DNA of 64,000 bases, from the NCBI GenBank assembly GCA_000701625.1, contig JNJK01000005.1, forward strand, positions 124,001-188,000. Direction: 5' to 3'. Positions 1 through 64,000 of the stretch are shown one piece after another. Every line of letters begins with the position of its first letter. Position 1 is the first letter of the stretch. Position numbers and translations under genes: made by a program. The notes beneath the pieces are model-generated. The model was not told the origin of the DNA, did not search any database, and saw only the letters and a list, made by a program, of their open reading frames with translations. The DNA comes from Lachnospiraceae bacterium MC2017 (GTDB lineage Bacteria > Bacillota > Clostridia > Lachnospirales > Lachnospiraceae).

Positions 1-293
1 TTCTCCGCTTCCGGACTTTCAATCTTTTTTGAAAGCTCACGGATCTCGCCGGCAAAGGATTTCATATCTTCAAATTTTTGTACCAGATGCAGTCTTTCTT
101 CGTAATTTTTCAAAGCTTTTCTGCAACGGGCTATCATGGTCGATACAGCCTGTCGGCTTATACCATACTGCTCTGCAATCTCCGCCAATGACAGATCTTC
201 CATTGTGTAAGCATCGTATACTTCACGTTGACGGTCATTCAGAAGTTCTCCGTAAAAATCATAGAGCAGTGCTTCTTTTGCAAACTCTTCCAT
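1..293 (-). CDS. ylxM: YlxM-type (UPF0122) helix-turn-helix protein, 3' end beyond window
   Basis: The frame starts at an ATG whose complement is 291..293, behind a GGAGG site, and stays open to base 1, so the C-terminus is missing. It opens MEEFAKEALLYDFYGELL and contains a sigma-70 region 4-like helix-turn-helix around residues 30-60 (SLAEIAEQYGISRQAVS), followed by a charged helical tail. This matches the YlxM/UPF0122 family, which in Firmicutes is encoded directly before ffh and is linked to the signal recognition particle pathway. The nearby ftsY, the SRP receptor, supports the assignment; ffh would be expected just outside the window. The biochemical role of the family is poorly defined. 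Confidence 0.88.
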   Translation of the reverse strand, partial: MEEFAKEALLYDFYGELLNDRQREVYDAYTMEDLSLAEIAEQYGISRQAVSTMIARCRKALKNYEERLHLVQKFEDMKSFAGEIRELSKKIESPEAE

Positions 294-335
294 CGCAGAG
301 ACCTCCACAACATACGGAATGATAACACAGAGAAT

Positions 336-368
336 GCCGAGTGTCAACACTAAATATTAACACCCGGC
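336..368 (-). terminator. Hairpin between ilvA and ylxM, possible weak terminator
   Basis: Arms GCCGAGTGT (336-344) and ACACCCGGC (360-368) pair over nine positions with one G-U type mismatch and a 15-base loop. It lies just after the ilvA stop and before the ylxM start. No good U-run follows on the minus strand, so it may be an inefficient terminator or a processing hairpin. Confidence 0.35.
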
Positions 369-390
369 ACCTATTCTTTTTAAAGTCTTT

Positions 391-1620
391 TTAAAGCGTT
401 GCTCTTACCTGCTTGGGTCGGAAGCCCTGTTTATCGAGAGCTGCGAGGATACGCTCTTTATGATCTGTTCCAAACGCCTCCATTGTGATACGGAGTTCAA
501 CTGCAGCTGAACGGTTTATTGTAATGAACTGATTATGTTCAAGCTTTATTACATTTCCGTTCTGCTTTGCGATAACACCTGCCACACGCTCCAGTTCACC
601 CGGCTTATCCGGAAGAAGTACTGAAACCGTAAAGATCCTGTCTCTTAAGATAAGTCCCTGCTGTACAACTGATGACATGGTGATGACATCCATGTTTCCG
701 CCGGAAAGGATCGAAACAACTTTCTTACCCTTGCAGGTCAGCTGCTTCAGTGCTGCTACGGTCAGAAGACCTGAATTTTCAACAACCATCTTATGGTTTT
801 CTACCATATCCAGGAAAGCCATAACGAGATCAGAATCAGGAACTGTGATCACATCATCAAGATTTTTCTGAAGATACGGAAAAATATTTGCTCCCGGAGT
901 TTTTACCGCTGTTCCATCAGCGATAGTAGATGCTGACGGAAGTGTTGTGACCTTGCTGTTTCTGAAAGATTCGCTAAGACATGCAGCACCTTCCGGCTCG
1001 ACACCGATCACTTTAACCTTTGGATGCATGAGCTTTGCAAGTGTGGAAACACCTGTCGCCAGTCCGCCTCCTCCTACAGGAACGAGAATGTAATCCACAA
1101 GAGGAAGTTCCTTAAAGATCTCCATTGCGATGGATCCCTGTCCGGTTGCTACTCCCAGATCGTCAAAAGGATGAACGAAAGTATATCCGTTTTCTTTTGC
1201 GAGTCGAAGTGCTTCCTCTGCCGCATCATCATACACATCTCCATGAAGGACTACCTCAGCTCCGAGAGCCTTCGTACGGTTAACCTTGATTAGAGGTGTT
1301 GTTGTCGGCATTACAATGACTGCCTTGCACCCAAATACCTGTGCTGCATACGCAACACCCTGTGCATGATTTCCTGCTGATGCAGTGATTACGCCCTTTG
1401 CACGCTCAGCGTCGCTCAATTTGCTGATCCTGTAATATGCGCCCCGGATCTTATATGCACCGGTTCTCTGCATATTTTCCGGTTTAAGGTAGACATTATT
1501 TCCGCAGCTTTTTGAGAAAAAGTCACTCTGAATGAGTTTTGTCTCAAGGGTTACTTCCTTAACCTTTTCAGAGGCTTCCTCAAATGCCGGCAGTGTCAGA
1601 AACTTTGTGTTGTCGCTCAT
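391..1620 (-). CDS. ilvA: Threonine ammonia-lyase
   Basis: PLP-dependent enzyme that deaminates L-threonine to 2-oxobutanoate, the first committed step of isoleucine synthesis or a step of threonine catabolism. The 409 residues fit the short form (about 400 aa) with one C-terminal ACT domain. The Schiff-base lysine lies in GAYKIRGAYY near residue 57, and the phosphate-binding glycine loop is PVGGGGLATG near residue 183. Residues from about 325 on form the ACT domain (VSVLLPDKPGELERVAGVIA), suggesting allosteric control by an amino acid. The ATG follows AAGGAG. It sits between ftsY and ylxM, an unusual place. Whether it is biosynthetic (ilvA) or catabolic (tdcB-like) cannot be decided from sequence alone. 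Confidence 0.93.
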   Translation of the reverse strand: MSDNTKFLTLPAFEEASEKVKEVTLETKLIQSDFFSKSCGNNVYLKPENMQRTGAYKIRGAYYRISKLSDAERAKGVITASAGNHAQGVAYAAQVFGCKAVIVMPTTTPLIKVNRTKALGAEVVLHGDVYDDAAEEALRLAKENGYTFVHPFDDLGVATGQGSIAMEIFKELPLVDYILVPVGGGGLATGVSTLAKLMHPKVKVIGVEPEGAACLSESFRNSKVTTLPSASTIADGTAVKTPGANIFPYLQKNLDDVITVPDSDLVMAFLDMVENHKMVVENSGLLTVAALKQLTCKGKKVVSILSGGNMDVITMSSVVQQGLILRDRIFTVSVLLPDKPGELERVAGVIAKQNGNVIKLEHNQFITINRSAAVELRITMEAFGTDHKERILAALDKQGFRPKQVRATL

Positions 1621-1803
1621 ATGATCTCCTTAAATTCATGCCAGTTCTTATTACTAAGAAATATCTGACGTAATGGGACGTCCTTTTTTCCAGCGCATGG
1701 TAGCAGGCATAAACGTTTGTCTGTTATTAAACTGCGTTGTCGTATTAAAGCGTTAATTCCAAAAAGAACTTGAGCAATATAATCTACCTTTTATTCGGAT
1801 TTG

Positions 1804-2682
1804 TCAAATAGTTACATCAAATAAGCCATTAACAAATTTATCCGGATCGAACCTCTCAAGATCCGTCACTTTCTCACCCAGGCCAATATATTTTACGGGT
1901 ATATGAAGTTCATTCTGGATAGCGATAGCTATTCCACCCTTTGCGCTTCCGTCAAGTTTTGTTAAAACGAGTCCGGTCACATCCGTTACTTCCATGAACT
2001 GCTTTGCCTGAGAAAGCGCATTCTGTCCAGTAGTTCCATCGACAACAACAAGTGTCTCACGGTTGGCATCAGCATACTCAGTCTTAATGATCGTATTGAT
2101 CTTATTCAGCTCATTCATGAGATTCTTTTTGTTGTGGAGTCTTCCTGCTGTATCACAAAGAAGGATATCTGTATTTCGTGCTTTTGACGCCTGTATAGAG
2201 TCAAAAATGACCGACCCCGGGTCTCCGCCTTCTACACCCTTTACAATATCAACATCTGTTCTCTTTGCCCAAATGTCGAGCTGATCTATAGCAGCAGCCC
2301 TGAATGTGTCTGCAGCCGACAGCAGCACCTTCTTTCCCTCGTTCTTGTACATGGCAGCAAGCTTGCCTACAGTCGTAGTCTTTCCTACTCCATTCACGCC
2401 CACTACGAGCACCACAGACTTACCTCTTTCAAAGGCATATGGGTCATCACTTCCGGTCTCACGGAGAGCTTCTTTCATGTTTTCCATCAGAAGCTCCCTG
2501 CATGCGGAAGGCTCGGATATACGCTTTTCACGCACCTGTACCTTTAATTTTTCGATAAGCTGCTCGGTTGTAGCGATACCGACATCACCCATTACGAGAT
2601 TTTCTTCAAGTTCCTCGTAAAACTCTTCATCAATTTCTTTGTATCCTGTAAAAAAGCTCGTAAGTTTAGAAAAAAATCCCAT
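1804..2682 (-). CDS. ftsY: Signal recognition particle receptor FtsY
   Basis: SRP-type GTPase that docks the SRP-ribosome complex at the membrane for co-translational insertion. The 292 residues comprise an N domain (1-85) and a G domain. Visible are the P-loop GVNGVGKTTTVGKLA, DTFRAAAIDQL, the G3 motif DTAGRLHNK and the G4 motif TKLDGSAKGG. It starts at MGFFSKLTSFFTG and lacks the long acidic A domain of the E. coli protein, as is normal in Firmicutes; the short basic/hydrophobic N-terminus is the likely membrane anchor. It begins 15 bases after the smc stop, so smc and ftsY are co-transcribed. Confidence 0.97.
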   Translation of the reverse strand: MGFFSKLTSFFTGYKEIDEEFYEELEENLVMGDVGIATTEQLIEKLKVQVREKRISEPSACRELLMENMKEALRETGSDDPYAFERGKSVVLVVGVNGVGKTTTVGKLAAMYKNEGKKVLLSAADTFRAAAIDQLDIWAKRTDVDIVKGVEGGDPGSVIFDSIQASKARNTDILLCDTAGRLHNKKNLMNELNKINTIIKTEYADANRETLVVVDGTTGQNALSQAKQFMEVTDVTGLVLTKLDGSAKGGIAIAIQNELHIPVKYIGLGEKVTDLERFDPDKFVNGLFDVTI

Positions 2683-2697
2683 AAATACTCCTTAAAA

Positions 2698-5600
2698 TCA
2701 CTTGTATTCGTCACTCGTCAGATCCACGTTCACCTGCGTGGATACGCCCTTTTCCTGCATAGTCACACCATACAGACGATCAGATTTCATCATAGTTCCT
2801 CGTCTGTGTGTTATGACAATAAACTGCGTATGATCTGTAAGCTTTGTCAGATAGTTTGCAAAACGGTCTACATTGGCCTCGTCAAGTGCCGCCTCGATCT
2901 CATCCAAAAGACAGAATGGTGACGGCTTAAGTGCCTGTATCGCAAACAAAAGCGAGATCGCACTGAGAGCCTTTTCTCCACCGGAAAGCTGCATCATATT
3001 CTGCAATTTCTTTCCCGGTGGCTGTGCAATGATCCTTATGTCTGTTTCCAGAAGGTTTTCAGGATCCACAAGTTCCAGTGTACCCTTACCACCTCCAAAA
3101 AGCTCCTTAAATACAATATCGTATTCTTTTGCAATTTCTGTGAACTTTTCAGCAAATTGCTTTTTCATACTCGTATCAAGCTCAGCAATTATATTGTTTA
3201 GATCTTCTTCTGCCTTCACCAGATCATTTCTCTGATCATTCATAAATGTATAACGTTCATCCAGGCTCTTAAATTCCTCAATAGCATTTACATTTACATT
3301 TCCAAGATTTCTAATGGCAGATTTTACTGCATCAGTTTCTTTCTTCATTTTTGAAAGATCTGTTAATTCAGGATTTTTGAGTTCTTCTGCTGCACCTCTC
3401 GTCAGCTGATACTCATCCCACATATAACCAGTCAGATAGTCCTGACTCCGCTCGCTCTTTTCTTTCTGCGCATTCAGTCGATCTATTTCGCGTTCTATAC
3501 TGCTCTTTTTTTCCGCAAGCTTTTCACGCAGGTCAACGATCTCATTGCGGCTCTTTGACAGTTCTTCCTTTTTAGAAATAAGTACTTCCAGTTCTTTATG
3601 ACGAGTATCATTATTGTCACCAAAGGACTCTATCTGTTTTTTGAGTTCTGTGATCTTATCTTCTTTTTCTTTGATGTCCTTAGCATCTTCTGCAAGATTT
3701 TTCTTATTCTGCTCTATCTCGGACTTTGCATGAGCAAGAGACTCTTCCAGTCGTCTGATATTCTGTTCGCCAAATTTTTGTTCCTGAAGGAGTGTTGCAT
3801 TGCTCAGATCCGCATCACTAAGAGTTTTTCTGAGCTCACTTGCCCGAGCTGACTTCTTTTCATGATTTACGGTCAGTTCTTCGTTCTTTGCTGTGAGTTC
3901 TTTCTCTGATTTTTCAGATTCTGACAGCTGCGCCTCGATTTCTGCCTGATTTTCCTTTAACTGACGAATATGCTCAGTGATCTCATCATTCTGGCGGACC
4001 ATTGCCGAACTTCCTTCAGCAAATTCTTTCTTTTTGTCTTCCAGATTCTTTAAATTGAGTGCACAGGTATTTCTGCGAATTTCTGCATCTTTCTGATTTT
4101 TCTGAGTTTCTTCACGAAGCTTATTGTTTTCTCTTACAGCATCCTGAATGTCCTCTTTTTTAGCAAGGCAAGCATCTATTTCCTTCAGAGCATCTTTTAT
4201 CTCTTTTTGGAAATTATCGATCTCACGACCTCTTCCGAGGAGTCCACCCTTATTACGGAATGATCCTCCGGAAATAGATCCACCGGGATTCAGTGCTTCT
4301 CCAGATAACGTAACGATTCGTGTCTTATATTTGAATTTACGCGCGATCGCAAGAGCATTATCAACTGTATCTACAACGAGATAATTACCAAGGAGACTGG
4401 ACGCAACCTTTTCATACTGCTTGTCAAAGCTTACAAGCGTATCTGCAGCACCGATCGCCCCTGGCATATCCAATGCTTCCGGATACCCAAGCTCACGTTC
4501 CTGTATCGCATTTAAGGGCAGGAAAGTCGCACGTCCAGCTCTTTCATCCTTAAGGAACTTTATCATACGCTTTGCGGTCTCTTCGTCCTTTGTAACGATA
4601 TTCTGCAAATTACCGCCGAGAGCTGTTTCTATAGCTGTTTCATACTTTGCTTCAACGTGGATAAGGTCTGCCACTACACCGCAAAGACCACGTTCTTTAG
4701 ATTTCTGCTCCATGGTCTTACGTACAGCATTTCCATAGCCCTCATATCTCTCAGCCATATTTTTAAGAGATTCCAATTTGGATTTTTTCTCGTGATAATC
4801 AATTTCCAGCGAATGGTGCTTTGTATCGATTTTATCCCTTTCTTCACGGAGTTTCCCCGCTTTTTCCTCAACTGAAGCCAGTATTTCATCGTTTTTACGG
4901 ATTTCTTCATTTATGGCATCAAGTTCCTTAACGCCACTCTTTATCCTCTCCTCAACATCAGACTCATCTGATTTACTGGTCAGTAATTTCGCATTAAGCT
5001 CTGCCCTCTTTATATTTGCCTGTTCGAGCATCGCGTCATAGCGTTCTTTATTTCCGCGTATAGAGGAACGGCCATTCAGGAGATCGATCACTGCGCTCTT
5101 ATTTTCTTCGATCTGTCTGTTAAGCTCAAATATTTCCTTATCAAGTCCAGTCAATTCATCGCGTACAGAATCAAGTCCCTCCGTACCGGCAGCGACCCTT
5201 GCATCTGTTTCCTTTTTTGCTTCCCTTGCTTTTTCCAGTTCTGTAGTAAAACTTTCCTGTTCTTTCTCAAGGTCAGCTATTCTGCGAGTGAAATGTTCAT
5301 CACTTGTCTTAACAGTATTGATCTGTTCTGAAAGGACATTGATCTTTCCTTCGATCTCACCTTTCAATAACTTTGAACCATTGATTTCGTTTCTTTTTTC
5401 CTCGATCTCACGATCAAGCTCCTCAATCTCCGTTCCACTCTCTTCATACTTTATCTTGCTTTCTTCAAAGCTTTCCGTCACTTCCTGCAGATCGTTCTGG
5501 GCAATCTTCCCCTTCTTCTCTATATCAGAAAGTACCTCATCAAGCCTGTCTGACTCCAGAAGGAATACATTAACATCGAGTTCTTTAAGTTCTTCCTTCT

Positions 5601-6252
5601 TTTTAAGATATTCCTTTGCGGTCTCAGCCTGCTTTGAAAGTGGCCCTATCTGTTTTTCAAGCTCAGATAAAATATCGTTTACACGAACAAGATTGTTCTT
5701 TTCATCCGCTAGTTTTTTTTGTGCGGCACTCTTTCTTCTCTTATACTTAACGATTCCTGCAGCTTCATCAAAAAGCTCTCGGCGTTCGTCCATCTTTCCC
5801 GAAAGAATCTTATCGATCTGACCCTGTCCGATAATCGAATAACCTTCCTGTCCGATACCTGTATCATAAAATAGTTCCTGCACGTCGCGCAGACGACAGT
5901 TATTGCCATTCATCAGATATTCACTTTCACCGGATCTGTAGACACGACGAGCTACTGTAACCTCGTCATACTCCACATTAAGCGCATGGTCGGCATTATC
6001 AAGTGTGATAGCCACATATGCGTAACCCATAGGCTTACGTGTCTCTGTACCGGAAAAGATAACATCCTGCATGGAAGCTCCTCGTAGTTCCCTTGCACTC
6101 TGCTCTCCAAGCACCCAACGCACCGCATCCGCAACATTACTCTTTCCGGATCCGTTAGGACCTACGATACCGGTTATTCCACCCTTAAAGGAAAACTCCA
6201 ATTTATTTGCAAATGATTTAAACCCCTGTATTTCAATACTCTTTAAGTACAC
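2698..6252 (-). CDS. smc: Chromosome segregation ATPase SMC
   Basis: Core subunit of the SMC-ScpAB condensin that organises and separates the chromosome. At 1184 residues it has the normal length. The N-terminal head has Walker A GPNGSGKSNVADAVRWVLGE near residue 32. Long coiled coils (about 170-500 and 680-1020) flank a hinge around 515-680 that includes the glycine-rich GGSISGGSFRNKGGLLGRG. The C-terminal head has the signature LSGGEKALSAISLLFA and Walker B FCLLDEIEAALDEANV. It lies between rnc and ftsY, the classical Firmicutes order. The LDEIEAALD form differs slightly from the common LDEVDAALD but keeps the catalytic glutamate. Confidence 0.98.
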   Translation of the reverse strand: MYLKSIEIQGFKSFANKLEFSFKGGITGIVGPNGSGKSNVADAVRWVLGEQSARELRGASMQDVIFSGTETRKPMGYAYVAITLDNADHALNVEYDEVTVARRVYRSGESEYLMNGNNCRLRDVQELFYDTGIGQEGYSIIGQGQIDKILSGKMDERRELFDEAAGIVKYKRRKSAAQKKLADEKNNLVRVNDILSELEKQIGPLSKQAETAKEYLKKKEELKELDVNVFLLESDRLDEVLSDIEKKGKIAQNDLQEVTESFEESKIKYEESGTEIEELDREIEEKRNEINGSKLLKGEIEGKINVLSEQINTVKTSDEHFTRRIADLEKEQESFTTELEKAREAKKETDARVAAGTEGLDSVRDELTGLDKEIFELNRQIEENKSAVIDLLNGRSSIRGNKERYDAMLEQANIKRAELNAKLLTSKSDESDVEERIKSGVKELDAINEEIRKNDEILASVEEKAGKLREERDKIDTKHHSLEIDYHEKKSKLESLKNMAERYEGYGNAVRKTMEQKSKERGLCGVVADLIHVEAKYETAIETALGGNLQNIVTKDEETAKRMIKFLKDERAGRATFLPLNAIQERELGYPEALDMPGAIGAADTLVSFDKQYEKVASSLLGNYLVVDTVDNALAIARKFKYKTRIVTLSGEALNPGGSISGGSFRNKGGLLGRGREIDNFQKEIKDALKEIDACLAKKEDIQDAVRENNKLREETQKNQKDAEIRRNTCALNLKNLEDKKKEFAEGSSAMVRQNDEITEHIRQLKENQAEIEAQLSESEKSEKELTAKNEELTVNHEKKSARASELRKTLSDADLSNATLLQEQKFGEQNIRRLEESLAHAKSEIEQNKKNLAEDAKDIKEKEDKITELKKQIESFGDNNDTRHKELEVLISKKEELSKSRNEIVDLREKLAEKKSSIEREIDRLNAQKEKSERSQDYLTGYMWDEYQLTRGAAEELKNPELTDLSKMKKETDAVKSAIRNLGNVNVNAIEEFKSLDERYTFMNDQRNDLVKAEEDLNNIIAELDTSMKKQFAEKFTEIAKEYDIVFKELFGGGKGTLELVDPENLLETDIRIIAQPPGKKLQNMMQLSGGEKALSAISLLFAIQALKPSPFCLLDEIEAALDEANVDRFANYLTKLTDHTQFIVITHRRGTMMKSDRLYGVTMQEKGVSTQVNVDLTSDEYK

Positions 6253-6306
6253 CAGCTACCTCATCCCGTCCGTGTGATCGCGAACATTTTTTTGCTACCG
6301 AAGCTG

Positions 6307-6984
6307 TCATCGCTTCAGCAATGCCTCATAAGCCGCATGCTGCTCAGCGCTCTTTTTTGAGCTGCCTGTTCCACAGGCAATTTTTTCCCCATTTATAAAT
6401 ACTGCTACCGTATATTTTTTTCTATGATCCGGACCACTCTCATCAATGACCTCATAGGAAAGTTCATCGCCTGTTTTCTGAGTCATGATCTGCAGTCTTG
6501 ACTTCGAATCATGAAATAACTGTTTGTGCTCAATATCTGTCAGCACATATTTCTTTATGTGAAGAGCTGCAGGCTCCATACCACCGTCTATATATATCGC
6601 ACCGATTATCGCCTCAAATATATCCGAAACTATGGAATCTCTGTAACGACTCCCCTGCATTTCCTCTCCCTTTCCGAGCAGAATATAGTCACTAAGAGAA
6701 AACGCTCGGGCACAAAATGCAAGAGTTGGTTCACATACAAGAGAAGATCTGAGCCGGGTCATATCCCCCTCAGGCATTTCCGGATGATTCCTGTAGAGGA
6801 AATCACTTACTGTCACCTCAAGAACCGCATCTCCCAAAAACTCCAGTCTCTGATAATCGGCAATCCGGTTGATCTTCATCTCATTTACATAAGAACTGTG
6901 AGCCAACGCAGATTTAAGCAGATTTTTATCCTTAAATACATATCCGATCTTTGCTTCCAGACTCTCAGGATTAAACTTTTGCAT
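6307..6984 (-). CDS. rnc: Ribonuclease III
   Basis: Double-strand-specific endoribonuclease for rRNA and mRNA processing. The preferred start is the ATG giving MQKFNPESLEAKIGY, behind TTGGAGGATA; this gives 225 residues, the usual size. An in-frame upstream start would add 14 residues but has no ribosome binding site. The RNase III signature is NRIADYQRLEFLGDAVLEV (around 40-60) with the catalytic glutamates and aspartates, including VSDIFEAIIGAIYID near 110. A double-stranded RNA-binding domain fills 155-225 (DHRKKYTVAVFINGE, GTGSSKKSAEQHAAYEAL). It is followed by smc after 54 bases, and a stable hairpin precedes its ribosome site. Confidence 0.97.
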   Translation of the reverse strand: MQKFNPESLEAKIGYVFKDKNLLKSALAHSSYVNEMKINRIADYQRLEFLGDAVLEVTVSDFLYRNHPEMPEGDMTRLRSSLVCEPTLAFCARAFSLSDYILLGKGEEMQGSRYRDSIVSDIFEAIIGAIYIDGGMEPAALHIKKYVLTDIEHKQLFHDSKSRLQIMTQKTGDELSYEVIDESGPDHRKKYTVAVFINGEKIACGTGSSKKSAEQHAAYEALLKR

Positions 6985-7008
6985 AAAGCATATCCTCCAA
7001 TTATAAGT

Positions 7009-7038
7009 GCCCCTTTCCTGCCGCAACAGAAAAGGGGC
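7009..7038 (-). promoter_or_regulatory. Hairpin in the rnc leader
   Basis: Arms GCCCCTTTCCTG (7009-7020) and CAGAAAAGGGGC (7027-7038) form a 12-pair stem with a 6-base loop, between the acpP stop and the rnc ribosome site. On the minus strand it has no U-run, so it is a poor terminator. RNase III genes in other bacteria are known to be autoregulated by cleavage of a leader stem; that role here is an inference. Confidence 0.5.
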
Positions 7039-7055
7039 GCAAAAACATTCTAAAT

Positions 7056-7295
7056 TTAGTTCTGAGCTTCTGCAGCTTCCTTGATCTTCTTTACAGCATC
7101 ACCAACTGTAACGATTTTTTCAACTTCTTCTGTTTCGATATTGATATCGAACTCCTGCTCAATACCCATAATGATCTGGAAAACGTCGAGAGAGTCTGCA
7201 CCCAGATCGTCAGCAAAAGTTGACTCCATAGTAACTTCGTCCTTATCTACATTCAGAACGTCCGCAATAATGCTCTGTAACTTTTCAAATTCCAT
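7056..7295 (-). CDS. acpP: Acyl carrier protein
   Basis: Small acidic carrier of growing acyl chains in type II fatty acid synthesis. The start giving [17 protein letters not shown] (79 residues) is chosen because AAAGGA lies just upstream; a start six codons earlier would sit on top of that ribosome site. The phosphopantetheine attachment serine is in [12 protein letters not shown] near residue 36. It follows plsX, which makes acyl-phosphate from acyl-ACP, and precedes rnc, an order common in Firmicutes. Confidence 0.97.
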
Positions 7296-7335
7296 TTTTT
7301 TAATTCCTTTCAACTATTATGTAACCTTATCCGCA

Positions 7336-8346
7336 TCACTCTTTTATTGTGATCCTGTCGCGGATCTTTTCATTGATCTTTTCTTCCTTAAAAGATACAC
7401 ACTGAATGATGGAGGTCGTAACTTCCTTATGTGTAGCACTTCCATGTGTTTTAACCACAAGTCCCTTAAGTCCAAGCAGCGGAGCTCCGCCATATTCCGA
7501 AGCCACATACTTTTTCATAGATTTCTTAAGTACCGGCTTTATAAGAAGCCCCCCGAGTTTTCCACGGAATGATGACATAAGTCCGTTTTTAAGTTCAGAA
7601 AGGAGAACCTTTCCTACACCCTCATACATCTTAAGTGCAACATTTCCCGCAAATGCCTCACAAACAATTACATCTGCAGCACCCTCTGCAATATCTCTTG
7701 CCTCGATGCTTCCTGTAAAATTAATATCCGGACAAGCCTTTAAGAGCGGGAACGTCTCTTTAACGAGAGCATTTCCCTTATCCTCCTCTGCACCGATATT
7801 AAGAATAGCGACTCTCGGATTCTTTACCCCGATGACATTTTCCATATAAATGGAACCCATCTTTGCAAACTGGACAAGATGATCCGGTCGTGCATCGACA
7901 TTTGCTCCACAGTCAATAAGCAGTGAAACTCCCTTTGCTGTAGGTATCACAGGTGCCAAAGGTGCCCTCTCGACTCCTTTTATACGACCTACGATAAATG
8001 TTCCGCCAACCAGGATAGCTCCTGAACTACCTGCTGATACAAAGGCATCACATGTACCGTCCTTTACAAGGTTCAGACCAACCACTATTGATGAATCTTT
8101 CTTTCGACGTATCGCCATTACCGGCGGCTCAGCCGTTTCGATCACTTCTGTTGACGCTACTGTTGTGATCCTGTCCTTTGGATACGAATATTTCGCAAGC
8201 TCAGTATCGAGTACTTCCTGCGTTCCGACAAGATATACCAAAATATTATCTCTGAGATTTACCGCATCTACTGCACCCTTAATAATCTCAACAGGTGCGT
8301 TATCGCCTCCCATGGCGTCTACTGCGACCTTTACAATTTCTGACAT
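7336..8346 (-). CDS. plsX: Phosphate acyltransferase PlsX
   Basis: Converts acyl-ACP to acyl-phosphate, the donor for glycerol-3-phosphate acylation in phospholipid synthesis; a peripheral membrane enzyme. The 336 residues match the family. The N-terminus VAVDAMGGDNAPVEIIKGAV is the family hallmark, and further matches are AFVSAGSSGAILVGGTFIVGRIKGVERAPLA (read in parts) and YGGAPLLGLKGLVVKTHGSA near the C-terminus. acpP starts 40 bases downstream. A terminator separates plsX from rpmF upstream, so plsX probably has its own promoter in 8347-8440. No clear FapR-type operator was seen. Confidence 0.97.
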   Translation of the reverse strand: MSEIVKVAVDAMGGDNAPVEIIKGAVDAVNLRDNILVYLVGTQEVLDTELAKYSYPKDRITTVASTEVIETAEPPVMAIRRKKDSSIVVGLNLVKDGTCDAFVSAGSSGAILVGGTFIVGRIKGVERAPLAPVIPTAKGVSLLIDCGANVDARPDHLVQFAKMGSIYMENVIGVKNPRVAILNIGAEEDKGNALVKETFPLLKACPDINFTGSIEARDIAEGAADVIVCEAFAGNVALKMYEGVGKVLLSELKNGLMSSFRGKLGGLLIKPVLKKSMKKYVASEYGGAPLLGLKGLVVKTHGSATHKEVTTSIIQCVSFKEEKINEKIRDRITIKE

Positions 8347-8442
8347 AATTGCCTCCGGTTATTTTTTAACGTGCCTGATTTACTATACAAGACTGCTATA
8401 TAAAAATCAAGAGTGGCAAAATTTTCGACTGATAATAAGCCG

Positions 8443-8475
8443 AAAAAAACGCCATCGGGATTAACCGATGACGTT
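8443..8475 (-). terminator. Intrinsic terminator after rpmF
   Basis: On the minus strand, stem CATCGG/CCGATG extended by AACG/CGTT (10 pairs, one mismatch) is followed by GCG and seven T residues. It lies between the rpmF stop and plsX and should end or attenuate the rpmF transcript. Confidence 0.8.
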
Positions 8476-8497
8476 ATGATTCATCTGAAGATAACAC

Positions 8498-8677
8498 TCA
8501 GTCCTGAGCGATGACTTCTTTCTTATTGTAAGTACCGCAGTTCTTGCATGCTCTGTGTGAAAGCATAAGCTCGCCGCACTTCGGGCACTTTACCAGGTTC
8601 ATAGCCTTCATCTTCCAGTTAGCTCTTCTCTGGTCTCTGTGGCCTTTAGATGATTTATTCTTCGGGCAGATAGACAT
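8498..8677 (-). CDS. rpmF: 50S ribosomal protein L32
   Basis: Ribosomal protein of 59 residues beginning MSICPKNKSSKGHRDQRRAN, with the N-terminal basic segment typical of L32 and a zinc-ribbon: CPKCG and CKNCG near residues 30-46 give four cysteines, the zinc-binding form. The ATG follows AAGGAGG at good spacing. Its place before plsX is the standard bacterial order. The DUF177/YceD gene often found upstream of rpmF is not present; only a 60-residue ORF of unknown kind lies there. Confidence 0.97.
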   Translation of the reverse strand: MSICPKNKSSKGHRDQRRANWKMKAMNLVKCPKCGELMLSHRACKNCGTYNKKEVIAQD

Positions 8678-9094
8678 CTTCTACACCTCCTTGATCCGAT
8701 TTTTACGTTTTCGTGGTACTCGTGAAAACTCATACTGTTTGATTATAATCATGCGTCATTTGAATGTCAACATAAAGTTTTGACATCTCTTAAAAATCTT
8801 CCGGCAAAAGGAAATATCTGGTACAGCCGCAATTTGCCTTATATACTTTCTGCCATACCCGCCAGATATACTGACTTGATATATATCTGCGACGAAGCCT
8901 TGTAGTATCGACCAGCGCGGATACTTCCATATATAATTCTTTTGCAAACTCTGATTCAAATTTCATATCCATAATTTCAAATCTCTCCGGAAATTCTCCT
9001 ATTCATACCACTCTCGCAATTCTAAAACAAATTATCCTTTAATTCAACATCTATTTACTGGATTTTAAGAAAAAAGAATGTCACAATATAACTT
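8678..9094. other. 417-base region between rpmF and tmcAL
   Basis: The region separates divergent genes. It must hold the rpmF promoter (minus) and the tmcAL promoter (plus). AT-rich DNA precedes tmcAL at 9010-9090, but no clear -35/-10 pair was found. The only coding candidate is the small minus-strand ORF at 8790..8972, described separately. Confidence 0.6.
8790..8972 (-). CDS. Small hypothetical protein (60 aa)
   Basis: Not recognised. The ORF starts MDMKFESEFAKELYMEVSALV behind a GGAGAG site about ten bases upstream of the ATG, and ends LLPEDF. Composition is protein-like: an acidic, helical N-terminal half, then an Arg/Tyr/Trp-rich part with two adjacent cysteines (ANCGC). An overlapping minus ORF in another frame (8756..8959) looks less natural and is taken as a shadow. 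It could be a short real protein transcribed ahead of rpmF or the relic of a longer gene. Confidence 0.4.
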   Translation of the reverse strand: MDMKFESEFAKELYMEVSALVDTTRLRRRYISSQYIWRVWQKVYKANCGCTRYFLLPEDF

Positions 9095-10405
9095 ATGAAT
9101 ATTACAGGAATAATTGCTGAATTTAACCCTTTTCATAATGGACATAAGCATCTCTTAAATGAAGCCAGAAAAAGGGGTGCAGATCATTTGATCGTAATAA
9201 TGAGCGGGAACTTCGTGCAGCGAGGTGAGCCTGCTGTTTTTGATGCACACATACGCGCAAAAATGGCTCTTCTCTGCGGTGCCGATCTTGTGCTAGAGCT
9301 TCCGGTACGATACGCATCTGCAAGTGCCGAAAAATTTGCATTTGGCGGAGTATCCCTTCTGAATTCACTGGGTGTAGCAGATCACCTTATATTTGGAAGC
9401 GAAAGTGGCCGATGCGATGAACTCTCAAAGATCGCAGAACTTCTTTGCAACGAACCTGACGATTACCGTTCTTCATTAAAATATGCCTTATCAGAAGGTC
9501 TGTCCTTTCCCGCCGCACGCGAAAAAGCATTGCTTTCCTGTCTGGATTTTCCTGAAGAAAAAATCAGAGAGCTTCTTTCCGGATCCAATAATATACTAGC
9601 GATCGAGTACCTGAAATCCCTTCAGGCATTGGATTCTCCAATAATACCATTAACCACCCCACGACTGGGCGAGAACTACCACGGTACAAAAAAAGCTCCC
9701 GCGGTTTCCGATAATACTCCGGAAAACATCAGTGATTTTGTCTCTGCTGAAAGCATACGGAAAAAATATTTTGCTAAAGACAGTACAACATATAGTGCTA
9801 ACGAAATAATTGAATATACATTAAAATCTGTCCCTGCAGAAATCCATTCATTTATATCAGACAATGATTTTATAAATTATCCTGTTTGCGCTGATGATTA
9901 TTCGCTTATCCTGCGTTACCTGCTTCTCTCTGCATCTTTGGAAGAAATCTCGTCAATTGATGGTATAACTCCCGATTTAGCAGACAGAATATATAAAAAT
10001 AAAAAAGATTTTGTATGCTTTACAGAATTTGCACGAAACATTGCCACTCGCAGCATTCCCTACTCTGCGGTCTGCCGAAGCCTCTTACATTTGATACTTA
10101 GATTAGACAAAGAATCCTCTGATGAAAACGGCATAAAGGTGAGCAATTCTGTATATAACGAGCCGGAATATGCCCGTGTTCTTGGTTTTAGGCGAAGTGC
10201 CGGAAGGCTTTTGCACGAAATAAGTGAAAACTCCAAAGTACCCATAATAACAAAAGCGTCCGATCAAAGAAAACTCTTAACCGGACGCTCTGCGGATCAT
10301 TTTATGGAAGATATTCGTTCTGCAGAGATCTATGAGGGAATACTTGCCGAAAAAAACCACAAGGCTTTTCGACCGGAATTATCAAGACCTCTTGTTATTA
10401 TTTAA
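9095..10405 (+). CDS. tmcAL: tRNA(Met) cytidine acetate ligase
   Basis: ATP-dependent enzyme of the YlbM/TmcAL family, which uses acetate to form N4-acetylcytidine at the wobble position of elongator tRNA(Met). The N-terminus GIIAEFNPFHNGHKHLL has the nucleotidyltransferase HIGH-like motif (FHNGH), followed by VIMSGNFVQRGEPAVFDAH and LVLELPVRYASASAEKFAFGG, both diagnostic. At 436 residues it is slightly longer than the usual ~400. The C-terminal half (260-436) is helical, as in the family. It is encoded alone on the plus strand and converges on the UPF0210 gene. The ribosome site is weak; the ATG is chosen because the motif begins four residues later. Confidence 0.93.
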   Translation: MNITGIIAEFNPFHNGHKHLLNEARKRGADHLIVIMSGNFVQRGEPAVFDAHIRAKMALLCGADLVLELPVRYASASAEKFAFGGVSLLNSLGVADHLIFGSESGRCDELSKIAELLCNEPDDYRSSLKYALSEGLSFPAAREKALLSCLDFPEEKIRELLSGSNNILAIEYLKSLQALDSPIIPLTTPRLGENYHGTKKAPAVSDNTPENISDFVSAESIRKKYFAKDSTTYSANEIIEYTLKSVPAEIHSFISDNDFINYPVCADDYSLILRYLLLSASLEEISSIDGITPDLADRIYKNKKDFVCFTEFARNIATRSIPYSAVCRSLLHLILRLDKESSDENGIKVSNSVYNEPEYARVLGFRRSAGRLLHEISENSKVPIITKASDQRKLLTGRSADHFMEDIRSAEIYEGILAEKNHKAFRPELSRPLVII

Positions 10406-10442
10406 TGATGTTAGTGTAAAAGAACCTTTACCCTGTCATCAT

Positions 10443-11813
10443 TTAATTCTTAAAACTGTGGATCGGTGCCGGAATACGTCCTCCGCGATTAACAAAATTC
10501 TCACATCCAAACGAATTTATCGGCATTACAGGTGCATGACCTAAAAGACCTCCAAATTCAACCGTATCACCGACCTTCTTTCCGATAACGGGTATAATAC
10601 GTACGGCTGTGGTCTTCTGATTTACCATTCCAAGAGCCATCTCATCGGCAATAAGACCTGAAATAGTTGTGTTTGGAGTTTCACCCGGGATAGCGATCAT
10701 ATCAAGACCAACGGAGCAGACACAGGTCATTGCTTCCAGTTTTTCAAGTGTAAGCGCACCCGCTTCCACTGCATTTATCATTCCCTGATCCTCGCTTACA
10801 GGGATAAATGCACCTGAAAGACCTCCTACATAGCTGGATGCCATGACGCCACCCTTCTTTACCTGATCATTAAGAAGGGCAAGTGCTGCTGTCGTACCGG
10901 GAGCACCGGCATACTCAACACCGATTTCCTCTAATATATCCGCAACAGAATCCCCTATAGCCGGAGTTGGAGCAAGTGAAAGGTCTACGATACCAAACGG
11001 AACTCCCAAACGCTTCGATGCCTCACCTGCAACCAGCTGACCCACACGTGTAACCTTAAATGCAGTCTTTTTGATGGTTTCACAGAGAACTTCAAAGTTC
11101 TCTCCACGAACCTTTGAAAGAGCAGTTTTTACTACACCGGGTCCGCTGACACCGACATTAATGATCGAATCAGCTTCTGTGACACCGTGGAAAGCACCTG
11201 CCATGAACGGATTATCATCAGGAGCATTGCAAAGGATAACAAGTTTTGCGCAGCCAAGTGAATCGGTATCTTTTGTCTTTTCAGCAGTTTCTTTTACGAT
11301 ATCACCAAGGAGGCGTACTGCATCCATATTTATACCGGTCTTTGTAGATCCCACAACTACTGAAGAACAGATAAGATCCGTTTCTGCCATAGCCTGCGGA
11401 ATAGAAAGAATGAGATTTTTCTCGGCAGGAGTCATTCCCTTTGCAACAAGTGCTGTATAACCTCCGATGAAATTAACACCAACAGTCTTTGCAATCTCAT
11501 CAAGATTCTTTGCGATAGATACAAAATCCTCCGGACTCTTGCAGGCTGCGGCTCCGATAAGTCCAACAGGAGTAATGGAGATACGCTTATTAACAATGGG
11601 GATACCAAATTCTTTTTCAATATCCTTACCTGTGGAAACGAGATCTTTTGCAACTCTAAGAATCTTTTCACGGATCTTTTCATTAAGACGATCAAGATCT
11701 GAATCTATACAATCAAGGAGACTGATTCCAAGCGTAATAGTACGAACGTCAAGATTCTCCTTTTCGATCATGTCATTGGTTTCTTTTACTTCGCTTAAAC
11801 TTAAATTTAACAT
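10443..11813 (-). CDS. PFL family protein (UPF0210/DUF711)
   Basis: A 456-residue protein of the UPF0210 family, structurally related to pyruvate formate-lyase-like barrels but without a known reaction. It starts [30 protein letters not shown] behind GGAAGGAA; an upstream in-frame start adds ten residues but fits no ribosome site. Family features include [37 protein letters not shown] near 280-315 and [20 protein letters not shown]. It lies 50 bases after an ACT-domain gene, and the two are paired in many Firmicutes, which suggests that the ACT protein senses a ligand for it. Confidence 0.92.
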
Positions 11814-11863
11814 AGCATTCCTTCCCGGCAGAAGATGTATCACTCACGTTACAGATTTTTCAA

Positions 11864-12136
11864 TCAGATCCTATGCATAGAATCAAAAATGTCTTCTCTC
11901 TGGCACTTTATCTGAACACCGATTTCTTCACCGATCTGGGCAAGCTCATTTGTAATATCGTCAAAAGCCTTTGTTGCCTTCTGCAGGTCAGCTATCATCA
12001 TCATGTTAAAATAACCGCTGACAATAGTCTGTGATATATCCAGAATATTGATATCGTTATTTGCAAGATAGGTACAAACCTTTGCGATAATTCCTACTGT
12101 GTCTTTACCAACTACTGTGATGATCGTTCTCTTCAT
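11864..12136 (-). CDS. ACT domain protein (UPF0237)
   Basis: A 90-residue single ACT domain, opening MKRTIITVVGKDTVGIIAKVCTYLANNDINI, where VGKDTVGIIAKV is the first strand-helix unit with the ligand-facing loop. UPF0237 proteins are small regulatory folds encoded beside UPF0210 proteins, as here (50-base gap, same strand, preceded by its own ribosome site). They are presumed to bind an amino acid or other small ligand; the ligand is unknown. Confidence 0.92.
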   Translation of the reverse strand: MKRTIITVVGKDTVGIIAKVCTYLANNDINILDISQTIVSGYFNMMMIADLQKATKAFDDITNELAQIGEEIGVQIKCQREDIFDSMHRI

Positions 12137-12276
12137 TTTTTCTCCTCATAAAAGGCTTCATTTCAGACTGTTACTGAGCCACTCTTAATGCGGTACTTTA
12201 CACCATTAAAGCCCATTGCAGAAAAGTTTACTTCATACAGGATAATTTATCAAGCCCCCGATATACATAAAAGTCG

Positions 12277-12326
12277 AAAAAATCCATCAGGATAAGTGAT
12301 ATGATCACTTTATCCTGACGGATTTT
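12277..12326 (-). terminator. Intrinsic terminator after walJ
   Basis: A long inverted repeat (AATCCATCAGGATAAGTGAT and ATCACTTTATCCTGACGGATT, one bulged base, one mismatch) ends on the minus strand in GGATTTTTTC. It lies downstream of the walJ stop and closes the polA-coaE-FtsA-like-walJ operon. Confidence 0.85.
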
Positions 12327-12348
12327 CACTTTTAACTCTGTCATCACC

Positions 12349-13200
12349 TTATGCCTGCAAAAGCGGACTGCATTCGTTTCTGACAGCCACGTCCAGCATA
12401 AACTTTCTATCCGCAAGCTCCGGATGAATCATATACAATTCCTGCTTAACGGTTTCATATGCAAGTTCTTTCATGTTGTTTTCATGACTAAGGTGTCCAA
12501 GCAGCACAGCCACCAGCTTATCTGATACAACTTTAGATATCAATTCACCTGCGGCCTCGTTGCTAAGATGACCTCTTTCACCCAATATTCTCTGTTTTAA
12601 GTAATACGGATAAGGACCTACCTGCAACATGTTTACATCATGATTTGATTCCATGAGAAGTATCGACACGCCTGCAAGATTTTCGATAATATAATCATCA
12701 TATTTCCCGAGATCCGTACAAACGGCAACACTGGTACGGTCATCATCCGAAAAAAGTGCCGGCGCATCACTGCTCGTCGCAAATTCTGCTCTCCTATCCG
12801 TAAGGCGGTACGCCACGGGTTCTGCAGCATCATGAGATATCCTGAACGGACCGACCTCTATATCTTTCAAAACAAATGACTCATCTGCCTTTATCTCATG
12901 AAACAACTCCGGCTCGATCTTTCCACATTCACCCGATGCGAGAATAGCCTCGATCGTTCCACTCGTAGCATAGATCGGCAGATGATATCGCCTGGAGATC
13001 ACACCAAGACCGTGTATATGATCCGAATGTTCATGTGTTATCAGCACTCCGTCCATATCTGCAGTGCTGAGTCCTGCCTCCTTCAGACCGTTTTCGATCT
13101 TTTTACCGGAAAGCCCTGCATCTATGATCAGATTCGTACTTCCGCTTCCAACATAGATACAATTACCGGAACTTCCTGATGCAATACTCATTAAACGCAT
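12349..13200 (-). CDS. walJ: MBL-fold metallo-hydrolase, WalJ/YycJ type
   Basis: Metallo-beta-lactamase-fold enzyme of 283 residues. The start is set at MRLMSIASGSSGNCIYVGSG, four bases after the preceding stop. The metal-binding motif ITHEHSDHIHGL (HxHxDH) is near residue 55, with further ligands in SNHDVNMLQ and VLLGHLSHENN. The SIASGSSGNCIYV opening is typical of YycJ/WalJ, a putative exonuclease in the WalKR neighbourhood of other Firmicutes. Here it lies in a polA operon instead, so a DNA repair or cell-wall role is possible but unproven. Confidence 0.85.
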   Translation of the reverse strand: MRLMSIASGSSGNCIYVGSGSTNLIIDAGLSGKKIENGLKEAGLSTADMDGVLITHEHSDHIHGLGVISRRYHLPIYATSGTIEAILASGECGKIEPELFHEIKADESFVLKDIEVGPFRISHDAAEPVAYRLTDRRAEFATSSDAPALFSDDDRTSVAVCTDLGKYDDYIIENLAGVSILLMESNHDVNMLQVGPYPYYLKQRILGERGHLSNEAAGELISKVVSDKLVAVLLGHLSHENNMKELAYETVKQELYMIHPELADRKFMLDVAVRNECSPLLQA

Positions 13201-13204
13201 AAAA

Positions 13205-15796
13205 TTACTCTTTCCAATAGATACTGATGACATCCCCGTTATGCAGGGATTCCGTGAAGCTTGCCTTGCGTCCGTTAATTTCCGTCACTACGCTGCTGCC
13301 ATGTGGTGTCTTCAGATCAAAATCAATAAAATCAAAAATATCAACATACATATAAACCGGCTTACCCGTCATGCGGATGAGATTTCCGTTCGCAATGACC
13401 TCCATCGTAGTCGGTTCCTTCGGCGCCTCGGGTTCTGCAGGTGCTTCTTTTGTTTCAAAAGTCACAGGCTTACCAGGCTTACTCAAAGCTGCAGCATTCT
13501 TTGCGGCAAAAGCAACACTCTTTTCAACTGCATTTTGGGGTACAGATACGTTTGTATTCCATACTCCGCGCACATTCGTTATAGTATGCGTCTCATTGGA
13601 GATCTGTGCAATATGATCCAGGATCTTTTTTGCTCCATATTCCGACTGCATACCTGTGAAATCCACTTCTTTTTTCTCTGCCGGATTTTCTGCTTCATCT
13701 TTTCTGGGAGAAAGTTCAGCTGCTATATCAGGAAGGGTTTCAGAAATATTACCCTGAAGCTTTTCCTCAGATATATCCGTATCCTCGTATGCATCCAGCC
13801 CCAGATCGATTCCTTCCGTAAGATCCGGCTCTGGTTCGGACATTGTTTCCTCAGAACTTGCCTCAAGACTTTCTGCCTGCTTTTTCTGCTCCTCCGCATA
13901 TCTTTCTTCTTCCCTGCGGCGTTCCTCTTCTAATGCCCTCTGCCTCTCCTCAGCTTCTTTTCTAAGCTCTTCCTCAAGAGCTTTCTGTTTCTCTTCCGCC
14001 TCTTTCTTTATCTCTTCCATATCAACAGGCGGATTGTCATCTTCAAGAGTCCACTCCAGAGTGAAATTATCATAAACCTGAGTTTCCGGCAATGCCCTCT
14101 CATGATTAACAAGAATGTCCTTACCGTGAACCGGCTTCACATCCATAAAATCGATTATCTGCTGCACTGTGCAGTACCGCAGCATTTCGATCACATCACC
14201 ATTCTGTATCTCATAATAAGCGCTCTTTAACTCACCGTTTACTGCCGCGCATTTTGGAAGCGAAACAGGCTTTCCATTTACAATAACAGTAATATTATCA
14301 GCGAATTCCGGAAGCCGTCCAAGCGGCACAACCGGAGGTTTTCCTGCTGACGAAGGCTTCACCACGATATTATCTCCGGACTTTATCTTTTCACCAATGG
14401 AAACTAATTTTCCATTAAGCGTGATCTCCGCAGGCTCACCTGCATCACCGCGTCTGACACTCCGACGTCCGTTTATTGTAAATTCTATATCCGGCCCATG
14501 TTTCGGGAAAATGTCTTCATTCGGGAATTCTGCCTGCATCGCCGCATCAGAGATGCGAAGCGTCGAATTATCATATAGTTTAATCTGCTTACCGTTAAAG
14601 CTCACAAAAACAAAGTTATTCTTTGAGCTGTAGAAATTAAGACAGATTCCTATAGGAGTTACAAGCAGTGAGTCAACATCAACATTTTTCACCTGGAAGT
14701 CCACATCTTTCAGAACTTCCTCACCTCGTACCGCGACACGGGTTTCCTGTATCCCCTGTTCTCTTGCGAGGCTCTGTGTAAATCCGCTTGCCTTTCCTCC
14801 GCCGCCAACGACAAATATCGCACTGACCGGTCTGTCACCGTTCAGCTTCTTTATCTGCTCTGATATCTCATGAGTCATTATTTTGATCACAGGTTCCATT
14901 ATCCGCTGAACTTCAGCCGGATCGATCTTTTGATCAATACCCATGATATCCTTATATTTGATACCGGCTTTCTGCTTTGCAGAACGCTTTATCTCCTCTG
15001 CCGTTGCAAAATCCGTAAGACATGCCTTTGCGATGGCTTCTGTCAGCTCATCACCGGCACTGGGGATCATGCCATAAGCAACTATTGCTTCATCTCTTGT
15101 GATACAAATATCACTCGTTCCGGCACCCACATCCACAAGCGCTATATTCAGCATACGATATGACTTTGGAATAGCCACTTCCATAGCTGCTATAGGCTCC
15201 AGCGTAAGGTTAGCGACCTTAAGATCTGCCATCTCAACAGCCTTATAAAGACCATCCACAACTTCATCCGGAAGGAATGTCGTGATAAGATCCGCACCTA
15301 TCAGGTGTCCCTTATGATCAGGAAGACTGCTCATCTGATATTTATTCAGATAATAGCGCTCAACAGTATAACCTACACAGAAAAAATGAATCCGCAGATC
15401 ATTGTCACGTACAAATTCCTCATACGCTTTCTGCGCGCCCTGCATTTCAAGAGCATAAACCTGTTCTTCCGTAATATCCTGATCTTCCCCAAGATCCTGC
15501 TCCACATGAGTCGTGACTGTACGAAGAACACGACCTGCTGCAGCAATGCAGACCTCTTTAAGAGGCTGTCCTATATCGTCTTCGAGCAGCTTCTTAACTT
15601 CACGAATTTCCGTTGCGACCCCTGCTATATCGTGAATCTGTCCGTCAAGCATCACTCTTTCCGTGTGCTCCATAGAACGAAGTGCGATCACATGAAACTG
15701 CTGCGCCTTGTAATATCCTACAGTTCCAACTATAGAACGGGTTCCGATATCCAGTCCAAAAACTAACGGTTCGTTTGTTTTTTTCAAGTTCTGCAT
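13205..15796 (-). CDS. FtsA-like ATPase with beta-grasp-like repeats and glutamate-rich linker
   Basis: An 863-residue protein of the actin/Hsp70 ATPase superfamily (FtsA/PilM-like). It starts MQNLKKTNEPLVFGLDIGTR after GGGGAG. Residues 10-390 hold the ATPase: GLDIGTRSIVGTVGYY (phosphate 1), NIALVDVGAGTSDICI (phosphate 2) and AIFVVGGGGKASGF (adenosine). From 400 to 600 there are small repeats of the form NGK...GD.I that look like beta-grasp or SLBB-like units, for example ITVIVNGKPVSLPK. Residues about 620-690 are a Glu/Lys/Arg-rich helical linker (KALEEELRKEAEERQRALEE). A final NG...NGDVISIYW unit closes the protein. It is co-encoded with polA and coaE; a cell-shape or division role is inferred only from the ATPase. 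Confidence 0.75.
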   Translation of the reverse strand: MQNLKKTNEPLVFGLDIGTRSIVGTVGYYKAQQFHVIALRSMEHTERVMLDGQIHDIAGVATEIREVKKLLEDDIGQPLKEVCIAAAGRVLRTVTTHVEQDLGEDQDITEEQVYALEMQGAQKAYEEFVRDNDLRIHFFCVGYTVERYYLNKYQMSSLPDHKGHLIGADLITTFLPDEVVDGLYKAVEMADLKVANLTLEPIAAMEVAIPKSYRMLNIALVDVGAGTSDICITRDEAIVAYGMIPSAGDELTEAIAKACLTDFATAEEIKRSAKQKAGIKYKDIMGIDQKIDPAEVQRIMEPVIKIMTHEISEQIKKLNGDRPVSAIFVVGGGGKASGFTQSLAREQGIQETRVAVRGEEVLKDVDFQVKNVDVDSLLVTPIGICLNFYSSKNNFVFVSFNGKQIKLYDNSTLRISDAAMQAEFPNEDIFPKHGPDIEFTINGRRSVRRGDAGEPAEITLNGKLVSIGEKIKSGDNIVVKPSSAGKPPVVPLGRLPEFADNITVIVNGKPVSLPKCAAVNGELKSAYYEIQNGDVIEMLRYCTVQQIIDFMDVKPVHGKDILVNHERALPETQVYDNFTLEWTLEDDNPPVDMEEIKKEAEEKQKALEEELRKEAEERQRALEEERRREEERYAEEQKKQAESLEASSEETMSEPEPDLTEGIDLGLDAYEDTDISEEKLQGNISETLPDIAAELSPRKDEAENPAEKKEVDFTGMQSEYGAKKILDHIAQISNETHTITNVRGVWNTNVSVPQNAVEKSVAFAAKNAAALSKPGKPVTFETKEAPAEPEAPKEPTTMEVIANGNLIRMTGKPVYMYVDIFDFIDFDLKTPHGSSVVTEINGRKASFTESLHNGDVISIYWKE

Positions 15797-15821
15797 AACT
15801 CCCCTTCCCCCCAAAGAAATA

Positions 15822-16415
15822 TCATCCGAGTTCCAAGAGTTCCCTAAGCTCTCTGATACTCTGCTCCTCACTACCGGAATTATCGATAGTATGAGCGCAG
15901 TACTTTCTAAATACCTCGTCACTCGACTGCGAAGCCATTATCGAGTCGATCTTTTCATCAGAATATCCTCTGGATGCCTTAAGTCTCTCTCTCCTGACAT
16001 TCTGATCTGCATAAATATACCAAAGTTCATCGCAGATCTTGTCATACCCTTCTTCTATGAGGAGAGCGGCCTCCAGAAAATACCAATTGTAAACACCTGT
16101 ATTTTTTTCTTGTTCTATATCATTCAGCACATATTCTTTTACAGCAGGGTGGATCAGATCATTCACCCTGGAAAGTATATTTTTATCCGAAAAAATCCTG
16201 GCTGCCATTTTCTTTCTGTCGATCGTACCATCAGATGTCAGTACATCACGTGAAAGTATTTCTATCAGAGGTTCATAACAGCTCCCTCCGATTTCGCAGA
16301 GCTTATGTGCTGTTTCATCCGTCCTGACAACTTTCATGGACGGATTTTTTTCAAGATACGACAAAATAGTGGATTTACCGGCTCCAACACCGCCTGTTAT
16401 TCCTATCACTCTCAT
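15822..16415 (-). CDS. coaE: Dephospho-CoA kinase
   Basis: Last enzyme of coenzyme A synthesis, phosphorylating the 3'-hydroxyl of dephospho-CoA. Its 197 residues are the normal length. P-loop GITGGVGAGKSTILSYL is at residues 6-22, the substrate region is VVRTDETAHKL, and the lid region is DQNVRRERLKASRGYSDEKI. The ATG overlaps the polA stop by one base (TGATG), so the two are translationally coupled; a TTG one codon earlier is an alternative start. Confidence 0.95.
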   Translation of the reverse strand: MRVIGITGGVGAGKSTILSYLEKNPSMKVVRTDETAHKLCEIGGSCYEPLIEILSRDVLTSDGTIDRKKMAARIFSDKNILSRVNDLIHPAVKEYVLNDIEQEKNTGVYNWYFLEAALLIEEGYDKICDELWYIYADQNVRRERLKASRGYSDEKIDSIMASQSSDEVFRKYCAHTIDNSGSEEQSIRELRELLELG

Positions 16416-19054
16416 CAATGTGCCTCAAACCAGTTCTTGCCGCACTTTACATCGATCACCAGCGGGACTGCCAGTTCTGCTGCGCCCATCATTTCACGTT
16501 TCAGAATTTCCTGCACCTTTTCCTCCTCACCGATCTTTGTCTCGATCAGAAGTTCATCGTGAACCTGAAGTATCAGCTTTGATTCAAGATTTGCATCACT
16601 AAGAGCTTTTGCCACACGCACCATGGCAATCTTTATTATATCTGCCGCTGTTCCCTGTATCGGAGCATTCATAGCAACTCTCTCGCCGAAAGACCTCTGC
16701 ATAAAGTTAGAGCTCTTTAATTCCGGCATAGGTCTTCTGCGACAGAAAAACGTCTCGGCATATCCCTTTTCTTTTGCTGACGATACCAGACCATCAAGAT
16801 AATTCTTTACACCTGGATAGGTTTCGAAATAACGATCGATATACTCTTTCGCTTCTTTTCTGGAAATCGAAAGTCCCTGTGACAAACCAAAGGAGCTTAT
16901 TCCATATACAATACCAAAATTTACAGCCTTTGCATTACGTCGGATCTCCGGTGTCACCTCAGCTAATGGCAGATGAAATACCTGCGAAGCGGTGATTGCA
17001 TGGATATCTTCATCCTGTTTGTATGCGTCGATAAGCTTTTCATCACCCGATAGAGATGCAAGGATCCTAAGCTCGATCTGAGAATAGTCCGCATCTATAA
17101 AAGTATAGCCTTCTCTCGGAATAAATACTTTTCTAAACTCACGTCCAAGTTCTGTACGTACCGGTATATTCTGCAAATTCGGATCAGCAGAACTGATTCG
17201 ACCTGTAGCCGTAATAGTCTGATTAAAAGTAGAATGGATCCTGTCCTCAGCTTCTATATAAACCGAAAGACCGTCCGCATAGGTTGCCTTTAACTTAGAA
17301 AGCTGCCTGTAATCCAGTACTTTCTGCACAAACGGCACTTCCGGCGCAAGTTTCTCAAGTACAGAGGCTGATGTAGAATATCCGGTCTTTGTCTTTTTCC
17401 CGCCCGGAAGCTGCATCTTGCCAAAAAGGATCTCTCCGAGCTGCTTAGGAGAATTCACATTAAACTCTTCTCCGGCACCCTCATATATTTCCTTTTCAAG
17501 AAGCTGCATCTTTTCACCGAGTTCCGCACTGAACCGCTTAAGCTCATCAGGCATTACACGAATACCACTGCACTCCATTTTAGATAACACGTGTGTAAGC
17601 GGCAGCTCCACATTTTTCAAAAGCCCTGTCATACCCTGTTTCTCGATTTCTTCAAGGAACCCGGGGCCCTTTTCAAAAGCTTCCATTGCACCGCTCTTTG
17701 CATCGATCGGTGTACCATAATCATTACGAAGCGGATCCAGCAGATAATCTGCAACCTCTAGGTCGATCACGTTATCTGACATAGGCAATTCTGCCACTTT
17801 CAGCAGATTCTTCAGATCCGTAACATAAATTGTTCCAACAGCCTTCTCAGCAAGCGAGATTAAATGAGCCTTTAAGTACATCGGAGAAACAAATCCGTTT
17901 CTCGGTATATACCACGCATGCTCATCTGTAACTATCGCCACACCCAGTATCACTGCTTTAGCTGCATCTCCATGCATAAGTGCCGCATGTGCTTCTGCTA
18001 TTTTCTTTTCATCATCCGCTTTTTTATTTGATGAATCCAGACTGTCTGCCTGATCCTCTGGTTCAAAATCTACAGCAAGTCCGACTACCTTTGCCTTACA
18101 TGCATCACTAAAACACTGTTCTACTTCTCCGAGGTCAAGCACTTCATCGAACCTTTTAATACGCTTATCCTCAGCATTTTCCGCAACTTCTCCAAATTTC
18201 TTAAGAAGTGACTTTAATTCCAGTGACCGGATAAGTTCATACGCTTCTCCCGTAAAGAGATCATGCATCTCAGAGTCAGCCTCGGAAAGATCAATATCTG
18301 CCTTGATGTTGATAGTCGCAAGAGTCCTGCTGAGCTCAGCCTTATCAAAATTTTGCTCAAGCGATTCCCTGATGCTCTTTTTGGTCACTTCAGGAATATG
18401 TTCTTTTAAGACATCAATATTGCCATATTTCTTTAGTAGTTCTGTTGCTGTCTTCGGGCCGATCTTAGGAACACCCGGTATATTATCAGATGAATCACCC
18501 ATAAGAGCCTTTAACTCTATGATTCCCTTTGGCAAAACTTCAAATTCTCTAAATACATCGTCAGGATAATACTCTGTAACTGTTGTCTGTCCCTTCGACG
18601 TACGGGGAAGGAGCACCTTTATATGATCTGTAACCAACTGCAGAAGATCTCTGTCTCCTGAAAGAATTGTTACCTCATATCCATTTTCCTCGTATTTGTT
18701 TGATATGGTCCCTAAAATGTCGTCTGCCTCAAGTCCGGCCTTTGACATCACGGGAACTCCCATTGCTCCAAGAACTTTTTTCATAAGAGGTACCTGCGTA
18801 CGAAGTTCCTCCGGCATAGGCTTACGGGTTCCCTTATATTCAGCATATATTTCGTGTCTGAAGGTTGGTGCACTCTCATCAAATGCAACCGCGAAGTGAT
18901 CCGGCTTTTCATCTTCAAGAACCTTCAGCATTATATTTACAAAACCATACACTGCACCTGTATGTGTTCCATCCGAACTGGTCAGATCCGGAACTCCGTA
19001 AAAGGCACGATTAAGCATACTATGACCATCTATCAACAATAACTTTTTACTCAT
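16415..19054 (-). CDS. polA: DNA polymerase I
   Basis: Repair and Okazaki-fragment polymerase of 879 residues. Residues 1-290 are the 5'-3' exonuclease (VAFDESAPTFRHEIYAEYKG; GLEADDILGTI; ALMGDSSDNIPGVPKIGPKTA). Residues 310-490 hold a 3'-5' exonuclease fold in which the metal-binding DxE is not evident (GLAVDFEPEDQAD), so proofreading is probably lost, as in many Firmicutes Pol I. Residues 490-879 are the polymerase: motif A DADYSQIELRILASLSGD, motif B RRNAKAVNFGIVYG and motif C LQVHDELLIE. It is adjacent, with no gap, to a zinc-finger membrane gene upstream and overlaps coaE downstream. Confidence 0.97.
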   Translation of the reverse strand: MSKKLLLIDGHSMLNRAFYGVPDLTSSDGTHTGAVYGFVNIMLKVLEDEKPDHFAVAFDESAPTFRHEIYAEYKGTRKPMPEELRTQVPLMKKVLGAMGVPVMSKAGLEADDILGTISNKYEENGYEVTILSGDRDLLQLVTDHIKVLLPRTSKGQTTVTEYYPDDVFREFEVLPKGIIELKALMGDSSDNIPGVPKIGPKTATELLKKYGNIDVLKEHIPEVTKKSIRESLEQNFDKAELSRTLATINIKADIDLSEADSEMHDLFTGEAYELIRSLELKSLLKKFGEVAENAEDKRIKRFDEVLDLGEVEQCFSDACKAKVVGLAVDFEPEDQADSLDSSNKKADDEKKIAEAHAALMHGDAAKAVILGVAIVTDEHAWYIPRNGFVSPMYLKAHLISLAEKAVGTIYVTDLKNLLKVAELPMSDNVIDLEVADYLLDPLRNDYGTPIDAKSGAMEAFEKGPGFLEEIEKQGMTGLLKNVELPLTHVLSKMECSGIRVMPDELKRFSAELGEKMQLLEKEIYEGAGEEFNVNSPKQLGEILFGKMQLPGGKKTKTGYSTSASVLEKLAPEVPFVQKVLDYRQLSKLKATYADGLSVYIEAEDRIHSTFNQTITATGRISSADPNLQNIPVRTELGREFRKVFIPREGYTFIDADYSQIELRILASLSGDEKLIDAYKQDEDIHAITASQVFHLPLAEVTPEIRRNAKAVNFGIVYGISSFGLSQGLSISRKEAKEYIDRYFETYPGVKNYLDGLVSSAKEKGYAETFFCRRRPMPELKSSNFMQRSFGERVAMNAPIQGTAADIIKIAMVRVAKALSDANLESKLILQVHDELLIETKIGEEEKVQEILKREMMGAAELAVPLVIDVKCGKNWFEAH

Positions 19055-19393
19055 TTAGTGCTCCATTAGAAATAAAATCAGATTAACTAAAAGCAGAAAG
19101 CAGGCAGCGCCCTCAACGAGAAATATGACCGCTTTCAGGCGCTCTGCAAAAAGGATTCTCTGTCTTGAATGCCAGATCCTGTCATCCAGTTCCTTCTTAA
19201 GATCGAGAGTCTCTCCGCTTTCAAGCCTTTTGAGTCCCTCCATCAGAAGATAACGAATTTCCAGTTCATCTCCACATTCACTGCAGGTAGAGATATGATT
19301 CAGAAGAAGTTCCGTCTCCTCGATATTAAGTTTATTCTCCAGATAAGGCTGCAAAAGATCCTCTACATCCTTACAAGACGCCCTGTTCTCCAT
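19055..19393 (-). CDS. Zinc-finger (zf-HC2 type) membrane protein, anti-sigma-like
   Basis: A 112-residue protein with an N-terminal anti-sigma-type zinc finger: CKDVEDLLQPYLENKL, then LLNHISTCSECGDEL, giving the HxxxCxxC signature. One membrane segment lies near the C-terminus (AVIFLVEGAACFLLLVNLILFLM), leaving almost no extracellular part. Such proteins usually sequester an ECF sigma factor, but no sigma gene is adjacent. It ends immediately before the polA start codon, so it is co-transcribed with polA. Confidence 0.7.
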   Translation of the reverse strand: MENRASCKDVEDLLQPYLENKLNIEETELLLNHISTCSECGDELEIRYLLMEGLKRLESGETLDLKKELDDRIWHSRQRILFAERLKAVIFLVEGAACFLLLVNLILFLMEH

Positions 19394-19509
19394 TATCGGC
19401 AGATACTCTCCCCAGTCTCTTAGTTTTGTTTAATAATAGCATAAACACACTGATTTTAAAAGGCAGAGTACCGCCCGCACGGCTTTAGTACTCAAAAAAA
19501 TGCACATAT

Positions 19510-20016
19510 TTACAGTGCCTGCCATTTCTGTGCTATATCGACAACGATCTTTTCTGCATTCCAGCCATCTTCCGACACTGTGATGTCTGCATATTTTTCA
19601 TATAAAGGCACACGTTCCTCATAAAGGTCATGGAGTGTCTGACCATCTTTTAGCACCACTCCGCGTCCTTTTATATCACTTAAACGGCTGTCCAATTCCT
19701 TAAAAGGTACTTCCAGATACACTACTGTTCCTATTTCCTTAAAGTGCTCCATCTCCTCTTTACCGTATACAGCACTTCCACCGGTAGCAATAACAGTATT
19801 TTCTGCGTTAATTCCGGAATTTATACGGTTTTCTATATCTATGAACCCCTGAACACCTTCTTCCTCAATGATGTCCGCAAGGCGTTTTCCAGTCTGTTTC
19901 TGGATGACGATGTCTGCATCTATAAAATCCATTCCAAGGACTTTGGCAAGTATAACACCTGCTGTGCTTTTTCCAGATGCGGGCATTCCGATAAGTACGA
20001 TGTTTGATTTTTTCAT
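19510..20016 (-). CDS. aroK: Shikimate kinase
   Basis: Phosphorylates shikimate in the aromatic amino acid pathway. The 168 residues have the expected size. P-loop IGMPASGKSTAGVILAK is at 8-24, shikimate-binding DADIVIQKQTG near 34, GGSAVYGKEEM near 80 (in place of the common GGG), and an arginine-containing lid near SRLSDIKGRGVVL. It is encoded alone, divergent from the YybS-like gene. The GGSAV variant keeps the two glycines before the strand and should still be functional. Confidence 0.93.
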   Translation of the reverse strand: MKKSNIVLIGMPASGKSTAGVILAKVLGMDFIDADIVIQKQTGKRLADIIEEEGVQGFIDIENRINSGINAENTVIATGGSAVYGKEEMEHFKEIGTVVYLEVPFKELDSRLSDIKGRGVVLKDGQTLHDLYEERVPLYEKYADITVSEDGWNAEKIVVDIAQKWQAL

Positions 20017-20148
20017 AATGGCTCCTCTAAAGCTTTTTAAGACGTTTGGGTTTTATAATACAACAAACCAGAAAACGAATAAACCTTAAATTCTTAATGT
20101 ATGGTATAATCTTGAAATTAGTAATAATTTTAGTCAGTAGGTAATAAA

Positions 20149-21144
20149 ATGAACATCAAAACACAGAAAATAACATTTGGAGCAATGATCGTTGCGATAT
20201 TCGCTGTGATCTTACTCTTAAACCGCCAGACGGGTGATATGTTTGAATCACTCTTTTTCTTTTTATTTCCGATCCCGATGGTTGCATATTCTGCAAAATA
20301 CGGCCTCAAAAGCAGTTTTGCCGTTTTTATATGCACAATAATGTGCACTATGCTTTTCGGAACTATCACCACTGCATTCTACGCCATAAGCCAGGCACTT
20401 GTCGGTCTTGTCTACGGCACATGCCTCTATCACAAAAAGGATCCCGCAAAAACAATCCTTCTCATCATGTTTTTGTGCGGAATATTCAGTATAGCAAGTT
20501 TATGGGTAACATTTGTAATTTCCGGCATACCTGTCAGCCAGTCCGTTGCAGAGCTGAAGGTCATAATGAATACTTACATGGACACCATGCTAAATCAGGC
20601 AAAAGCTTCGGGGAATTATGACGATACTGCCATAGCGCAACTTACTGAGTCTTTTTCAAGACTGACATCTGACGCTATGCTTACCCGCATTGTCTTTATT
20701 TCAACTGCCGGTACCGGTATCCTTCAGGGTGTTGTCATATATATGCTGAGTTCTGTGATCCTCAGACGACTCCGCTTTCCGGTGCCAAAAGCTCAACCGC
20801 TGCAAAACTTCTATCCGCCCGAATGGACCGGTATTATTGCTCTTGCCGCCACATATATGATGCAGTTCACAATGGTAAAACCTCTTACAAACGAAATATT
20901 GAACGGTACTATAGAAACGGTCGGGATCTGCTGCTCTATGTATCTTTTAGTATTTGGTGTTATGGCTATATCAATGTTTTTAAGAAGAAAGGCACACCTG
21001 ACAAAAGGTGCTGCAATGATACTGACCGTTCTTCTTATATTTGTGTTATATGGTCTGCTTCCATTCGCCGGCTGCGCTTACATTTCTCTGGGACTTCATA
21101 AATGGCTCGACAGAGGAAATCCAACGGAATTTCCTATAAGTTAA
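20149..21144 (+). CDS. DUF2232 (YybS-like) membrane protein
   Basis: A 331-residue integral membrane protein with about eight hydrophobic segments, resembling YybS/DUF2232 proteins of Firmicutes, a family with S-component-like topology and no established substrate. It starts MNIKTQKITFGAMIVAIFAVILLLN. The hydrophilic loop between segments 4 and 5 (about 130-180, AELKVIMNTYMDTMLNQ) carries a motif common in the family, and PPEWTGIIALAATYM follows near 225. A TATAAT element at 20105-20110 lies about 40 bases before the start. A strong bidirectional terminator follows. Confidence 0.8.
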   Translation: MNIKTQKITFGAMIVAIFAVILLLNRQTGDMFESLFFFLFPIPMVAYSAKYGLKSSFAVFICTIMCTMLFGTITTAFYAISQALVGLVYGTCLYHKKDPAKTILLIMFLCGIFSIASLWVTFVISGIPVSQSVAELKVIMNTYMDTMLNQAKASGNYDDTAIAQLTESFSRLTSDAMLTRIVFISTAGTGILQGVVIYMLSSVILRRLRFPVPKAQPLQNFYPPEWTGIIALAATYMMQFTMVKPLTNEILNGTIETVGICCSMYLLVFGVMAISMFLRRKAHLTKGAAMILTVLLIFVLYGLLPFAGCAYISLGLHKWLDRGNPTEFPIS

Positions 21145-21150
21145 AAAACA

Positions 21151-21195
21151 AAAGGCGTTCACCGATATTTTATGTTCATCGGTGAACGCCTTTTT
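21151..21195. terminator. Bidirectional terminator
   Basis: A 16-pair stem, from AAAGGCGTTCACCGAT (21151-21166) and its exact complement (21178-21193), with an 11-base loop, flanked by A-runs on the left and T-runs on the right. It sits between the convergent YybS-like and antiterminator genes. Confidence 0.93.
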
Positions 21196-21207
21196 ACAAT
21201 TCTTTTT

Positions 21208-22035
21208 TCAGATCTCAGAACCGCCTACGCGCTCTATATGCATAGCCAGATATCCGATTTCTGCCTCCTGATATGATTTATGAAAACTCACGGACATTTC
21301 ATCACATATACTCTGCGCAATAGCGAATGTCTCCGGAAATTTTACCCTCATATAGTCATTTATATCCAGCTTGATCTTCTCTCCGGTAGTCATGCGGATA
21401 AGCATGTAACGGATGTGATTCATCAATCTGTTATAACCAAGCGAAGTCGTTTCCAGATTAACATTTGTGCGTTTCCTGATAGCTGCGATACATTCATTTA
21501 CCGCGTGCGCGATCTGCATAGCCTGTGAAACGCTCTCATCATCTATCGCCGAGTGCACATGAAGTGCCAGATAGCCGACCTCATCATCGGTAATATCGAT
21601 TTCAAAGATCTCCTTAACCACCTTTCTCGCTACCTCTGCAGTTTTATATTCCACATGGAAAAGAACCTTTATATCATCCGTCATTGGATTCCGGATCTTT
21701 TCCTCCTTCTTCATGCGGTCAACAGCGAACTGCAAATGGTCAGCGAGAGAAAAGAGAATCTTTCGGTCTACCTTTCCGAAATTCTTCTCTGCTTCTTTCA
21801 GAATCACGTCTGCAATTTCGAGACAGGCAGGGTTAACCTGTTTTACAATGGCTTCTGCTTCACCTCTCTCGGTAGTGCTCTGAAGGGAATAGACAGAACT
21901 CTCCTCACCGGCTTCCATACGCTCGGCGATCTTTCGTCCAAACCCTATTCCTTTCCCCATTATTAAATACTCTTTTGCATCCTCATCAACTGTAATCACC
22001 GCATTGTGATTAAGTACTTTTGTGATCCTGTACAT
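21208..22035 (-). CDS. BglG-family transcription antiterminator (LicT/GlcT-like)
   Basis: RNA-binding antiterminator of 275 residues controlled by PTS phosphorylation. The start is at MYRITKVLNHNAVITVDEDA behind GAGGAAAAG; the longer ORF upstream runs through a hairpin and lacks a ribosome site. Residues 1-55 are the co-antiterminator RNA-binding domain (LIMGKGIGFGRK). PRD1 (about 65-165) has LADHLQFAVDRM and LALHVHSAI, and PRD2 (170-275) has LMNHIRYMLIRM and LAMHIERV, so all four regulatory histidines are present. It is downstream of ptsG on the same strand. It probably binds the leader hairpin of ptsG (24404-24480) and so controls its own operon. Confidence 0.9.
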   Translation of the reverse strand: MYRITKVLNHNAVITVDEDAKEYLIMGKGIGFGRKIAERMEAGEESSVYSLQSTTERGEAEAIVKQVNPACLEIADVILKEAEKNFGKVDRKILFSLADHLQFAVDRMKKEEKIRNPMTDDIKVLFHVEYKTAEVARKVVKEIFEIDITDDEVGYLALHVHSAIDDESVSQAMQIAHAVNECIAAIRKRTNVNLETTSLGYNRLMNHIRYMLIRMTTGEKIKLDINDYMRVKFPETFAIAQSICDEMSVSFHKSYQEAEIGYLAMHIERVGGSEI

Positions 22036-22085
22036 CAACTTTTCCTCATATTCTCCAGTATACCCATAAATGGCTACATCGTGCG

Positions 22086-22126
22086 TCAAGGGCAAACAGG
22101 GCACCAAGTGCCTTGTTTGCCCTTGA
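22086..22126 (-). other. Long hairpin between ptsG and the antiterminator gene
   Basis: Arms of 19 bases (22086-22104 and 22108-22126, one mismatch) with a three-base loop. There is no U-run on the minus strand. It separates the ptsG stop from the regulator start and may stabilise the ptsG mRNA 3' end or reduce read-through. Confidence 0.6.
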
Positions 22127-22168
22127 GCAATAACCACATAATAGCAAGTCGAGAAAAGTTACGCAAGA

Positions 22169-24340
22169 TTATTCATAGAAATCTACTGCGAAAAGTTCCT
22201 CTCCTGCCTTGATTTCTCCGGACTTCAGGAGGCGAACTTCCTGCTTGTCCTCATCGAGCTCAGTAGCAAGGACCGGTGATACGATGGACGGAGCATTGTT
22301 CTTTAAGAACTCAAGATCAAGCTTAAGGAGCGGATCGCCCTTCTTAACCTTCTGTCCGTTCTCAACGAGTGCCTCAAATCCCTGACCGTTGAGCTTAACT
22401 GTATCGATACCGATGTGGATGAGCATATCAACACCGGAATCTGTTACGAAACCAACTGCGTGCTTTGTATCAAATACGTAAGCAACCTCTCCGTCTTCCG
22501 GAGCACGTACGATATTGTCAACCGGTGTAACTGCAGCACCGAGACCCATCATACCCTCAGCAAAAGCCTCATCAGGTGTTGTAGAAAGATCTGCAGCAAC
22601 GCCTGTTACAGGGCTGGAAATAACAACTGTCTTTACAAGCTTCTTCTCAGCCTTTGCAGACTCAGAAGACTTTTCTGCTGTCTCTTCTGCAGCAGCATTT
22701 CCCTCAAAGTATGTTGAAGGAACCTTCTCAAGATAATCCTCAAGGTTTGACTTGATAACTGTTACGTGGGGGCCGTAAATAACCTGTACACCGTTACCCT
22801 TGTGGATAACACCTGAAGCGCCTGTAGCCTTCAGCATAGCATCGTTTACTCGTGCAGAATCATTAACTGTGATACGAAGTCTTGTTGCGCAGCAGTCAAC
22901 ATCAGAGATGTTTGCCTTACCGCCAAGTCCGTTCATGATAGCTTCGCTAACAGCATCATCAGCTGAAACTTCGCCTGCAGCATCACCTGCCTGTCTCGCT
23001 CTGTAATCAGCCTTTGTGAAAAGCTTTGTCTCCACGTCATCATCCTCACGACCAGGTGTCTTGAGGTCAAGCTTCTTGATAAGGAAGCTGAAGATGAAGT
23101 AGTAAAGGAAGAAGTAAATAATACCAACCGGGATGATGAGCATCCAGCTTGTCTTTGCATTGCCCTGAAGGATACCAAACAGGAACAGATCAATGAAACC
23201 GCCGGAGAATGTAAGACCTACAGCGATATTCAGCATATGAGCGATCATGTAAGCTGCACCGGCAAGGATAACCTGTACAACGAAAAGGATCGGTGCTACG
23301 AACAGGAATGAGAACTCGATAGGCTCTGTGATACCTGTAAACATAGAAGCAAGTGCTGCAGAAAGAAGAAGTCCGCCTGCTGCCTTTCTCTTTTCAGGTC
23401 TTGCTGTACGATACATAGCAAGAGCACCACCCGGAAGACCGAAGATCATGAAAATGAACTCACCGGAGAAGTATCTTGTAGCATCAGCACTGAAGTGTGT
23501 GATGTTAGCAGAATCAGCAAGCTGTGCAAAGAAGATGTTCTGACCACCTTCTACCATCTGACCTGCAACCTCTGCTGTTCCACCAACAGCTGTCTGCCAG
23601 AAAGGCATGTAGAATACGTGGTGAAGACCGAACGGGATCAGGGATCTCTTAACGATACCGAAGATCAGTGTTCCGAAATATCCTGAACCTGTTACAAGTC
23701 CGCCGAGTGCATAGATACCATTCTGCACGCTGGGCCAAATGAAGAACATCAGGATACCCACAAATGTGTAAACGAGTGTGGAGATGATCGGTACGAATCT
23801 GGAACCGCCGAAGAATGAGATAGCAGCCGGAAGCTGGATCTTATAGAAGCGGTTGTGCAGAGCGGAAACACCGAGACCTACGATAATACCGCCGAATACA
23901 CCCATCTGAAGTGATGTGATACCGCAAACGCCTGTAACTGTTCCTGAAAGAACGCCATCAGCAACAGAGCCGTCTGCATTGATCATTCCGGAGATGGAAA
24001 GCATTGTGTTGATAGATGCGTGCATAACGAAGTATGCGATGAGAGCTGCAAGAGCTGCAACTTCCTTTTCCTTCTTAGCCATACCGATAGCACATCCTAC
24101 AGCGAAGATGAGCGGCAGGTTGCCGAAGATGGTATCACTTACGTGGCTGAAGATCAGCATAAGAGAACGCATAGCTGTTCCCTGGCCGAAAATAGCCTCA
24201 AGGTGATAAGTTGCGATGGTTGTGTCATTTGTGAATGAGCTGCCGAGTCCGAGCAGAAGACCCGCTACCGGCAGGATTGCGATAGGAAGCATGAAGCTTC
24301 TTCCTACTCGCTGAAGTACGGCAAAAATTTTGTCCTTCAT
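22169..24340 (-). CDS. ptsG: PTS glucose-family transporter, EIICBA
   Basis: A 723-residue sugar permease that takes up and phosphorylates a hexose, most likely glucose or N-acetylglucosamine. Residues 1-410 are the EIIC membrane domain (LPIAILPVAGLLLGLGSSF; GITEPIEFSFLFVAP is the conserved sugar-site loop). Residues about 455-540 are EIIB with the phospho-cysteine in DVDCCATRLRITVND. Residues 565-723 are EIIA with the phospho-histidine in MLIHIGIDTVKLNG. The start follows GGGAGGTAA. The leader carries an antiterminator hairpin, and a BglG-type gene follows. The order EIIC-EIIB-EIIA fits glucose-class systems; the exact sugar cannot be read from sequence. Confidence 0.92.
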   Translation of the reverse strand: MKDKIFAVLQRVGRSFMLPIAILPVAGLLLGLGSSFTNDTTIATYHLEAIFGQGTAMRSLMLIFSHVSDTIFGNLPLIFAVGCAIGMAKKEKEVAALAALIAYFVMHASINTMLSISGMINADGSVADGVLSGTVTGVCGITSLQMGVFGGIIVGLGVSALHNRFYKIQLPAAISFFGGSRFVPIISTLVYTFVGILMFFIWPSVQNGIYALGGLVTGSGYFGTLIFGIVKRSLIPFGLHHVFYMPFWQTAVGGTAEVAGQMVEGGQNIFFAQLADSANITHFSADATRYFSGEFIFMIFGLPGGALAMYRTARPEKRKAAGGLLLSAALASMFTGITEPIEFSFLFVAPILFVVQVILAGAAYMIAHMLNIAVGLTFSGGFIDLFLFGILQGNAKTSWMLIIPVGIIYFFLYYFIFSFLIKKLDLKTPGREDDDVETKLFTKADYRARQAGDAAGEVSADDAVSEAIMNGLGGKANISDVDCCATRLRITVNDSARVNDAMLKATGASGVIHKGNGVQVIYGPHVTVIKSNLEDYLEKVPSTYFEGNAAAEETAEKSSESAKAEKKLVKTVVISSPVTGVAADLSTTPDEAFAEGMMGLGAAVTPVDNIVRAPEDGEVAYVFDTKHAVGFVTDSGVDMLIHIGIDTVKLNGQGFEALVENGQKVKKGDPLLKLDLEFLKNNAPSIVSPVLATELDEDKQEVRLLKSGEIKAGEELFAVDFYE

Positions 24341-24403
24341 TAGAGTTACCTCCCTTTCGTGGATAATATCGGGAGTTTACATCTTTTTAGCAAGCTTAAT
24401 ATT

Positions 24404-24480
24404 AAACAAAAATAAAAAGCAGGCGTTAACGATATAAACTTATCCCATTGGTTAAGTGTTATATCAGTTAATGCCTGCTT
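24404..24480 (-). promoter_or_regulatory. ptsG leader: antiterminator (RAT-like)/terminator hairpin
   Basis: On the minus strand, AAGCAGGCATTAACTGATAT pairs with ATATCGTTAACGCCTGCTT through about 20 pairs with one mismatch and one bulge, followed by a U-rich tract (complement of 24404-24415). This is an intrinsic terminator in the ptsG leader. Its upstream arm could refold as the target of the BglG-type protein encoded after ptsG, as in glcT-ptsG of Bacillus. Confidence 0.75.
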
Positions 24481-24498
24481 AGAGTTACATACTGACGG

Positions 24499-24504
24499 AT
24501 TATA
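24499..24504 (-). promoter_or_regulatory. Likely -10 element of ptsG
   Basis: The minus strand reads TATAAT here, about 20 bases before the leader hairpin. A TTGACA at 24527-24532 (complement) is 22 bases away, too far for a standard promoter, so the -35 element is uncertain. Confidence 0.5.
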
Positions 24505-24574
24505 AATTAACATGTCATCCGACCTATGTCAACACTTTTTTCAATATTTCTTAAACGTTTTCGTTATGATAAAT

Positions 24575-25849
24575 TCAGATGTTATCCAATGCCTGCTTTA
24601 AATCGTCGATAATATCCTCAACATTTTCAATACCTACAGAGAGTCTTACCATATCCGGTCTTACTCCTCCTGCCATCAGTTCCTCATCAGTCATCTGACG
24701 GTGTGTTGAAGATGCAGGATGAAGCACGCAGGTATGTGCATCTGCTACGTGTGTAGCAATGATAGCGAGTTTCAGATGCTTCATAAACTCTTCTGCTGCG
24801 CTTCTTCCACCCTTTACGCCAAATGAAATAACACCACAGGTTCCGTTAGGCATATACTTCTGTGCACGCTCGTAATATTTATCACCCTTAAGTCCCGGAT
24901 AAGTAACGTACTCAACTCTCGGATCCGCATCCAGGAACTCTGCTACCTTCTGTGCATTTTCACAATGACGCTGCATTCTTACCGCCAGTGACTCCAGACC
25001 AAGGTTTAACATATAGCAATTCATAGGAGAAGGGATGGAGCCAAGATCTCTCATCAACTGTGCAGTTGCCTTTGTAATGTATGCCCCCTCTTTTCCAAAT
25101 TTTTCCGCATAGGTAATTCCGTGATAGGAATCATCCGGTGTGCAGAGTCCGGGGAATTTATCTGCATTTGCCATCCAGTCGAATTTACCGGAATCAATGA
25201 TCGCACCTCCTACGGTTGCATCATGACCGTCCATATATTTTGTTGTTGAATGTGTAACGATGTCTGCTCCCCATTCAAACGGTCTGCAGTTTATCGGTGT
25301 TGCGAATGTATTATCAACGATCAGCGGTACTCCATGTTCATGAGCCGCATTTGCAAAACGCTCGATATCGAATACGATAAGTGCAGGATTTGCAATGGTT
25401 TCACCGAATACTGCCTTAGTGTTTGGCTTAAAAGCTGCTTCCAACTCATCATCGCTGCAATCAGGATCTACGAATGTGAAGTCCACACCCATTCTTCTCA
25501 TGGTTACGTTAAAGAGATTGAAGGTTCCTCCATATATTGAAGTGGATACAACTACGTGGTCTCCTGCTCCTGCAAGATTAAATACTGCGTAGAAGTTTGC
25601 TGCCTGTCCGGATGAAGTGAGCATTCCGGCTGTGCCACCTTCGAGATCTGTGATCTTTTTTGCTACATGATCATTTGTAGGATTCTGAAGTCTTGTGTAG
25701 AAATATCCTTCCGCCTCAAGATCAAACAGTTTTCCCATATCTGCGCTTGTGTCGTATTTGAAGGTTGTGCTCTGAATGATCGGGATCATTCGCGGCTCTC
25801 CGTTTTTAGGCGTATATCCTGCTTCGATACATTTTGTTTCTGGTCTCAT
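24575..25849 (-). CDS. O-acetylhomoserine sulfhydrylase (MetY type)
   Basis: PLP-dependent Cys/Met metabolism enzyme of 424 residues, which probably makes homocysteine from O-acetylhomoserine and sulfide. The start is MRPETKCIEAGYTPKNGEPR behind TGGAGGAAAAA; an upstream in-frame ATG adds 15 residues without support. The PLP lysine is in VTHSTTKYMDGHD near residue 208, and other family marks are TRLQNPTNDHVAKKI, MLTSSGQAA and LIVDNTFATPINCRPFEWG. The long form with PKNGEPR fits MetY better than the shorter MetB/MetC. The gene is monocistronic and preceded by a palindrome at its promoter. Confidence 0.88.
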   Translation of the reverse strand: MRPETKCIEAGYTPKNGEPRMIPIIQSTTFKYDTSADMGKLFDLEAEGYFYTRLQNPTNDHVAKKITDLEGGTAGMLTSSGQAANFYAVFNLAGAGDHVVVSTSIYGGTFNLFNVTMRRMGVDFTFVDPDCSDDELEAAFKPNTKAVFGETIANPALIVFDIERFANAAHEHGVPLIVDNTFATPINCRPFEWGADIVTHSTTKYMDGHDATVGGAIIDSGKFDWMANADKFPGLCTPDDSYHGITYAEKFGKEGAYITKATAQLMRDLGSIPSPMNCYMLNLGLESLAVRMQRHCENAQKVAEFLDADPRVEYVTYPGLKGDKYYERAQKYMPNGTCGVISFGVKGGRSAAEEFMKHLKLAIIATHVADAHTCVLHPASSTHRQMTDEELMAGGVRPDMVRLSVGIENVEDIIDDLKQALDNI

Positions 25850-25948
25850 TTTTTCCTCCAGCAATTCTACATACTCGTGTTTTTCGGGTTTCAAAGGACA
25901 AAGAATCCGATTTTGCCGGATTTTTACTTAGAACCCTTTCATCATCAC

Positions 25949-25971
25949 ATCATACCACTTTAACGCGTTAA
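25949..25971 (-). promoter_or_regulatory. metY promoter with 12-base palindrome
   Basis: On the minus strand a TATGAT -10 candidate (25949-25954) is preceded by the perfect palindrome TTAACGCGTTAA (25960-25971), which falls where the spacer and -35 would be. No good -35 hexamer is visible, which would fit an activator- or repressor-controlled promoter. Confidence 0.45.
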
Positions 25972-26045
25972 TTTTCCACATTTCCTGTAGGAAATTATGA
26001 AAAATATTTTTAACTTATTAATAATCCGTATAAAATAACTATAGT

Positions 26046-26080
26046 AAAAGAGACCGTCACCCCCACGGATGACGATCTCT
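26046..26080 (-). terminator. Terminator of the TRAP operon
   Basis: A 13-pair stem on the minus strand (GAGATCGTCATCC with GGGTGACGGTCTC, two G-U pairs), loop GTGG, followed by TTTT. It lies just after the fused TRAP gene. Confidence 0.85.
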
Positions 26081-26089
26081 TGTGCTTTT

Positions 26090-28513
26090 TTATTCTTCCT
26101 TTTTGAAGTCGGTAATGAATGCCTTTGCGTCTTCCTCACTCATTCCCTTATTTGATACCAGCTGTTCTCTATACCAGTCGTAAGCCGGTTCAGAAGACTT
26201 TATAAAGGAATCTGTATCCATCTCGTCTCTGTCTGTAACTTCCAAAACTCCGCTTTCTTTCCACTTATTGATAAGTTCATCTACTTTTGCTCTGTTAAGC
26301 GTTTTCTGATATTCAGCGGCTTTCTTTGCATTTTCATCTATTACAGCTTTCTGCTCGTCAGTAAACTTGTCATAAGCTTTCTGATTTATGCAGAGGAAAA
26401 TGCAGTCATAGTATGCATTCCATGCGGAGAGATACTTCTGTACATCCTGGACAGATGCTGAATCGATAGAAGTTTCCGGGTTCTCCTGACCGTCCATTGT
26501 TCCCTGCTGGAGCGCTGTATAGGTTTCTGCCCAGTTCATAGCTGACGCATCACATCCCCAGAGACTGTAAACCTGTGCACAGAGATCATTTGAGCAGATC
26601 CTCATCTTTATATCCTTAAGGTCTGACACGGACTTTATTGAATGCTTGGAATTAGTGATCTGACGGAAACCGTTATCTCCTATTCCTTCACATACAAGAC
26701 CGTATTCTGCAAGGACGTTCTTTAAATCTTCCCCGCCCTTACCGTTCATAACAGCATCAATGTCATCATAGTTTTCAAACTGGAACGGCATAGATACTAC
26801 ATTAAAGCGTGGATCAAAGTTTGCATAGATCAGATTTGAATGAAACGATACCTGTAAAGTATCACCATCGATAAGAGCCTGAATACCTGCAACCTGATCA
26901 CCGTTTGTGAGCTGTTCTCCGGGGTAAACGTCTATTCTCACCTTACCACCTGTAGACTGCTGCATAAGAGCATTGAAATAATATCCTGCCTGCGCCCATG
27001 TACTTCCTTCACCTGTCGAACAGTCAAAATTCCATGTGGTTTCGGGCCACTCATCATTTCCCTTATATACAGCAGCATTAAGCATGGCATCATACTCAGA
27101 AGAATCATCGTAGTTATGATAAGTAAGTCCACCCTCAGATAACATCTGTGTAGTTTCGCCCTTATACTCTTCTGCTTTAACAAATACAAGACTTGTCTTG
27201 GGAATATATGTAACTATCATAAGAACCGCAAGACATGCTGCGATCATCGGCATAACTGCCTTTGATATCATAGGAAGAGTCACACGGATGAACTGCTTTG
27301 CCTCTCCTATTGCCTTCTTTGAAGTATCTTCAATCTTAAGTCCCATAGCCACGAACAGATTTACACCAACCGGAGGTGTAACCTGACCGATAGCGAGGTT
27401 TACAGTAGCTACGATTCCGAATGCAACGAGGTTATATCCAAGACTCTGCGCAACAGGAGCCATGATGGGAATAAAAATGTACATTGCAGAGTTTGCATCG
27501 ATGAAGAAACCTGCTATAAGAAGGATAACATTAACCACCAACAGGAATACGATCTTATTTGCACCAATCGTAGTGAGCAGTGTCTGCGCAGCTTCCGAAA
27601 TGCCAAAAAGTGTACAACAATATGAAAACAGTGATGCTGAAGCAACGATCAGCATGATGCCGCCTGAAGTCTTTGCTGAATCCACAAATATTTCAAAAAG
27701 ATCCCTGAGTGTAATATCTCTGTAGATAAATACCGCTACGATAATACCATATACAACCGATACTGCAGCAGCTTCAGTAGGTGTAAAGATCGCTCCGTAG
27801 ATACCGCCGAGAATGATGACCGGCATGAGAAGTCCCCAGATAGCATCCTTGAAACTGGCCCACAGTTCCTTTCCACTTCTCCTTTCATGCGCGGGCTCGA
27901 TACCCTTGCGTCTTGCCTCGATATAAACTACCAGACAAAGAGCTGCTCCCATAAGTACTCCGGGGATTATACCAGCCATAAAAAGATCACCGACACTCTG
28001 ACCTACGATAGATGCGTATACTACAAATGCGATCGAAGGAGGTATAACGATGGCAATAGAGCTGGAAGCTGCCATAAGAGCCTCTGCGAATGCAGGTGAA
28101 AATCCTGATGCGATCATAGCCGGGATCAGCACTGCTCCGAGAGCTGCTACTGTTGCCGGACCGGATCCGGATATCGCTCCAAAGAAGCAGGAAACGATAA
28201 CACATACTATAGCCATTCCGCCTCTTGTATGTCCTACAAGGTCATCAATGAAACGAACAAGTCTGCCGGAGATTCCAGCCTTTGCCATAATATTTCCTGA
28301 CAATACAAAGAATGGGATAGCGAGAAGCAGAAACTTTGCGATACCTGTATAAGTATTGGTCGCGATCATTGATAACGTAAGCGACGAAAACTGCGGATCA
28401 AATGTCGACGCATAAAGGATTGCAAGCGCGCTACTGGCTCCGAGACAGATGGCGATCGGCACACCGATAGCCAGCATTACAAAAAACGAGATAAAAAGGA
28501 TTGCTGTTATCAT
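26090..28513 (-). CDS. Fused TRAP transporter: DctM large permease plus DctP binding domain
   Basis: An 807-residue uninterrupted frame. Residues 1-440 are a DctM large permease with a dozen hydrophobic segments (IAICLGASSALAILYAS; LAIPFFVLSGNIMAKAGI; GQVTPPVGVNLFVAMGLKI is the conserved C-terminal half motif). The last segment (AACLAVLMIVTYIP) runs into a linker and then a DctP-type solute-binding domain at about 475-807 (MQQSTGGKVRIDVYPGEQL; GFRQITNSKHSIKSVSDLKDIKMRI; LQQGTMDGQENP), the fold for sialic or C4-dicarboxylate-like acids. The binding domain has no signal peptide; the permease would place it outside, tethered. The start overlaps the dctQ stop by four bases. Binding proteins are usually separate, so the fusion is unusual. 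Confidence 0.9.
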   Translation of the reverse strand: MITAILFISFFVMLAIGVPIAICLGASSALAILYASTFDPQFSSLTLSMIATNTYTGIAKFLLLAIPFFVLSGNIMAKAGISGRLVRFIDDLVGHTRGGMAIVCVIVSCFFGAISGSGPATVAALGAVLIPAMIASGFSPAFAEALMAASSSIAIVIPPSIAFVVYASIVGQSVGDLFMAGIIPGVLMGAALCLVVYIEARRKGIEPAHERRSGKELWASFKDAIWGLLMPVIILGGIYGAIFTPTEAAAVSVVYGIIVAVFIYRDITLRDLFEIFVDSAKTSGGIMLIVASASLFSYCCTLFGISEAAQTLLTTIGANKIVFLLVVNVILLIAGFFIDANSAMYIFIPIMAPVAQSLGYNLVAFGIVATVNLAIGQVTPPVGVNLFVAMGLKIEDTSKKAIGEAKQFIRVTLPMISKAVMPMIAACLAVLMIVTYIPKTSLVFVKAEEYKGETTQMLSEGGLTYHNYDDSSEYDAMLNAAVYKGNDEWPETTWNFDCSTGEGSTWAQAGYYFNALMQQSTGGKVRIDVYPGEQLTNGDQVAGIQALIDGDTLQVSFHSNLIYANFDPRFNVVSMPFQFENYDDIDAVMNGKGGEDLKNVLAEYGLVCEGIGDNGFRQITNSKHSIKSVSDLKDIKMRICSNDLCAQVYSLWGCDASAMNWAETYTALQQGTMDGQENPETSIDSASVQDVQKYLSAWNAYYDCIFLCINQKAYDKFTDEQKAVIDENAKKAAEYQKTLNRAKVDELINKWKESGVLEVTDRDEMDTDSFIKSSEPAYDWYREQLVSNKGMSEEDAKAFITDFKKEE

Positions 28514-29034
28514 GCGATTTCAACCCCCTCTTTTTCATCATTTTTCACTTCAGTCTCAACGATTCTGTGTTCTGCCTGAAACGTAACACAATTCTCAACA
28601 AAATGCAGTGCAAGCGATACACCACCTATTACTATAAAGAACCAGAATACGGACTTTGCTATGTGAAGTATAGGGCTGTAGGTACCGTCGATCATCATTC
28701 TGTGCGTTCCCTCATATACAAGCACAAGGCTGTATATTACACAAACGATAGTCTGAAGTATATTCAAAACCTTCTTACCCTTAACTCCGAGCATATCCTG
28801 CAGGATACTTAGTGAAACGAGCTCTCCTTTTCTAGCTGCCACACCTGCTGCCAGCATAGAGATCAAAACAAATACCGCAACAGTAATCTCCTCTGTGAAT
28901 CCCCACGAATGCTGGAAGATCTTTCTGGCGATCACGTTTCCGAATGTCAAAACAAGCACCAACACCATTGCCAGCGCAAGAACGACGTTCTCTACCTGTA
29001 CTACTACATGCATGATCTTTTTGTACGTCTTCAT
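28510..29034 (-). CDS. TRAP transporter small permease DctQ
   Basis: A 174-residue protein with four hydrophobic segments (LALAMVLVLVLTFGNVIARK; TVAVFVLISMLAAGVAARKG; LNILQTIVCVIYSLVLVYE; VFWFFIVIGGVSLALHF), the DctQ pattern including the conserved RK/WGFTEEI region after segment 1. It starts MKTYKKIMHVVVQVENVV and its stop overlaps the DctM-DctP start (ATGA), so the three functions are made as two polypeptides from one transcript. The substrate is likely an organic acid; it cannot be named. Confidence 0.9.
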   Translation of the reverse strand: MKTYKKIMHVVVQVENVVLALAMVLVLVLTFGNVIARKIFQHSWGFTEEITVAVFVLISMLAAGVAARKGELVSLSILQDMLGVKGKKVLNILQTIVCVIYSLVLVYEGTHRMMIDGTYSPILHIAKSVFWFFIVIGGVSLALHFVENCVTFQAEHRIVETEVKNDEKEGVEIA

Positions 29035-29172
29035 ATTTCCCTCCCTTAGTTAATATGATGTTAAAGGCCAAAGGAACAAATCCGATTGTGCTCGTGCCCT
29101 CGACATTTGTATAGATTTTATCACGTTAAAGCAGAAAAGGTAGGGATTATTTTAACATTTTTACTTTTTCGA

Positions 29173-32100
29173 TTATTTTTTTCTTTCGGATATAAACCTA
29201 TGTGTACAGATATATGCTACTATTTCCATAAACTGTTGGACATATGCTGCTTCTCCGAGCTCGTGATTCTCCACACATATATATCCAATGACTCCTTCAC
29301 GATCGTACATCGGTGCTGCAATTAGTCTCTCTACTCCATTTTTATGAAGGTCATCGTAAAAATCAGAATGTACCTTCCTCATGGCACTTATGGAATCAAC
29401 ACGAATACTGGGTACTTTTTCCAATTCTTCTACCCAATTTCTTATATCATCGTAGGTTCTGTCTACAATTTCCTCTTTTCTCGATTTATTTTCTCCTATG
29501 CAGTATTCATAAGATTCAGAATAGGTGACTCTGTCTGTCTCTATCACATAGAAACGTGTTGCTGACACCACTTCCGCCACCTTTTTCAGCATCTTTTCCA
29601 TCGCACTATGAAAATCAGTCTCGATGTTCATTATCTCCGCAATCTCTTTAACCTTGGGGAACATCGTATTATGCACATTTTCCCGCATATTGTCATTATT
29701 GTCTCTAATGACAAATACAGTAACACAGCAGCCGCTTTCCGATAAAGGCGCACAGTAGAAATCAACCCAGTTTTTAACGACTCCCGCATAAGCATGTCCG
29801 CTTATGTATTCACCCCTCGATACCCTGTAACAGGTATCGAGCCATCCATAATTAGTATTAGGATAATTTTCGCTATTTCCTCTTCCTAGCAGATCCTCGC
29901 GCTTTCCGTTAACAAGCTCACAGAACTTGTCATTTACATAGACATACATGATATCAATAACTTTTTCATTCTTTTCATCCATTATCGGACGGGTAATGAC
30001 GTATGGCAGAGGCATGTCCTTATAAGGATCAGGTACAACATCCATTCCGGACATTGCTATATCTGAAAATGCACCTCTCACATCTGCATCAAGTCTGGTC
30101 CGTGCCAACGCTGCAACAGCAAAGATATCCTGTCCTTCTGATCCTCGCGCCAAACCGGCTTTAACCCTTAATCTGCAGTCACGTCCTCCAACATCTCTTA
30201 TCTTTTTTAGTTTTTCCACACATTTTTTTACTTTTCCATAAATCTCTTCCTCACTGACATTTCGACGCATAACTGCAAATTCACCGCCGTTTGATCTCGC
30301 CATATTTGCCGTGGATGCAAATGAGCACCTTAATACTTCCGCAGCTTTCCTTATGAGTTCGCGTCCGATCTCGATGCCAAAATCCTCTCGGATCTCTTCA
30401 TAATTATCTATTGTAATGATCACATAGAAATAGTCTTCACCATTTGTCCTGTAATTATCATCCAGATATGCTGCTGCTTCCTGTAGACCTCGTGGGTTCA
30501 TGAGACCGGATATCGTATCAATGACACGCTCTTTATCTACATTTTCAGCCTTAGGGAAATCAATATCTATATCAAAGAAATATCCCATGAGGCCTACGAT
30601 CTCTCCGCCATCATAAATAGGGAACTTTGTCGCAGCTATATCATGTATGATGCCGTCGACAACATTTTGTCCCGGAGAATTTAAGATGATCTCACCCTTA
30701 TGAAGAACCCTGTATTCGTCATTCATATAAGGATTGTCATCAACGTGCCAGCCAACCTCTTCATCTGTTTTCCCAAGCACAACATCTGCCGAAGGGAAAT
30801 CATAATAATCAAGAAACGCCTTGCTGACGCCCTTAAATCTCCTGTCTTTGTCCTTCCAAAAGACCTTCATTCCGGAATTTTTGACAAAGTTTCCCCATAA
30901 TCCGTCCACAGTGCCGCCGGTAGAACTGATACCGTAATAATCCTGCAAATAACCGACCATTTCCTTTTTATCTTCATAATCCTCGATTCCCGAAGGCTTT
31001 ACACACAAAATATACTCTTTACTGTCAAAGCCCCAAGTTGCCAGCACTGTAAATTCCAGCCAGCAATAGTTTCCATCTGCCTGCCTGATCCTGAACATTT
31101 CGGAAAACGAGCCTCGTTCCGTGAACTGCAGTCTTTCAAGGATATGCTCTTTCGTCGTAAATTCATTCCAACGTACCTGATCGTCTTTATGTATCCGTTT
31201 ATCAAATCCGACGATAAATTCCTTAAAATTCAGTATCTCTTCACCGATCTTCTTTGAAAACACATTGCTGGATATGACTTTACAACTATTATTGTCAAGA
31301 TTTATTACATAAATACTTCCATAAATATCCGCAACATTTTTCCGTACAGAGTCGATCAATTCTGCATTTTTCTTTTGTTCATCGTAAAAAGTCTTATCTA
31401 TCTCACAGATCAGCATGTGCATATCTCTGGAAACAGCAGCCACCCTGAAAGAGAAATTATAGTAATGATCTCTCCGCTTTAACGACATATAAGCCAATTC
31501 GTTCGTAGATATGGCTCTTTCCGCAAGTCTTCGGAATTTTTCTCCGAGAAGATGAACAGACGAATTAAAGATATCTTCAATGCTGTCCTGCTCCAAAAGC
31601 CCCATTTGGTTAAAGATTTCCCGAAATTCATTATTACTGAAAACAACCTTAAAACGTCTGTCACTAAAGGAAACAAGCGCAAGAGGCCAGCCTGTTACAA
31701 CATCTATTTCTCCGATCTTTTGATAAAAAGCTGCTTCCTCACGACTTTCCGGATCTACATTTTTTTCTCGTAAATTTTTTACCTGATCCGACGGGAGCAT
31801 GGGCTTTCCATAGTAGTAGCCCTGTATACGTTCGCACCCTATTTCCCGTAAAAATTCAAGCTGTTCCTCCGTTTCCACACCTTCTGCCAGCGTATGGATA
31901 CCAAGGCTCTTTGCCATCTTAACTATGGATGTGATGATCTTACGCGCACTTTCATTAAAATTACGTAAAAAGATCATGTCTATCTTCAACTCATCAAAAG
32001 TAAACTCCTTTAATGAGTTAAGCGAAGAATATCCGCTTCCGAAATCATCCATCCAGACTTCTATTCCTGCATCATGAAATCTGTCTATGGCTTTTTTCAT

Positions 32101-33402
32101 GATGTCCGAATTTAAGACAACTGATGATTCTGTTATTTCTACGCAGAAAAGACTGCGCCTCAGGCCATTGCTGTCAGCAGCAGATGACACGACCACAACC
32201 GGATCGCAATAATCAAAATCCGATCTCGAAATGTTTACGGATACCGGAACGATTTTTTCGCCGGCCATAACACGTTTCTTTTGTATTTCTGCTACACGGT
32301 TTATTACGTATATATCAACCTTATAGGACAGCCCTTTTTCCTCTAATAAAGGAATAAAGAGTCCGGGAGATATCATTCCATATTTCGGATCTATCCAGCG
32401 TACAAGAGCTTCCAAAGAACACAGTTTTCCTGACATGGAGCGAACAACAGGCTGAAAGTATACTCTGATCCATTTTTCCGCGATTGCCTGATCCAGATGA
32501 CTTAAAATATGCTCTCTCATTATGTAATCAGAGGACATTTTTTTGTTATACCAGGCATATCCGGATTCATATACTCCACGTCTTGAGTCACATGCTATAC
32601 CTGCTCTGTTACACTGCAGATCTATAGAAACATCCGGATCATACGGATACAATCCTATCCTTATCTGAAGCGTTCTTCCGTTATTGGCACCACGAAGATC
32701 TACGATAAAACCCTTTAATACTTCCTCTATGTTTTCAGCATCAGCATAAGCACAGTAATGATCTTCGCCAAAACGTGCACAGCACTCCAGCCCAAACCAT
32801 TTCTTTAAAAGCTCTGCCACAGCTACAAGCAGTCGATCCCCCTCTTCATGACCGTACTTACTGTTAAATCCCTTCATGCCTATGAGATTCATGGATAAAG
32901 TCACAGGCTGTCTGCCTTCCTGGTACATCTTCTTCTCGCCGACTCCGGCAAGTTCCAAAAAATACCACATATTTGGAAGTCGGGTCAATGTATCATGTTT
33001 GACCTGAGCTATAGAAATGAACACGCAAAAGAGAGGTCCTTCCTCCGGATCCACATAGTATCTGCCGAAATCCTCGACATAACGGCTATAACCCGTACGA
33101 GTAATGACCCTGTAATAGATTTTTTCGCTCTTTTCCTGATCCAGATGATTTTGCCGGACAATGCTGTTTTTTACAGCTGCTTTATCATCAGGATAAATGA
33201 TGCCACTGAATCTGCCACCGGTAAATTCCATGAACTCCAAAAATGATCCGCACTCAAATATCTCCAGCGTGGCTTTATTTGCATAGAGGATCTCTTCACT
33301 TTCATCTGCCCTGTATATAATGAATCCACCAGGCATAGAAGCGAATCCGTTCATGATATATGACTGGTTAAATTCAGTGTTTGTGGTGTCTTCTTTACTC
33401 AT
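29173..33402 (-). CDS. PAS/GGDEF/EAL/GAF signalling protein, probable c-di-GMP phosphodiesterase
   Basis: A 1409-residue cytoplasmic protein. Approximate order: PAS 15-120, degenerate GGDEF 130-290 (ARFGEDHYCAY instead of GGDEF), EAL 300-550, PAS-like 560-690, PAS 700-830, PAS-like 850-980, second GGDEF 1000-1140 (ARSNGGEFAVM, also altered), PAS 1155-1270, GAF 1275-1400. The EAL domain keeps its metal and catalytic residues: SLEALVRW, FCVEITESSV, WMDDFGSGYSSL, TLAEGVETEEQ. It should therefore hydrolyse c-di-GMP, while both GGDEF domains are probably not cyclases. The start follows GAGGGG. It lies between the TRAP and pilus-like operons and may control surface functions. Confidence 0.88.
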   Translation of the reverse strand: MSKEDTTNTEFNQSYIMNGFASMPGGFIIYRADESEEILYANKATLEIFECGSFLEFMEFTGGRFSGIIYPDDKAAVKNSIVRQNHLDQEKSEKIYYRVITRTGYSRYVEDFGRYYVDPEEGPLFCVFISIAQVKHDTLTRLPNMWYFLELAGVGEKKMYQEGRQPVTLSMNLIGMKGFNSKYGHEEGDRLLVAVAELLKKWFGLECCARFGEDHYCAYADAENIEEVLKGFIVDLRGANNGRTLQIRIGLYPYDPDVSIDLQCNRAGIACDSRRGVYESGYAWYNKKMSSDYIMREHILSHLDQAIAEKWIRVYFQPVVRSMSGKLCSLEALVRWIDPKYGMISPGLFIPLLEEKGLSYKVDIYVINRVAEIQKKRVMAGEKIVPVSVNISRSDFDYCDPVVVVSSAADSNGLRRSLFCVEITESSVVLNSDIMKKAIDRFHDAGIEVWMDDFGSGYSSLNSLKEFTFDELKIDMIFLRNFNESARKIITSIVKMAKSLGIHTLAEGVETEEQLEFLREIGCERIQGYYYGKPMLPSDQVKNLREKNVDPESREEAAFYQKIGEIDVVTGWPLALVSFSDRRFKVVFSNNEFREIFNQMGLLEQDSIEDIFNSSVHLLGEKFRRLAERAISTNELAYMSLKRRDHYYNFSFRVAAVSRDMHMLICEIDKTFYDEQKKNAELIDSVRKNVADIYGSIYVINLDNNSCKVISSNVFSKKIGEEILNFKEFIVGFDKRIHKDDQVRWNEFTTKEHILERLQFTERGSFSEMFRIRQADGNYCWLEFTVLATWGFDSKEYILCVKPSGIEDYEDKKEMVGYLQDYYGISSTGGTVDGLWGNFVKNSGMKVFWKDKDRRFKGVSKAFLDYYDFPSADVVLGKTDEEVGWHVDDNPYMNDEYRVLHKGEIILNSPGQNVVDGIIHDIAATKFPIYDGGEIVGLMGYFFDIDIDFPKAENVDKERVIDTISGLMNPRGLQEAAAYLDDNYRTNGEDYFYVIITIDNYEEIREDFGIEIGRELIRKAAEVLRCSFASTANMARSNGGEFAVMRRNVSEEEIYGKVKKCVEKLKKIRDVGGRDCRLRVKAGLARGSEGQDIFAVAALARTRLDADVRGAFSDIAMSGMDVVPDPYKDMPLPYVITRPIMDEKNEKVIDIMYVYVNDKFCELVNGKREDLLGRGNSENYPNTNYGWLDTCYRVSRGEYISGHAYAGVVKNWVDFYCAPLSESGCCVTVFVIRDNNDNMRENVHNTMFPKVKEIAEIMNIETDFHSAMEKMLKKVAEVVSATRFYVIETDRVTYSESYEYCIGENKSRKEEIVDRTYDDIRNWVEELEKVPSIRVDSISAMRKVHSDFYDDLHKNGVERLIAAPMYDREGVIGYICVENHELGEAAYVQQFMEIVAYICTHRFISERKK

Positions 33403-33502
33403 TTAATAACCCCTCATCGATCATATATGAGTATATACGGAAATCCGTTTCTACAATTTTTTATCGGCATTTTTTCGACTCTCCACAATGTGCCTACAAA
33501 AA

Positions 33503-33544
33503 AAAGCGAAAAAATATAGCGGCTTTCATTTACGTGAAAACCGC
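33503..33544 (-). terminator. Terminator of the pilus-like/rnhA operon
   Basis: GCGGTTTTCA pairs with TGAAAGCCGC (one mismatch, six-base loop) on the minus strand, followed by TATATTTTTT. It lies just after the rnhA stop. Confidence 0.82.
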
Positions 33545-33571
33545 ATAAATTCAAGCATATTTTAGTTAGCC

Positions 33572-34522
33572 CTAGTTGACCTGGGCTTTGTTCCCATACT
33601 GATCCACCACGTATCCATGACCGGATGTATCAAGATCTTTTACATAGAGAGCTGCATCATGCACCTGTTCTCCGTTTTCAATAAGAATAACTTTTCCTTC
33701 TTTTCCCATACCTGCATCATCTTCTCCAAGATTAGCAAGAGCATCGCAAATCTTATTATAGGGATTTTTCCATTTTCCCTGTTCATCCGGCACGTCTCCG
33801 TGAGCAATGGAAACATATTTTCCTCGACCATTCACATGCATTTCGTAATCACGGGGAATACATTCCAATGCATGAGATTTTCCAAGTTCATATATTTCCT
33901 TAATCTGCTCTATGTTTTCCGGTGTTTTTCCAGTTGAATTTTTCCATCCCTTTGCTTCCCACTTTTGATATCTTGGCTCATCGGGGAAGTTATGAGCAAA
34001 ACCGCTGTAAACATAGACACTGTCTGTCATAAAATAGACTTTTGCTCCATCAGGAACTTTTTTTAAGCCCTCTATAGCTCCCTGAAGCTCCATCTGGTTA
34101 TTTGTAGCGCCTATTGCCGCTCCATAGCCCTCTGCCACGATTTTGTGATTTCTGTCGACAACAACAAAGCCATAGCCACTTAGTTTTCCCTTTTTATTCT
34201 GATTTCCGCGTGCGCCGCCATCCGAGTGAACTTCATAGTATTCACCGTCATAATCCGGCTTAAAATCTTTATGAACTACGGAAGCGGCTTTCTTTGCAGC
34301 AGCTGCGGCAACAGATGTCTTTGCATCGTAGACTTCACTTGATGACTTATATCTCGCAGCATAACCGGCATCCTTTTTCTCAAATGCCTCTTTTGCTTCT
34401 TCCATAGAAGCATATCCACGGAAAACAGGGCCGGAAAACCCATCAACCTGCGCTTTACACTCAACCCAGGTCTTGTAGATCCCGGGTTTCCTGCCCTTAA
34501 AAACAACATATGCTTTTTTCAT
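33572..34522 (-). CDS. rnhA: Ribonuclease H with N-terminal viroplasmin-like domain
   Basis: A 316-residue enzyme that removes RNA from RNA-DNA hybrids. Residues 1-50 are the RNA/hybrid-binding viroplasmin-like (HBD) domain (AYVVFKGRKPGIYKTWVECK; FRGYASMEEAKEAF). RNase H catalytic residues are in EVHSDGGARGNQN (Asp, near 100), NNQMELQGAIEGL (Glu) and YFMTDSVYVYSGF (Asp). A conserved helical part follows (NKICDALANLG), then a roughly 45-residue C-terminal extension of unknown role. It starts four bases after the pilT-like stop and so is the last gene of that operon, though its function need not be related. Confidence 0.93.
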   Translation of the reverse strand: MKKAYVVFKGRKPGIYKTWVECKAQVDGFSGPVFRGYASMEEAKEAFEKKDAGYAARYKSSSEVYDAKTSVAAAAAKKAASVVHKDFKPDYDGEYYEVHSDGGARGNQNKKGKLSGYGFVVVDRNHKIVAEGYGAAIGATNNQMELQGAIEGLKKVPDGAKVYFMTDSVYVYSGFAHNFPDEPRYQKWEAKGWKNSTGKTPENIEQIKEIYELGKSHALECIPRDYEMHVNGRGKYVSIAHGDVPDEQGKWKNPYNKICDALANLGEDDAGMGKEGKVILIENGEQVHDAALYVKDLDTSGHGYVVDQYGNKAQVN

Positions 34523-34526
34523 TTAA

Positions 34527-35579
34527 TTACTTTCTCCTGAGTCTCAGTCTCTCCGGATGAACAGCATATCTCTGTGCCGTTTCCTCAGTGATCTTTCCTG
34601 ATTCAAGAAGTGCAAGTATACTCTCATCCATAGAAACCATATTTTCATCCGGACTAGAGTATATCACACCATCAAGCTGATGTACCTTACCGTCACGGAT
34701 CATATTTCTAACCGCAGGATTCATAGTCATGATCTCAAACGCAGGAACAACGCCGCCATCTGTGGATGGAAGTAACTGCTGGGATACGACCGCATTAAGT
34801 ACGGAAGACAACTGGACTGTTATCTGTCTCTGCTGATTAGCAGGATAAACGTCGATAATACGGTTTATCGTATTTGCTGCACCCATTGTATGAAGCGTAG
34901 ACAATAACAAATGTCCTGTTTCTGCTGCTGTCATTGCGACTGAAATTGTCTCAAAATCACGCATTTCTCCCAGAAGTATTACCTGTGGGCACTGACGGAG
35001 CGCAGCCCTGAGTCCCGTTACATAGCTGTCTGTATCAACTCTAACCTCTCTCTGACTAACGATACTCTTATTATGCCTGTGCAGATATTCGATAGGATCT
35101 TCCAAAGTTATTACATGTGATTCCTTAGTTTTGTTTATATGATCTATCATGCAGGCAAGCGTTGATGATTTACCTGAGCCCGCAGGACCTGTAACGAGAA
35201 CCATTCCGTTTGGCTGTTCGCAAAGTCTGACAATATTTTCCGGAATATGATATTTCTCCGGTTCAGGCAGTTCAAAAGAAATAACACGGAGTACTGCTGA
35301 AAATGTACCTCTTTGTTTATAGCCGCTCACCCTGAATCTCGATAAGCCCCTGACGGACAGTGAAAAGTCATCATCTCCCCTTTTTCCGAGAATTTCTATG
35401 TCTCTCTTTGCCAGATCATAGATTTCCTTTACAAATGCCTCTGCTTCTGCAGGCGTCAGACCTTTATCTCCCTCTTTAATGATCACGCCATTTTTATAAA
35501 ATGACACAGGACGACCAGTCACGATAAATATATCCGATACATTTTGATCAACTGCTATTTTTAAGATATCTGTTAACAT
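34527..35579 (-). CDS. PilT-like pilus retraction ATPase
   Basis: A 350-residue secretion ATPase of the PilT branch. Visible are the N-terminal domain, Walker A VTGPAGSGKSSTLACMID near residue 130, Asp box ITLEDPIEYLH, Walker B CPQVILLGEMRDFETI, His box GHLLLSTLHTMGAANTINRI, and near 285 NPAVRNMIRDGKVHQL, a variant of the PilT AIRNLIRE signature. It is the only ATPase in this operon; no PilB-type extension ATPase is encoded here. It may power the retraction of the pilus-like fibre or serve both directions. The start follows GAGGGGAGAAAGC. Confidence 0.9.
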   Translation of the reverse strand: MLTDILKIAVDQNVSDIFIVTGRPVSFYKNGVIIKEGDKGLTPAEAEAFVKEIYDLAKRDIEILGKRGDDDFSLSVRGLSRFRVSGYKQRGTFSAVLRVISFELPEPEKYHIPENIVRLCEQPNGMVLVTGPAGSGKSSTLACMIDHINKTKESHVITLEDPIEYLHRHNKSIVSQREVRVDTDSYVTGLRAALRQCPQVILLGEMRDFETISVAMTAAETGHLLLSTLHTMGAANTINRIIDVYPANQQRQITVQLSSVLNAVVSQQLLPSTDGGVVPAFEIMTMNPAVRNMIRDGKVHQLDGVIYSSPDENMVSMDESILALLESGKITEETAQRYAVHPERLRLRRK

Positions 35580-35625
35580 GCTTTCTCCCCTCTAAATACA
35601 CGTTTTTTTTGTCCTATGATCCCTG

Positions 35626-36063
35626 TCATTCAGATGGTCCCTGCGGCCCTTGTGGTCCGGATTCCTGTGGATCTTGCGGTCCCTGTGGTCCTCCGCCACC
35701 CCCATTATCTGTTTCTGTCATAGGTGCTTCCCAACTGGAAGTTTCAGTGACCTGCCATCTTATTATCTTATAATCGGTTCCATTATTTATTGGAAGTATC
35801 GTCACTTCCAGATTTTCCATACCAACCCCGAAAGGCACATAGTATGTTGTTTCTTCCGACGGGATCTCTTCAAGTTCCGCAAGATATTTTTCTGCCTCAT
35901 TGCATGCTTCCTGATAGCTTTTCGCCCTTTTCTCTATTTCGTCACTCATTTTCAGGCTGCTCCGCGCTATGGAATACGCGATCCCGCTAAAAGAAAAAAG
36001 GCAGATACTCATAAATACGACCACCAGCATTGGGAGGCCGATAGAAGCCGGTGTTTTATCCAT
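35626..36063 (-). CDS. Membrane-anchored protein with collagen-like Gly-Pro-Gln tail
   Basis: A 145-residue protein, not recognised as a known family. It has one N-terminal membrane segment (LPMLVVVFMSICLFSFSGIAYSI) after a short charged start, then a helical stretch (SDEIEKRAKSYQEACNEAEKYLAEL), a short beta-rich region with a tryptophan (IIRWQVTETSSW), a GGGGG hinge and a tail of GPQGPQ-type triplets. The pseudopilin-like size and position in the pilus operon suggest a minor fibre component. No prepilin-peptidase site with +5 glutamate is visible. Its start overlaps the previous gene by eight bases. The tail should extend outward and could form a collagen-like helix if trimeric. Confidence 0.75.
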   Translation of the reverse strand: MDKTPASIGLPMLVVVFMSICLFSFSGIAYSIARSSLKMSDEIEKRAKSYQEACNEAEKYLAELEEIPSEETTYYVPFGVGMENLEVTILPINNGTDYKIIRWQVTETSSWEAPMTETDNGGGGGPQGPQDPQESGPQGPQGPSE

Positions 36064-36499
36064 CGTTTACTCCCCCTTTCTTTAATGCGTGGTCAATAAT
36101 AACCGTATAAAATGGTTCAACGTCCGAGTTTTCTGTCTCATCCGATTCATCATAAAAATCAAGTTCTGCCTCATAGAGCTTTCCTGATACAGACGGACTA
36201 ACTGTCACTTTATACTTGTCTTCACCGTATCTCATTTCATATATTCCGTTATTATTTACGAAACCGTAGTTTTTTAAGGATTTATCTATATTCGCTTCCT
36301 CTGACTCAGAGCGAATGATCTCAGATATGTCGTCCGCTTTATATACTGCATGTTTCTTTGCTTCCGCCGCCGATGACATGGCATACGCATTACCAAATAT
36401 AGACATTGTCACAGCTACAGACATGCTGAAAAAGCCAACTGCGATCACAAGCTCCAGTAATAGAAGCTGTCCTGATGATAGTCTGTGCTTTTCTCTCAT
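36056..36499 (-). CDS. Prepilin-like protein
   Basis: A 147-residue protein starting MREKHRLSSGQLLLLELVIAVGFF behind GAGGG. The N-terminus looks like a type IV prepilin: short basic leader, a glycine, then a hydrophobic stretch containing glutamate, but the glutamate falls at +6 rather than +5 if cut after that glycine. The rest is an alpha-helix (AEAKKHAVYKADDISEIIRS) followed by a small beta domain (YEMRYGEDKYKVTVSP; FYTVIIDHALKKG). It lies between two other small anchored proteins in the operon and is the best candidate for a pilin or pseudopilin here. Confidence 0.7.
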   Translation of the reverse strand: MREKHRLSSGQLLLLELVIAVGFFSMSVAVTMSIFGNAYAMSSAAEAKKHAVYKADDISEIIRSESEEANIDKSLKNYGFVNNNGIYEMRYGEDKYKVTVSPSVSGKLYEAELDFYDESDETENSDVEPFYTVIIDHALKKGGVNDG

Positions 36500-36512
36500 T
36501 CGTCATCCCTCA

Positions 36513-37004
36513 TTAATCGCGTGGCGAACTTTTTAATGCTACTATCGCCTCCGAGTTATTATTATCATTTCCGGAGAAATTAAATCTTAAGAGGTCATCC
36601 GATATTTTTTCTATATTCATATCGTTTATCTCCAGGATTTCTGTCCCGCTGTCCTCCATACAGTTTGATAATTCGGATTCCTCTACATACAGTTCCCGAA
36701 GTGTTCCATTATATACATAGATGTATGTCACGTACGGCTGATCTTTCACCATTTTATCAAGTCGAACTGCCTCATGTCCCATGTAATCCGTAACGGTGAT
36801 GTTGCCGAGTTCGTCGTGACTCCTTATTTTTTCCACCATGTATCTCGCTGCCATATCCGTATCCTCGGAACTACCCGAGTGCTTAACAATACTCCTGTAG
36901 AGCTGTACGGATATGATCACAAAAAACATAACTGAAAACGTAAATATCAGAAAAAGAGCCACGGGAAAAATGTCAGAAATACTAGTTCGCTTTTTCATTA
37001 TCAT
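36513..37004 (-). CDS. Small anchored protein of the pilus-like operon (DUF4860-like)
   Basis: A 163-residue protein with one N-terminal membrane segment (IFPVALFLIFTFSVMFFVIISVQLY) and an extracellular beta-rich region (NITVTDYMGHEAVRLDKM; YVTYIYVYNGTLRELYVEESE; LLRFNFSGNDNNN). It resembles DUF4860 proteins found in pilus-like operons of Lachnospiraceae; that name is given from memory of the pattern. Two start codons (MIM or MKK) are possible behind GAGGAG; the first is given. It overlaps the upstream gene. Probable minor pseudopilin without a canonical cleavage site. Confidence 0.65.
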   Translation of the reverse strand: MIMKKRTSISDIFPVALFLIFTFSVMFFVIISVQLYRSIVKHSGSSEDTDMAARYMVEKIRSHDELGNITVTDYMGHEAVRLDKMVKDQPYVTYIYVYNGTLRELYVEESELSNCMEDSGTEILEINDMNIEKISDDLLRFNFSGNDNNNSEAIVALKSSPRD

Positions 37005-37320
37005 TTTTCTCCTCTATAACAGTAACCGTAACAATCGGCGGTATCTTACTCCCACGTACTTCATAATCTATGGAAAATAGATCCTCATCATAGGAAAGCC
37101 CGTATACTCTCTCAATATAATCAAGCGTCTTCGGATAACTTCCGGTTGTTGCATAACTATAGGTTATATCTCTCTGAATAGCTTTTTCAAGGCTTTCTTT
37201 CTGGCGGGCTACATTTCCTTTTCGCGTATAGTCAACGCTAATAAGCAGGAACGCCAGAAGTCCTGCACTGACGATCAGAGTGATGATCAGTTCTTTTCCC
37301 TTTTTCCTGTTCTTTCTCAT
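36982..37320 (-). CDS. Small anchored protein of the pilus-like operon
   Basis: A 112-residue protein: basic leader MRKNRKKGKE, hydrophobic segment LIITLIVSAGLLAFLLISVDY, then a helix (KESLEKAIQRDITYSYATTG) with the Y-x-x-S-Y-P-x-T-L-x-Y pattern (TGSYPKTLDYI), which resembles the start of GspG/pseudopilin globular domains. Its start overlaps the PilC-like stop by four bases and its end overlaps the next gene by 23 bases, so this is a tightly packed operon. It probably forms part of the pseudopilin tip or fibre. Confidence 0.65.
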   Translation of the reverse strand: MRKNRKKGKELIITLIVSAGLLAFLLISVDYTRKGNVARQKESLEKAIQRDITYSYATTGSYPKTLDYIERVYGLSYDEDLFSIDYEVRGSKIPPIVTVTVIEEKNDNEKAN

Positions 37321-38354
37321 ATCGAAGAAACTACCCCCAATAGCGGAAACATAACAGATAGAAGAATGATGCCAATAACGATTGAAAGTGTAACTACCAG
37401 CGTCGGTTCGATAGTTGCAAGCGCATTACTCATGCTTGTTTCGGCACGTCTCTGGCAAAGCTCGGAAATCCTTTCCATAATGGCATCAGATTCACCCGTC
37501 CGAACTCCGATGGACATCATACGAGCATTCACACCTGTAAGTATCCCTGATTCTCTAAGCGCTTCATCAAATCTGTCTCCATCTGCCAGACTTTGTCTGC
37601 ATTTATCTATTTTTGCCGAGAAACCTTCATCTTCAATGATCCCTGCTACCATTTCTATTCCAAAGTCAGCAGAAAAACCGGATCTGATCGCAAGTGCCAC
37701 GCCTCCGGCAAAACGACTGGTTGATATATCATTCTGTAGTTGTCTGAAAAATCTGAACTTATTTAGAAATGCTCTGCCAATATTTCTGCCTTTCTCTGTA
37801 CGAATGCACAAAACAAGGATAAGCATTGCGACGGCAAGAAGAATTGCCAGCACGACCGCATACTGCCTGAGCAGTGCGCCAACATTGTAGAGAAATCCCG
37901 CAATTCCCGTCATCTCAGTTCCAAGCTGCCGGAATACCTGACGAAATACGGGCATGACTTCGATCAATAACAGCAATATGACCGCCAATATCATGCACGC
38001 CATGATCGATGGATATGTAACCGCCTGTCTCACAGCCTGTCGGATTTCTTCTTCTCTCGTATAATGACGGCTTAACGAATCCATTACATTATCAAGAGTA
38101 CCGGTTTCCTCTCCGATCTTCGCCATCTTTATTACATACGGAGGAAATAAGTCTGTTCCCTCCATAGATGAAGCGAGATACTCTCCGTTTTCGAGTCCGT
38201 CAAGGATTGCCGTATACATCTCTTTTTCTCTTTCAGAAGCTTCATCATCTCTCTGCAGCATATACAGACCTTCAATAGATGAAATTCCCGATTTGAGTAT
38301 CATCGACATCTGTGCACAAAAATAGGACAGTTCATCGTTATCTAATTTTTTCAT
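37317..38354 (-). CDS. PilC/GspF-type inner-membrane platform protein
   Basis: A 345-residue type II secretion F-domain protein, the membrane platform on which pilus ATPases act. The start is MKKLDNDELSYFCAQMSMILKSG behind AAGGGGAA; the longer ORF upstream lacks support. Two F domains are visible: 1-165 (LSYFCAQMSMILKSGIS; FPPYVIKMAKIGEETGTLDNVM) and 190-345 (FAGGVALAIRSGFSADFGIEM; MMSIGVRTGESDAIMERI), with three hydrophobic segments (about 130-155, 175-200, 315-340). It is the first gene of the operon that runs through pilT-like and rnhA. Confidence 0.88.
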   Translation of the reverse strand: MKKLDNDELSYFCAQMSMILKSGISSIEGLYMLQRDDEASEREKEMYTAILDGLENGEYLASSMEGTDLFPPYVIKMAKIGEETGTLDNVMDSLSRHYTREEEIRQAVRQAVTYPSIMACMILAVILLLLIEVMPVFRQVFRQLGTEMTGIAGFLYNVGALLRQYAVVLAILLAVAMLILVLCIRTEKGRNIGRAFLNKFRFFRQLQNDISTSRFAGGVALAIRSGFSADFGIEMVAGIIEDEGFSAKIDKCRQSLADGDRFDEALRESGILTGVNARMMSIGVRTGESDAIMERISELCQRRAETSMSNALATIEPTLVVTLSIVIGIILLSVMFPLLGVVSSI

Positions 38355-38629
38355 GTTTTTCCCCTTATCATACGGTAAAAATGTTTTACCTTCCCCTCCG
38401 TATCGTCTTAAATGTATTTCGGACAGATAGGATGATTTATAAATAACTCTCACAAAAAATTTTACATCATTGATGTATAAATTCAATGAATATTTTACTT
38501 TTTTTGCATAAAACTTGTATATTAATTTTCTTGAGTGTATATTGGAAAAGTTCTGCCGTAGTTACAGTTCAGACACAAACGGAGCACTTTGCTGCGGAGT
38601 TTGTGGCCAATGAATAAGAATAGCCACAT

Positions 38630-38671
38630 AGGTTTTGCCCATCGCCGAAGGCGATTTAATTGGCAAAACCT
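38630..38671. repeat. Compound hairpin
   Basis: AGGTTTTGCC (38630-38639) pairs with GGCAAAACCT (38662-38671). Within it ATCGCC and GGCGAT pair around a GAA loop (38641-38655). There is no T-run, so not a plain terminator. It abuts the 36-base dispersed repeat. Confidence 0.65.
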
Positions 38672-38707
38672 GTTACGTGAGCGAGCTGTAAGCGAGTGAA
38701 CAGTAAC
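38672..38707 (-). repeat. 36-base dispersed repeat, copy 1
   Basis: On the minus strand it begins GTTACTGTTCACTCGCTTAC and ends GTAAC. It matches the plus-strand sequence at 43636-43671 in 33 of 36 positions. It has GTTAC/GTAAC ends and two internal CTCGCT-type units. Confidence 0.8.
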
Positions 38708-38812
38708 CTGCCGTAAGAAGGCATTAAAAAACATCAAAATCCATTTGATAATGAAAGGGTAAAAAGAACTTTTAACCCCAACATCATCTAATTAGAAAGT
38801 GAATTAATATAC

Positions 38813-40159
38813 ATGAGCAACACCACCAAGAAACTTCTTTTTATATTGCCATCACTCACCGGAATACTGCTCTTTATGATACCGGTAAAATTTAACGGAA
38901 ACTGGACCGTTATCGTAAAGATAATCGCCGACTTTATTTCTGCTGCTATCGGCAGCGCGCTTCCGCTGCTCTGCCTTGGTATCCTTACTATATCTGCTGT
39001 TCTGTCGATCCTGGCACAGACACGCATAAATATATTCTGGCACAATAAGATCCTTAGAGAAACGTTTCTCACCAGCCCTTTCTGGACGCTTGTACGTGTA
39101 GCCGGATGCGCGCTCGCATGGATCACTTACTTAGATCAGAACACCGGCAGATATGCGATCATTTCCGGAGCGGAACAGGGAGGCTTCATATTAAATGATC
39201 TCCTCTGCACTCTGGTCATCATTTTTGCCATTGCAGGTCTCCTGCTCCCACTGCTCCTGGATTTCGGTCTATTAGAGTACATCGGTGCTATCCTTACAAA
39301 ATATATGCGCCCTCTCTTCACTGTTCCCGGACGTGCAGCTGTTGACTGCATAACATCATGGATCGGTGATGGCACACTCGGTGTCATGCTTACCTGTAAT
39401 CAGTTTGAGGGCGGTTACTACTCCGAGAGAGAAGCTGCAGTCATTGCAACAACTTTTTCCGCAGTTTCTATCACATTCAGTCTCGTAGTTCTTGATCAGG
39501 TTGGTCTCGTGGAGATGTTTGGTATCTACTATATGACAATCGTGCTGATAGGTATCATATGTGCACTGATATGTCCCCGTATCCCACCGCTTAGTCACAA
39601 AAAAGACCGGTATTTCGTGGAAGGCAGGCACATGAGTGAGACTATCCCCGATGGCTACAAAAACTCCAGAGAATATGGTATGAAGCTCGCTATGGACAGG
39701 GTTTCAGAGCACAAAGGTCTCGGAGCGTTTATTTCAAGCGGATGTATAAATTCCGCGAAGATGTGGTTCGGCGTTCTTCCGACTGTAATGTGTATCGGAA
39801 CGATAGCTCTCATCATTGCGAACTACACTCCGGTATTTGAATGGATGGGAATTCCTTTCCGTCCTCTCATGCATCTATTGATGGTTCCTGACGCAAACGC
39901 CGCAGCATCAACGATAATCGTTGGATTCGTTGACATGTTCACACCATCAATACTTATCGCAGGTGCCGGTGCATCAGCTATGACACGTTTTATTATTGCA
40001 GTGGTTTCCGTAACTCAGGTCTTATATATCTCCGAGATCGGTGGTCTGATCCTCGCATCAAAGCTGCCGGTAAGTCTCCTTGAGATGTTTGTGATCTTCC
40101 TTGAAAGAACAGTGATCTCACTCGTGATCGTGTGTCCACTGGCACATCTTTTGTTTTGA
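38813..40159 (+). CDS. YjiH family membrane protein (nucleoside-recognition/Gate domain)
   Basis: A 448-residue integral membrane protein with about ten hydrophobic segments, starting MSNTTKKLLFILPSLTGILLF. The Gate (nucleoside-recognition) motifs are visible: VDCITSWIGDGTLGVMLTCNQFEGGYYSERE (read in parts) near 180-210 and PDANAAASTIIVGFVDMFTPSILI near 360-385. YjiH proteins are conserved transporters or transporter partners of unknown substrate. The upstream region holds inverted repeats and the downstream region a strong terminator, so it is a single-gene unit. Confidence 0.88.
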   Translation: MSNTTKKLLFILPSLTGILLFMIPVKFNGNWTVIVKIIADFISAAIGSALPLLCLGILTISAVLSILAQTRINIFWHNKILRETFLTSPFWTLVRVAGCALAWITYLDQNTGRYAIISGAEQGGFILNDLLCTLVIIFAIAGLLLPLLLDFGLLEYIGAILTKYMRPLFTVPGRAAVDCITSWIGDGTLGVMLTCNQFEGGYYSEREAAVIATTFSAVSITFSLVVLDQVGLVEMFGIYYMTIVLIGIICALICPRIPPLSHKKDRYFVEGRHMSETIPDGYKNSREYGMKLAMDRVSEHKGLGAFISSGCINSAKMWFGVLPTVMCIGTIALIIANYTPVFEWMGIPFRPLMHLLMVPDANAAASTIIVGFVDMFTPSILIAGAGASAMTRFIIAVVSVTQVLYISEIGGLILASKLPVSLLEMFVIFLERTVISLVIVCPLAHLLF

Positions 40160-40177
40160 CAATATAAAATTTCTTTT

Positions 40178-40214
40178 TCGCTCCGTACTATACAACTTTA
40201 CGGAGCGATTTTTT
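40178..40214 (+). terminator. Terminator after YjiH gene
   Basis: TCGCTCCGTA (40178-40187) pairs with TACGGAGCGA (40199-40208) followed by TTTTTTATTT. Confidence 0.9.
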
Positions 40215-40371
40215 ATTTTCTAATCTGTCATCGTTATCTTGTACAATAAAAAATCCACTTAAACGCTTTAAATTCCGTCAATTATCCCAAAAAGTACAAG
40301 ATTATCAATCTTTTTATAGTAAAATCACGTTGTAGTGTGTTCACATGCTTTTTTATGTTTGAGGGGGTTCT

Positions 40372-42093
40372 ATGGAGCAAAAGGAAAGAAAGGGGAAATT
40401 AGTTCGAAAATTAGTATTTATCGCAGTCGCTGCTATTGTCGGAATTGCGACCGTGCTTGTAATCATCAGTGGTTTTCTGATCAATAATATTTACGATACC
40501 ATGATAAAAGAGGAACTTCGTGTTGCCGCCGCCCAGCTTAAGAGTCAGATCAATAGTACCTGGGACGGCGAATGGTCCTTTGATGGAACAAACCTCTATA
40601 AAGGCGATCAAAATGTAATGGAAGAATATCAAAATATCCTGGACGACCTAAAAAAAGAAACAGGTATTGAGTATTCCATTTTCTACGGTAAGACACGAGA
40701 ACTTACCACTATCATCGTAAACGGAAAACGTATCACCGGCTTTGATGTTTCCGATGGCTTATATGATCATGTTGTAGGACAAAAGCTGGAATCCTACAAA
40801 CCCGGTGGGCAACCGGCAGGTACTGACCAAAGATACTACTCCTATTATGTACCGCTGCTTCAGCCCGATGGTTCAGCTATAGGACTGGTCTACTCAGGTC
40901 GTACTATGACAGATGTGCACACAGCTGTTAAAAGGATACTATATATACTCGTTATCGTATCACTGATCATAACTCTCATGCTCTCAGCAACAGGTCTCAT
41001 AATGACAAACAAAGTATCCGTTAAGATGCGTGAGATTGCTGACGAGATGGACACACTTGCAAGAGGAAATCTAAAGATCCATGTAGATGATTATTCACTG
41101 AGCAGAAATGACGAGATTGGCCTGCTGGCTGACGGAGCACGGATACTCAGCGAAAAACTCGGGCATGTTATTAGTTCTACAACCGATATTTCAGATGAGC
41201 TAAAAGCCTCCGGAACGGAGCTAAACGATTCCGCGTCTCATATATCTGAAACATCAAGTATGGTCGGCGATGCCGTTGAAGGTATTTCAAAGGGCGCAAT
41301 GACTCAGGCAACCAGCGTAGAAAATGCGGCTCATAATACAGACCGTATCGGACGGGATATTGATGAAGTTGCAGAAAATGTAAAGCAGCTTGACAGCTAT
41401 GCAGAAGAAATGCGCATATCCTGTGAATCTGCGATGAGCGCACTAAACAAGCTGATATCTCAGAGTTCAGATGTGCAAAGTTCTGTACAGGACATCGGAC
41501 AGACCATTGATTCTACAAATGCATCAGCTAAAGAGATCTCAAAATTCTCTCAGGCGATCACTGACATTGCATCTCAGACTAATCTCCTGTCTCTGAATGC
41601 CAGCATAGAAGCTGCCAGAGCCGGCGAAGTTGGAAAAGGATTTGCAGTTGTAGCTACCGAGATCGGCCAGCTTGCGATCCAGAGTAATGAAAGCGCTGAA
41701 GAGATCAAAAAGATCGTATCAAAGCTCGTTTCCGACGCGGAAGCCTCCGTCGATGTCATGCAGCGACTAAATGACAGCTTTTCGCAGCAGTCAGAGCAGC
41801 TCGATGATACAAAAGATAACATGCAGAACATGGCTGATAATGTTACAAATGTTTCTGCAAGCAGCAAGAACATATCAGATCACATTGCGAAACTTAACAA
41901 GGCAAAGGGTGAACTCATAAGCATCATCTCCGAGCTATCTGCTGTTTCTCAGGAAAACGCAGCATCAGCAGAAGAAACTAATGCCTCCATGCAGGAACTG
42001 AACCTTACCTTTGCAACTATTACAGACTCTGCCGCCAAGCTTCAAACACTTTCAAACGAGCTGTCGGAAGTAATCAGTTATTTCTCTCTGTAA
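40372..42093 (+). CDS. Methyl-accepting chemotaxis protein (single-Cache type)
   Basis: A 573-residue chemoreceptor. It has a membrane segment at 14-34, an extracellular Cache-like sensor at 40-190 ([40 protein letters not shown]), a second membrane segment at 193-215, HAMP at 215-270 ([20 protein letters not shown]) and a signalling domain at 290-573 with the conserved hairpin tip [20 protein letters not shown]. There is no C-terminal CheR/CheB-tethering pentapeptide. The sensor resembles single-Cache receptors for organic acids. GAGGGGG lies upstream of the ATG. It is transcribed alone, with a terminator 42 bases downstream. Confidence 0.94.
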
Positions 42094-42134
42094 ATAATGT
42101 AAGCATGGCAATGTGCTCTGCCAAATAAGTTCTT

Positions 42135-42179
42135 ACACCGGAACAGGAAATATCACTTTTCCTGCTCCGGTGTTTTTTT
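42135..42179 (+). terminator. Terminator after chemoreceptor gene
   Basis: ACACCGGAACAGGAAA pairs with TTTCCTGCTCCGGTGT (one mismatch, short loop), followed by seven T residues. Confidence 0.93.
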
Positions 42180-42181
42180 GC

Positions 42182-42210
42182 TTGACATATATAGTCACAG
42201 AGACTATTAT
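42182..42210 (+). promoter_or_regulatory. NAD-salvage operon promoter with candidate NrtR operator
   Basis: TTGACA (42182-42187), 17-base spacer, TATTAT (42205-42210). An inverted repeat ATAGTC-5-GACTAT occupies 42191-42207, covering the spacer and part of the -10. It lies about 55 bases before a NrtR-like gene, so autorepression is likely. Confidence 0.7.
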
Positions 42211-42265
42211 TTGAATATAGTTATTTTGACTCTTTCATTAATTCTTTATTCCAAAGGAGGCGAAA

Positions 42266-43018
42266 GTGTATATACCTGAAACAAAAGAAGAAAAGGAATA
42301 TCTCGATAAATATGATTCCTCAAAATACGAAAAACCGTCAGTAACTGCGGACATCGTTATTTTTACACTATCCGACAATAACGAATTATCCGTACTTCTG
42401 ATAAAAAGAGGATGTTATCCTTATAAAGACAAATGGGCTATCCCGGGAGGATTTGTCAGTATGGACGAATCCATAGATACCGCAGCCGCAAGAGAATTAA
42501 AAGAAGAAACTCATCTGACTGACATCCCTATCGAGCAGTTCGGTACATTTGGAGAAGTTGACCGCGACCCCCGTATGCGAGTTATATCCATTGCATATAT
42601 GGCATTTATACCCAAGAGCACTCTTTCTTTCAGTGCAGGGGATGACGCCGCGGAAACCCAGCTTTTCAAGATCAGTATCGATATCGACGGTCTCACTTTT
42701 ATCGGAGACAGAAATGTCATAAAGGAATCAGATCTTGCGTTTGATCACTCTGCTATTATCAAAACCGCGATCAAGCGGCTTCGTAACAGGATCGAATACA
42801 CAGATGACGCGTTCAAATTTTTGAAGGATGATCAGTCCTTTACGATCTACGAATTAAAAAAGATCTATGAAACTGTCACCGGAAAAACCGAGGACACAGG
42901 TAATTTCAGACGCAGCTTTTTTAATAAATATGTAAAACCGGGTCTCGTAGTAGACACAGGATCAAAGACCGAGAACAGCGGTCACCGAAATGCAGCATTA
43001 TATTGCAAGCTTCACTAA
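42266..43018 (+). CDS. NUDIX plus winged-helix regulator, NrtR-like
   Basis: A 250-residue protein. Residues 20-150 are a NUDIX domain (AIPGGFVSMDESIDTAAARE, then LKEETHL; the Nudix box keeps its acidic residues but has His for the usual Gly before the last hydrophobic position). Residues 165-245 are a winged-helix DNA-binding part (FTIYELKKIYETVTGK; NFRRSFFNKYV). This is the NrtR arrangement, a repressor of NAD synthesis genes that senses ADP-ribose-type ligands. The next two genes, nicotinamidase and pncB, are NAD-salvage genes, which supports the call. The start is a GTG after AAAGGAGG. Some catalytic NUDIX activity cannot be excluded. Confidence 0.85.
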   Translation: MYIPETKEEKEYLDKYDSSKYEKPSVTADIVIFTLSDNNELSVLLIKRGCYPYKDKWAIPGGFVSMDESIDTAAARELKEETHLTDIPIEQFGTFGEVDRDPRMRVISIAYMAFIPKSTLSFSAGDDAAETQLFKISIDIDGLTFIGDRNVIKESDLAFDHSAIIKTAIKRLRNRIEYTDDAFKFLKDDQSFTIYELKKIYETVTGKTEDTGNFRRSFFNKYVKPGLVVDTGSKTENSGHRNAALYCKLH

Positions 43019-43072
43019 GACATCCGACAACTTCTTTCAGATAAGAATAAGGTTTTATAGAGGAGGATAACC

Positions 43073-43630
43073 ATGGCTAAACTTTTGATCGTAGTAGACA
43101 TGCAGAATGATTTCGTTGGGGGCGCGCTGAAAAATGATGCCGCAGAAAAAGTCATCCCAAACATAGAAAAAAAGATCGAATCCTACCTGCAGAACGGTGA
43201 AAACATTGTTTTCACACGTGATACACACAAAAATGATTATATGGAAACTGAAGAAGGTAAAAATCTCCCTGTTCCACATTGCATCGAAAATACTGACGGC
43301 TGGCAGATCGTAGATAAGCTTAAGCCCGATGAAGACGATAGCCTGATAAACGTTTTTAACAAAGACACTTTTGGCTGTTCAGACCTTTTTGAATATTTTA
43401 GAAAGACAGGAAGTGAACATTTCAGTGAGATAGAGCTTGTCGGTGTATGTACAGATATTTGTGTCATCTCTAACGCTGTGATCTCCAAAACAGCTTGTCC
43501 AAACGCGCACCTGATCGTCGATGCTGCCTGCTGCGCAGGAGTCACACCGGAAAGCCATGATACCGCACTAAATGCTATGAAAGCTCTTCACGTAGAGATA
43601 AAAAATCAGGGAAGTGAACCCTGGAGATAA
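43073..43630 (+). CDS. pncA: Nicotinamidase / isochorismatase-family hydrolase
   Basis: A 185-residue cysteine hydrolase that probably converts nicotinamide to nicotinate. The catalytic triad is visible: Asp in LIVVDMQNDFVGGAL (residue 8), Lys near 108-112 in NVFNKDTFG (lysine region) and Cys in ELVGVCTDICVISNAV (near 126-130). ENIVFTRDTHKNDYMETEEG and LPVPHCIENTDGWQI are the metal/active-site loops typical of PncA. It sits between the NrtR-like gene and pncB, which favours nicotinamidase over other isochorismatase-like activities. The start follows GAGGAGG. Confidence 0.9.
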   Translation: MAKLLIVVDMQNDFVGGALKNDAAEKVIPNIEKKIESYLQNGENIVFTRDTHKNDYMETEEGKNLPVPHCIENTDGWQIVDKLKPDEDDSLINVFNKDTFGCSDLFEYFRKTGSEHFSEIELVGVCTDICVISNAVISKTACPNAHLIVDAACCAGVTPESHDTALNAMKALHVEIKNQGSEPWR

Positions 43631-43635
43631 TTCTC

Positions 43636-43671
43636 GTTACTGTTCACTCGCTTACAGCTCGCTTCAGTAAC
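43636..43671 (+). repeat. 36-base dispersed repeat, copy 2
   Basis: It begins GTTACTGTTCACTCGCTTAC and ends CAGTAAC. It matches copy 1 (38672-38707, minus) in 33 of 36 positions. ATTCTC just before and GAGAAT after it can pair, enclosing the repeat in a larger hairpin between pncA and pncB. Confidence 0.8.
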
Positions 43672-43729
43672 GACTTCGCGCATTTATGAGAATTCGCATA
43701 ACGCCTATTTTTTTTCGGAGGATAAAACA

Positions 43730-44944
43730 ATGAAACTTGATCAGATAATCATATCATTACTGGAAACCGATCTTTATAAATTCAGCATGGGACAGGCGAT
43801 TTACCACCAGTTCCCGGGATACAAGACAACTTGGACATTTAAGTGCAGAAATAAAGATGTACACTTTACTGCTGATATGGTAACTGAGATCAAGGAGCAG
43901 ATAAAAGCATACTGTAATCTGCGTTTTACCGAGGAAGAGCTTGAGTATCTCGACGGTATCAAGTGGATCAAGGGTTCTTATGTGGATTTTCTCCGTCTCT
44001 GGCAGCCTCGCTTCGAGGACTTCGAGATCACAACCGATGCTGAATGCGGTCTTGCTATAGATACAAAGGGAACATGGCTCAATACTTCCATGTATGAGAT
44101 CCCGACTCTCGCTATCGTAAACGAAGTTTACTTCCGTATGCAGTATAACTACGATGAACTTCTTGAAAGTTTCAAAGAAAAGCTCGACGAAAAATACAAC
44201 AAGCTCCATTCAGGCACATGGTATGCAGGCGTTTTCTCCGAATTTGGTCTCCGCCGCAGACTTTCAGCTGAAGCACAAGCTCTGGCTGTCGAGAAATTCT
44301 CACACTTGAACGATACGATGGAATGTTCCTCTAGCTTTATCGGTACAAGCAACGTATATCTCGCAAAGAAATTCGGCATCACTCCTGTAGGAACTATGGC
44401 TCATGAATGGATCATGTGCGTAGGTCAGGGAAATCATAAGCATAACCCGGCTTACTCTAACTGGTACGCGCTCAATGCCTGGGTCAGAGAATACGGCGTC
44501 CTTAACGGAACTGCTCTTACAGACGCTATCACTACCGACTGCTTCTTAAAGGATTTCCAGCTAACATTTGCTACCCTCTTCTCCGGTGTAAGGCATGACA
44601 GCGGCGATCCGATAGAGTGGGGAGAAAAAATGATCAGGCATTACGAAAGTCTTGGTCTTGATCCTAAGAATAAGACTCTCCTCTTCTCTGATTCACTTAA
44701 TTTCGAGAAAGCCGATGCGATCTTCCGCCACTTCCATAACAGGACAAAGGTTGCATTTGGTATAGGAACCTATCTTTCAAACGACACCTCGGTTCCGGCA
44801 CTTAATATCGTTATGAAGACCACCGCCTGCAACGGTCAGGACGTAGCAAAGATCTCCGACACTCCCGGAAAAGGCATGTGCAGAAATCCCGAATACGTCG
44901 ATTACCTGCAGAGATGTATCGACTGGAGAATGCAGCACGAATAA
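43730..44944 (+). CDS. pncB: Nicotinate phosphoribosyltransferase
   Basis: A 404-residue enzyme that couples nicotinate to phosphoribosyl pyrophosphate, forming nicotinate mononucleotide. Family marks are the opening LLETDLYKFSMGQAIYHQFP, the active-site MAHEWIMCVGQGN (His near residue 224), TLFSGVRHDSGDPIEWGEKM and KVAFGIGTYLSNDTSVPALN. The length suits the short E. coli-like class. It follows pncA on the same strand with the repeat in between; GGAGG precedes the ATG. With pncA and the NrtR-like gene it completes a nicotinamide-to-NAD salvage unit. Confidence 0.96.
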   Translation: MKLDQIIISLLETDLYKFSMGQAIYHQFPGYKTTWTFKCRNKDVHFTADMVTEIKEQIKAYCNLRFTEEELEYLDGIKWIKGSYVDFLRLWQPRFEDFEITTDAECGLAIDTKGTWLNTSMYEIPTLAIVNEVYFRMQYNYDELLESFKEKLDEKYNKLHSGTWYAGVFSEFGLRRRLSAEAQALAVEKFSHLNDTMECSSSFIGTSNVYLAKKFGITPVGTMAHEWIMCVGQGNHKHNPAYSNWYALNAWVREYGVLNGTALTDAITTDCFLKDFQLTFATLFSGVRHDSGDPIEWGEKMIRHYESLGLDPKNKTLLFSDSLNFEKADAIFRHFHNRTKVAFGIGTYLSNDTSVPALNIVMKTTACNGQDVAKISDTPGKGMCRNPEYVDYLQRCIDWRMQHE

Positions 44945-44957
44945 CCTGTCTTTGGTA

Positions 44958-45005
44958 AAAAAACACTCACGCCCGCTATAACATCGGTTTATAGCGGGCG
45001 CGAGT
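44958..45005. terminator. Bidirectional terminator
   Basis: ACTCACGCCCGCTATAA pairs with TTATAGCGGGCGCGAGT (one mismatch). Seven A residues on the left side provide a U-run for minus-strand transcripts; the plus-strand side is less U-rich. It separates pncB from the convergent ATPase/RloB-like unit. Confidence 0.85.
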
Positions 45006-45096
45006 ATTATCATGTTTTTACTGTATCATCCTGTTTCATTAACCATGAAAATGGATATTTAGTATTACCTCACGTGGTATTGTAACCACCAAATTC

Positions 45097-45633
45097 TCAT
45101 TTTTTCAACAAATCCTGCAACGTGTATTCACCTTTACGTACATCAGAAACATGCTCATACATATGAATACTTTGAAGAAGATCATCAATGTTTTTGAAGT
45201 ACGTTTTCACCCATTGCCTACTTTTTAAATTCTCCTTTTTGAAGATCTGTTTACAGTATTCACTAGGTTTCATCCCAGATTTCTTAAACTGATCATATTT
45301 TCCCTCATTAAGAATAATAAGCATTTCTATTTCAGGAGCCGTAATAACGTTTATAACATCAACATTATCACAGTACGGACGACTCAATCTAAATTTTTCT
45401 CTTCTTGAATCAAGTACCCGAATAATCGTAAGCTTAAAATTTATTCTTACATTGAGATATCTTTTTTCAAACGTTCCGGCATTTCTACACCTTATTATCT
45501 CGCCATAGAAAAGATCTTCTTCTGAAAATATCAGCTTTTCAGCATCAAGAAGCATCTCCATTATTGCGGTTTCCGCTCCACCTTCGCATATTACAGCAAC
45601 CTTTTCTCCGAGGTTGATCTTCTCTCTTTTCAC
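45097..45633 (-). CDS. RloB/TOPRIM-like partner protein of the ATPase
   Basis: A 178-residue protein, tentatively RloB-like. Near the N-terminus VAVICEGGAETAIMEMLLD carries the CEG...E pattern of RloB and TOPRIM-type nucleases; IIRVLDSRREKF (near 72-82) occupies the place of the acidic DxD but has only one aspartate. ITAPEIEMLIILNEGKYDQF (97-116) recalls the NPxFExWLLLHF segment of RloB. The start overlaps the ATPase stop by four bases, so they are translationally coupled. Such ATPase-effector pairs (RloA/RloB, PARIS AriA/AriB, OLD-type) act in phage defence; whether this one does is an inference. AT-rich codon use contrasts with pncB. Confidence 0.55.
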   Translation of the reverse strand: MKREKINLGEKVAVICEGGAETAIMEMLLDAEKLIFSEEDLFYGEIIRCRNAGTFEKRYLNVRINFKLTIIRVLDSRREKFRLSRPYCDNVDVINVITAPEIEMLIILNEGKYDQFKKSGMKPSEYCKQIFKKENLKSRQWVKTYFKNIDDLLQSIHMYEHVSDVRKGEYTLQDLLKK

Positions 45634-46787
45634 CTTATCTCCCCCTGAAGGAATTTTCTATAATCCTGAACAGCCTCATAGCTTGGTGCAGTACCATTCA
45701 GATAATCGCTGTCATAAGCAAGACTTTTCTTAATATCATTTCTGGTGAAACGAGACGCAAGGTTTTCTAACGATATTCCCTCTTCATTCCTAATAATATA
45801 AGTATTATCATTTCGATCAAACTCATCCAGCAATGACGAATAATGCGTTGAAAATATTAATCTTGCACCATTTTTATTAATACCAATATTTTGGAATAAC
45901 CTGATCAATACAGCAACAAGTTCCCTATTAAAATGATTTTCCATTTCATCTATCAGAAGAACTCCACCATTCTTAAATATTTCTGCAGCTACCATATAGA
46001 CAGTTAGTCCCTTTATAGTACCTGAAGATAAATAGAGATTTAATTCTCTTTCATTTGAGAGTATTATTTCTTCCTTCTGTCTATAGAACTTCAACCGTAT
46101 ATCTTTCTTCAAACCTTTCTTCTCATAACGAAGATATTCAACACTAGGATCCAACATTTTCAAAAGACTAGATGGAAAAGAAGCTTCCACTTCCAATCGG
46201 TTGTCATCCGTTATATCAGACAAATCCTTATAATTAATCTTACACGCATGCTCTTTATTGTATGCGATCATAATACTTATATCGTCTCTAAGATATGCCT
46301 CATTATTATCTCTGTTTACTTCAGAATCATATTTTGTAAAATCAAAAAGATTTTTCTTATACTTTACTCTTTTAGCTGACTTCGACTTCAAACTTTCATC
46401 CAAAATAACATATCTTCTTTCATTACTGCTTCTATCAAGTCCAATCTCTACTGATAAAACATTTACATTTTCATCATCATAAAAGAAAATCTCTAGTTTC
46501 AGACAGTCATCATCATTCATAACCGCTAGTACATCCCGTACTCCAGTATTATTTATCTGATTTGCCGAAAGCAAATTCAAGACAAATGAAATCATGTTCA
46601 GAACGATCGTCTTTCCAGAAGCATTAATCCCGATAAGAGCTATCACGTTATTCAGATAAATATTTGAAAACAAATTTGTCATCTGATCACAATCTTCATC
46701 TGTAACCCTATGCGAAGCAATAAAATCTATTGTTTCGCTTTTCCTAAATAAAGGATATCCCGAAATAACAATTCTTAATAGCTTCAT
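45630..46787 (-). CDS. AAA/ABC-type ATPase of a two-gene unit
   Basis: A 385-residue ATPase of the AAA_15/AAA_21 (RloA/OLD-like) group. It starts MKLLRIVISGYPLFRKSETI behind GAGGTC. Walker A is GINASGKTIVLNMI at 53-66, the ABC-like signature LSSGTIKGLTVYM near 262, Walker B GVLLIDEMENHFN near 285-297 and the H-loop LIFSTHYSSLLDEF near 320-335. Between them (80-250) is a lid with many charged residues and no recognisable domain. It has no nuclease domain of its own; that role would fall to the partner gene, whose start overlaps this stop. AT-rich DNA compared with flanks suggests horizontal acquisition. Confidence 0.8.
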   Translation of the reverse strand: MKLLRIVISGYPLFRKSETIDFIASHRVTDEDCDQMTNLFSNIYLNNVIALIGINASGKTIVLNMISFVLNLLSANQINNTGVRDVLAVMNDDDCLKLEIFFYDDENVNVLSVEIGLDRSSNERRYVILDESLKSKSAKRVKYKKNLFDFTKYDSEVNRDNNEAYLRDDISIMIAYNKEHACKINYKDLSDITDDNRLEVEASFPSSLLKMLDPSVEYLRYEKKGLKKDIRLKFYRQKEEIILSNERELNLYLSSGTIKGLTVYMVAAEIFKNGGVLLIDEMENHFNRELVAVLIRLFQNIGINKNGARLIFSTHYSSLLDEFDRNDNTYIIRNEEGISLENLASRFTRNDIKKSLAYDSDYLNGTAPSYEAVQDYRKFLQGEIR

Positions 46788-47122
46788 CTTTGACCTCACT
46801 TTACATTATTTACGAGTTTTATGTAATTATTCACTCCTATTCTAAATGTTTAGAGTTGTTACTTCAAGCAACAATTACGTTTTTTCTGTAAATAATCGCA
46901 AAAAGACATCCAACAACATTTCATTCATACTTACTCCTCCAAAATTATACAAATCTAAGTCCATTGCGTCATATCCAAACAATGCTATAATTATTATGGT
47001 TTTCTGTATTCTATAATATATGTTGATGTAAGATTCAAAGATACAATTTATACTTCATAACAAACTAAGGGATGCCTTGCGTAATAAAGGGGCTCAAGCA
47101 TGGCACAGGGGGGAAATATCAT
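46788..47122. other. 335-base AT-rich region between divergent units
   Basis: Promoter space for the ATPase unit (minus) and for the propeller/HD-GYP gene (plus). Two TATAAT elements are present near 46986 and 47012 on the plus strand. No structured RNA was recognised. Confidence 0.55.
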
Positions 47123-50100
47123 ATGAAGGAATGGAAAGTCGCTAAGATTATTCTGTTTGTTACGCTATGCGTATGCATGAATGTTTTCGGAAGGCTTCTG
47201 TCAGTCTCGATCGGCCTGCCTCTTTGGACCGATTCATTCGGCACGGCAATGTGTTCCTGTGTTGCCGGGCCGGTCTGCGGTGCCATTGTGGGAGTTACAG
47301 GAAATCTTGCATACGGCGTTGTGGATCACCTTTCTGCCGCATACGCTGTCACCAGTGTCGCTCTTGCCATTATCATAGGCAGGGCAGCAAAAAAGCATTG
47401 GTTTGATCATTTCTACGGCTTTATGGCTGCCGCTTCTTTAGCTATGCTCACGGCACTGATCGTTTCTGTGCCCGTCGATCTCATTTTTTCAAACGGATAT
47501 ACAGGTAATATATGGGGTAACGGTGTCATTGATTATCTTTTAGATAAAGAATGGCCTCCTTTTATATGCACGGTTTTAGGACAGCTCACGATTGAATTTC
47601 CAGATAAGATCCTTACTATGGCTGCAGTATATGTGACTCTTATTATAATGGACATCCGGGGCGAAAATGGAAAAAAGGGAAACATATCTGCTTCAGGCAG
47701 GACTGCTGCAGGTATCACTTTATTCTTATGCACGTCACTTGCTCTTTCCCTTATCATATCCTCCCCCGCTGAGGCTCGAAACCAGTCAGATTCCATAGAT
47801 TACAACGACTACGTTCAAAGCATTTACAGCAGTAATAACGGTCTTCCTTGCGGCGAAGCCAATGACATTGCCCAGACTAATGACGGGGTTCTCTGGATAG
47901 GCACTTATGCGGGCCTGTACCGTTATAACGGACGAGAATTCCGCTGGGTGGATAACTTTGAATCTGTTAAAAATGTTAACTGCCTTTATGTAGATGAGGA
48001 AGGACGTCTCTGGATAGGAACCAACGACAACGGCCTGTCTATCATGATCCGGGAAAAAATAGTAAATGTCCTGGATCAGACCTCCGGTCTCCCATCCAAT
48101 TCTGTCCGCAGCATCGTACGGGCTTCCGACGGCTATTATTATATCGGCACCACAAACAGCATGCTTGTTGTGGCCATGAATAACGGTCTGAAGGCTGTAA
48201 ACACCCTCGATGAAGTGAAATATGCTGACAGCATAGCCGCAGACAAAAACGGCCATGTAGCAGCCGTTACCTCAGACGGAAATCTTTTCCTGATGGAGAA
48301 TGGTAAAATTCTGGACTCTATTAAATTGCCGGATAAAGAAGAAATTTTTAACTGCTGCGCTTTTTCTTCTGACGGAAAACTAAAAGCCGGATCATCAACA
48401 GATCATATCTACACCTATGACATTTCCGGAGGCAGTTTTAACCAGCAGTATAAAACTACTCTCGATGGTGTAAGCAGCATAAACGATCTGAGTTACTTAG
48501 ATAACGGAACACTTTTTATCTCCGCAGACAACGGTGTATCCTATGTAGACAGCACGGGTTATCATCCATTAAATACAAATAATTTCGATAATTCCATTGA
48601 CAACATGCTTTGTGACTATCAGGGAAATCTATGGTTTTCGTCCTCAAGACTTGGTCTCCTTCGCCTGTCCAAATCTCCCTTCAAGGATGTATATGGATCT
48701 ATCGGAATGGAACGACGGGTAGTAAACGCTGTCGTAAGCTGGCAAAATTCCTATTACATCGGCACAGATACAGGTCTTGATGTGGTTGACAGGGATTGCC
48801 GCAAACAGATTTTTAATGAATTAACCGAAGATCTGAACGGAAAGCGTATCCGCTGTATGTATGTGGATAATGAAGATCATCTCTGGGTATGTACCTATGG
48901 AGACGGCCTTCTGGAATACTCCCCAAACGGAGAATCCTGGCAATATAATTCCGAAAGCGGAAGCTTTGGCAACCGTGCCCGGATAGTGACCGGTCTTTCA
49001 GATGGAACTATCCTCGCAGCAGGAGATACAGGAATAAGTTTTATCAGAAACCATGAGATAACGCAGACAATACGGGGTGAAGACGGGCTTATCAATTCCA
49101 TGATCCTGACACTTACAGAACGTGATGACGGCTCTATTCTCGCAGGAACAGACGGCGACGGCATTGCCGTTATCAAGGACGGAAAGATACAGAAGATGCT
49201 AACCCGAGATGACGGACTCAGCAGCGGCGTGATATTACGAACCGTTAAAGATCCCAAGTCCGAAGGAGTTTTCATCGTCACCAGCAATAGCCTGTGTTAC
49301 CTCGATCCTGACGGAGCAATTAGAATTCTGGATAAATTCCCGTATTTCAACAACTATGATATATGGGTCAAGGACGAGGATACATTGTTTGTCATGTCCA
49401 GCGCAGGAATTTATGTTGTAGAGCGCGACGAACTGGTAGACGGCGGTGAGATCGCGTGGGAGCTTCTGGATGCTAAAAGAGGTCTTGGCACCTCTCTCAC
49501 TGCCAATTCCTGGAATTATTATAACGAAAACAGTGAACTATTCCTTCCCTGTGATATGGGTGTCTATATCATTGATGTAGATAAATACAACAGTGACATC
49601 CGTTCCTACAGAATGCAGATCGCGTCTGTCCGTCTTGACAATGTACTCCAGCCTCTCCCCCGCACCGGAGTCATATCTGTCGGCAGAACCGTAAACCGCG
49701 TGGAACTTGGCCCTGAAATATTGAATTACACTATCCAGGAACCCAACGTTGGTTATTATCTGGAAGGTTATGATACTCAATGGACAATAGTTCCTCAGAA
49801 TAGCCTTAGTAGTATCATATACGGAAATCTTCCTTCCGGAGAATACACCTTCCATCTCGCCATTATTGACAGTGCAGGTGAAAAAGTTCTTGAGGAACGT
49901 ACTTTTGAACTGATAAAAGAAGGTGAAATATATGAAAGACCGGGCTTTATGGCATATGTTCTCATTCTTCTGATACTGTTCATTATCTGGTTCACCTGGC
50001 TTGTAGTACAGCGTCAGCTCAACCAGCAGCAGATAAAGATAAATATGGCAAACGAAACTGTTATGGCAATCGCTAATGCAGTTGATGCAAAGGACGTCCG

Positions 50101-50785
50101 TACACACCAGCATTCCTCAAGAGTTGCTGAGTATTCCGTACTGATCGCCGATGAAATGCACTGCTTTAAGGGGCCCCACAGGAAGAAAGAACTTTCAAGT
50201 CTCCGTAAAGCCGCTCAGATGCATGATATCGGAAAGATAGGAATACCGGACAGCGTTCTGAACAAGGTCGGACGGCTTACCGATGAAGAATATGCCAAAA
50301 TGAAATCCCACGTTATAGGCGGTTCGGAAATCCTGAAGGACTTCACCCTTGTAGAACATGTTCTGGATGGAACCAGATACCATCATGAACGTTATGACGG
50401 CCGTGGATATCCTGAAGGATTAAAAGGAGAAGAAATCCCTCTGTTCGCGCGTATTATCGGAGTCGCTGATGCATTTGACGCCATGACTTCTAACCGTGTT
50501 TACAGAAAACACATGGACACAGATTATGTCATGAACGAAATGAAACGCGGAAGGGGTACTCAGTTTGATCCGGATGCATTGGACGCATTTTTACGGTTGG
50601 TGGACAGAGGTGTTATCGATCTGGATGCACTTTATGCAGAAAAGCAGAAAGAAGCTCAAAATCTGGATAAAGATTCAGAAGAAGAGCTTACACGCCGTGT
50701 TGAAGAAGATAAAAAAATTCAGGCTGCTGAAATGCAAAAAGATGTACAGAAAAATTCGACTGATGAGAAAGGAGCTAAGGAATGA
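47123..50785 (+). CDS. Membrane sensor: S-component-like domain, beta-propeller, HD-GYP
   Basis: A 1220-residue chimera. The start is MKEWKVAKIILFVTLCVCMN, after a G-rich ribosome site. Residues 1-185 hold five or six membrane segments resembling ECF-transporter S components (LPLWTDSFGTAMCSCVAGPV; GAIVGVTGNLAYGVVDHLS). A further membrane segment near 195-215 leads to an extracellular two-component-regulator propeller at 225-825 (repeats such as GVLWIGTYAGLYRYNGREF, GRLWIGTNDNGLSI, DHLWVCTYGDGLLEY). Then come a Y_Y_Y domain at 860-925 (GYDTQWTIVPQNS), a membrane segment at 940-962 and HD-GYP at 975-1165 (MHDIGKIGIPD; HHERYDGRGYPEGL), with catalytic residues intact, so a c-di-GMP phosphodiesterase is likely. 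A charged coiled tail ends the protein. The stop overlaps the BMP gene start. Confidence 0.87.
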   Translation: MKEWKVAKIILFVTLCVCMNVFGRLLSVSIGLPLWTDSFGTAMCSCVAGPVCGAIVGVTGNLAYGVVDHLSAAYAVTSVALAIIIGRAAKKHWFDHFYGFMAAASLAMLTALIVSVPVDLIFSNGYTGNIWGNGVIDYLLDKEWPPFICTVLGQLTIEFPDKILTMAAVYVTLIIMDIRGENGKKGNISASGRTAAGITLFLCTSLALSLIISSPAEARNQSDSIDYNDYVQSIYSSNNGLPCGEANDIAQTNDGVLWIGTYAGLYRYNGREFRWVDNFESVKNVNCLYVDEEGRLWIGTNDNGLSIMIREKIVNVLDQTSGLPSNSVRSIVRASDGYYYIGTTNSMLVVAMNNGLKAVNTLDEVKYADSIAADKNGHVAAVTSDGNLFLMENGKILDSIKLPDKEEIFNCCAFSSDGKLKAGSSTDHIYTYDISGGSFNQQYKTTLDGVSSINDLSYLDNGTLFISADNGVSYVDSTGYHPLNTNNFDNSIDNMLCDYQGNLWFSSSRLGLLRLSKSPFKDVYGSIGMERRVVNAVVSWQNSYYIGTDTGLDVVDRDCRKQIFNELTEDLNGKRIRCMYVDNEDHLWVCTYGDGLLEYSPNGESWQYNSESGSFGNRARIVTGLSDGTILAAGDTGISFIRNHEITQTIRGEDGLINSMILTLTERDDGSILAGTDGDGIAVIKDGKIQKMLTRDDGLSSGVILRTVKDPKSEGVFIVTSNSLCYLDPDGAIRILDKFPYFNNYDIWVKDEDTLFVMSSAGIYVVERDELVDGGEIAWELLDAKRGLGTSLTANSWNYYNENSELFLPCDMGVYIIDVDKYNSDIRSYRMQIASVRLDNVLQPLPRTGVISVGRTVNRVELGPEILNYTIQEPNVGYYLEGYDTQWTIVPQNSLSSIIYGNLPSGEYTFHLAIIDSAGEKVLEERTFELIKEGEIYERPGFMAYVLILLILFIIWFTWLVVQRQLNQQQIKINMANETVMAIANAVDAKDVRTHQHSSRVAEYSVLIADEMHCFKGPHRKKELSSLRKAAQMHDIGKIGIPDSVLNKVGRLTDEEYAKMKSHVIGGSEILKDFTLVEHVLDGTRYHHERYDGRGYPEGLKGEEIPLFARIIGVADAFDAMTSNRVYRKHMDTDYVMNEMKRGRGTQFDPDALDAFLRLVDRGVIDLDALYAEKQKEAQNLDKDSEEELTRRVEEDKKIQAAEMQKDVQKNSTDEKGAKE

Positions 50786-51975
50786 AGAGAGTTTACATTG
50801 CCACCCTGTTAACTTGCCTTGTATTACTCGCCGCTTTCATTGGCTTTTTTCATATTTTTAATTTTACCGGCGGAAAGGACAGTCTTAAAGTTGGCTTTAT
50901 CTACGACAACGATGAAAGCACTCCATATACCTACAATTTTTCACTTGCAAGAGACGCTCTTGAAAAGAAATATGGTGAAAAGGTTCAGATCTTAACCTGC
51001 AGCAACGTCCTTGATGATGAAATGGAGGAACCTCTTCGGGAACTTGCAGATCAGGGCTGCGACATCATATTTTTCAACGGCTACAGCGAGCTTGTAATGA
51101 AACTGGCTCCGGAATACCCTGATATCCAGTTCTGCCAGACTTCATATATGGATATGAACGGCCAAAAAGTCCCGGCCAATTACCATACTTTTAAGGGAGA
51201 AGCCTATCAGGGACGATACGTGAGCGGAATTGTGGCGGGCATGAAGATCGACCAGATGATAAAAGACGGGGTCATCACAAAGGATCAGGCACTTGTAGGA
51301 TTTGTTGCTGCATTTCCTACATCAGAAGTCATTTCAGGTTATACGGCTTTCATCCTGGGAGTACGGTCAGTTGTGCCTGAGGCTGTGATGAAGGTGTCAT
51401 ACACTCATACCTGGAGCAGTTATGCCGAGGAAAAAAGTGCAGCACAACGTCTTATAAACAACGGTTGCGTGATCATTTCCCAACACACAGACACTATCGG
51501 TCCTGCCATTGCCTGTGAGGAAAACGCGGGAGACGGAATAGTCTTCTTCGTCGGATACAATCAGAGCATGTCCGAAGTAGCCCCTGTAACATCTCTCGTC
51601 ACCTCCAGAATTTGCTGGGAACCCTATGTACTGGAAGCAGCAGATGCAGTTATGTCCAATAGAAAGATCGAATCCGTTGTTTCAGGGCACACACATGGGA
51701 CAGATGTATCTGCCGGATTTGAAAAGGGCTGGGTGGAAATGATAGACCTGAACCAGCAGGTTGCAGCTCAGGGAACTCAGGAAGCCATAAACAGCGCTAT
51801 TGAAAAATTTAAACGTGACAAAACAGACTTCGTTTTCAAGGGAGATTACATCGGAATTGATCCGGATGATCCATCAAAAACCATTGATCTAAAAAAAGGT
51901 TATATAGAAAACGAGAACTCTTCGTATCCTACGTTTAATTACATTCTTTCAGATATCATCACGACAACGAATTGA
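50782..51975 (+). CDS. BMP/PnrA-type substrate-binding protein, N-terminally anchored
   Basis: A 397-residue periplasmic-type binding protein of the BMP (basic membrane protein, PnrA/Med) class, typically for nucleosides. The N-terminus has an uncleaved-looking hydrophobic anchor (VYIATLLTCLVLLAAFIGFFHIF) and no lipobox at the usual place. Family marks: LKVGFIYDNDESTPYTYNFS; YQGRYVSGIVAGMK; VGFVAAFPTSEVISGYTAF; CVIISQHTDTIGPAIACEEN; FVGYNQSMSEVAP. It overlaps the sensor gene by four bases and has no ABC permease beside it, so it more likely feeds ligand occupancy to the sensor than to a transporter; this is inferred from gene order. Confidence 0.87.
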   Translation: MKRVYIATLLTCLVLLAAFIGFFHIFNFTGGKDSLKVGFIYDNDESTPYTYNFSLARDALEKKYGEKVQILTCSNVLDDEMEEPLRELADQGCDIIFFNGYSELVMKLAPEYPDIQFCQTSYMDMNGQKVPANYHTFKGEAYQGRYVSGIVAGMKIDQMIKDGVITKDQALVGFVAAFPTSEVISGYTAFILGVRSVVPEAVMKVSYTHTWSSYAEEKSAAQRLINNGCVIISQHTDTIGPAIACEENAGDGIVFFVGYNQSMSEVAPVTSLVTSRICWEPYVLEAADAVMSNRKIESVVSGHTHGTDVSAGFEKGWVEMIDLNQQVAAQGTQEAINSAIEKFKRDKTDFVFKGDYIGIDPDDPSKTIDLKKGYIENENSSYPTFNYILSDIITTTN

Positions 51976-51999
51976 TCTGCTCTCCCGTTATTTAAACAC

Positions 52000-52036
52000 A
52001 TATGGCAGCCACAATGATCATTTGTGGCTGCCATAT
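52000..52036. terminator. Perfect 15-pair hairpin between convergent genes
   Basis: ATATGGCAGCCACAA (52000-52014) and its exact complement (52022-52036) with a 7-base loop. U-runs are weak on both sides, so termination efficiency is uncertain. Confidence 0.65.
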
Positions 52037-52060
52037 TGGCTTGTTTCGACAAGTGAGACA

Positions 52061-54100
52061 TCAGACCTTAAAGAATCCCATCTGCCTATGCAGTTTCTCT
52101 GAGATTTCCTTCAGATTTTCCGCACCATCCTTAAGCTGTGCACTCTTCTTCTCTGTATCATCGATCATTGCGCTGAGTCCCATAGTACTGGACAACATGC
52201 TTTCCGTTCCACTCGCCTGAACATTTGTTACTCCCACCATTCTGCCTGAGATCTCATCTACCTCATTTGCATTTCCAAGCATCTTACCCAGCTGTTCACT
52301 GGTTGCCTTTACCTGCTCAACAGTATTACCATAGGAATCAACTATAGTCTCCAGTATCTCAACTCCGGCTCTAATGTCCTCTGCACTCTTTCTCGTAGCA
52401 GCTCCTGTTTTTTCCATGAGATCCGAAATATTACTGATAAGTTCTTCGATCATTCCGGCATTTTCATTACTTGTTTCCGCAAGTCCCTTGATCTCTTCTG
52501 CAACTACAGCAAAACCTCGACCCACTTCTCCTGCTCTGGCCGCCTCGATGGATGCATTTAGCGACAGCAGATTCGTCTGAGATGCGATATCTTTTATAAC
52601 AGACGTAATAGAAGAAATCTGCTCTGCAGAGTTTTCAACATTAGTCACATGAGACACCAGCTCATTAATGGATTCCTGCGCCACGTGCATGCTTTCAGTA
52701 ACCCTGTTCAGATTCACTGCCGTTTCTTCCGAATCACTATTCAAAGATTCCATGTGTATCTTTGCTTCATCGCTTGATGCTGATGATTCCTCTGCTATCT
52801 GAGACAAACTTCCCGAATCAATGGAAAGATTTTGAATCGCTTCATTTATACGCTGCATTTCGTCAGAAATCTCATCAAGAGACAGTTTCTCTGCTATAGT
52901 CGCATCGTTCAGTCCTCCTGCCATATCATCAAATGCTATTGCATGCTCCTGCAGATCATTTGATGTATTATCCACATCTGTAATGATGGATTTCATCTTT
53001 CCTATATATGCATGCAGGCTGTTATTAATATCTGTGATCTCATTATCCATTCCCTTATGACTGGGATCAAACTCAACTCGAAGGTTTCCGGTCGCCAGCT
53101 CATTGATGCCATCTGCCGCTTTCTTCAGACCTGCCATCATATGGTTCACGGTTACGGTAACGATCATGGTTATAATAACGAATATAGCTATTGCAGCGAT
53201 CACAAGCCATGTAAGCAGGCTCGCAAGAGTGGCATAAGCGTTCTTTCCACTCTCATAAATCATGAGATACCAATCCGTGCCTTCTACATTTTTAACTGTA
53301 GTTACATATCTCCCCTTCACTGTATTGATTTCTTTATTTGGAACATTCTTATCAAAGCCATCAAGAAGACCGATCAGAAATTCATCCTTAGTGTCATACC
53401 TTGTATTACCACAGTAATCAAGATCACTGGCAGCGATAACCATTCCACTCTTATCATCTATGAGTAAAAATGAAGAATCCAGTTTCTTACTCTCTTCTTC
53501 TACGGTATTACGGATATCATCAAAATGAAGATCAGATGCAGCAACACCAATAACATTTCCATCCTTGTCCTTTAAATTTTTTATACAGGTTACGGTATAG
53601 TCTGTATCAGTTTCAAAATATGAACATTTGTCAAACTGCGCCGTATCGCAGGTTAGACCAAAAGTCAGCCAGTCAGACCCTATAAACTCCGGCCACTCTT
53701 CTTTTCCGTCATGCGAAAGCGTCGTTCCTTTTTCATCATTATACGTTACATATACGCCTTCACTTCCGGTCATGATCGTCGCTGCCCATTCTTCCATATA
53801 GGCAGTATAGTTATTCTCGTCGCCCAAATAACCTGTCTCATACTGATTAGCTATAAGCTCAAGTGTCGATATACAGTAATTACTCCACACCTCGATTTTT
53901 CGGCTCACGCTTTCACAGCTGCTCATCATTCCCTTTTCAAGCTGTTTTGTATAACTCGTTTTTACTTTAGTAAATATTATAGCGAAGATCACAAAAACGA
54001 TGATCATGAGCAACGGAATTACATTAAGCAATATCTGTTTTGAAACACTTAAGTAGTTCTTACGTTTTTCTGATCTAATATTTCTTAAAAATTTACCCAT
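52061..54100 (-). CDS. Methyl-accepting chemotaxis protein (double-Cache type)
   Basis: A 679-residue chemoreceptor. Membrane segment 20-42, a large extracellular double-Cache sensor 45-285 (GYLGDENNYTAYMEEWAATI; GVAASDLHFDDIRNTVEEES; VKNVEGTDWYLMIYESG), membrane segment 293-318, HAMP 318-372 (GINELATGNLRVEFDPS), then a signalling domain 390-679 with [20 protein letters not shown] at the hairpin tip. There is no CheB/CheR pentapeptide. Double-Cache receptors usually bind amino acids or other small solutes directly. It is encoded alone; an imperfect inverted repeat upstream (54166-54192) might be an operator. Confidence 0.94.
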   Translation of the reverse strand: MGKFLRNIRSEKRKNYLSVSKQILLNVIPLLMIIVFVIFAIIFTKVKTSYTKQLEKGMMSSCESVSRKIEVWSNYCISTLELIANQYETGYLGDENNYTAYMEEWAATIMTGSEGVYVTYNDEKGTTLSHDGKEEWPEFIGSDWLTFGLTCDTAQFDKCSYFETDTDYTVTCIKNLKDKDGNVIGVAASDLHFDDIRNTVEEESKKLDSSFLLIDDKSGMVIAASDLDYCGNTRYDTKDEFLIGLLDGFDKNVPNKEINTVKGRYVTTVKNVEGTDWYLMIYESGKNAYATLASLLTWLVIAAIAIFVIITMIVTVTVNHMMAGLKKAADGINELATGNLRVEFDPSHKGMDNEITDINNSLHAYIGKMKSIITDVDNTSNDLQEHAIAFDDMAGGLNDATIAEKLSLDEISDEMQRINEAIQNLSIDSGSLSQIAEESSASSDEAKIHMESLNSDSEETAVNLNRVTESMHVAQESINELVSHVTNVENSAEQISSITSVIKDIASQTNLLSLNASIEAARAGEVGRGFAVVAEEIKGLAETSNENAGMIEELISNISDLMEKTGAATRKSAEDIRAGVEILETIVDSYGNTVEQVKATSEQLGKMLGNANEVDEISGRMVGVTNVQASGTESMLSSTMGLSAMIDDTEKKSAQLKDGAENLKEISEKLHRQMGFFKV

Positions 54101-54230
54101 ACTATCTTTTCCCCTTAGCCTGATCCAGAAAATCCGGTTTTTTAGACATTCTTATACTTCTATTTATCGGATAGTATGGGTTGTTATCTGATATTTTATT
54201 AATTACAAAATAAAGTACATAACGCCCTTT

Positions 54231-55136
54231 TTAAACTTCCTTGTATTTCAGCAATTCTTCTACGTATGCTTTACCATAGGTGGACATCGTACTGCCCTTT
54301 CTAACGATATATCCTATTGTAAGTGGATCTTCTTCCTTTAGTTTTATCGATCTAAATCCATCAAGTATCACATCTTCACCTGTTAACAGTCCCGTTCCTA
54401 TTGAATATCCATGGAGTTCTGCTATCAGTTCCATGGTAGTAGCACGGTCATCTGACTTGATCATTTTCTCAAAATCATAATCAGCCATCGCTTCTTCTGT
54501 GAGATAAAAATTACTATCATTACTCTGATCAAAAGACACACAGGGATAATCCGATAATTCCTCGATAGATATTTCATCTCTGCCTGCAAATTTATGATCC
54601 TTCCATACATAAGCGTATGTCTCTTTGACCATGAGTGGAGTAAATTCTAGTCCATATTCTTTTACAAGCTTCTTTAACAAGTCTTCATTGGAACTGGAAA
54701 ATGAGATGATACCGACCTCACTCTTCATACTTTTAACATCTTCCAGAATATCTTTTGTCTTTGTTTCATGGATAGAGAAGATGAATTTGTCCGGATAGTT
54801 CTTTTTTATTACCTCAGTAAACGCTCTTATTGGGAAATTATAGTGCTGGGTCGAAACCGAAAACCGTTCTTTGTCACTGTCCTTTGAAAGATATCTTTCT
54901 TCAAGGATCTCATACTGACCAACAACTTTTTGAGCATAAGTAATGAATTCCCTACCCTCATCCGTAATAGATATTCCCTTATTTGTCCTTTCAAATATAA
55001 GGATTCCAAGCTCTGTTTCCAATTCCTTTATACTGGCTGAAAGGGCCGGTTGAGAGATAAAAAGCTTTGTAGCAGCTTCTCTCATGGATGATGATGTTGA
55101 TACTTCAAGAACATATTTTAACTGTGAAACGTTCAT
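54231..55136 (-). CDS. LysR-family transcriptional regulator
   Basis: A 301-residue LysR regulator. The start is MNVSQLKYVLEVSTSSSMREAA behind AGGAAAAG; the longer ORF upstream has no ribosome site. The winged helix-turn-helix occupies 1-60 (KLFISQPALSASIKELETEL), followed by the linker helix and a substrate-binding effector domain at 90-301. Some LysR genes lie next to their targets, but no obvious metabolic target is adjacent here. The upstream gene is a coiled-coil protein separated by a terminator. The effector is unknown. Confidence 0.92.
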   Translation of the reverse strand: MNVSQLKYVLEVSTSSSMREAATKLFISQPALSASIKELETELGILIFERTNKGISITDEGREFITYAQKVVGQYEILEERYLSKDSDKERFSVSTQHYNFPIRAFTEVIKKNYPDKFIFSIHETKTKDILEDVKSMKSEVGIISFSSSNEDLLKKLVKEYGLEFTPLMVKETYAYVWKDHKFAGRDEISIEELSDYPCVSFDQSNDSNFYLTEEAMADYDFEKMIKSDDRATTMELIAELHGYSIGTGLLTGEDVILDGFRSIKLKEEDPLTIGYIVRKGSTMSTYGKAYVEELLKYKEV

Positions 55137-55276
55137 TTCTTTTCCTGCTTTCGATTTATTAAATGGCACGTAATTTTTACTTTTGACCCTGTCATTATAA
55201 AAATAAATGATACCAGCTACTATACTATCACTTCACACCATTAAAGTACACCACTTTCGTAGGAAATAAAAAGGAT

Positions 55277-55326
55277 AAAAAACGAGCACCTGACAGTTGA
55301 ACTACAATCGTTCATATCAGGTGCTC
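55277..55326 (-). terminator. Terminator of the coiled-coil/DUF6033-like operon
   Basis: GAGCACCTGA (complement 55317-55326) pairs with TCAGGTGCTC (55284-55293) around a loop that itself can pair (TGAAC/GTTCA), followed by GTTTTTTATCC on the minus strand. Confidence 0.85.
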
Positions 55327-55376
55327 CTCATATTGCTCTTTATATCCATTTTTCCTCTGTAATCGTGATCTTTATC

Positions 55377-56465
55377 CTATACCTGTATATCAAGTGCCAT
55401 TCCATCAGTTTCTGCGAGCGCCGGCATTGCTATTTCTACGCTCGATGTATAGGTAACTGACGGCATACTGAAAGTATTACCTCCTGACGAACTTCCGGAT
55501 ACAGAATTACCTTTTTCCATCTGATGTTTTATCATTCCCTTCAGATAATCCATATCAGCTTTAACTATAGCGCGGCTCTCCGCTGCCCTATGCTTCCGCT
55601 TCAGATCCTCCAGTTCCTCTTCACTCATATGCGGATCTATGATTTCCATATTCTCGAGCATTTCCATTTCTTCTTCGAGTTCTTTCAGTTCTTCCTCTCC
55701 AAAGTCGGATATTATCTTATTCAGCTTATCAAGCATCTTTTCCGAAACTTCAGAGCTTCGTTCTTCTGCCTCCTCTGTCGCTTCCTCCAGCATTTCCTGA
55801 CGCTCTTCAAAAATCTCATCCTCTTTCTTAGTTACTTTTTCTTCCTCGGCTGATACTAACGCACTTTGGATATCGTCAGATGCTTCTTCCATCTTATCCA
55901 TATTTTCATCTCGCTGCTGTGTATTTACCACCATCTCTTCCAGTTCCAGATGATGCTTTTTCTTCCGTGCGATCATTTCCATTCGTTTCGCATGCGTAAG
56001 CGCGAGCTGAAGTTCTTCCGGATCCCCGTCACCAGATGAAATCTGTCGTCTGACTTCTATCACCTTTCTTTTTGCAGCAAGTACCGCCTGCCCCGCACTC
56101 ACCGATGTCTTTGCTCTAAGTATCTTTGACGACACTTCTTTATAGCTGTACCTAACCGGCTTTTTTACTTTCTCTTCTTTCTTGCTTGTAGACGTAGACG
56201 ACAGATCCAGATATCCTTTCTCCTTGTCCTTTGAAACTCCTACAAATGTCTTTGGTCCTTCAGTTTTTTTCTTACTGAGATTTTTGATAAGCTTCCGCAT
56301 TTCCTCAGAGCGACTGGTATCTACTCCGGTCTTTTCTGTAGTCTTAACCGCATCTTTATCAGGCTTTTTCCCTAAAGACCTGCCGGCTAAACCTTTTGTA
56401 TTTCCACCAGGCTTTTTCAAAAACGAAGAAGAATACAGAGTTTGTTCATAAATCGAAATATCCAT
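55377..56465 (-). CDS. Coiled-coil protein of unknown function
   Basis: A 362-residue protein, not recognised. It starts MDISIYEQTLYSSSFLKK behind GGAGGGC. Residues 15-110 are Lys/Ser/Thr-rich and probably disordered. Residues 115-320 are strongly helical with Glu/Lys heptads (AKRMEMIARKKKHHLELEEM; LEEEMEMLENMEIIDPHMS). The C-terminus has a GSSSGGNTFSMPSV segment and ends EIAMPALAETDGMALDIQV. There is no signal peptide or membrane segment, so it is cytoplasmic. It starts 19 bases after the DUF6033-like stop and is probably its partner. Confidence 0.7.
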   Translation of the reverse strand: MDISIYEQTLYSSSFLKKPGGNTKGLAGRSLGKKPDKDAVKTTEKTGVDTSRSEEMRKLIKNLSKKKTEGPKTFVGVSKDKEKGYLDLSSTSTSKKEEKVKKPVRYSYKEVSSKILRAKTSVSAGQAVLAAKRKVIEVRRQISSGDGDPEELQLALTHAKRMEMIARKKKHHLELEEMVVNTQQRDENMDKMEEASDDIQSALVSAEEEKVTKKEDEIFEERQEMLEEATEEAEERSSEVSEKMLDKLNKIISDFGEEELKELEEEMEMLENMEIIDPHMSEEELEDLKRKHRAAESRAIVKADMDYLKGMIKHQMEKGNSVSGSSSGGNTFSMPSVTYTSSVEIAMPALAETDGMALDIQV

Positions 56466-56484
56466 ATCACGCCCTCCGTTTATC

Positions 56485-57276
56485 CTATCCTCTAAAGTCA
56501 AACTGTCTGCCTATCATACGCTCTTCGTTCGTAAGTACACGATCTGAAGCCATCGCATAGGAATACTTCTGAACTTTTGAAATAAGACTATCCAAAGTCC
56601 GGTCTTCCCGCGCCTTTTTCTCAGCAGCTTTCTTATCATGTATCTTCTTTTCTTTCTTCTCCGCCGCCTTTTTTTCGATGCGCTTTTTCTGCAGATCCTG
56701 AGACTTCTCTACTGTTGCAAAGAAACTCTCTTTACCATTTGAATCCACAGACATTCCAAAGTTCTTTACATTTGCACCGCTGCTGACCAGGCTGTTTTTT
56801 GCTTCGGAAAGTTTACTTTGTGACATGGCTATTATTCCTTCATACTTTTTTCTGAAGGATTCATCTGTTGCCATGCGTTCCAGCTTTTCTTCATCGATCA
56901 AAACAACCATTCTCTGCGAATTGCCATACGATGCGGCATTTTGCTGCACCTGAGACTTCATATCTTTGCTCACGGCAATAAAATCGAGATTATGGAATTT
57001 CGATTTCAGCTTGCTGTAGTATTCCTTTGCTTTGTCAGAAAGCTGAACATTTCCAATGGTATTTCCATATTCAGTTTGTCTCGGAACCAGGGAACTACTC
57101 GTATCGATAGGAGACCAACGCTGTACCTCAACTTCATCGGCCGTGGCCTCCTTTGCTAGATTATCATGATCCGCTTTCTGAGGTCGTTTATCCGAAACCT
57201 TATCAGACCTCTTATTCACGTTTTTCCATGATTCGTTCATCTGCATATATGCAGAAATGCCCATTAAACCTGACAT
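56485..57276 (-). CDS. DUF6033-like protein
   Basis: A 263-residue cytoplasmic protein, probably of the DUF6033 family found in Lachnospiraceae (name given from pattern memory). It starts MSGLMGISAYMQMNESWKN behind GGAGG. Visible parts: disordered N-terminus (1-80), a conserved alpha/beta core at 80-185 (YYSKLKSKFHNLDFIAVSKD; MVVLIDEEKLERMATDESF; KKYEGIIAMSQSKL), then a Lys/Glu-rich helical stretch (KKAAEKKEKKIHDKKAAEKK) and a helical end (RTLDSLISKVQKYSYAMASD). Function is unknown; it is co-transcribed with the coiled-coil gene. An 11-base inverted repeat spans its start and promoter. Confidence 0.65.
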   Translation of the reverse strand: MSGLMGISAYMQMNESWKNVNKRSDKVSDKRPQKADHDNLAKEATADEVEVQRWSPIDTSSSLVPRQTEYGNTIGNVQLSDKAKEYYSKLKSKFHNLDFIAVSKDMKSQVQQNAASYGNSQRMVVLIDEEKLERMATDESFRKKYEGIIAMSQSKLSEAKNSLVSSGANVKNFGMSVDSNGKESFFATVEKSQDLQKKRIEKKAAEKKEKKIHDKKAAEKKAREDRTLDSLISKVQKYSYAMASDRVLTNEERMIGRQFDFRG

Positions 57277-57370
57277 GACGTGCCACCTCCTTGTATTGTG
57301 AAACTGCCGAAGTCCATTTCAGCACACAAAAACACTTATGGTTTTCTTAATTATATATCGGCACGTCATG
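57274..57370 (-). promoter_or_regulatory. Inverted repeat spanning start codon and promoter
   Basis: CATGACGTGCC (57274-57284, covering the start codon and the bases before it) and GGCACGTCATG (57360-57370) are exact complements 75 bases apart. A TATAAT candidate -10 (complement 57350-57355) lies between them, so the outer arm would be upstream of transcription if that promoter is used. Confidence 0.5.
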
Positions 57371-57393
57371 CGATTTTCTGAAGAGATGATTTC

Positions 57394-58773
57394 TCATTTC
57401 ACTCCCACGCTAAACTTGTAACTCCTATTGAACTTTCCGGCATTAAAATCATTAACGACATCCCAGCCATTACACTGTCCGGAACAGATAAAGCTGTCGC
57501 ATCGAGACAAAAGATAAAGTGCATAGAAGTAATTGATCGTCGTATCCTCAACCATCATATCCAGTTTTTCAGGATCGATGGTCTCTTTTTCAAGTTCACT
57601 GATAATCTGTCCCTTCTTAAAATCAGAAACTCTGTGCCTCTCCTGTGATACAGCAACGATTTTCTTTCCAAACTCGGCTTTCATCTGACTCAAAATATCA
57701 TCATCTTCTGTGGCGAGGAAAATGCGATCATATCCGTCCTCATCGATCCATTGATGGATCGTTGGGAGCATCTGCGGCACAGTTGCCATTAATCGCTCCC
57801 CGGAAAGTCCGGATGAAATATAATCTGTACCACGGATCAGTACACCAAGGACCTTCCTGCCCTCAAAAATGGCCTCATAATATTCATCCATCTCTGCCCT
57901 AAATCCTGGTGCAAGAATCGAAACATCCGTTGACTGTTTGATCGTATAAACAAGTTTAGTCTTTATCAGTAATAGTTGATTTTCAATCATCAGTGTATTT
58001 TTTTCATTTGCATCATCAGCTTTAAGGTTCAGTGAAAAGTATTTTTGCATCATATTGACGCTAAACTTTCCAACCCTGTCCCCTGTCGTGATAAGTTTCA
58101 GACCAAAGTGACTGAATGCGATCTCAAATCTCATATGAAAAGCCAAAATCGCTCCGATACCACCGGCTGAATCGGTTTTCATTGTGACGTATTTGAGATC
58201 GGATAGTTTTTTACCATTCAGCATCCACTGTGGAAAGAATACGTTATGGAATGCATATGTGGAATTCAGGCGGTTAAAATTTCTATCCTCAAGACCAGTT
58301 CTGAATTGTTTTTGTACGTATAGTGTGGTCTCCTCTGAAAGGTCCGGCAGCCGGTCAACCACATGAAGACGATCATTATCAGAAATAAACCATAAAATCC
58401 TCGGATCATCAAACCAAACATTTAACCTGGTGAATGAAAGAATGACCCTTGTCAAAGCTACAGAATACTCATTCACTTCTTCGAATTCGGCAGCATCCAG
58501 TCCCTCAAAAAATCCCACATAAAGAGTTTCCTTATCCGTCTCATCGTAATCAGGATATTTTGCCATAAATGGTCCCTTCACATATTTGGGATACCTGTCG
58601 ATCGGCTCAATATCATCATTATTGTCCAGATATTTTATATCAAAACTCTCACCGCTCTCATTTTTTACATGATATCTTTTAGCCCCGCCTTTTAATGCTC
58701 TGTGAAAAATGTCGTGGTCTAAGATTAGTTCCTCGTATTGCTCACTCTTATCATAATCTGACAGTACAAACAT
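57394..58773 (-). CDS. Fucosyltransferase-like (NodZ/O-fucosyltransferase fold) protein
   Basis: A 459-residue protein. The C-terminal half looks like GT-B fucosyltransferases of the NodZ/FUT8/POFUT group: KVLGVLIRGTDYISSGLSGE (near 315, in place of the HxRxxD donor loop), GYDRIFLATEDDDILSQMK (near 352-370), and YALYLLSRCDSFICSGQCNG (near 425-445). The N-terminal half (1-170) is alpha/beta and specific to this group. There is no signal or membrane anchor, so it is a cytosolic glycosyltransferase. The start follows AAGGAGAG. The donor loop has Ile-Arg rather than His-x-Arg, so activity on GDP-fucose is not certain. It is transcribed away from the lipoprotein gene with no cluster of other glycan genes. 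Confidence 0.55.
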   Translation of the reverse strand: MFVLSDYDKSEQYEELILDHDIFHRALKGGAKRYHVKNESGESFDIKYLDNNDDIEPIDRYPKYVKGPFMAKYPDYDETDKETLYVGFFEGLDAAEFEEVNEYSVALTRVILSFTRLNVWFDDPRILWFISDNDRLHVVDRLPDLSEETTLYVQKQFRTGLEDRNFNRLNSTYAFHNVFFPQWMLNGKKLSDLKYVTMKTDSAGGIGAILAFHMRFEIAFSHFGLKLITTGDRVGKFSVNMMQKYFSLNLKADDANEKNTLMIENQLLLIKTKLVYTIKQSTDVSILAPGFRAEMDEYYEAIFEGRKVLGVLIRGTDYISSGLSGERLMATVPQMLPTIHQWIDEDGYDRIFLATEDDDILSQMKAEFGKKIVAVSQERHRVSDFKKGQIISELEKETIDPEKLDMMVEDTTINYFYALYLLSRCDSFICSGQCNGWDVVNDFNAGKFNRSYKFSVGVK

Positions 58774-58854
58774 TTACCTCTCTCCTTATCTAAAGCATAT
58801 TGATCACATTCTTCATGTATATCGGACATAATGCTTATGTACATTAATTATGCC

Positions 58855-60399
58855 TCAGCCTTCATCACGATATCTTCCATAGAGAAGCGTTACCCCATAT
58901 CTACTGTCCGGATTTTTTGAAAAGAGAATGTCCGCGTAACCCATGTAATCCTCATCACCACCATTGCTCTCATAGTAAGAAGGTCCTGTAAGGAGAATGT
59001 ATTCGTCATCCTCATAGTACTTAGTTTCTGTGATCCTTACCCAACCTTCCCCATCAGCCATCACCGGATAATAAAATCCATGTTCAATCTTTTCATATTC
59101 GTAGGCAGTAAAGTCTTCCTCGTCATAAAAGTCCTTAAACAGCTTTTCTGCATCCTCCAAAGGAACGGCTGTCTCATCATTTACCCTGACAGCCAGATCT
59201 TCATGAATATTTCCATTAAGCAGCAGGACACTATTCATGATCTGATGCCTGAGTGATGCCTTATCCATATTATCCATTTTTGAAAAAACAACGCCTCCGC
59301 TATTAAGGACTCTTCCAAAAGTCGCACAATCCGCCATCTCTGAAAGCGTCTCGGCATTAGAAAGAGTAACCGGCTTTGTTGTCAATAACTCGTCGACTTT
59401 TGAAGCATACTCATCCGAAGAATTATCAAAATCAGCTGATGCTTCAACTTTTGTTTTATCCGCTTCCTTAAGCTCTTTTGCATAGTTCTCGATATCAGGG
59501 ATCTGTAAGTCTTCGTAATTGTTATAAGTCTCGGTAAAGACATCAGGATAATCCTTGAATCTTAATTTTACGCTCTGGGATCCGATCGCGTAACTACCCA
59601 TGGCATAGTCCTCGAAGTAGATCACGATTCCGTCATAGTCCAATGCCCAGGCAAGGTTTTTGGCGTTTTCTGAAAGTCTTTCGGGGATTCCATCCTTAAG
59701 GTTTTGAAGATCACCTGGACAGCTCTCAAAATAATCTACCAGATCCTCATTCTGCTTCTGAAGCTCATCCGCGATTATATCAGGCATATCCTTCGTTTCT
59801 TTTACCACATCAGAAAAAGATATGGATTCTCCGGTTACCGGATCAAGATTACACCCCTTAAAACTTGCAACACCATGGACTCCCGCAAGGTATGTATACT
59901 CTAAAAGTGAAAAAGAAAACACTCTGCCATCAGATCGGATGGGCGTATAACCATGATCAAGCTCATATGGAAGAAACCATCCCGAAGCTATCATTTCTGC
60001 AATATCATCTTCACTACCTGTAAAGAAATCCAGTATTTCCTTTTTGTCATCCTCGGCAATCTCATCAAGCTTTGTCTGCAGCTTGGGAAACATCTCTTTT
60101 CCTTTGCTATCGAGCTCGATACTATACATATTACTCATTGCAAGTTCTTTCTCTCCGGTCACAAAGGAATACGGATGATTTTCATATGTATAACTTATAG
60201 GTGCATCAAGGTCTATATCTGATGCAGCTTCGGTGGCTTCGATACTTTCACTCTCATCAGCCGAAGTGTCGGTCTCAACTGTTTCCTCAACCGTTTCTAA
60301 ACCGGAATCATTATCTTCCATCTGCTCTTTCTGTATATTGCCACATCCGGTAAGTAAAGCCAGGATCATAAATGTAGTCATGAGTGCTGTTTTTTTCAT
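58855..60399 (-). CDS. Lipoprotein with DUF4163/DUF3298-like domain
   Basis: A 514-residue secreted lipoprotein. The start is MKKTALMTTFMILALLTGCGN behind AAGGAG; LTGC is the lipobox, cleaved before the cysteine. Residues 25-75 are an acidic linker (VEETVETDTSADESESIEA). Residues 80-300 match the DUF4163/DUF3298 pattern, with a Ser-rich strand, LEYTYLAGVHGVASFKGCNL and PVTGESISFSDVVKETKDM, seen in PdaC/RsiV-type extracellular domains. The C-terminal 200 residues are unassigned. Related domains bind lysozyme or peptidoglycan in other proteins; here the role is unknown. Confidence 0.75.
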   Translation of the reverse strand: MKKTALMTTFMILALLTGCGNIQKEQMEDNDSGLETVEETVETDTSADESESIEATEAASDIDLDAPISYTYENHPYSFVTGEKELAMSNMYSIELDSKGKEMFPKLQTKLDEIAEDDKKEILDFFTGSEDDIAEMIASGWFLPYELDHGYTPIRSDGRVFSFSLLEYTYLAGVHGVASFKGCNLDPVTGESISFSDVVKETKDMPDIIADELQKQNEDLVDYFESCPGDLQNLKDGIPERLSENAKNLAWALDYDGIVIYFEDYAMGSYAIGSQSVKLRFKDYPDVFTETYNNYEDLQIPDIENYAKELKEADKTKVEASADFDNSSDEYASKVDELLTTKPVTLSNAETLSEMADCATFGRVLNSGGVVFSKMDNMDKASLRHQIMNSVLLLNGNIHEDLAVRVNDETAVPLEDAEKLFKDFYDEEDFTAYEYEKIEHGFYYPVMADGEGWVRITETKYYEDDEYILLTGPSYYESNGGDEDYMGYADILFSKNPDSRYGVTLLYGRYRDEG

Positions 60400-60530
60400 A
60401 ATGCTCCTTATTTCTCGTCCAAAATCCAATGGCTATTCAGCGTTCTTGATTAAAAAAGCCTTTCGCTATACGAAAGATTAATTTATCTCACTCATTTTAG
60501 TACGTCAGCGCGTGACTGCACGTATTTGCA

Positions 60531-60547
60531 CACTTTCATGTAAAGTG
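60531..60547. promoter_or_regulatory. Inverted repeat upstream of MATE gene
   Basis: CACTTT-5-AAAGTG lies in the divergent region between the lipoprotein and MATE genes, just before a TATTAT (60554-60559). It may be an operator for a drug- or stress-responsive regulator. Confidence 0.35.
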
Positions 60548-60585
60548 CTAGTGTATTATCGCTAAATCTCAAAGGCGGTAATCAT

Positions 60586-61950
60586 ATGACAAAAATTAGT
60601 ACACCTATGGATATGGCCCACGGGCCTCTCATGAAAAATATCTTTATATTCTGCATCCCATTAATGTTTTCATACCTGCTGCAGATCGCATTTAATGCGG
60701 CAGACACAATCGTTGTGGGAAAGTTTTCAGGGCAACAGGCACTAGCCGCAGTCGGAGCCACCGGTTCCATTGTGAGCCTCCTTGTTGCCCTCTTTAATGG
60801 TCTTTCTGTTGGCGCAAATATCCTTATTGCCATGCAGATAGGTAAAAAAGAGCACAAACAAATTTCAGATTCCGTTCATACCGCCTATTTTATGGCAATA
60901 GCAGGTGGACTCCTCTTGAGTATCGTCGGTTTCTTTTGTTCAGCGCCTGTTCTTAAACTCATGAACACACCGCCTGACATAATCGCTCTCAGCACTCTTT
61001 ACATGCGTATCTACTTTATAGGAAGCATACCACTCCTGATATATGACTTTGGTTCCTCTATCCTGCGTGCACGTGGCGATACGGCTGGTCCTACCGTGAT
61101 ACTTGTGATATCCGGTGTCCTAAATGTAATCCTGAATCTAGTATTTGTTATTGGTTTCAATATGAGCGTCGCAGGAGTTGCAACGGCAACCGTTATATCC
61201 GAGGTTCTTTCCGCAGTCCTGATCACTCTGAGCCTTATGCGGCAGACTGACAGCACCAGGCTCTACCTAAATAAGATCAAACCTGTTCCTGAATTTTTCA
61301 GTTCTATCCTTCAGATCGGTGTTCCCGCAGGGCTTCAGGGTATGATGTGGTGCATTTCAAACGTAGTGATCCAGTCATCCATAAACAGCTTTGGCTCTAT
61401 TGCTGTTGCAGGTAACAGTGCTACACAGAATATAGAAAATTTTGTTTATATCGGTATGCAGGCTTTTTCACAGGGATGCACCACTTTTACCTCCCAATGC
61501 CGTGGTGCAAGAGAATGGACCCGTATAAAAAAGATCATGTACATCTTTTGTATCTTAAATGTAGTAGTGTCCTTCATTGTAGGCGGAGCATCCTGGCTCT
61601 TTGGTCCGAAGCTCTTGTCGCTGTACACAAATGATGCTGACGTCATCATCTCCGGCATGCTCCGCATGTGGTTTGTAGTCTTTTGGCTATGGATAAACGC
61701 GCTCCTTGATATACCGGCCTCTTCTCTCCGTGGAATGGGCTTCAGCACCACGCCTGTCGTTGCTATGCTACTCGGAATAGTAGGCGTCCGACTTTTCTAC
61801 ATAGGCACCATCTGGCAAAGTTTCAAAACCCTCGAAAACCTGTACCTTATCTTCCCTGTTTCATGGGGAATAACGACCATTGCCATGTTTTTCTTATGGC
61901 ATATATGCTATCGCAAGGCGCACTATTTGCACAGCAGTGAGGCCTACTGA
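60586..61950 (+). CDS. MATE-family efflux transporter
   Basis: A 454-residue integral membrane protein with twelve hydrophobic segments, the MATE size. It starts MTKISTPMDMAHGPLMKNIFIFCIPLM after AAAGGCGG. Repeated MATE motifs are visible: AADTIVVGKFSGQQALAAVGAT and GLSVGANILIAMQIGKKEH in the first half, VAGNSATQNIENFVYIGMQAFSQG and TTFTSQCRGAREW in the second. It exports cationic compounds, using Na+ or H+. It belongs to the Firmicutes NorM/DinF-like branch. No regulator is adjacent; an inverted repeat precedes it. Confidence 0.93.
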   Translation: MTKISTPMDMAHGPLMKNIFIFCIPLMFSYLLQIAFNAADTIVVGKFSGQQALAAVGATGSIVSLLVALFNGLSVGANILIAMQIGKKEHKQISDSVHTAYFMAIAGGLLLSIVGFFCSAPVLKLMNTPPDIIALSTLYMRIYFIGSIPLLIYDFGSSILRARGDTAGPTVILVISGVLNVILNLVFVIGFNMSVAGVATATVISEVLSAVLITLSLMRQTDSTRLYLNKIKPVPEFFSSILQIGVPAGLQGMMWCISNVVIQSSINSFGSIAVAGNSATQNIENFVYIGMQAFSQGCTTFTSQCRGAREWTRIKKIMYIFCILNVVVSFIVGGASWLFGPKLLSLYTNDADVIISGMLRMWFVVFWLWINALLDIPASSLRGMGFSTTPVVAMLLGIVGVRLFYIGTIWQSFKTLENLYLIFPVSWGITTIAMFFLWHICYRKAHYLHSSEAY

Positions 61951-62032
61951 ATGGTTCGACCATTAAAGTGGCGGTTGAGAAAGCGGAAAATCCTACCGAG
62001 AAGGATACATTCCCTCTGAAGTGGAAGTTGAA

Positions 62033-62056
62033 GGGTTGCTCATTTGAGCAACCCTT
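62033..62056 (+). terminator. Terminator downstream of MATE gene
   Basis: GGGTTGCTC pairs with GAGCAACCC around ATTT, followed by six T residues. It lies 83 bases after the MATE stop. Confidence 0.88.
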
Positions 62057-62070
62057 TTTTGGAGGCAACA

Positions 62071-62172
62071 ATGAATCCAAAAATACTAAGTATGTTTACA
62101 GTTAACATGAAATACATTAAAAATCTTCATAATCAGGTGCGAATTTGCATGGCAGGCGAACAGCCCGATTGA
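62071..62172 (+). CDS. 33-residue ORF, possibly a remnant
   Basis: An ATG five bases after GGAGG opens a short frame (MNPKILSMFTVNMKYIKNL, ending GEQPD). The ribosome site is good but the product is very short and not recognised. It lies between two terminators and may be the 5' end of a deleted gene. Confidence 0.3.
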   Translation: MNPKILSMFTVNMKYIKNLHNQVRICMAGEQPD

Positions 62173-62205
62173 TATAATGTCAATATTGGGTAGTTCGCCT
62201 TTTCT
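62154..62205 (+). terminator. Terminator after the 33-residue ORF
   Basis: AGGCGAAC (62154-62161) pairs with GTTCGCCT (62193-62200), with inner pairing of GATAT/ATAT, and is followed by TTTTCT. Confidence 0.75.
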
Positions 62206-62208
62206 ATT

Positions 62209-62361
62209 ATGACAAGAAGGACTACCAATATGAAAAAAGAAAGGATAACAGAGGTTTACACCTTTTGCCGGTGTAAATATGCCAAAATAGGCATATTTTA
62301 TGCCGCAAATGAAAAGTCAAAAGGCGTAAAAACCCTGAAAAAACAAGGAAAAACGATATGA
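62209..62361 (+). CDS. 50-residue ORF upstream of the phosphatase fragment
   Basis: It starts MTRRTTNMKKERITEVYTF, with a second possible start at the eighth codon behind AGAAGGA. It contains a Cys-x-Cys (FCRCKYAKIGIFYAA) and ends in a lysine-rich tail. The stop overlaps the ATG of the next fragment (ATGA), as in an operon. Not recognised. Confidence 0.35.
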   Translation: MTRRTTNMKKERITEVYTFCRCKYAKIGIFYAANEKSKGVKTLKKQGKTI

Positions 62362-62402
62362 TTAAGATTTTATTTGTCTGCCACGGCACTCGATTGGGGT
62401 GA
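62358..62402 (+). pseudogene. 5' fragment of a low-molecular-weight protein tyrosine phosphatase gene
   Basis: The frame reads MIKILFVCHGT and stops four codons later. MIKILFVCHGN-type is the start of low-molecular-weight tyrosine phosphatases, whose active-site loop is CxGNxCRS. The match breaks right after CHG, so the gene was cut inside its active-site loop; no continuation was found in the window. Confidence 0.55.
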
Positions 62403-62518
62403 CAGTGTAAATCGCATATAATGCGGGCATAATGGGATTATTGACGGCATCTGAGATGGCTTTACTACTGATCGTACTACTAACAGACGTGAAGTCGATG
62501 CATAAGTGAATATGATAA

Positions 62519-62565
62519 ATAAAACCACAATATCACGGCATTTGCTACCGGAATTGTGGTTTTAT
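62519..62565. terminator. Long-loop hairpin, terminator for the toxin-antitoxin unit
   Basis: ATAAAACCACAAT (62519-62531) and its exact complement (62553-62565) with a 21-base loop. The minus-strand side runs into TTTTATTTATC. It lies downstream of the PemK-like toxin stop. Confidence 0.7.
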
Positions 62566-62687
62566 ATTATGGCTTTTCAGGAAACATTTCATTTAAGAGT
62601 TGCTCTTGACAAGAAAAAAACTGTCGCGGCACGGCGAAGGCCAAGCGGTTATTCTTATAACTATTTATTTTTTACGTTTCATGGACT

Positions 62688-63425
62688 TCAACACTTAGAT
62701 TTCACAAAAGAAATCACATCTTCATTTTTTTCCATGATATTTTCATCACCAAGCATATCTTCAAAAGTCATCCACCTATAATCAATTCCATCAATAGTAA
62801 ATTTCTGCTTTTTTGAAATATCATTATTCGGATCTACATTAAGTCTGTATAACTTATGATTGTAGATTTTATAGACCGAATCGCTTACAGAATACTTGCA
62901 ATGTTTAGCACTTGTTATGTACTCAGTTGATTCATCTGCGCCTATTATCTCTCTTACAAACCTATCCACATTATCCTTATTATTTTCTTCCGCACTTCTT
63001 ACATATGGAAACAGCCAACATTTCCAACGATTATCATAAACCTGCAGATATTCATCAGGATTCCTTTTGATGGCAACGATGGAAAACTCATGTTGTTTTC
63101 CAGATGTATATTCTGTTACAAGCTGTAAAATTTTATCCTTATCCTTTTGGGACAATTCTCCAATCTTACAATCCATAAGCATTTCATCAATACTGATTAT
63201 TCTGTCAATTCTGGCCCACGAAGGTTTTGGAAGCCCTATAGAGTCCCAGTCCTCTATTTCAATGCTGTAAGGATTATCTTTATTTTTGCTTGTTACATAT
63301 ACTGCCAAGATGGCTATTATATCATTATCAAGAACTATCGCAGGGCGTCTCTTCGCCTTTGGTTGATCACTAAATGGAACTGTAACCCACCAGACTTCTC
63401 CGACTTTATAATCTCCCATTATCAT
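62688..63425 (-). CDS. PemK/MazF-like toxin with C-terminal NUDIX-like domain
   Basis: A 245-residue protein. Residues 1-112 match PemK/MazF-type endoribonuclease toxins: VGEVWWVTVPFSDQPKAKRR, PAIVLDNDIIAILAVYVTSK and SWARIDRIISIDEMLMDCKI. Residues 115-245 are not part of MazF; EFSIVAIKRNPDEYLQVYDN followed by WKCWLFPYVRSAEENN and DNVDRFVREIIGA resembles a NUDIX fold with a broken Nudix box. The start codon lies inside the upstream antitoxin-like gene (20-base overlap), so the pair is coupled. The GGGAGG site is rather far from the ATG. RNA cleavage is expected for the first domain; the second may sense a nucleotide. Confidence 0.7.
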   Translation of the reverse strand: MIMGDYKVGEVWWVTVPFSDQPKAKRRPAIVLDNDIIAILAVYVTSKNKDNPYSIEIEDWDSIGLPKPSWARIDRIISIDEMLMDCKIGELSQKDKDKILQLVTEYTSGKQHEFSIVAIKRNPDEYLQVYDNRWKCWLFPYVRSAEENNKDNVDRFVREIIGADESTEYITSAKHCKYSVSDSVYKIYNHKLYRLNVDPNNDISKKQKFTIDGIDYRWMTFEDMLGDENIMEKNEDVISFVKSKC

Positions 63426-63588
63426 GCTTTTCTGTTACCTCCCGCTTATATATCTCATCCCACTCATCATCCTGAATCCATTCGTCGTCAGCAGGAAGAT
63501 CTTCTATACGGACAGTATGTTCAAGAACTTTTTCCCTATTCTCTCTCAAATACTTTTTGAATTTCTCAACCGTATCTGTTTTTTCCAT
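63406..63588 (-). CDS. Probable antitoxin of the PemK-like toxin
   Basis: A 60-residue acidic, helical protein: MEKTDTVEKFKKYLRENREK, then EDLPADDEWIQDDEWDEIYK. Acidic tails of this type bind MazF/PemK toxins. There is no clear N-terminal DNA-binding domain in the short N-terminal half. It overlaps the toxin start by 20 bases and is preceded by a palindrome that may be its operator. The ATG follows GAGAGG; a TTG one codon earlier is possible. Confidence 0.6.
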   Translation of the reverse strand: MEKTDTVEKFKKYLRENREKVLEHTVRIEDLPADDEWIQDDEWDEIYKREVTEKHDNGRL

Positions 63589-63612
63589 CAAATCAGCCTC
63601 TCGTGTAAAACA

Positions 63613-63636
63613 TAGTCTGAAATATACTTTAGACTA
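63613..63636 (-). promoter_or_regulatory. Candidate operator of the toxin-antitoxin unit
   Basis: A 24-base imperfect palindrome, TAGTCT (63613-63618) and AGACTA (63631-63636) with a TATA-containing centre, lies 25 bases before the antitoxin start, as expected for an autorepressed promoter. Confidence 0.5.
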
Positions 63637-63713
63637 CAGCTTTCATAAAACAATTATTAGATTACCACAGATAAGATCGAAAGAAAATGAAAATAAATAC
63701 GTTATCACCTCTA

Positions 63714-64000
63714 TCATATTATCTTGAACATCTTCTGCGAAACCGGCTTCTCTTTCCCCTTCTCGATTTCTTCCTGAGCCTTACGAAGTTTTTCCATTTT
63801 CTGGAGTTCCTCCTCAGCGTCGTCAAAGTTCACATGCGTGTAAACATTCATCGTGACGCTTATGTCCGAATGTCCCATCAGATACTGAAGAGTCTTCGGA
63901 TTCATCCCGGCTTTGGCTTGGTTAGAACAATAGGTGTGCCGGCAGACATGCGGCGTTATCGAAATCACTTTTCTTTCCCTTAGTAGTAACCCCCTATTCT
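63714..64000 (-). CDS. Tyrosine-type site-specific integrase, C-terminal part
   Basis: The frame is open to the right edge of the window, so only the C-terminal 95 residues are visible. It shows the catalytic part of tyrosine recombinases: TPHVCRHTYCSNQAKAGM (HxxR box), LQYLMGHSDISVTMNVYTHV (second box with catalytic His and Tyr). The tail QKMEKLRKAQEEIEKGKEKP is charged. It resembles integrases of Tn916-like and other integrative elements. The element body should extend to the right, beyond the window; an attachment site may lie between 63600 and 63714 but was not identified. Confidence 0.9.
   Translation of the reverse strand, partial: NRGLLLRERKVISITPHVCRHTYCSNQAKAGMNPKTLQYLMGHSDISVTMNVYTHVNFDDAEEELQKMEKLRKAQEEIEKGKEKPVSQKMFKII

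Follow-up and report, generated by a model that had tools for sequence, protein, structure and literature searches.

Binding-fold proteins partner membrane sensors in the XylFII–LytS, LuxP–LuxQ and TorT–TorS systems, in which the output is a histidine kinase and the ligand families differ; XylFII is membrane-anchored. Little is known about the signals that HD-GYP phosphodiesterases sense. Our literature search, by search words only, turned up no description of an HD-GYP sensor with a BMP protein or a propeller. In Vibrio cholerae, the binding-protein homologue NspS is reported to interact with, and set the activity of, MbaA, a membrane-bound enzyme that acts in c-di-GMP turnover (PMC8967002), and homologues are described in Sinorhizobium (PMC8967002, PMC9993111). 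Partipilo and Slotboom (2024, PMC11109136) have already described the S-component fold for receptors and 5TMR sensor kinases; by word search, HD-GYP, propeller and BMP are absent from the main text of their paper.

Organization of the Sensor–BMP Locus

The locus lies in a 64,000-nucleotide stretch of the Lachnospiraceae bacterium MC2017 genome (the window) and contains the following features, in window coordinates.

47109..47114, + strand: Shine-Dalgarno-like G-rich stretch ahead of the sensor ATG (sequence)
47123..50785, + strand: sensor gene, 1220 aa (ATG at 47123; stop ends at 50785)
47138..47665, + strand: S-component-like membrane domain (S-domain), aa 6–181 (profile, AF2, Foldseek, BLAST)
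47702..47776, + strand: seventh hydrophobic helix, internal signal-peptide-like (sequence pattern)
47798..49612, + strand: two regulator beta-propellers, ∼aa 226–830, limits approximate (Pfam Reg_prop, Foldseek)
49613..49918, + strand: Y_Y_Y region, ∼aa 831–932, limits approximate (PF07495, E=6e-10)
49946..50092, + strand: long helix, aa 942–990, with a transmembrane part that continues as the linker to HD-GYP (structure model)
50072..50575, + strand: HD-GYP phosphodiesterase domain, aa 984–1151 (profile, PDB match)
50782..51975, + strand: BMP/PnrA-like binding protein, 397 aa (PF02608)
50794..50862, + strand: hydrophobic segment at the BMP N-terminus, without a lipobox match, putative uncleaved anchor (sequence pattern)
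52000..52036, + strand: terminator-like inverted repeat, 15-bp stem, between convergent genes (sequence)

The initial annotation had described the sensor as an S-component-like domain joined to a propeller with Y_Y_Y and to an HD-GYP domain, and profile matches to each part bear this anatomy out. The overlap that it reported between the sensor stop and the BMP start was also found (ATGA, 4 nt), with the BMP start lying within the last sensor codons and preceded by an AAGGAG stretch. The first ATG of the open sensor frame is at 47072, and the start context is better at 47123; sensor profile searches were run on the 1237-aa reading of the frame. The upstream neighbor is divergent from, and the downstream neighbor convergent to, the pair. 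In agreement with the earlier statement that no ABC permease lies near the BMP gene, none was named in a profile scan of six proteins of the 45–55 kb region. A canonical BMP operon (L044), which includes ABC_tran and a pair of BPD_transp_2 permease genes, lies ∼30 kb beyond the sensor–BMP pair in the MC2017 genome.

The Pair Is Conserved across Many Gut Clostridia

For the coupling of sensor and BMP protein that had been proposed, the preset test was whether relatives keep the BMP gene next to the sensor. We analyzed 80 loci from named genomes, with sensor similarity as the sole selection criterion; at three of them (L136, L199 and L200) the contig ends before the sensor does, and these were dropped. 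The BMP gene is next downstream of the sensor at 76 of the 77 evaluable loci, down to 42% identity, although these 76 loci, mostly on metagenome-assembled contigs, are not independent events. Within the genus the pairing holds in 18 of 19 cases, it also occurs in two further genera, and 50 of the 76 paired loci show the 4-nt overlap. The single exception, L190, has no BMP gene within 7.3 kb downstream. Five loci counted as paired are irregular: the sensor frame of L126 ends early and the BMP gene follows 287 nt on, L187 has only part of a BMP gene, 91 nt downstream and cut short by the end of the contig, the BMP frame is in two pieces in L133 and L143, and that of L191 was read from an early start. 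The BMP-family protein and the sensor thus form a two-gene unit that is conserved across many gut Clostridia. Many of the relatives are rumen bacteria by title, and a few have isolate-like titles.

A conserved third gene downstream of the pair was considered and rejected, as the neighbors vary between loci. At positions −4 to +5, no cluster other than the BMP gene, its antisense frame and one −1 gene exceeds four loci per position, a count that is a lower bound for third genes because one frame per stretch was taken by length and genes under long antisense frames are lost. By tblastn, an SBP_bac_3 binding-protein gene lies upstream of the sensor at 27 of 72 loci, with eight of the 80 left out for too little upstream sequence and a remote match at L140 dropped; the cluster count gives 19. 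Our sensor tree, built from the MC2017 sensor and 73 of the 80 others (>1100 aa), includes 26 of the 27 SBP_bac_3 loci. BMP–BMP–hybrid-histidine-kinase operons were found at four loci in three genomes. These operons, the SBP_bac_3 neighbor and the signal-peptide-like helix described below go beyond the initial annotation.

The Paired BMP Proteins Mostly Lack Transport Hallmarks

The MC2017 BMP protein matched PF02608 (E=9.5e-26; 90.9 bits against a cut-off of 24.1), with 3s99 (E=6e-30) and AtzT (6pi5, E=3e-26) as structural relatives in the PDB. We compared the purine contacts of AtzT/3s99 (Tyr45, Ser97, Phe98, Glu165, Trp194 and 218/220) in the 69 of 76 paired BMPs that exceed 340 aa. Residues as in 3s99 or AtzT are present for Tyr in 66, Glu in 64, Trp in 66, His218 in 65 and Asp220 in 55 of the 69, and the Ser97–Phe98 position is a gap in 53 and Ser-Tyr in 16. 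In this alignment the aromatic and acidic purine contacts appear mostly kept and the Ser-Phe base-contact loop shortened in most. The nucleoside-like ligand suggested by the initial annotation is therefore one candidate among others: most purine-contact residues agree with it, but because the Ser-Phe loop is missing in 53 of 69 proteins we leave the ligand class wider than nucleosides. A nicotinate phosphoribosyltransferase gene 2.2 kb upstream was discarded as a ligand clue, being present at 3 of 89 loci, namely MC2017 and two near relatives.

A loose lipobox pattern was found in 6/7 canonical, 0/7 kinase-paired and 13/70 sensor-paired BMPs, that of MC2017 lacking it, such that up to 13 of the 70 could be lipoproteins; an AxA-like site was found in 5/7, 0/7 and 6/70, respectively. 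For the seven canonical proteins, the L044 operon was Pfam-scanned and the others were assigned by ATPase- and permease-sized neighbors. A TM-like N-terminal stretch is present in 69/70 sensor-paired BMPs but also in 7/7 canonical ones and was not used as proof of an anchor, as it does not discriminate. Most likely, the BMP protein is held in the membrane by an uncleaved N-terminal helix.

The sensor-paired BMPs thus lack a transport hallmark, the permease, and usually also the lipobox. The BMP protein might nevertheless be an ordinary transport binding protein for a permease encoded elsewhere, its gene sharing a transcript with the sensor gene merely to co-regulate uptake and signaling. The retained BMP fold and most of the pocket residues are consistent with this, as is the canonical operon with its permease genes in the same genome. 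We consider it improbable, however, given the near-obligate pairing with one sensor type, the loss of most lipoboxes, as in kinase-paired BMPs, the shortened pocket loop in most paired proteins, and the lack of a conserved third gene, and so of a conserved permease, adjoining the pair.

An S-Component-Like Domain Precedes an Internal Signal-Peptide-Like Helix

Similarity of the membrane domain to S-components, the second preset test, emerged from profile, sequence and fold alike. The ECF_S_CD3073 profile NF045596 matched the sensor with E=1.4e-13 and 50.9 bits and did not reach the equivalog cut-off of 180; judged by this profile, the S-domain is only a distant relative of the CD3073 S-component equivalog. 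When the AF2 model of the domain (pLDDT 88.8) was compared with the PDB by Foldseek, the S-components RibU, ThiT and FolT were matched; among the 50 matches listed of 101, all 11 with a probability of at least 0.96 are S-components (TMq 0.46–0.55, E 0.03–0.7), and the others have probabilities of 0.35 or less. BLAST further related the domain to the S-component of an ECF operon in the MC2017 genome itself (L203), which has 10 of the 11 invariant S-domain residues. Together with the model, these matches indicate that the membrane domain has an S-component fold. The 5TMR-LYT profile PF07694 gave 9.8 bits, under the Pfam cut-off of 24.6.

The S-domains and sensors aligned here (53 and 38, alignments A2 and A3) were hand-picked for diversity. 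Because a search by motif for further S-domain proteins failed to recover 13 of 17 loci, three known frames were read instead. The AXXXA docking motif of helix 1 is present in 4 of the 53 S-domains, the MC2017 sensor not being among the four. In our own reading, strict AXXXA is also absent from the L203 ECF-operon S-component, so its loss was not usable as evidence of lost transport.

The seventh hydrophobic helix resembles a signal peptide placed inside the chain and carries a conserved motif for signal peptidase. The predicted cut falls after AEA (aa 216–218), between bases 47776 and 47777; a cleavage motif precedes the propeller in 66 of 78 sensors, against 28 after shuffling, and the linker after the helix has pLDDT <50. 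A literature search on internal signal peptides in bacteria gave nothing useful. Signal peptidase probably cuts the chain after helix 7, which would yield an S-component-like protein and a propeller–TM–HD-GYP sensor from one gene, and the helix together with its conserved motif suggests that the S-domain may be released. Hence, of the one-polypeptide switch described in the initial annotation, the single gene stands, and the single chain is in doubt.

The conserved cleavage motif could also be read to mean that the S-domain still functions as part of a transporter and, once cleaved, docks on a shared EcfT–EcfA module, the gene encoding a vitamin-type importer part and a sensor as a polyprotein. 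The three EcfT (CbiQ family) matches in the genome and the 10 of 11 invariant residues common to the L203 S-component would fit. Against this, no EcfT or EcfA gene was seen at the MC2017 sensor locus, the 80 loci have no conserved third gene, and AXXXA is found in 4 of 53 domains, although the L203 S-component also lacks it in strict form. We assign this reading a very small probability.

A Propeller Ectodomain Is Linked to an HD-GYP Domain

Pfam identified five Reg_prop stretches in the sensor (E=1e-24), and in a Foldseek search with the full chain the best structural matches were the ectodomains of BT4663 and BT3049 (E down to 4e-31). Mean identity is 79% at the propeller start versus 46% in the S-domain. 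Since BT4663 is a heparin sensor, these matches, the better conserved propeller start and the rumen titles of many relatives would suit a propeller-bound carbohydrate or glycan as the real stimulus, with BMP and S-domain tuning or assisting. We know of no BT4663-type sensor described with a BMP partner, which counts against this. Furthermore, no BMP gene adjoins the propeller–HD-GYP genes without an S-domain (8/8, same genus), so the propeller alone does not account for the BMP pairing, and we regard the glycan reading as unlikely. BMP genes were likewise not matched beside S-domain–propeller–hybrid-kinase genes (3/3); the L048 sequence ends inside the protein, so the output domain is not covered. 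Distances of the sensor parts correlate with BMP distance at 0.75–0.87 (66 pairs), with partial r of 0.60 for the S-domain, 0.48 and 0.56 for the propellers and 0.56 for Y_Y_Y; as all correlations are high, they were not taken as a pointer to the docking part.

The HD-GYP domain matched HD_5 (PF13487, E=2e-34), its closest PDB match being 4mcw (E=1e-39). The intact HD and HHExxDGxGYP motifs claimed earlier are read as HDIGK and HHERYDGRGYP, and the His/Asp residues are invariant in 38/38 aligned sensors. We predict that this domain is an enzyme that destroys c-di-GMP. Alternatively, it might hydrolyze another cyclic dinucleotide, 3′3′-cGAMP, or be a catalytically weak regulator: the second-best PDB match, 5z7c, is a 3′3′-cGAMP phosphodiesterase, and Arg (aa 993) occupies the position of a PmGH Glu that we take to be a metal ligand, which leaves the assignment of metal site and substrate tentative. 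However, the domain retains the GYP motif and the remaining catalytic residues, and the genome has 42 GGDEF domain matches above cut-off (and 4 PilZ matches), making this alternative quite improbable.

Proposed Mechanism

We judge it reasonably likely that the pair is a dedicated, transport-independent sensing unit, a binding-protein-coupled c-di-GMP phosphodiesterase. Our best reading is that sensing through the BMP protein controls c-di-GMP breakdown, because the BMP adjacency is conserved and the S-component match appears in profile, sequence and fold. The BMP protein, most likely tethered to the outside of the membrane by its N-terminal helix, would bind a small solute and dock on the extracellular side of the sensor, at the propeller/Y_Y_Y ectodomain and/or the S-component-like domain. 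Its bound or empty state would pass through Y_Y_Y and helix aa 942–990 to an HD-GYP dimer, whose rate of c-di-GMP hydrolysis would change with the BMP ligand state. In about one third of relatives, an SBP_bac_3 protein encoded upstream may be added as a second binding protein. A bolder version, rather unlikely as a whole, is that a polyprotein is cut into an S-receptor and a propeller–TM–HD-GYP protein that re-associate with anchored BMP (and SBP_bac_3 in some species), BMP feeding the S-domain and the complex setting c-di-GMP; such a hand-over would, if true, be the first binding-protein-fed S-component.

The sensing unit proposed here would give gut Clostridia a conserved HD-GYP system that is putatively binding-protein-coupled and has an S-component-fold input and a predicted internal cleavage site. 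One could learn from it how solutes outside the cell reset c-di-GMP in Gram-positive anaerobes, and the question of transporter folds becoming receptors gains further natural cases.

Comparison with Known Systems

Like BT4663 and BT3049 of Bacteroides, the MC2017 protein has an extracellular propeller and Y_Y_Y sensor, but those are hybrid two-component systems by entry title, to our knowledge with neither S-domain nor BMP partner, whereas the MC2017 sensor has HD-GYP. The paired BMPs share the PF02608 profile and most base-contact residues with AtzT, 3s99 and PnrA. They differ from transport PnrA/BMP proteins in usually having no lipobox by pattern and no adjacent permease gene, and most lack the Ser-Phe loop of AtzT/3s99. 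As in the receptors of PMC11109136, whose modular fusions are described there as including GGDEF, EAL, MCP and hybrid kinases, an S-component-fold input is part of a modular fusion. Unlike 5TMR receptors, the MC2017 S-domain model has no extra N-terminal helix, PF07694 is under cut-off, and an extracellular propeller follows, with the signal-peptide-like helix in between. As with NspS–MbaA, a binding-protein gene adjoins the gene of a c-di-GMP enzyme with no permease (76/77 loci), the likeness here being one of genes; in contrast to the polyamine-binding NspS and the GGDEF-EAL protein MbaA, the partners are a PF02608 BMP and a sensor with S-domain, propellers and HD_5/HD-GYP. By this analogy, our best reading is that the MC2017 pair works like NspS–MbaA, as a Gram-positive analogue rather than a member of that system.

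A Two-Gene Unit Pairs the Sensor Gene with a BMP Gene

The initial annotation described a single frame joining an S-component–like membrane domain, a propeller with a Y_Y_Y domain, and an HD-GYP domain, and a stop overlapping the start of a BMP gene. Profile searches confirmed this architecture: Pfam matched five Reg_prop stretches, Y_Y_Y, and HD_5, and the NCBIfam S-component profile NF045596 matched with E = 1.4e-13 (50.9 bits, cut-off 180). The second protein is PF02608 by Pfam, and the sequence ATGA is indeed common to the sensor end and the BMP start. Because the gene 5′ of the pair is divergent, the gene 3′ is convergent, and a terminator-like stem follows, the transcription unit most likely consists of these two genes alone.

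47123–50785, + strand: sensor frame, ATG at 47123 to the end of the stop
50782–51975, + strand: BMP frame
52000–52036: terminator-like stem of 15 bp, 3′ of the BMP gene

A nicotinate phosphoribosyltransferase gene (43730–44944) lies 2.2 kb 5′ of the sensor; apart from the window, only two close relatives have it in the vicinity of the pair. Divergent from the sensor (45097–46799) are genes for an AAA ATPase and then a small protein for which no Pfam profile scored above cut-off, which together we take to resemble a mobile or defence-type two-gene unit.

The Pairing Is Conserved

The S-domain and propeller part alone was used to search 84,980 species, one genome each, and the best 80 of at least 520 relatives were retained as loci (identity to the query down to 42%). 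Their hosts are for the most part Lachnospiraceae and other Clostridia, with many rumen metagenome assemblies and five isolate-like titles (KH1P17, NC2007, AC3007, AC2028, and MSJ-21). The hosts also include Treponema, with two contigs of which one could not be evaluated, and Chloroflexi, with a single contig; all three are MAGs and may be misbinned. The sensor 3′ end lies inside the contig at 77 of the 80 loci, and at 76 of these 77, including five irregular cases, the next match 3′ is a BMP gene, the sole exception being locus L190. The same 4-nt overlap recurs in 50/76 paired loci. Of 48 genomes from the genus to which the window belongs, 19 encode a BMP orthologue (≥48% identity), directly preceded by the sensor in 18; the 19th begins at a contig end. 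Two genomes from two further genera have the same pairing. The adjacency on which the initial annotation had staked its reading is thus conserved.

The loci share ancestry on the tree, so 76/77 is not a count of independent events. The case rests instead on the pair persisting where surrounding genes did not. From positions −4 to +5, every other gene cluster occurs at ≤4 loci per position, barring a frame antisense to the BMP gene and the −1 gene. These counts are minimum values, as genes can be masked by long antisense frames. The −1 gene encodes an SBP_bac_3 protein (family assigned by Pfam on three proteins) immediately 5′ of the sensor at 27 of 72 loci with enough upstream sequence, and requires 5 changes on the sensor tree. 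The window locus is without this gene, which may reflect loss.

L150:7025–7969: example SBP_bac_3 gene immediately 5′ of the sensor

The pairing is specific to this sensor type. By BLAST (E 1e-3), no BMP neighbour was found at eight loci with S-domain–less propeller–HD-GYP genes of the genus, or beside three genes combining S-domain, propeller, and hybrid kinase (L045–L047). Tandem BMP genes followed by a HisKA-HATPase-receiver-Hpt kinase, at four loci in three genomes of the genus, are a second BMP-linked sensor type there. S-domain frames of roughly 711–737 aa are also frequent in the genus.

L045:6481–11100, L046:6900–11810, L047:6684–11573: S-domain, propeller, and hybrid histidine kinase
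L048:763–3998: fourth S-domain–propeller gene, truncated by the contig end before the output domain
L049:6903–11878, L057:5059–10001, L073:6522–11497, L074:7334–12242: tandem BMP genes, then hybrid histidine kinase
L046:4736–6919, L047:12332–14545, L054:5980–8115: S-component–like domain, middle part flanked by two additional hydrophobic helices, and HD-GYP (711–737 aa)

Separately, proteins of ∼580–680 aa carry a BMP domain after an N-terminal ∼230–320 aa (L058:6228–8189, L059:6759–8801, L060, L061, L062, and L063); in L058, the one scanned by Pfam, the BMP domain is the only named match. Propeller–HD-GYP proteins of ∼1380 aa (L049:14433–18560 and L068–L071) have ∼370 extra residues after HD-GYP, with no Pfam name in L049, the one scanned.

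The Membrane Domain Resembles ECF S-Components

An AlphaFold2 model of the membrane domain (aa 1–216, 53 sequences) reached pLDDT 88.8 and pTM 0.80. A PDB structure search gave 101 matches, 50 of them listed; the 11 listed at probability ≥0.96 are all ECF S-components (RibU, ThiT, and FolT; TM-score 0.46–0.55), with weak E-values (0.03–0.7), and the remaining listed matches have probability ≤0.35. All 53 sensor S-domains match a 200-aa S-component of the window's own genome by BLAST (5e-17 to 7e-41; window S-domain, 33% identity, E = 2e-31). The gene for this S-component is part of an ECF transporter operon, with the isochorismatase-fold hydrolase gene on one side of it and EcfT and the other operon genes on the other. 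Eleven residues are invariant across the 53 sensors, and ten are identical in this S-component; Gly153 is replaced there by Asp.

L203:6659–11717: ECF operon of CD3073-like S-component, EcfT, double ABC ATPase, HTH-3H regulator, PfkB kinase, and isochorismatase-fold hydrolase

Fold, BLAST kinship, and shared invariant residues thus identify the membrane domain, at the level of sequence and model, as a receptor domain related to a transporter component. The S-component similarity proposed initially therefore held, fold and BLAST agreeing with the below-cut-off profile match. The two proteins may also recognize similar ligands. NiaR is a 3H regulator that responds to niacin, and the HTH-3H regulator of the operon is a weak lead to niacin. 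At locus L204, the operon regulator and PfkB kinase are merged in one frame. S-component folds within receptors have been published (PMC11109136); neither HD-GYP nor propeller nor BMP is mentioned in the main text of that paper.

Helix 7 Resembles an Internal Signal Peptide

The propeller is preceded by a seventh hydrophobic helix (aa 194–211 in the S-domain model) that ends SPAEA-RNQS. Among 78 sequences (74 HD-GYP sensors, including the window's, plus L045–L048), an A/V-x-A site follows this helix at signal-peptidase distance in 66, compared with a mean of 28.3 and maximum of 39 in 500 tail shuffles. A slightly different scan gave 67/78 after helix 7 versus 1 to 16 of 78 at five other helix regions, and 0/28 at the helix before HD-GYP (28 sensors where the pattern located it). 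Scoring relied on a simplified matrix based on the (−3,−1) rule. The S-domain–propeller proteins of L045–L047 have such a site by scan and that of L048 by eye; none was seen by eye in the 711–737-aa HD-GYP proteins of L046, L047, and L054, where a shorter middle part takes the place of the propeller. Signal peptides are variable in sequence; mean pairwise identity is 20% in the helix-7 stretch, 46% in the S-domain, and 79% at the propeller start. The longest low-confidence stretch of the full-chain model spans aa 182–223 (pLDDT under 50), and nine S-domain–less propeller proteins have hydrophobic, signal-like N-termini (inspected, unscored). We infer a gene fusion that placed an S-component ahead of a signal-peptide–bearing propeller sensor, with the predicted cleavage site retained because it is used. 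The proposal of a one-polypeptide sensor stands as to the single frame but is weakened by this putative internal signal peptide.

BMP Pocket, Anchoring, and HD-GYP Output

Among solved structures, the BMP protein is closest to 3s99, an entry containing adenine, and to the guanine-binding AtzT (PMC6834077). Paired BMPs largely retain the AtzT contacts Tyr45 (66/69), Glu165 (64/69), and Trp194 (66/69), and match 3s99 at positions 218/220 (His 65/69, Asp 55/69). The Ser97-Phe98 loop is absent in 53/69 and Ser-Tyr in the remaining 16; Ser-Phe is present in 7/7 canonical, transport-type BMPs. A nucleoside-like ligand, as initially suggested, would thus fit most purine-contact residues but less readily the missing loop.

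A lipobox pattern occurs in 6/7 canonical, 0/7 kinase-paired, and 13/70 sensor-paired BMPs, and an AxA-like site in 5/7, 0/7, and 6/70, respectively. Because the canonical proteins also carry a TM-like N-terminal stretch (7/7; kinase-paired 7/7, sensor-paired 69/70), it is from the missing cleavage motifs that we infer an uncleaved membrane anchor. These features suggest a dedicated receptor subunit with an altered pocket.

The full-chain model (aa 1–1190, 38 sequences) has pLDDT 83.9 and pTM 0.57, so its domain placement is unreliable. Its ectodomain resembles BT4663 and BT3049 by structure match, and a helix (aa 942–990) connects membrane and HD-GYP. HD-GYP residues H997, H1034, D1035, K1038, H1063, H1087, H1088, D1092, and D1116 are invariant in 38/38 sensors. 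Arg993 replaces a Glu of PmGH (4mcw) that is presumably a metal ligand, suggesting a two-metal site. GGDEF domains score above cut-off 42 times in this genome and PilZ gives 4 hits, so a c-di-GMP network is likely.

Proposed Mechanism and Comparison with Known Systems

Most likely, the BMP protein, ligand-loaded or empty, would contact the extracellular face of the sensor (propeller or S-domain) and alter the HD-GYP dimer via Y_Y_Y and the aa 942–990 helix. The observation is confirmed; its interpretation as a BMP-linked c-di-GMP switch is partly supported, by the conserved, specific pairing but not as to the single polypeptide and nucleoside ligand. A literature search limited to one open library found no papers on this unit. 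In NspS–MbaA, c-di-GMP turnover is set by a binding protein that acts on a c-di-GMP enzyme (PMC8967002). Unlike that system, the present unit comprises BMP, S-domain, propellers, HD-GYP, and possible cleavage; by analogy, it would be a variant of the NspS–MbaA kind by its parts, and not a member of that system by descent.
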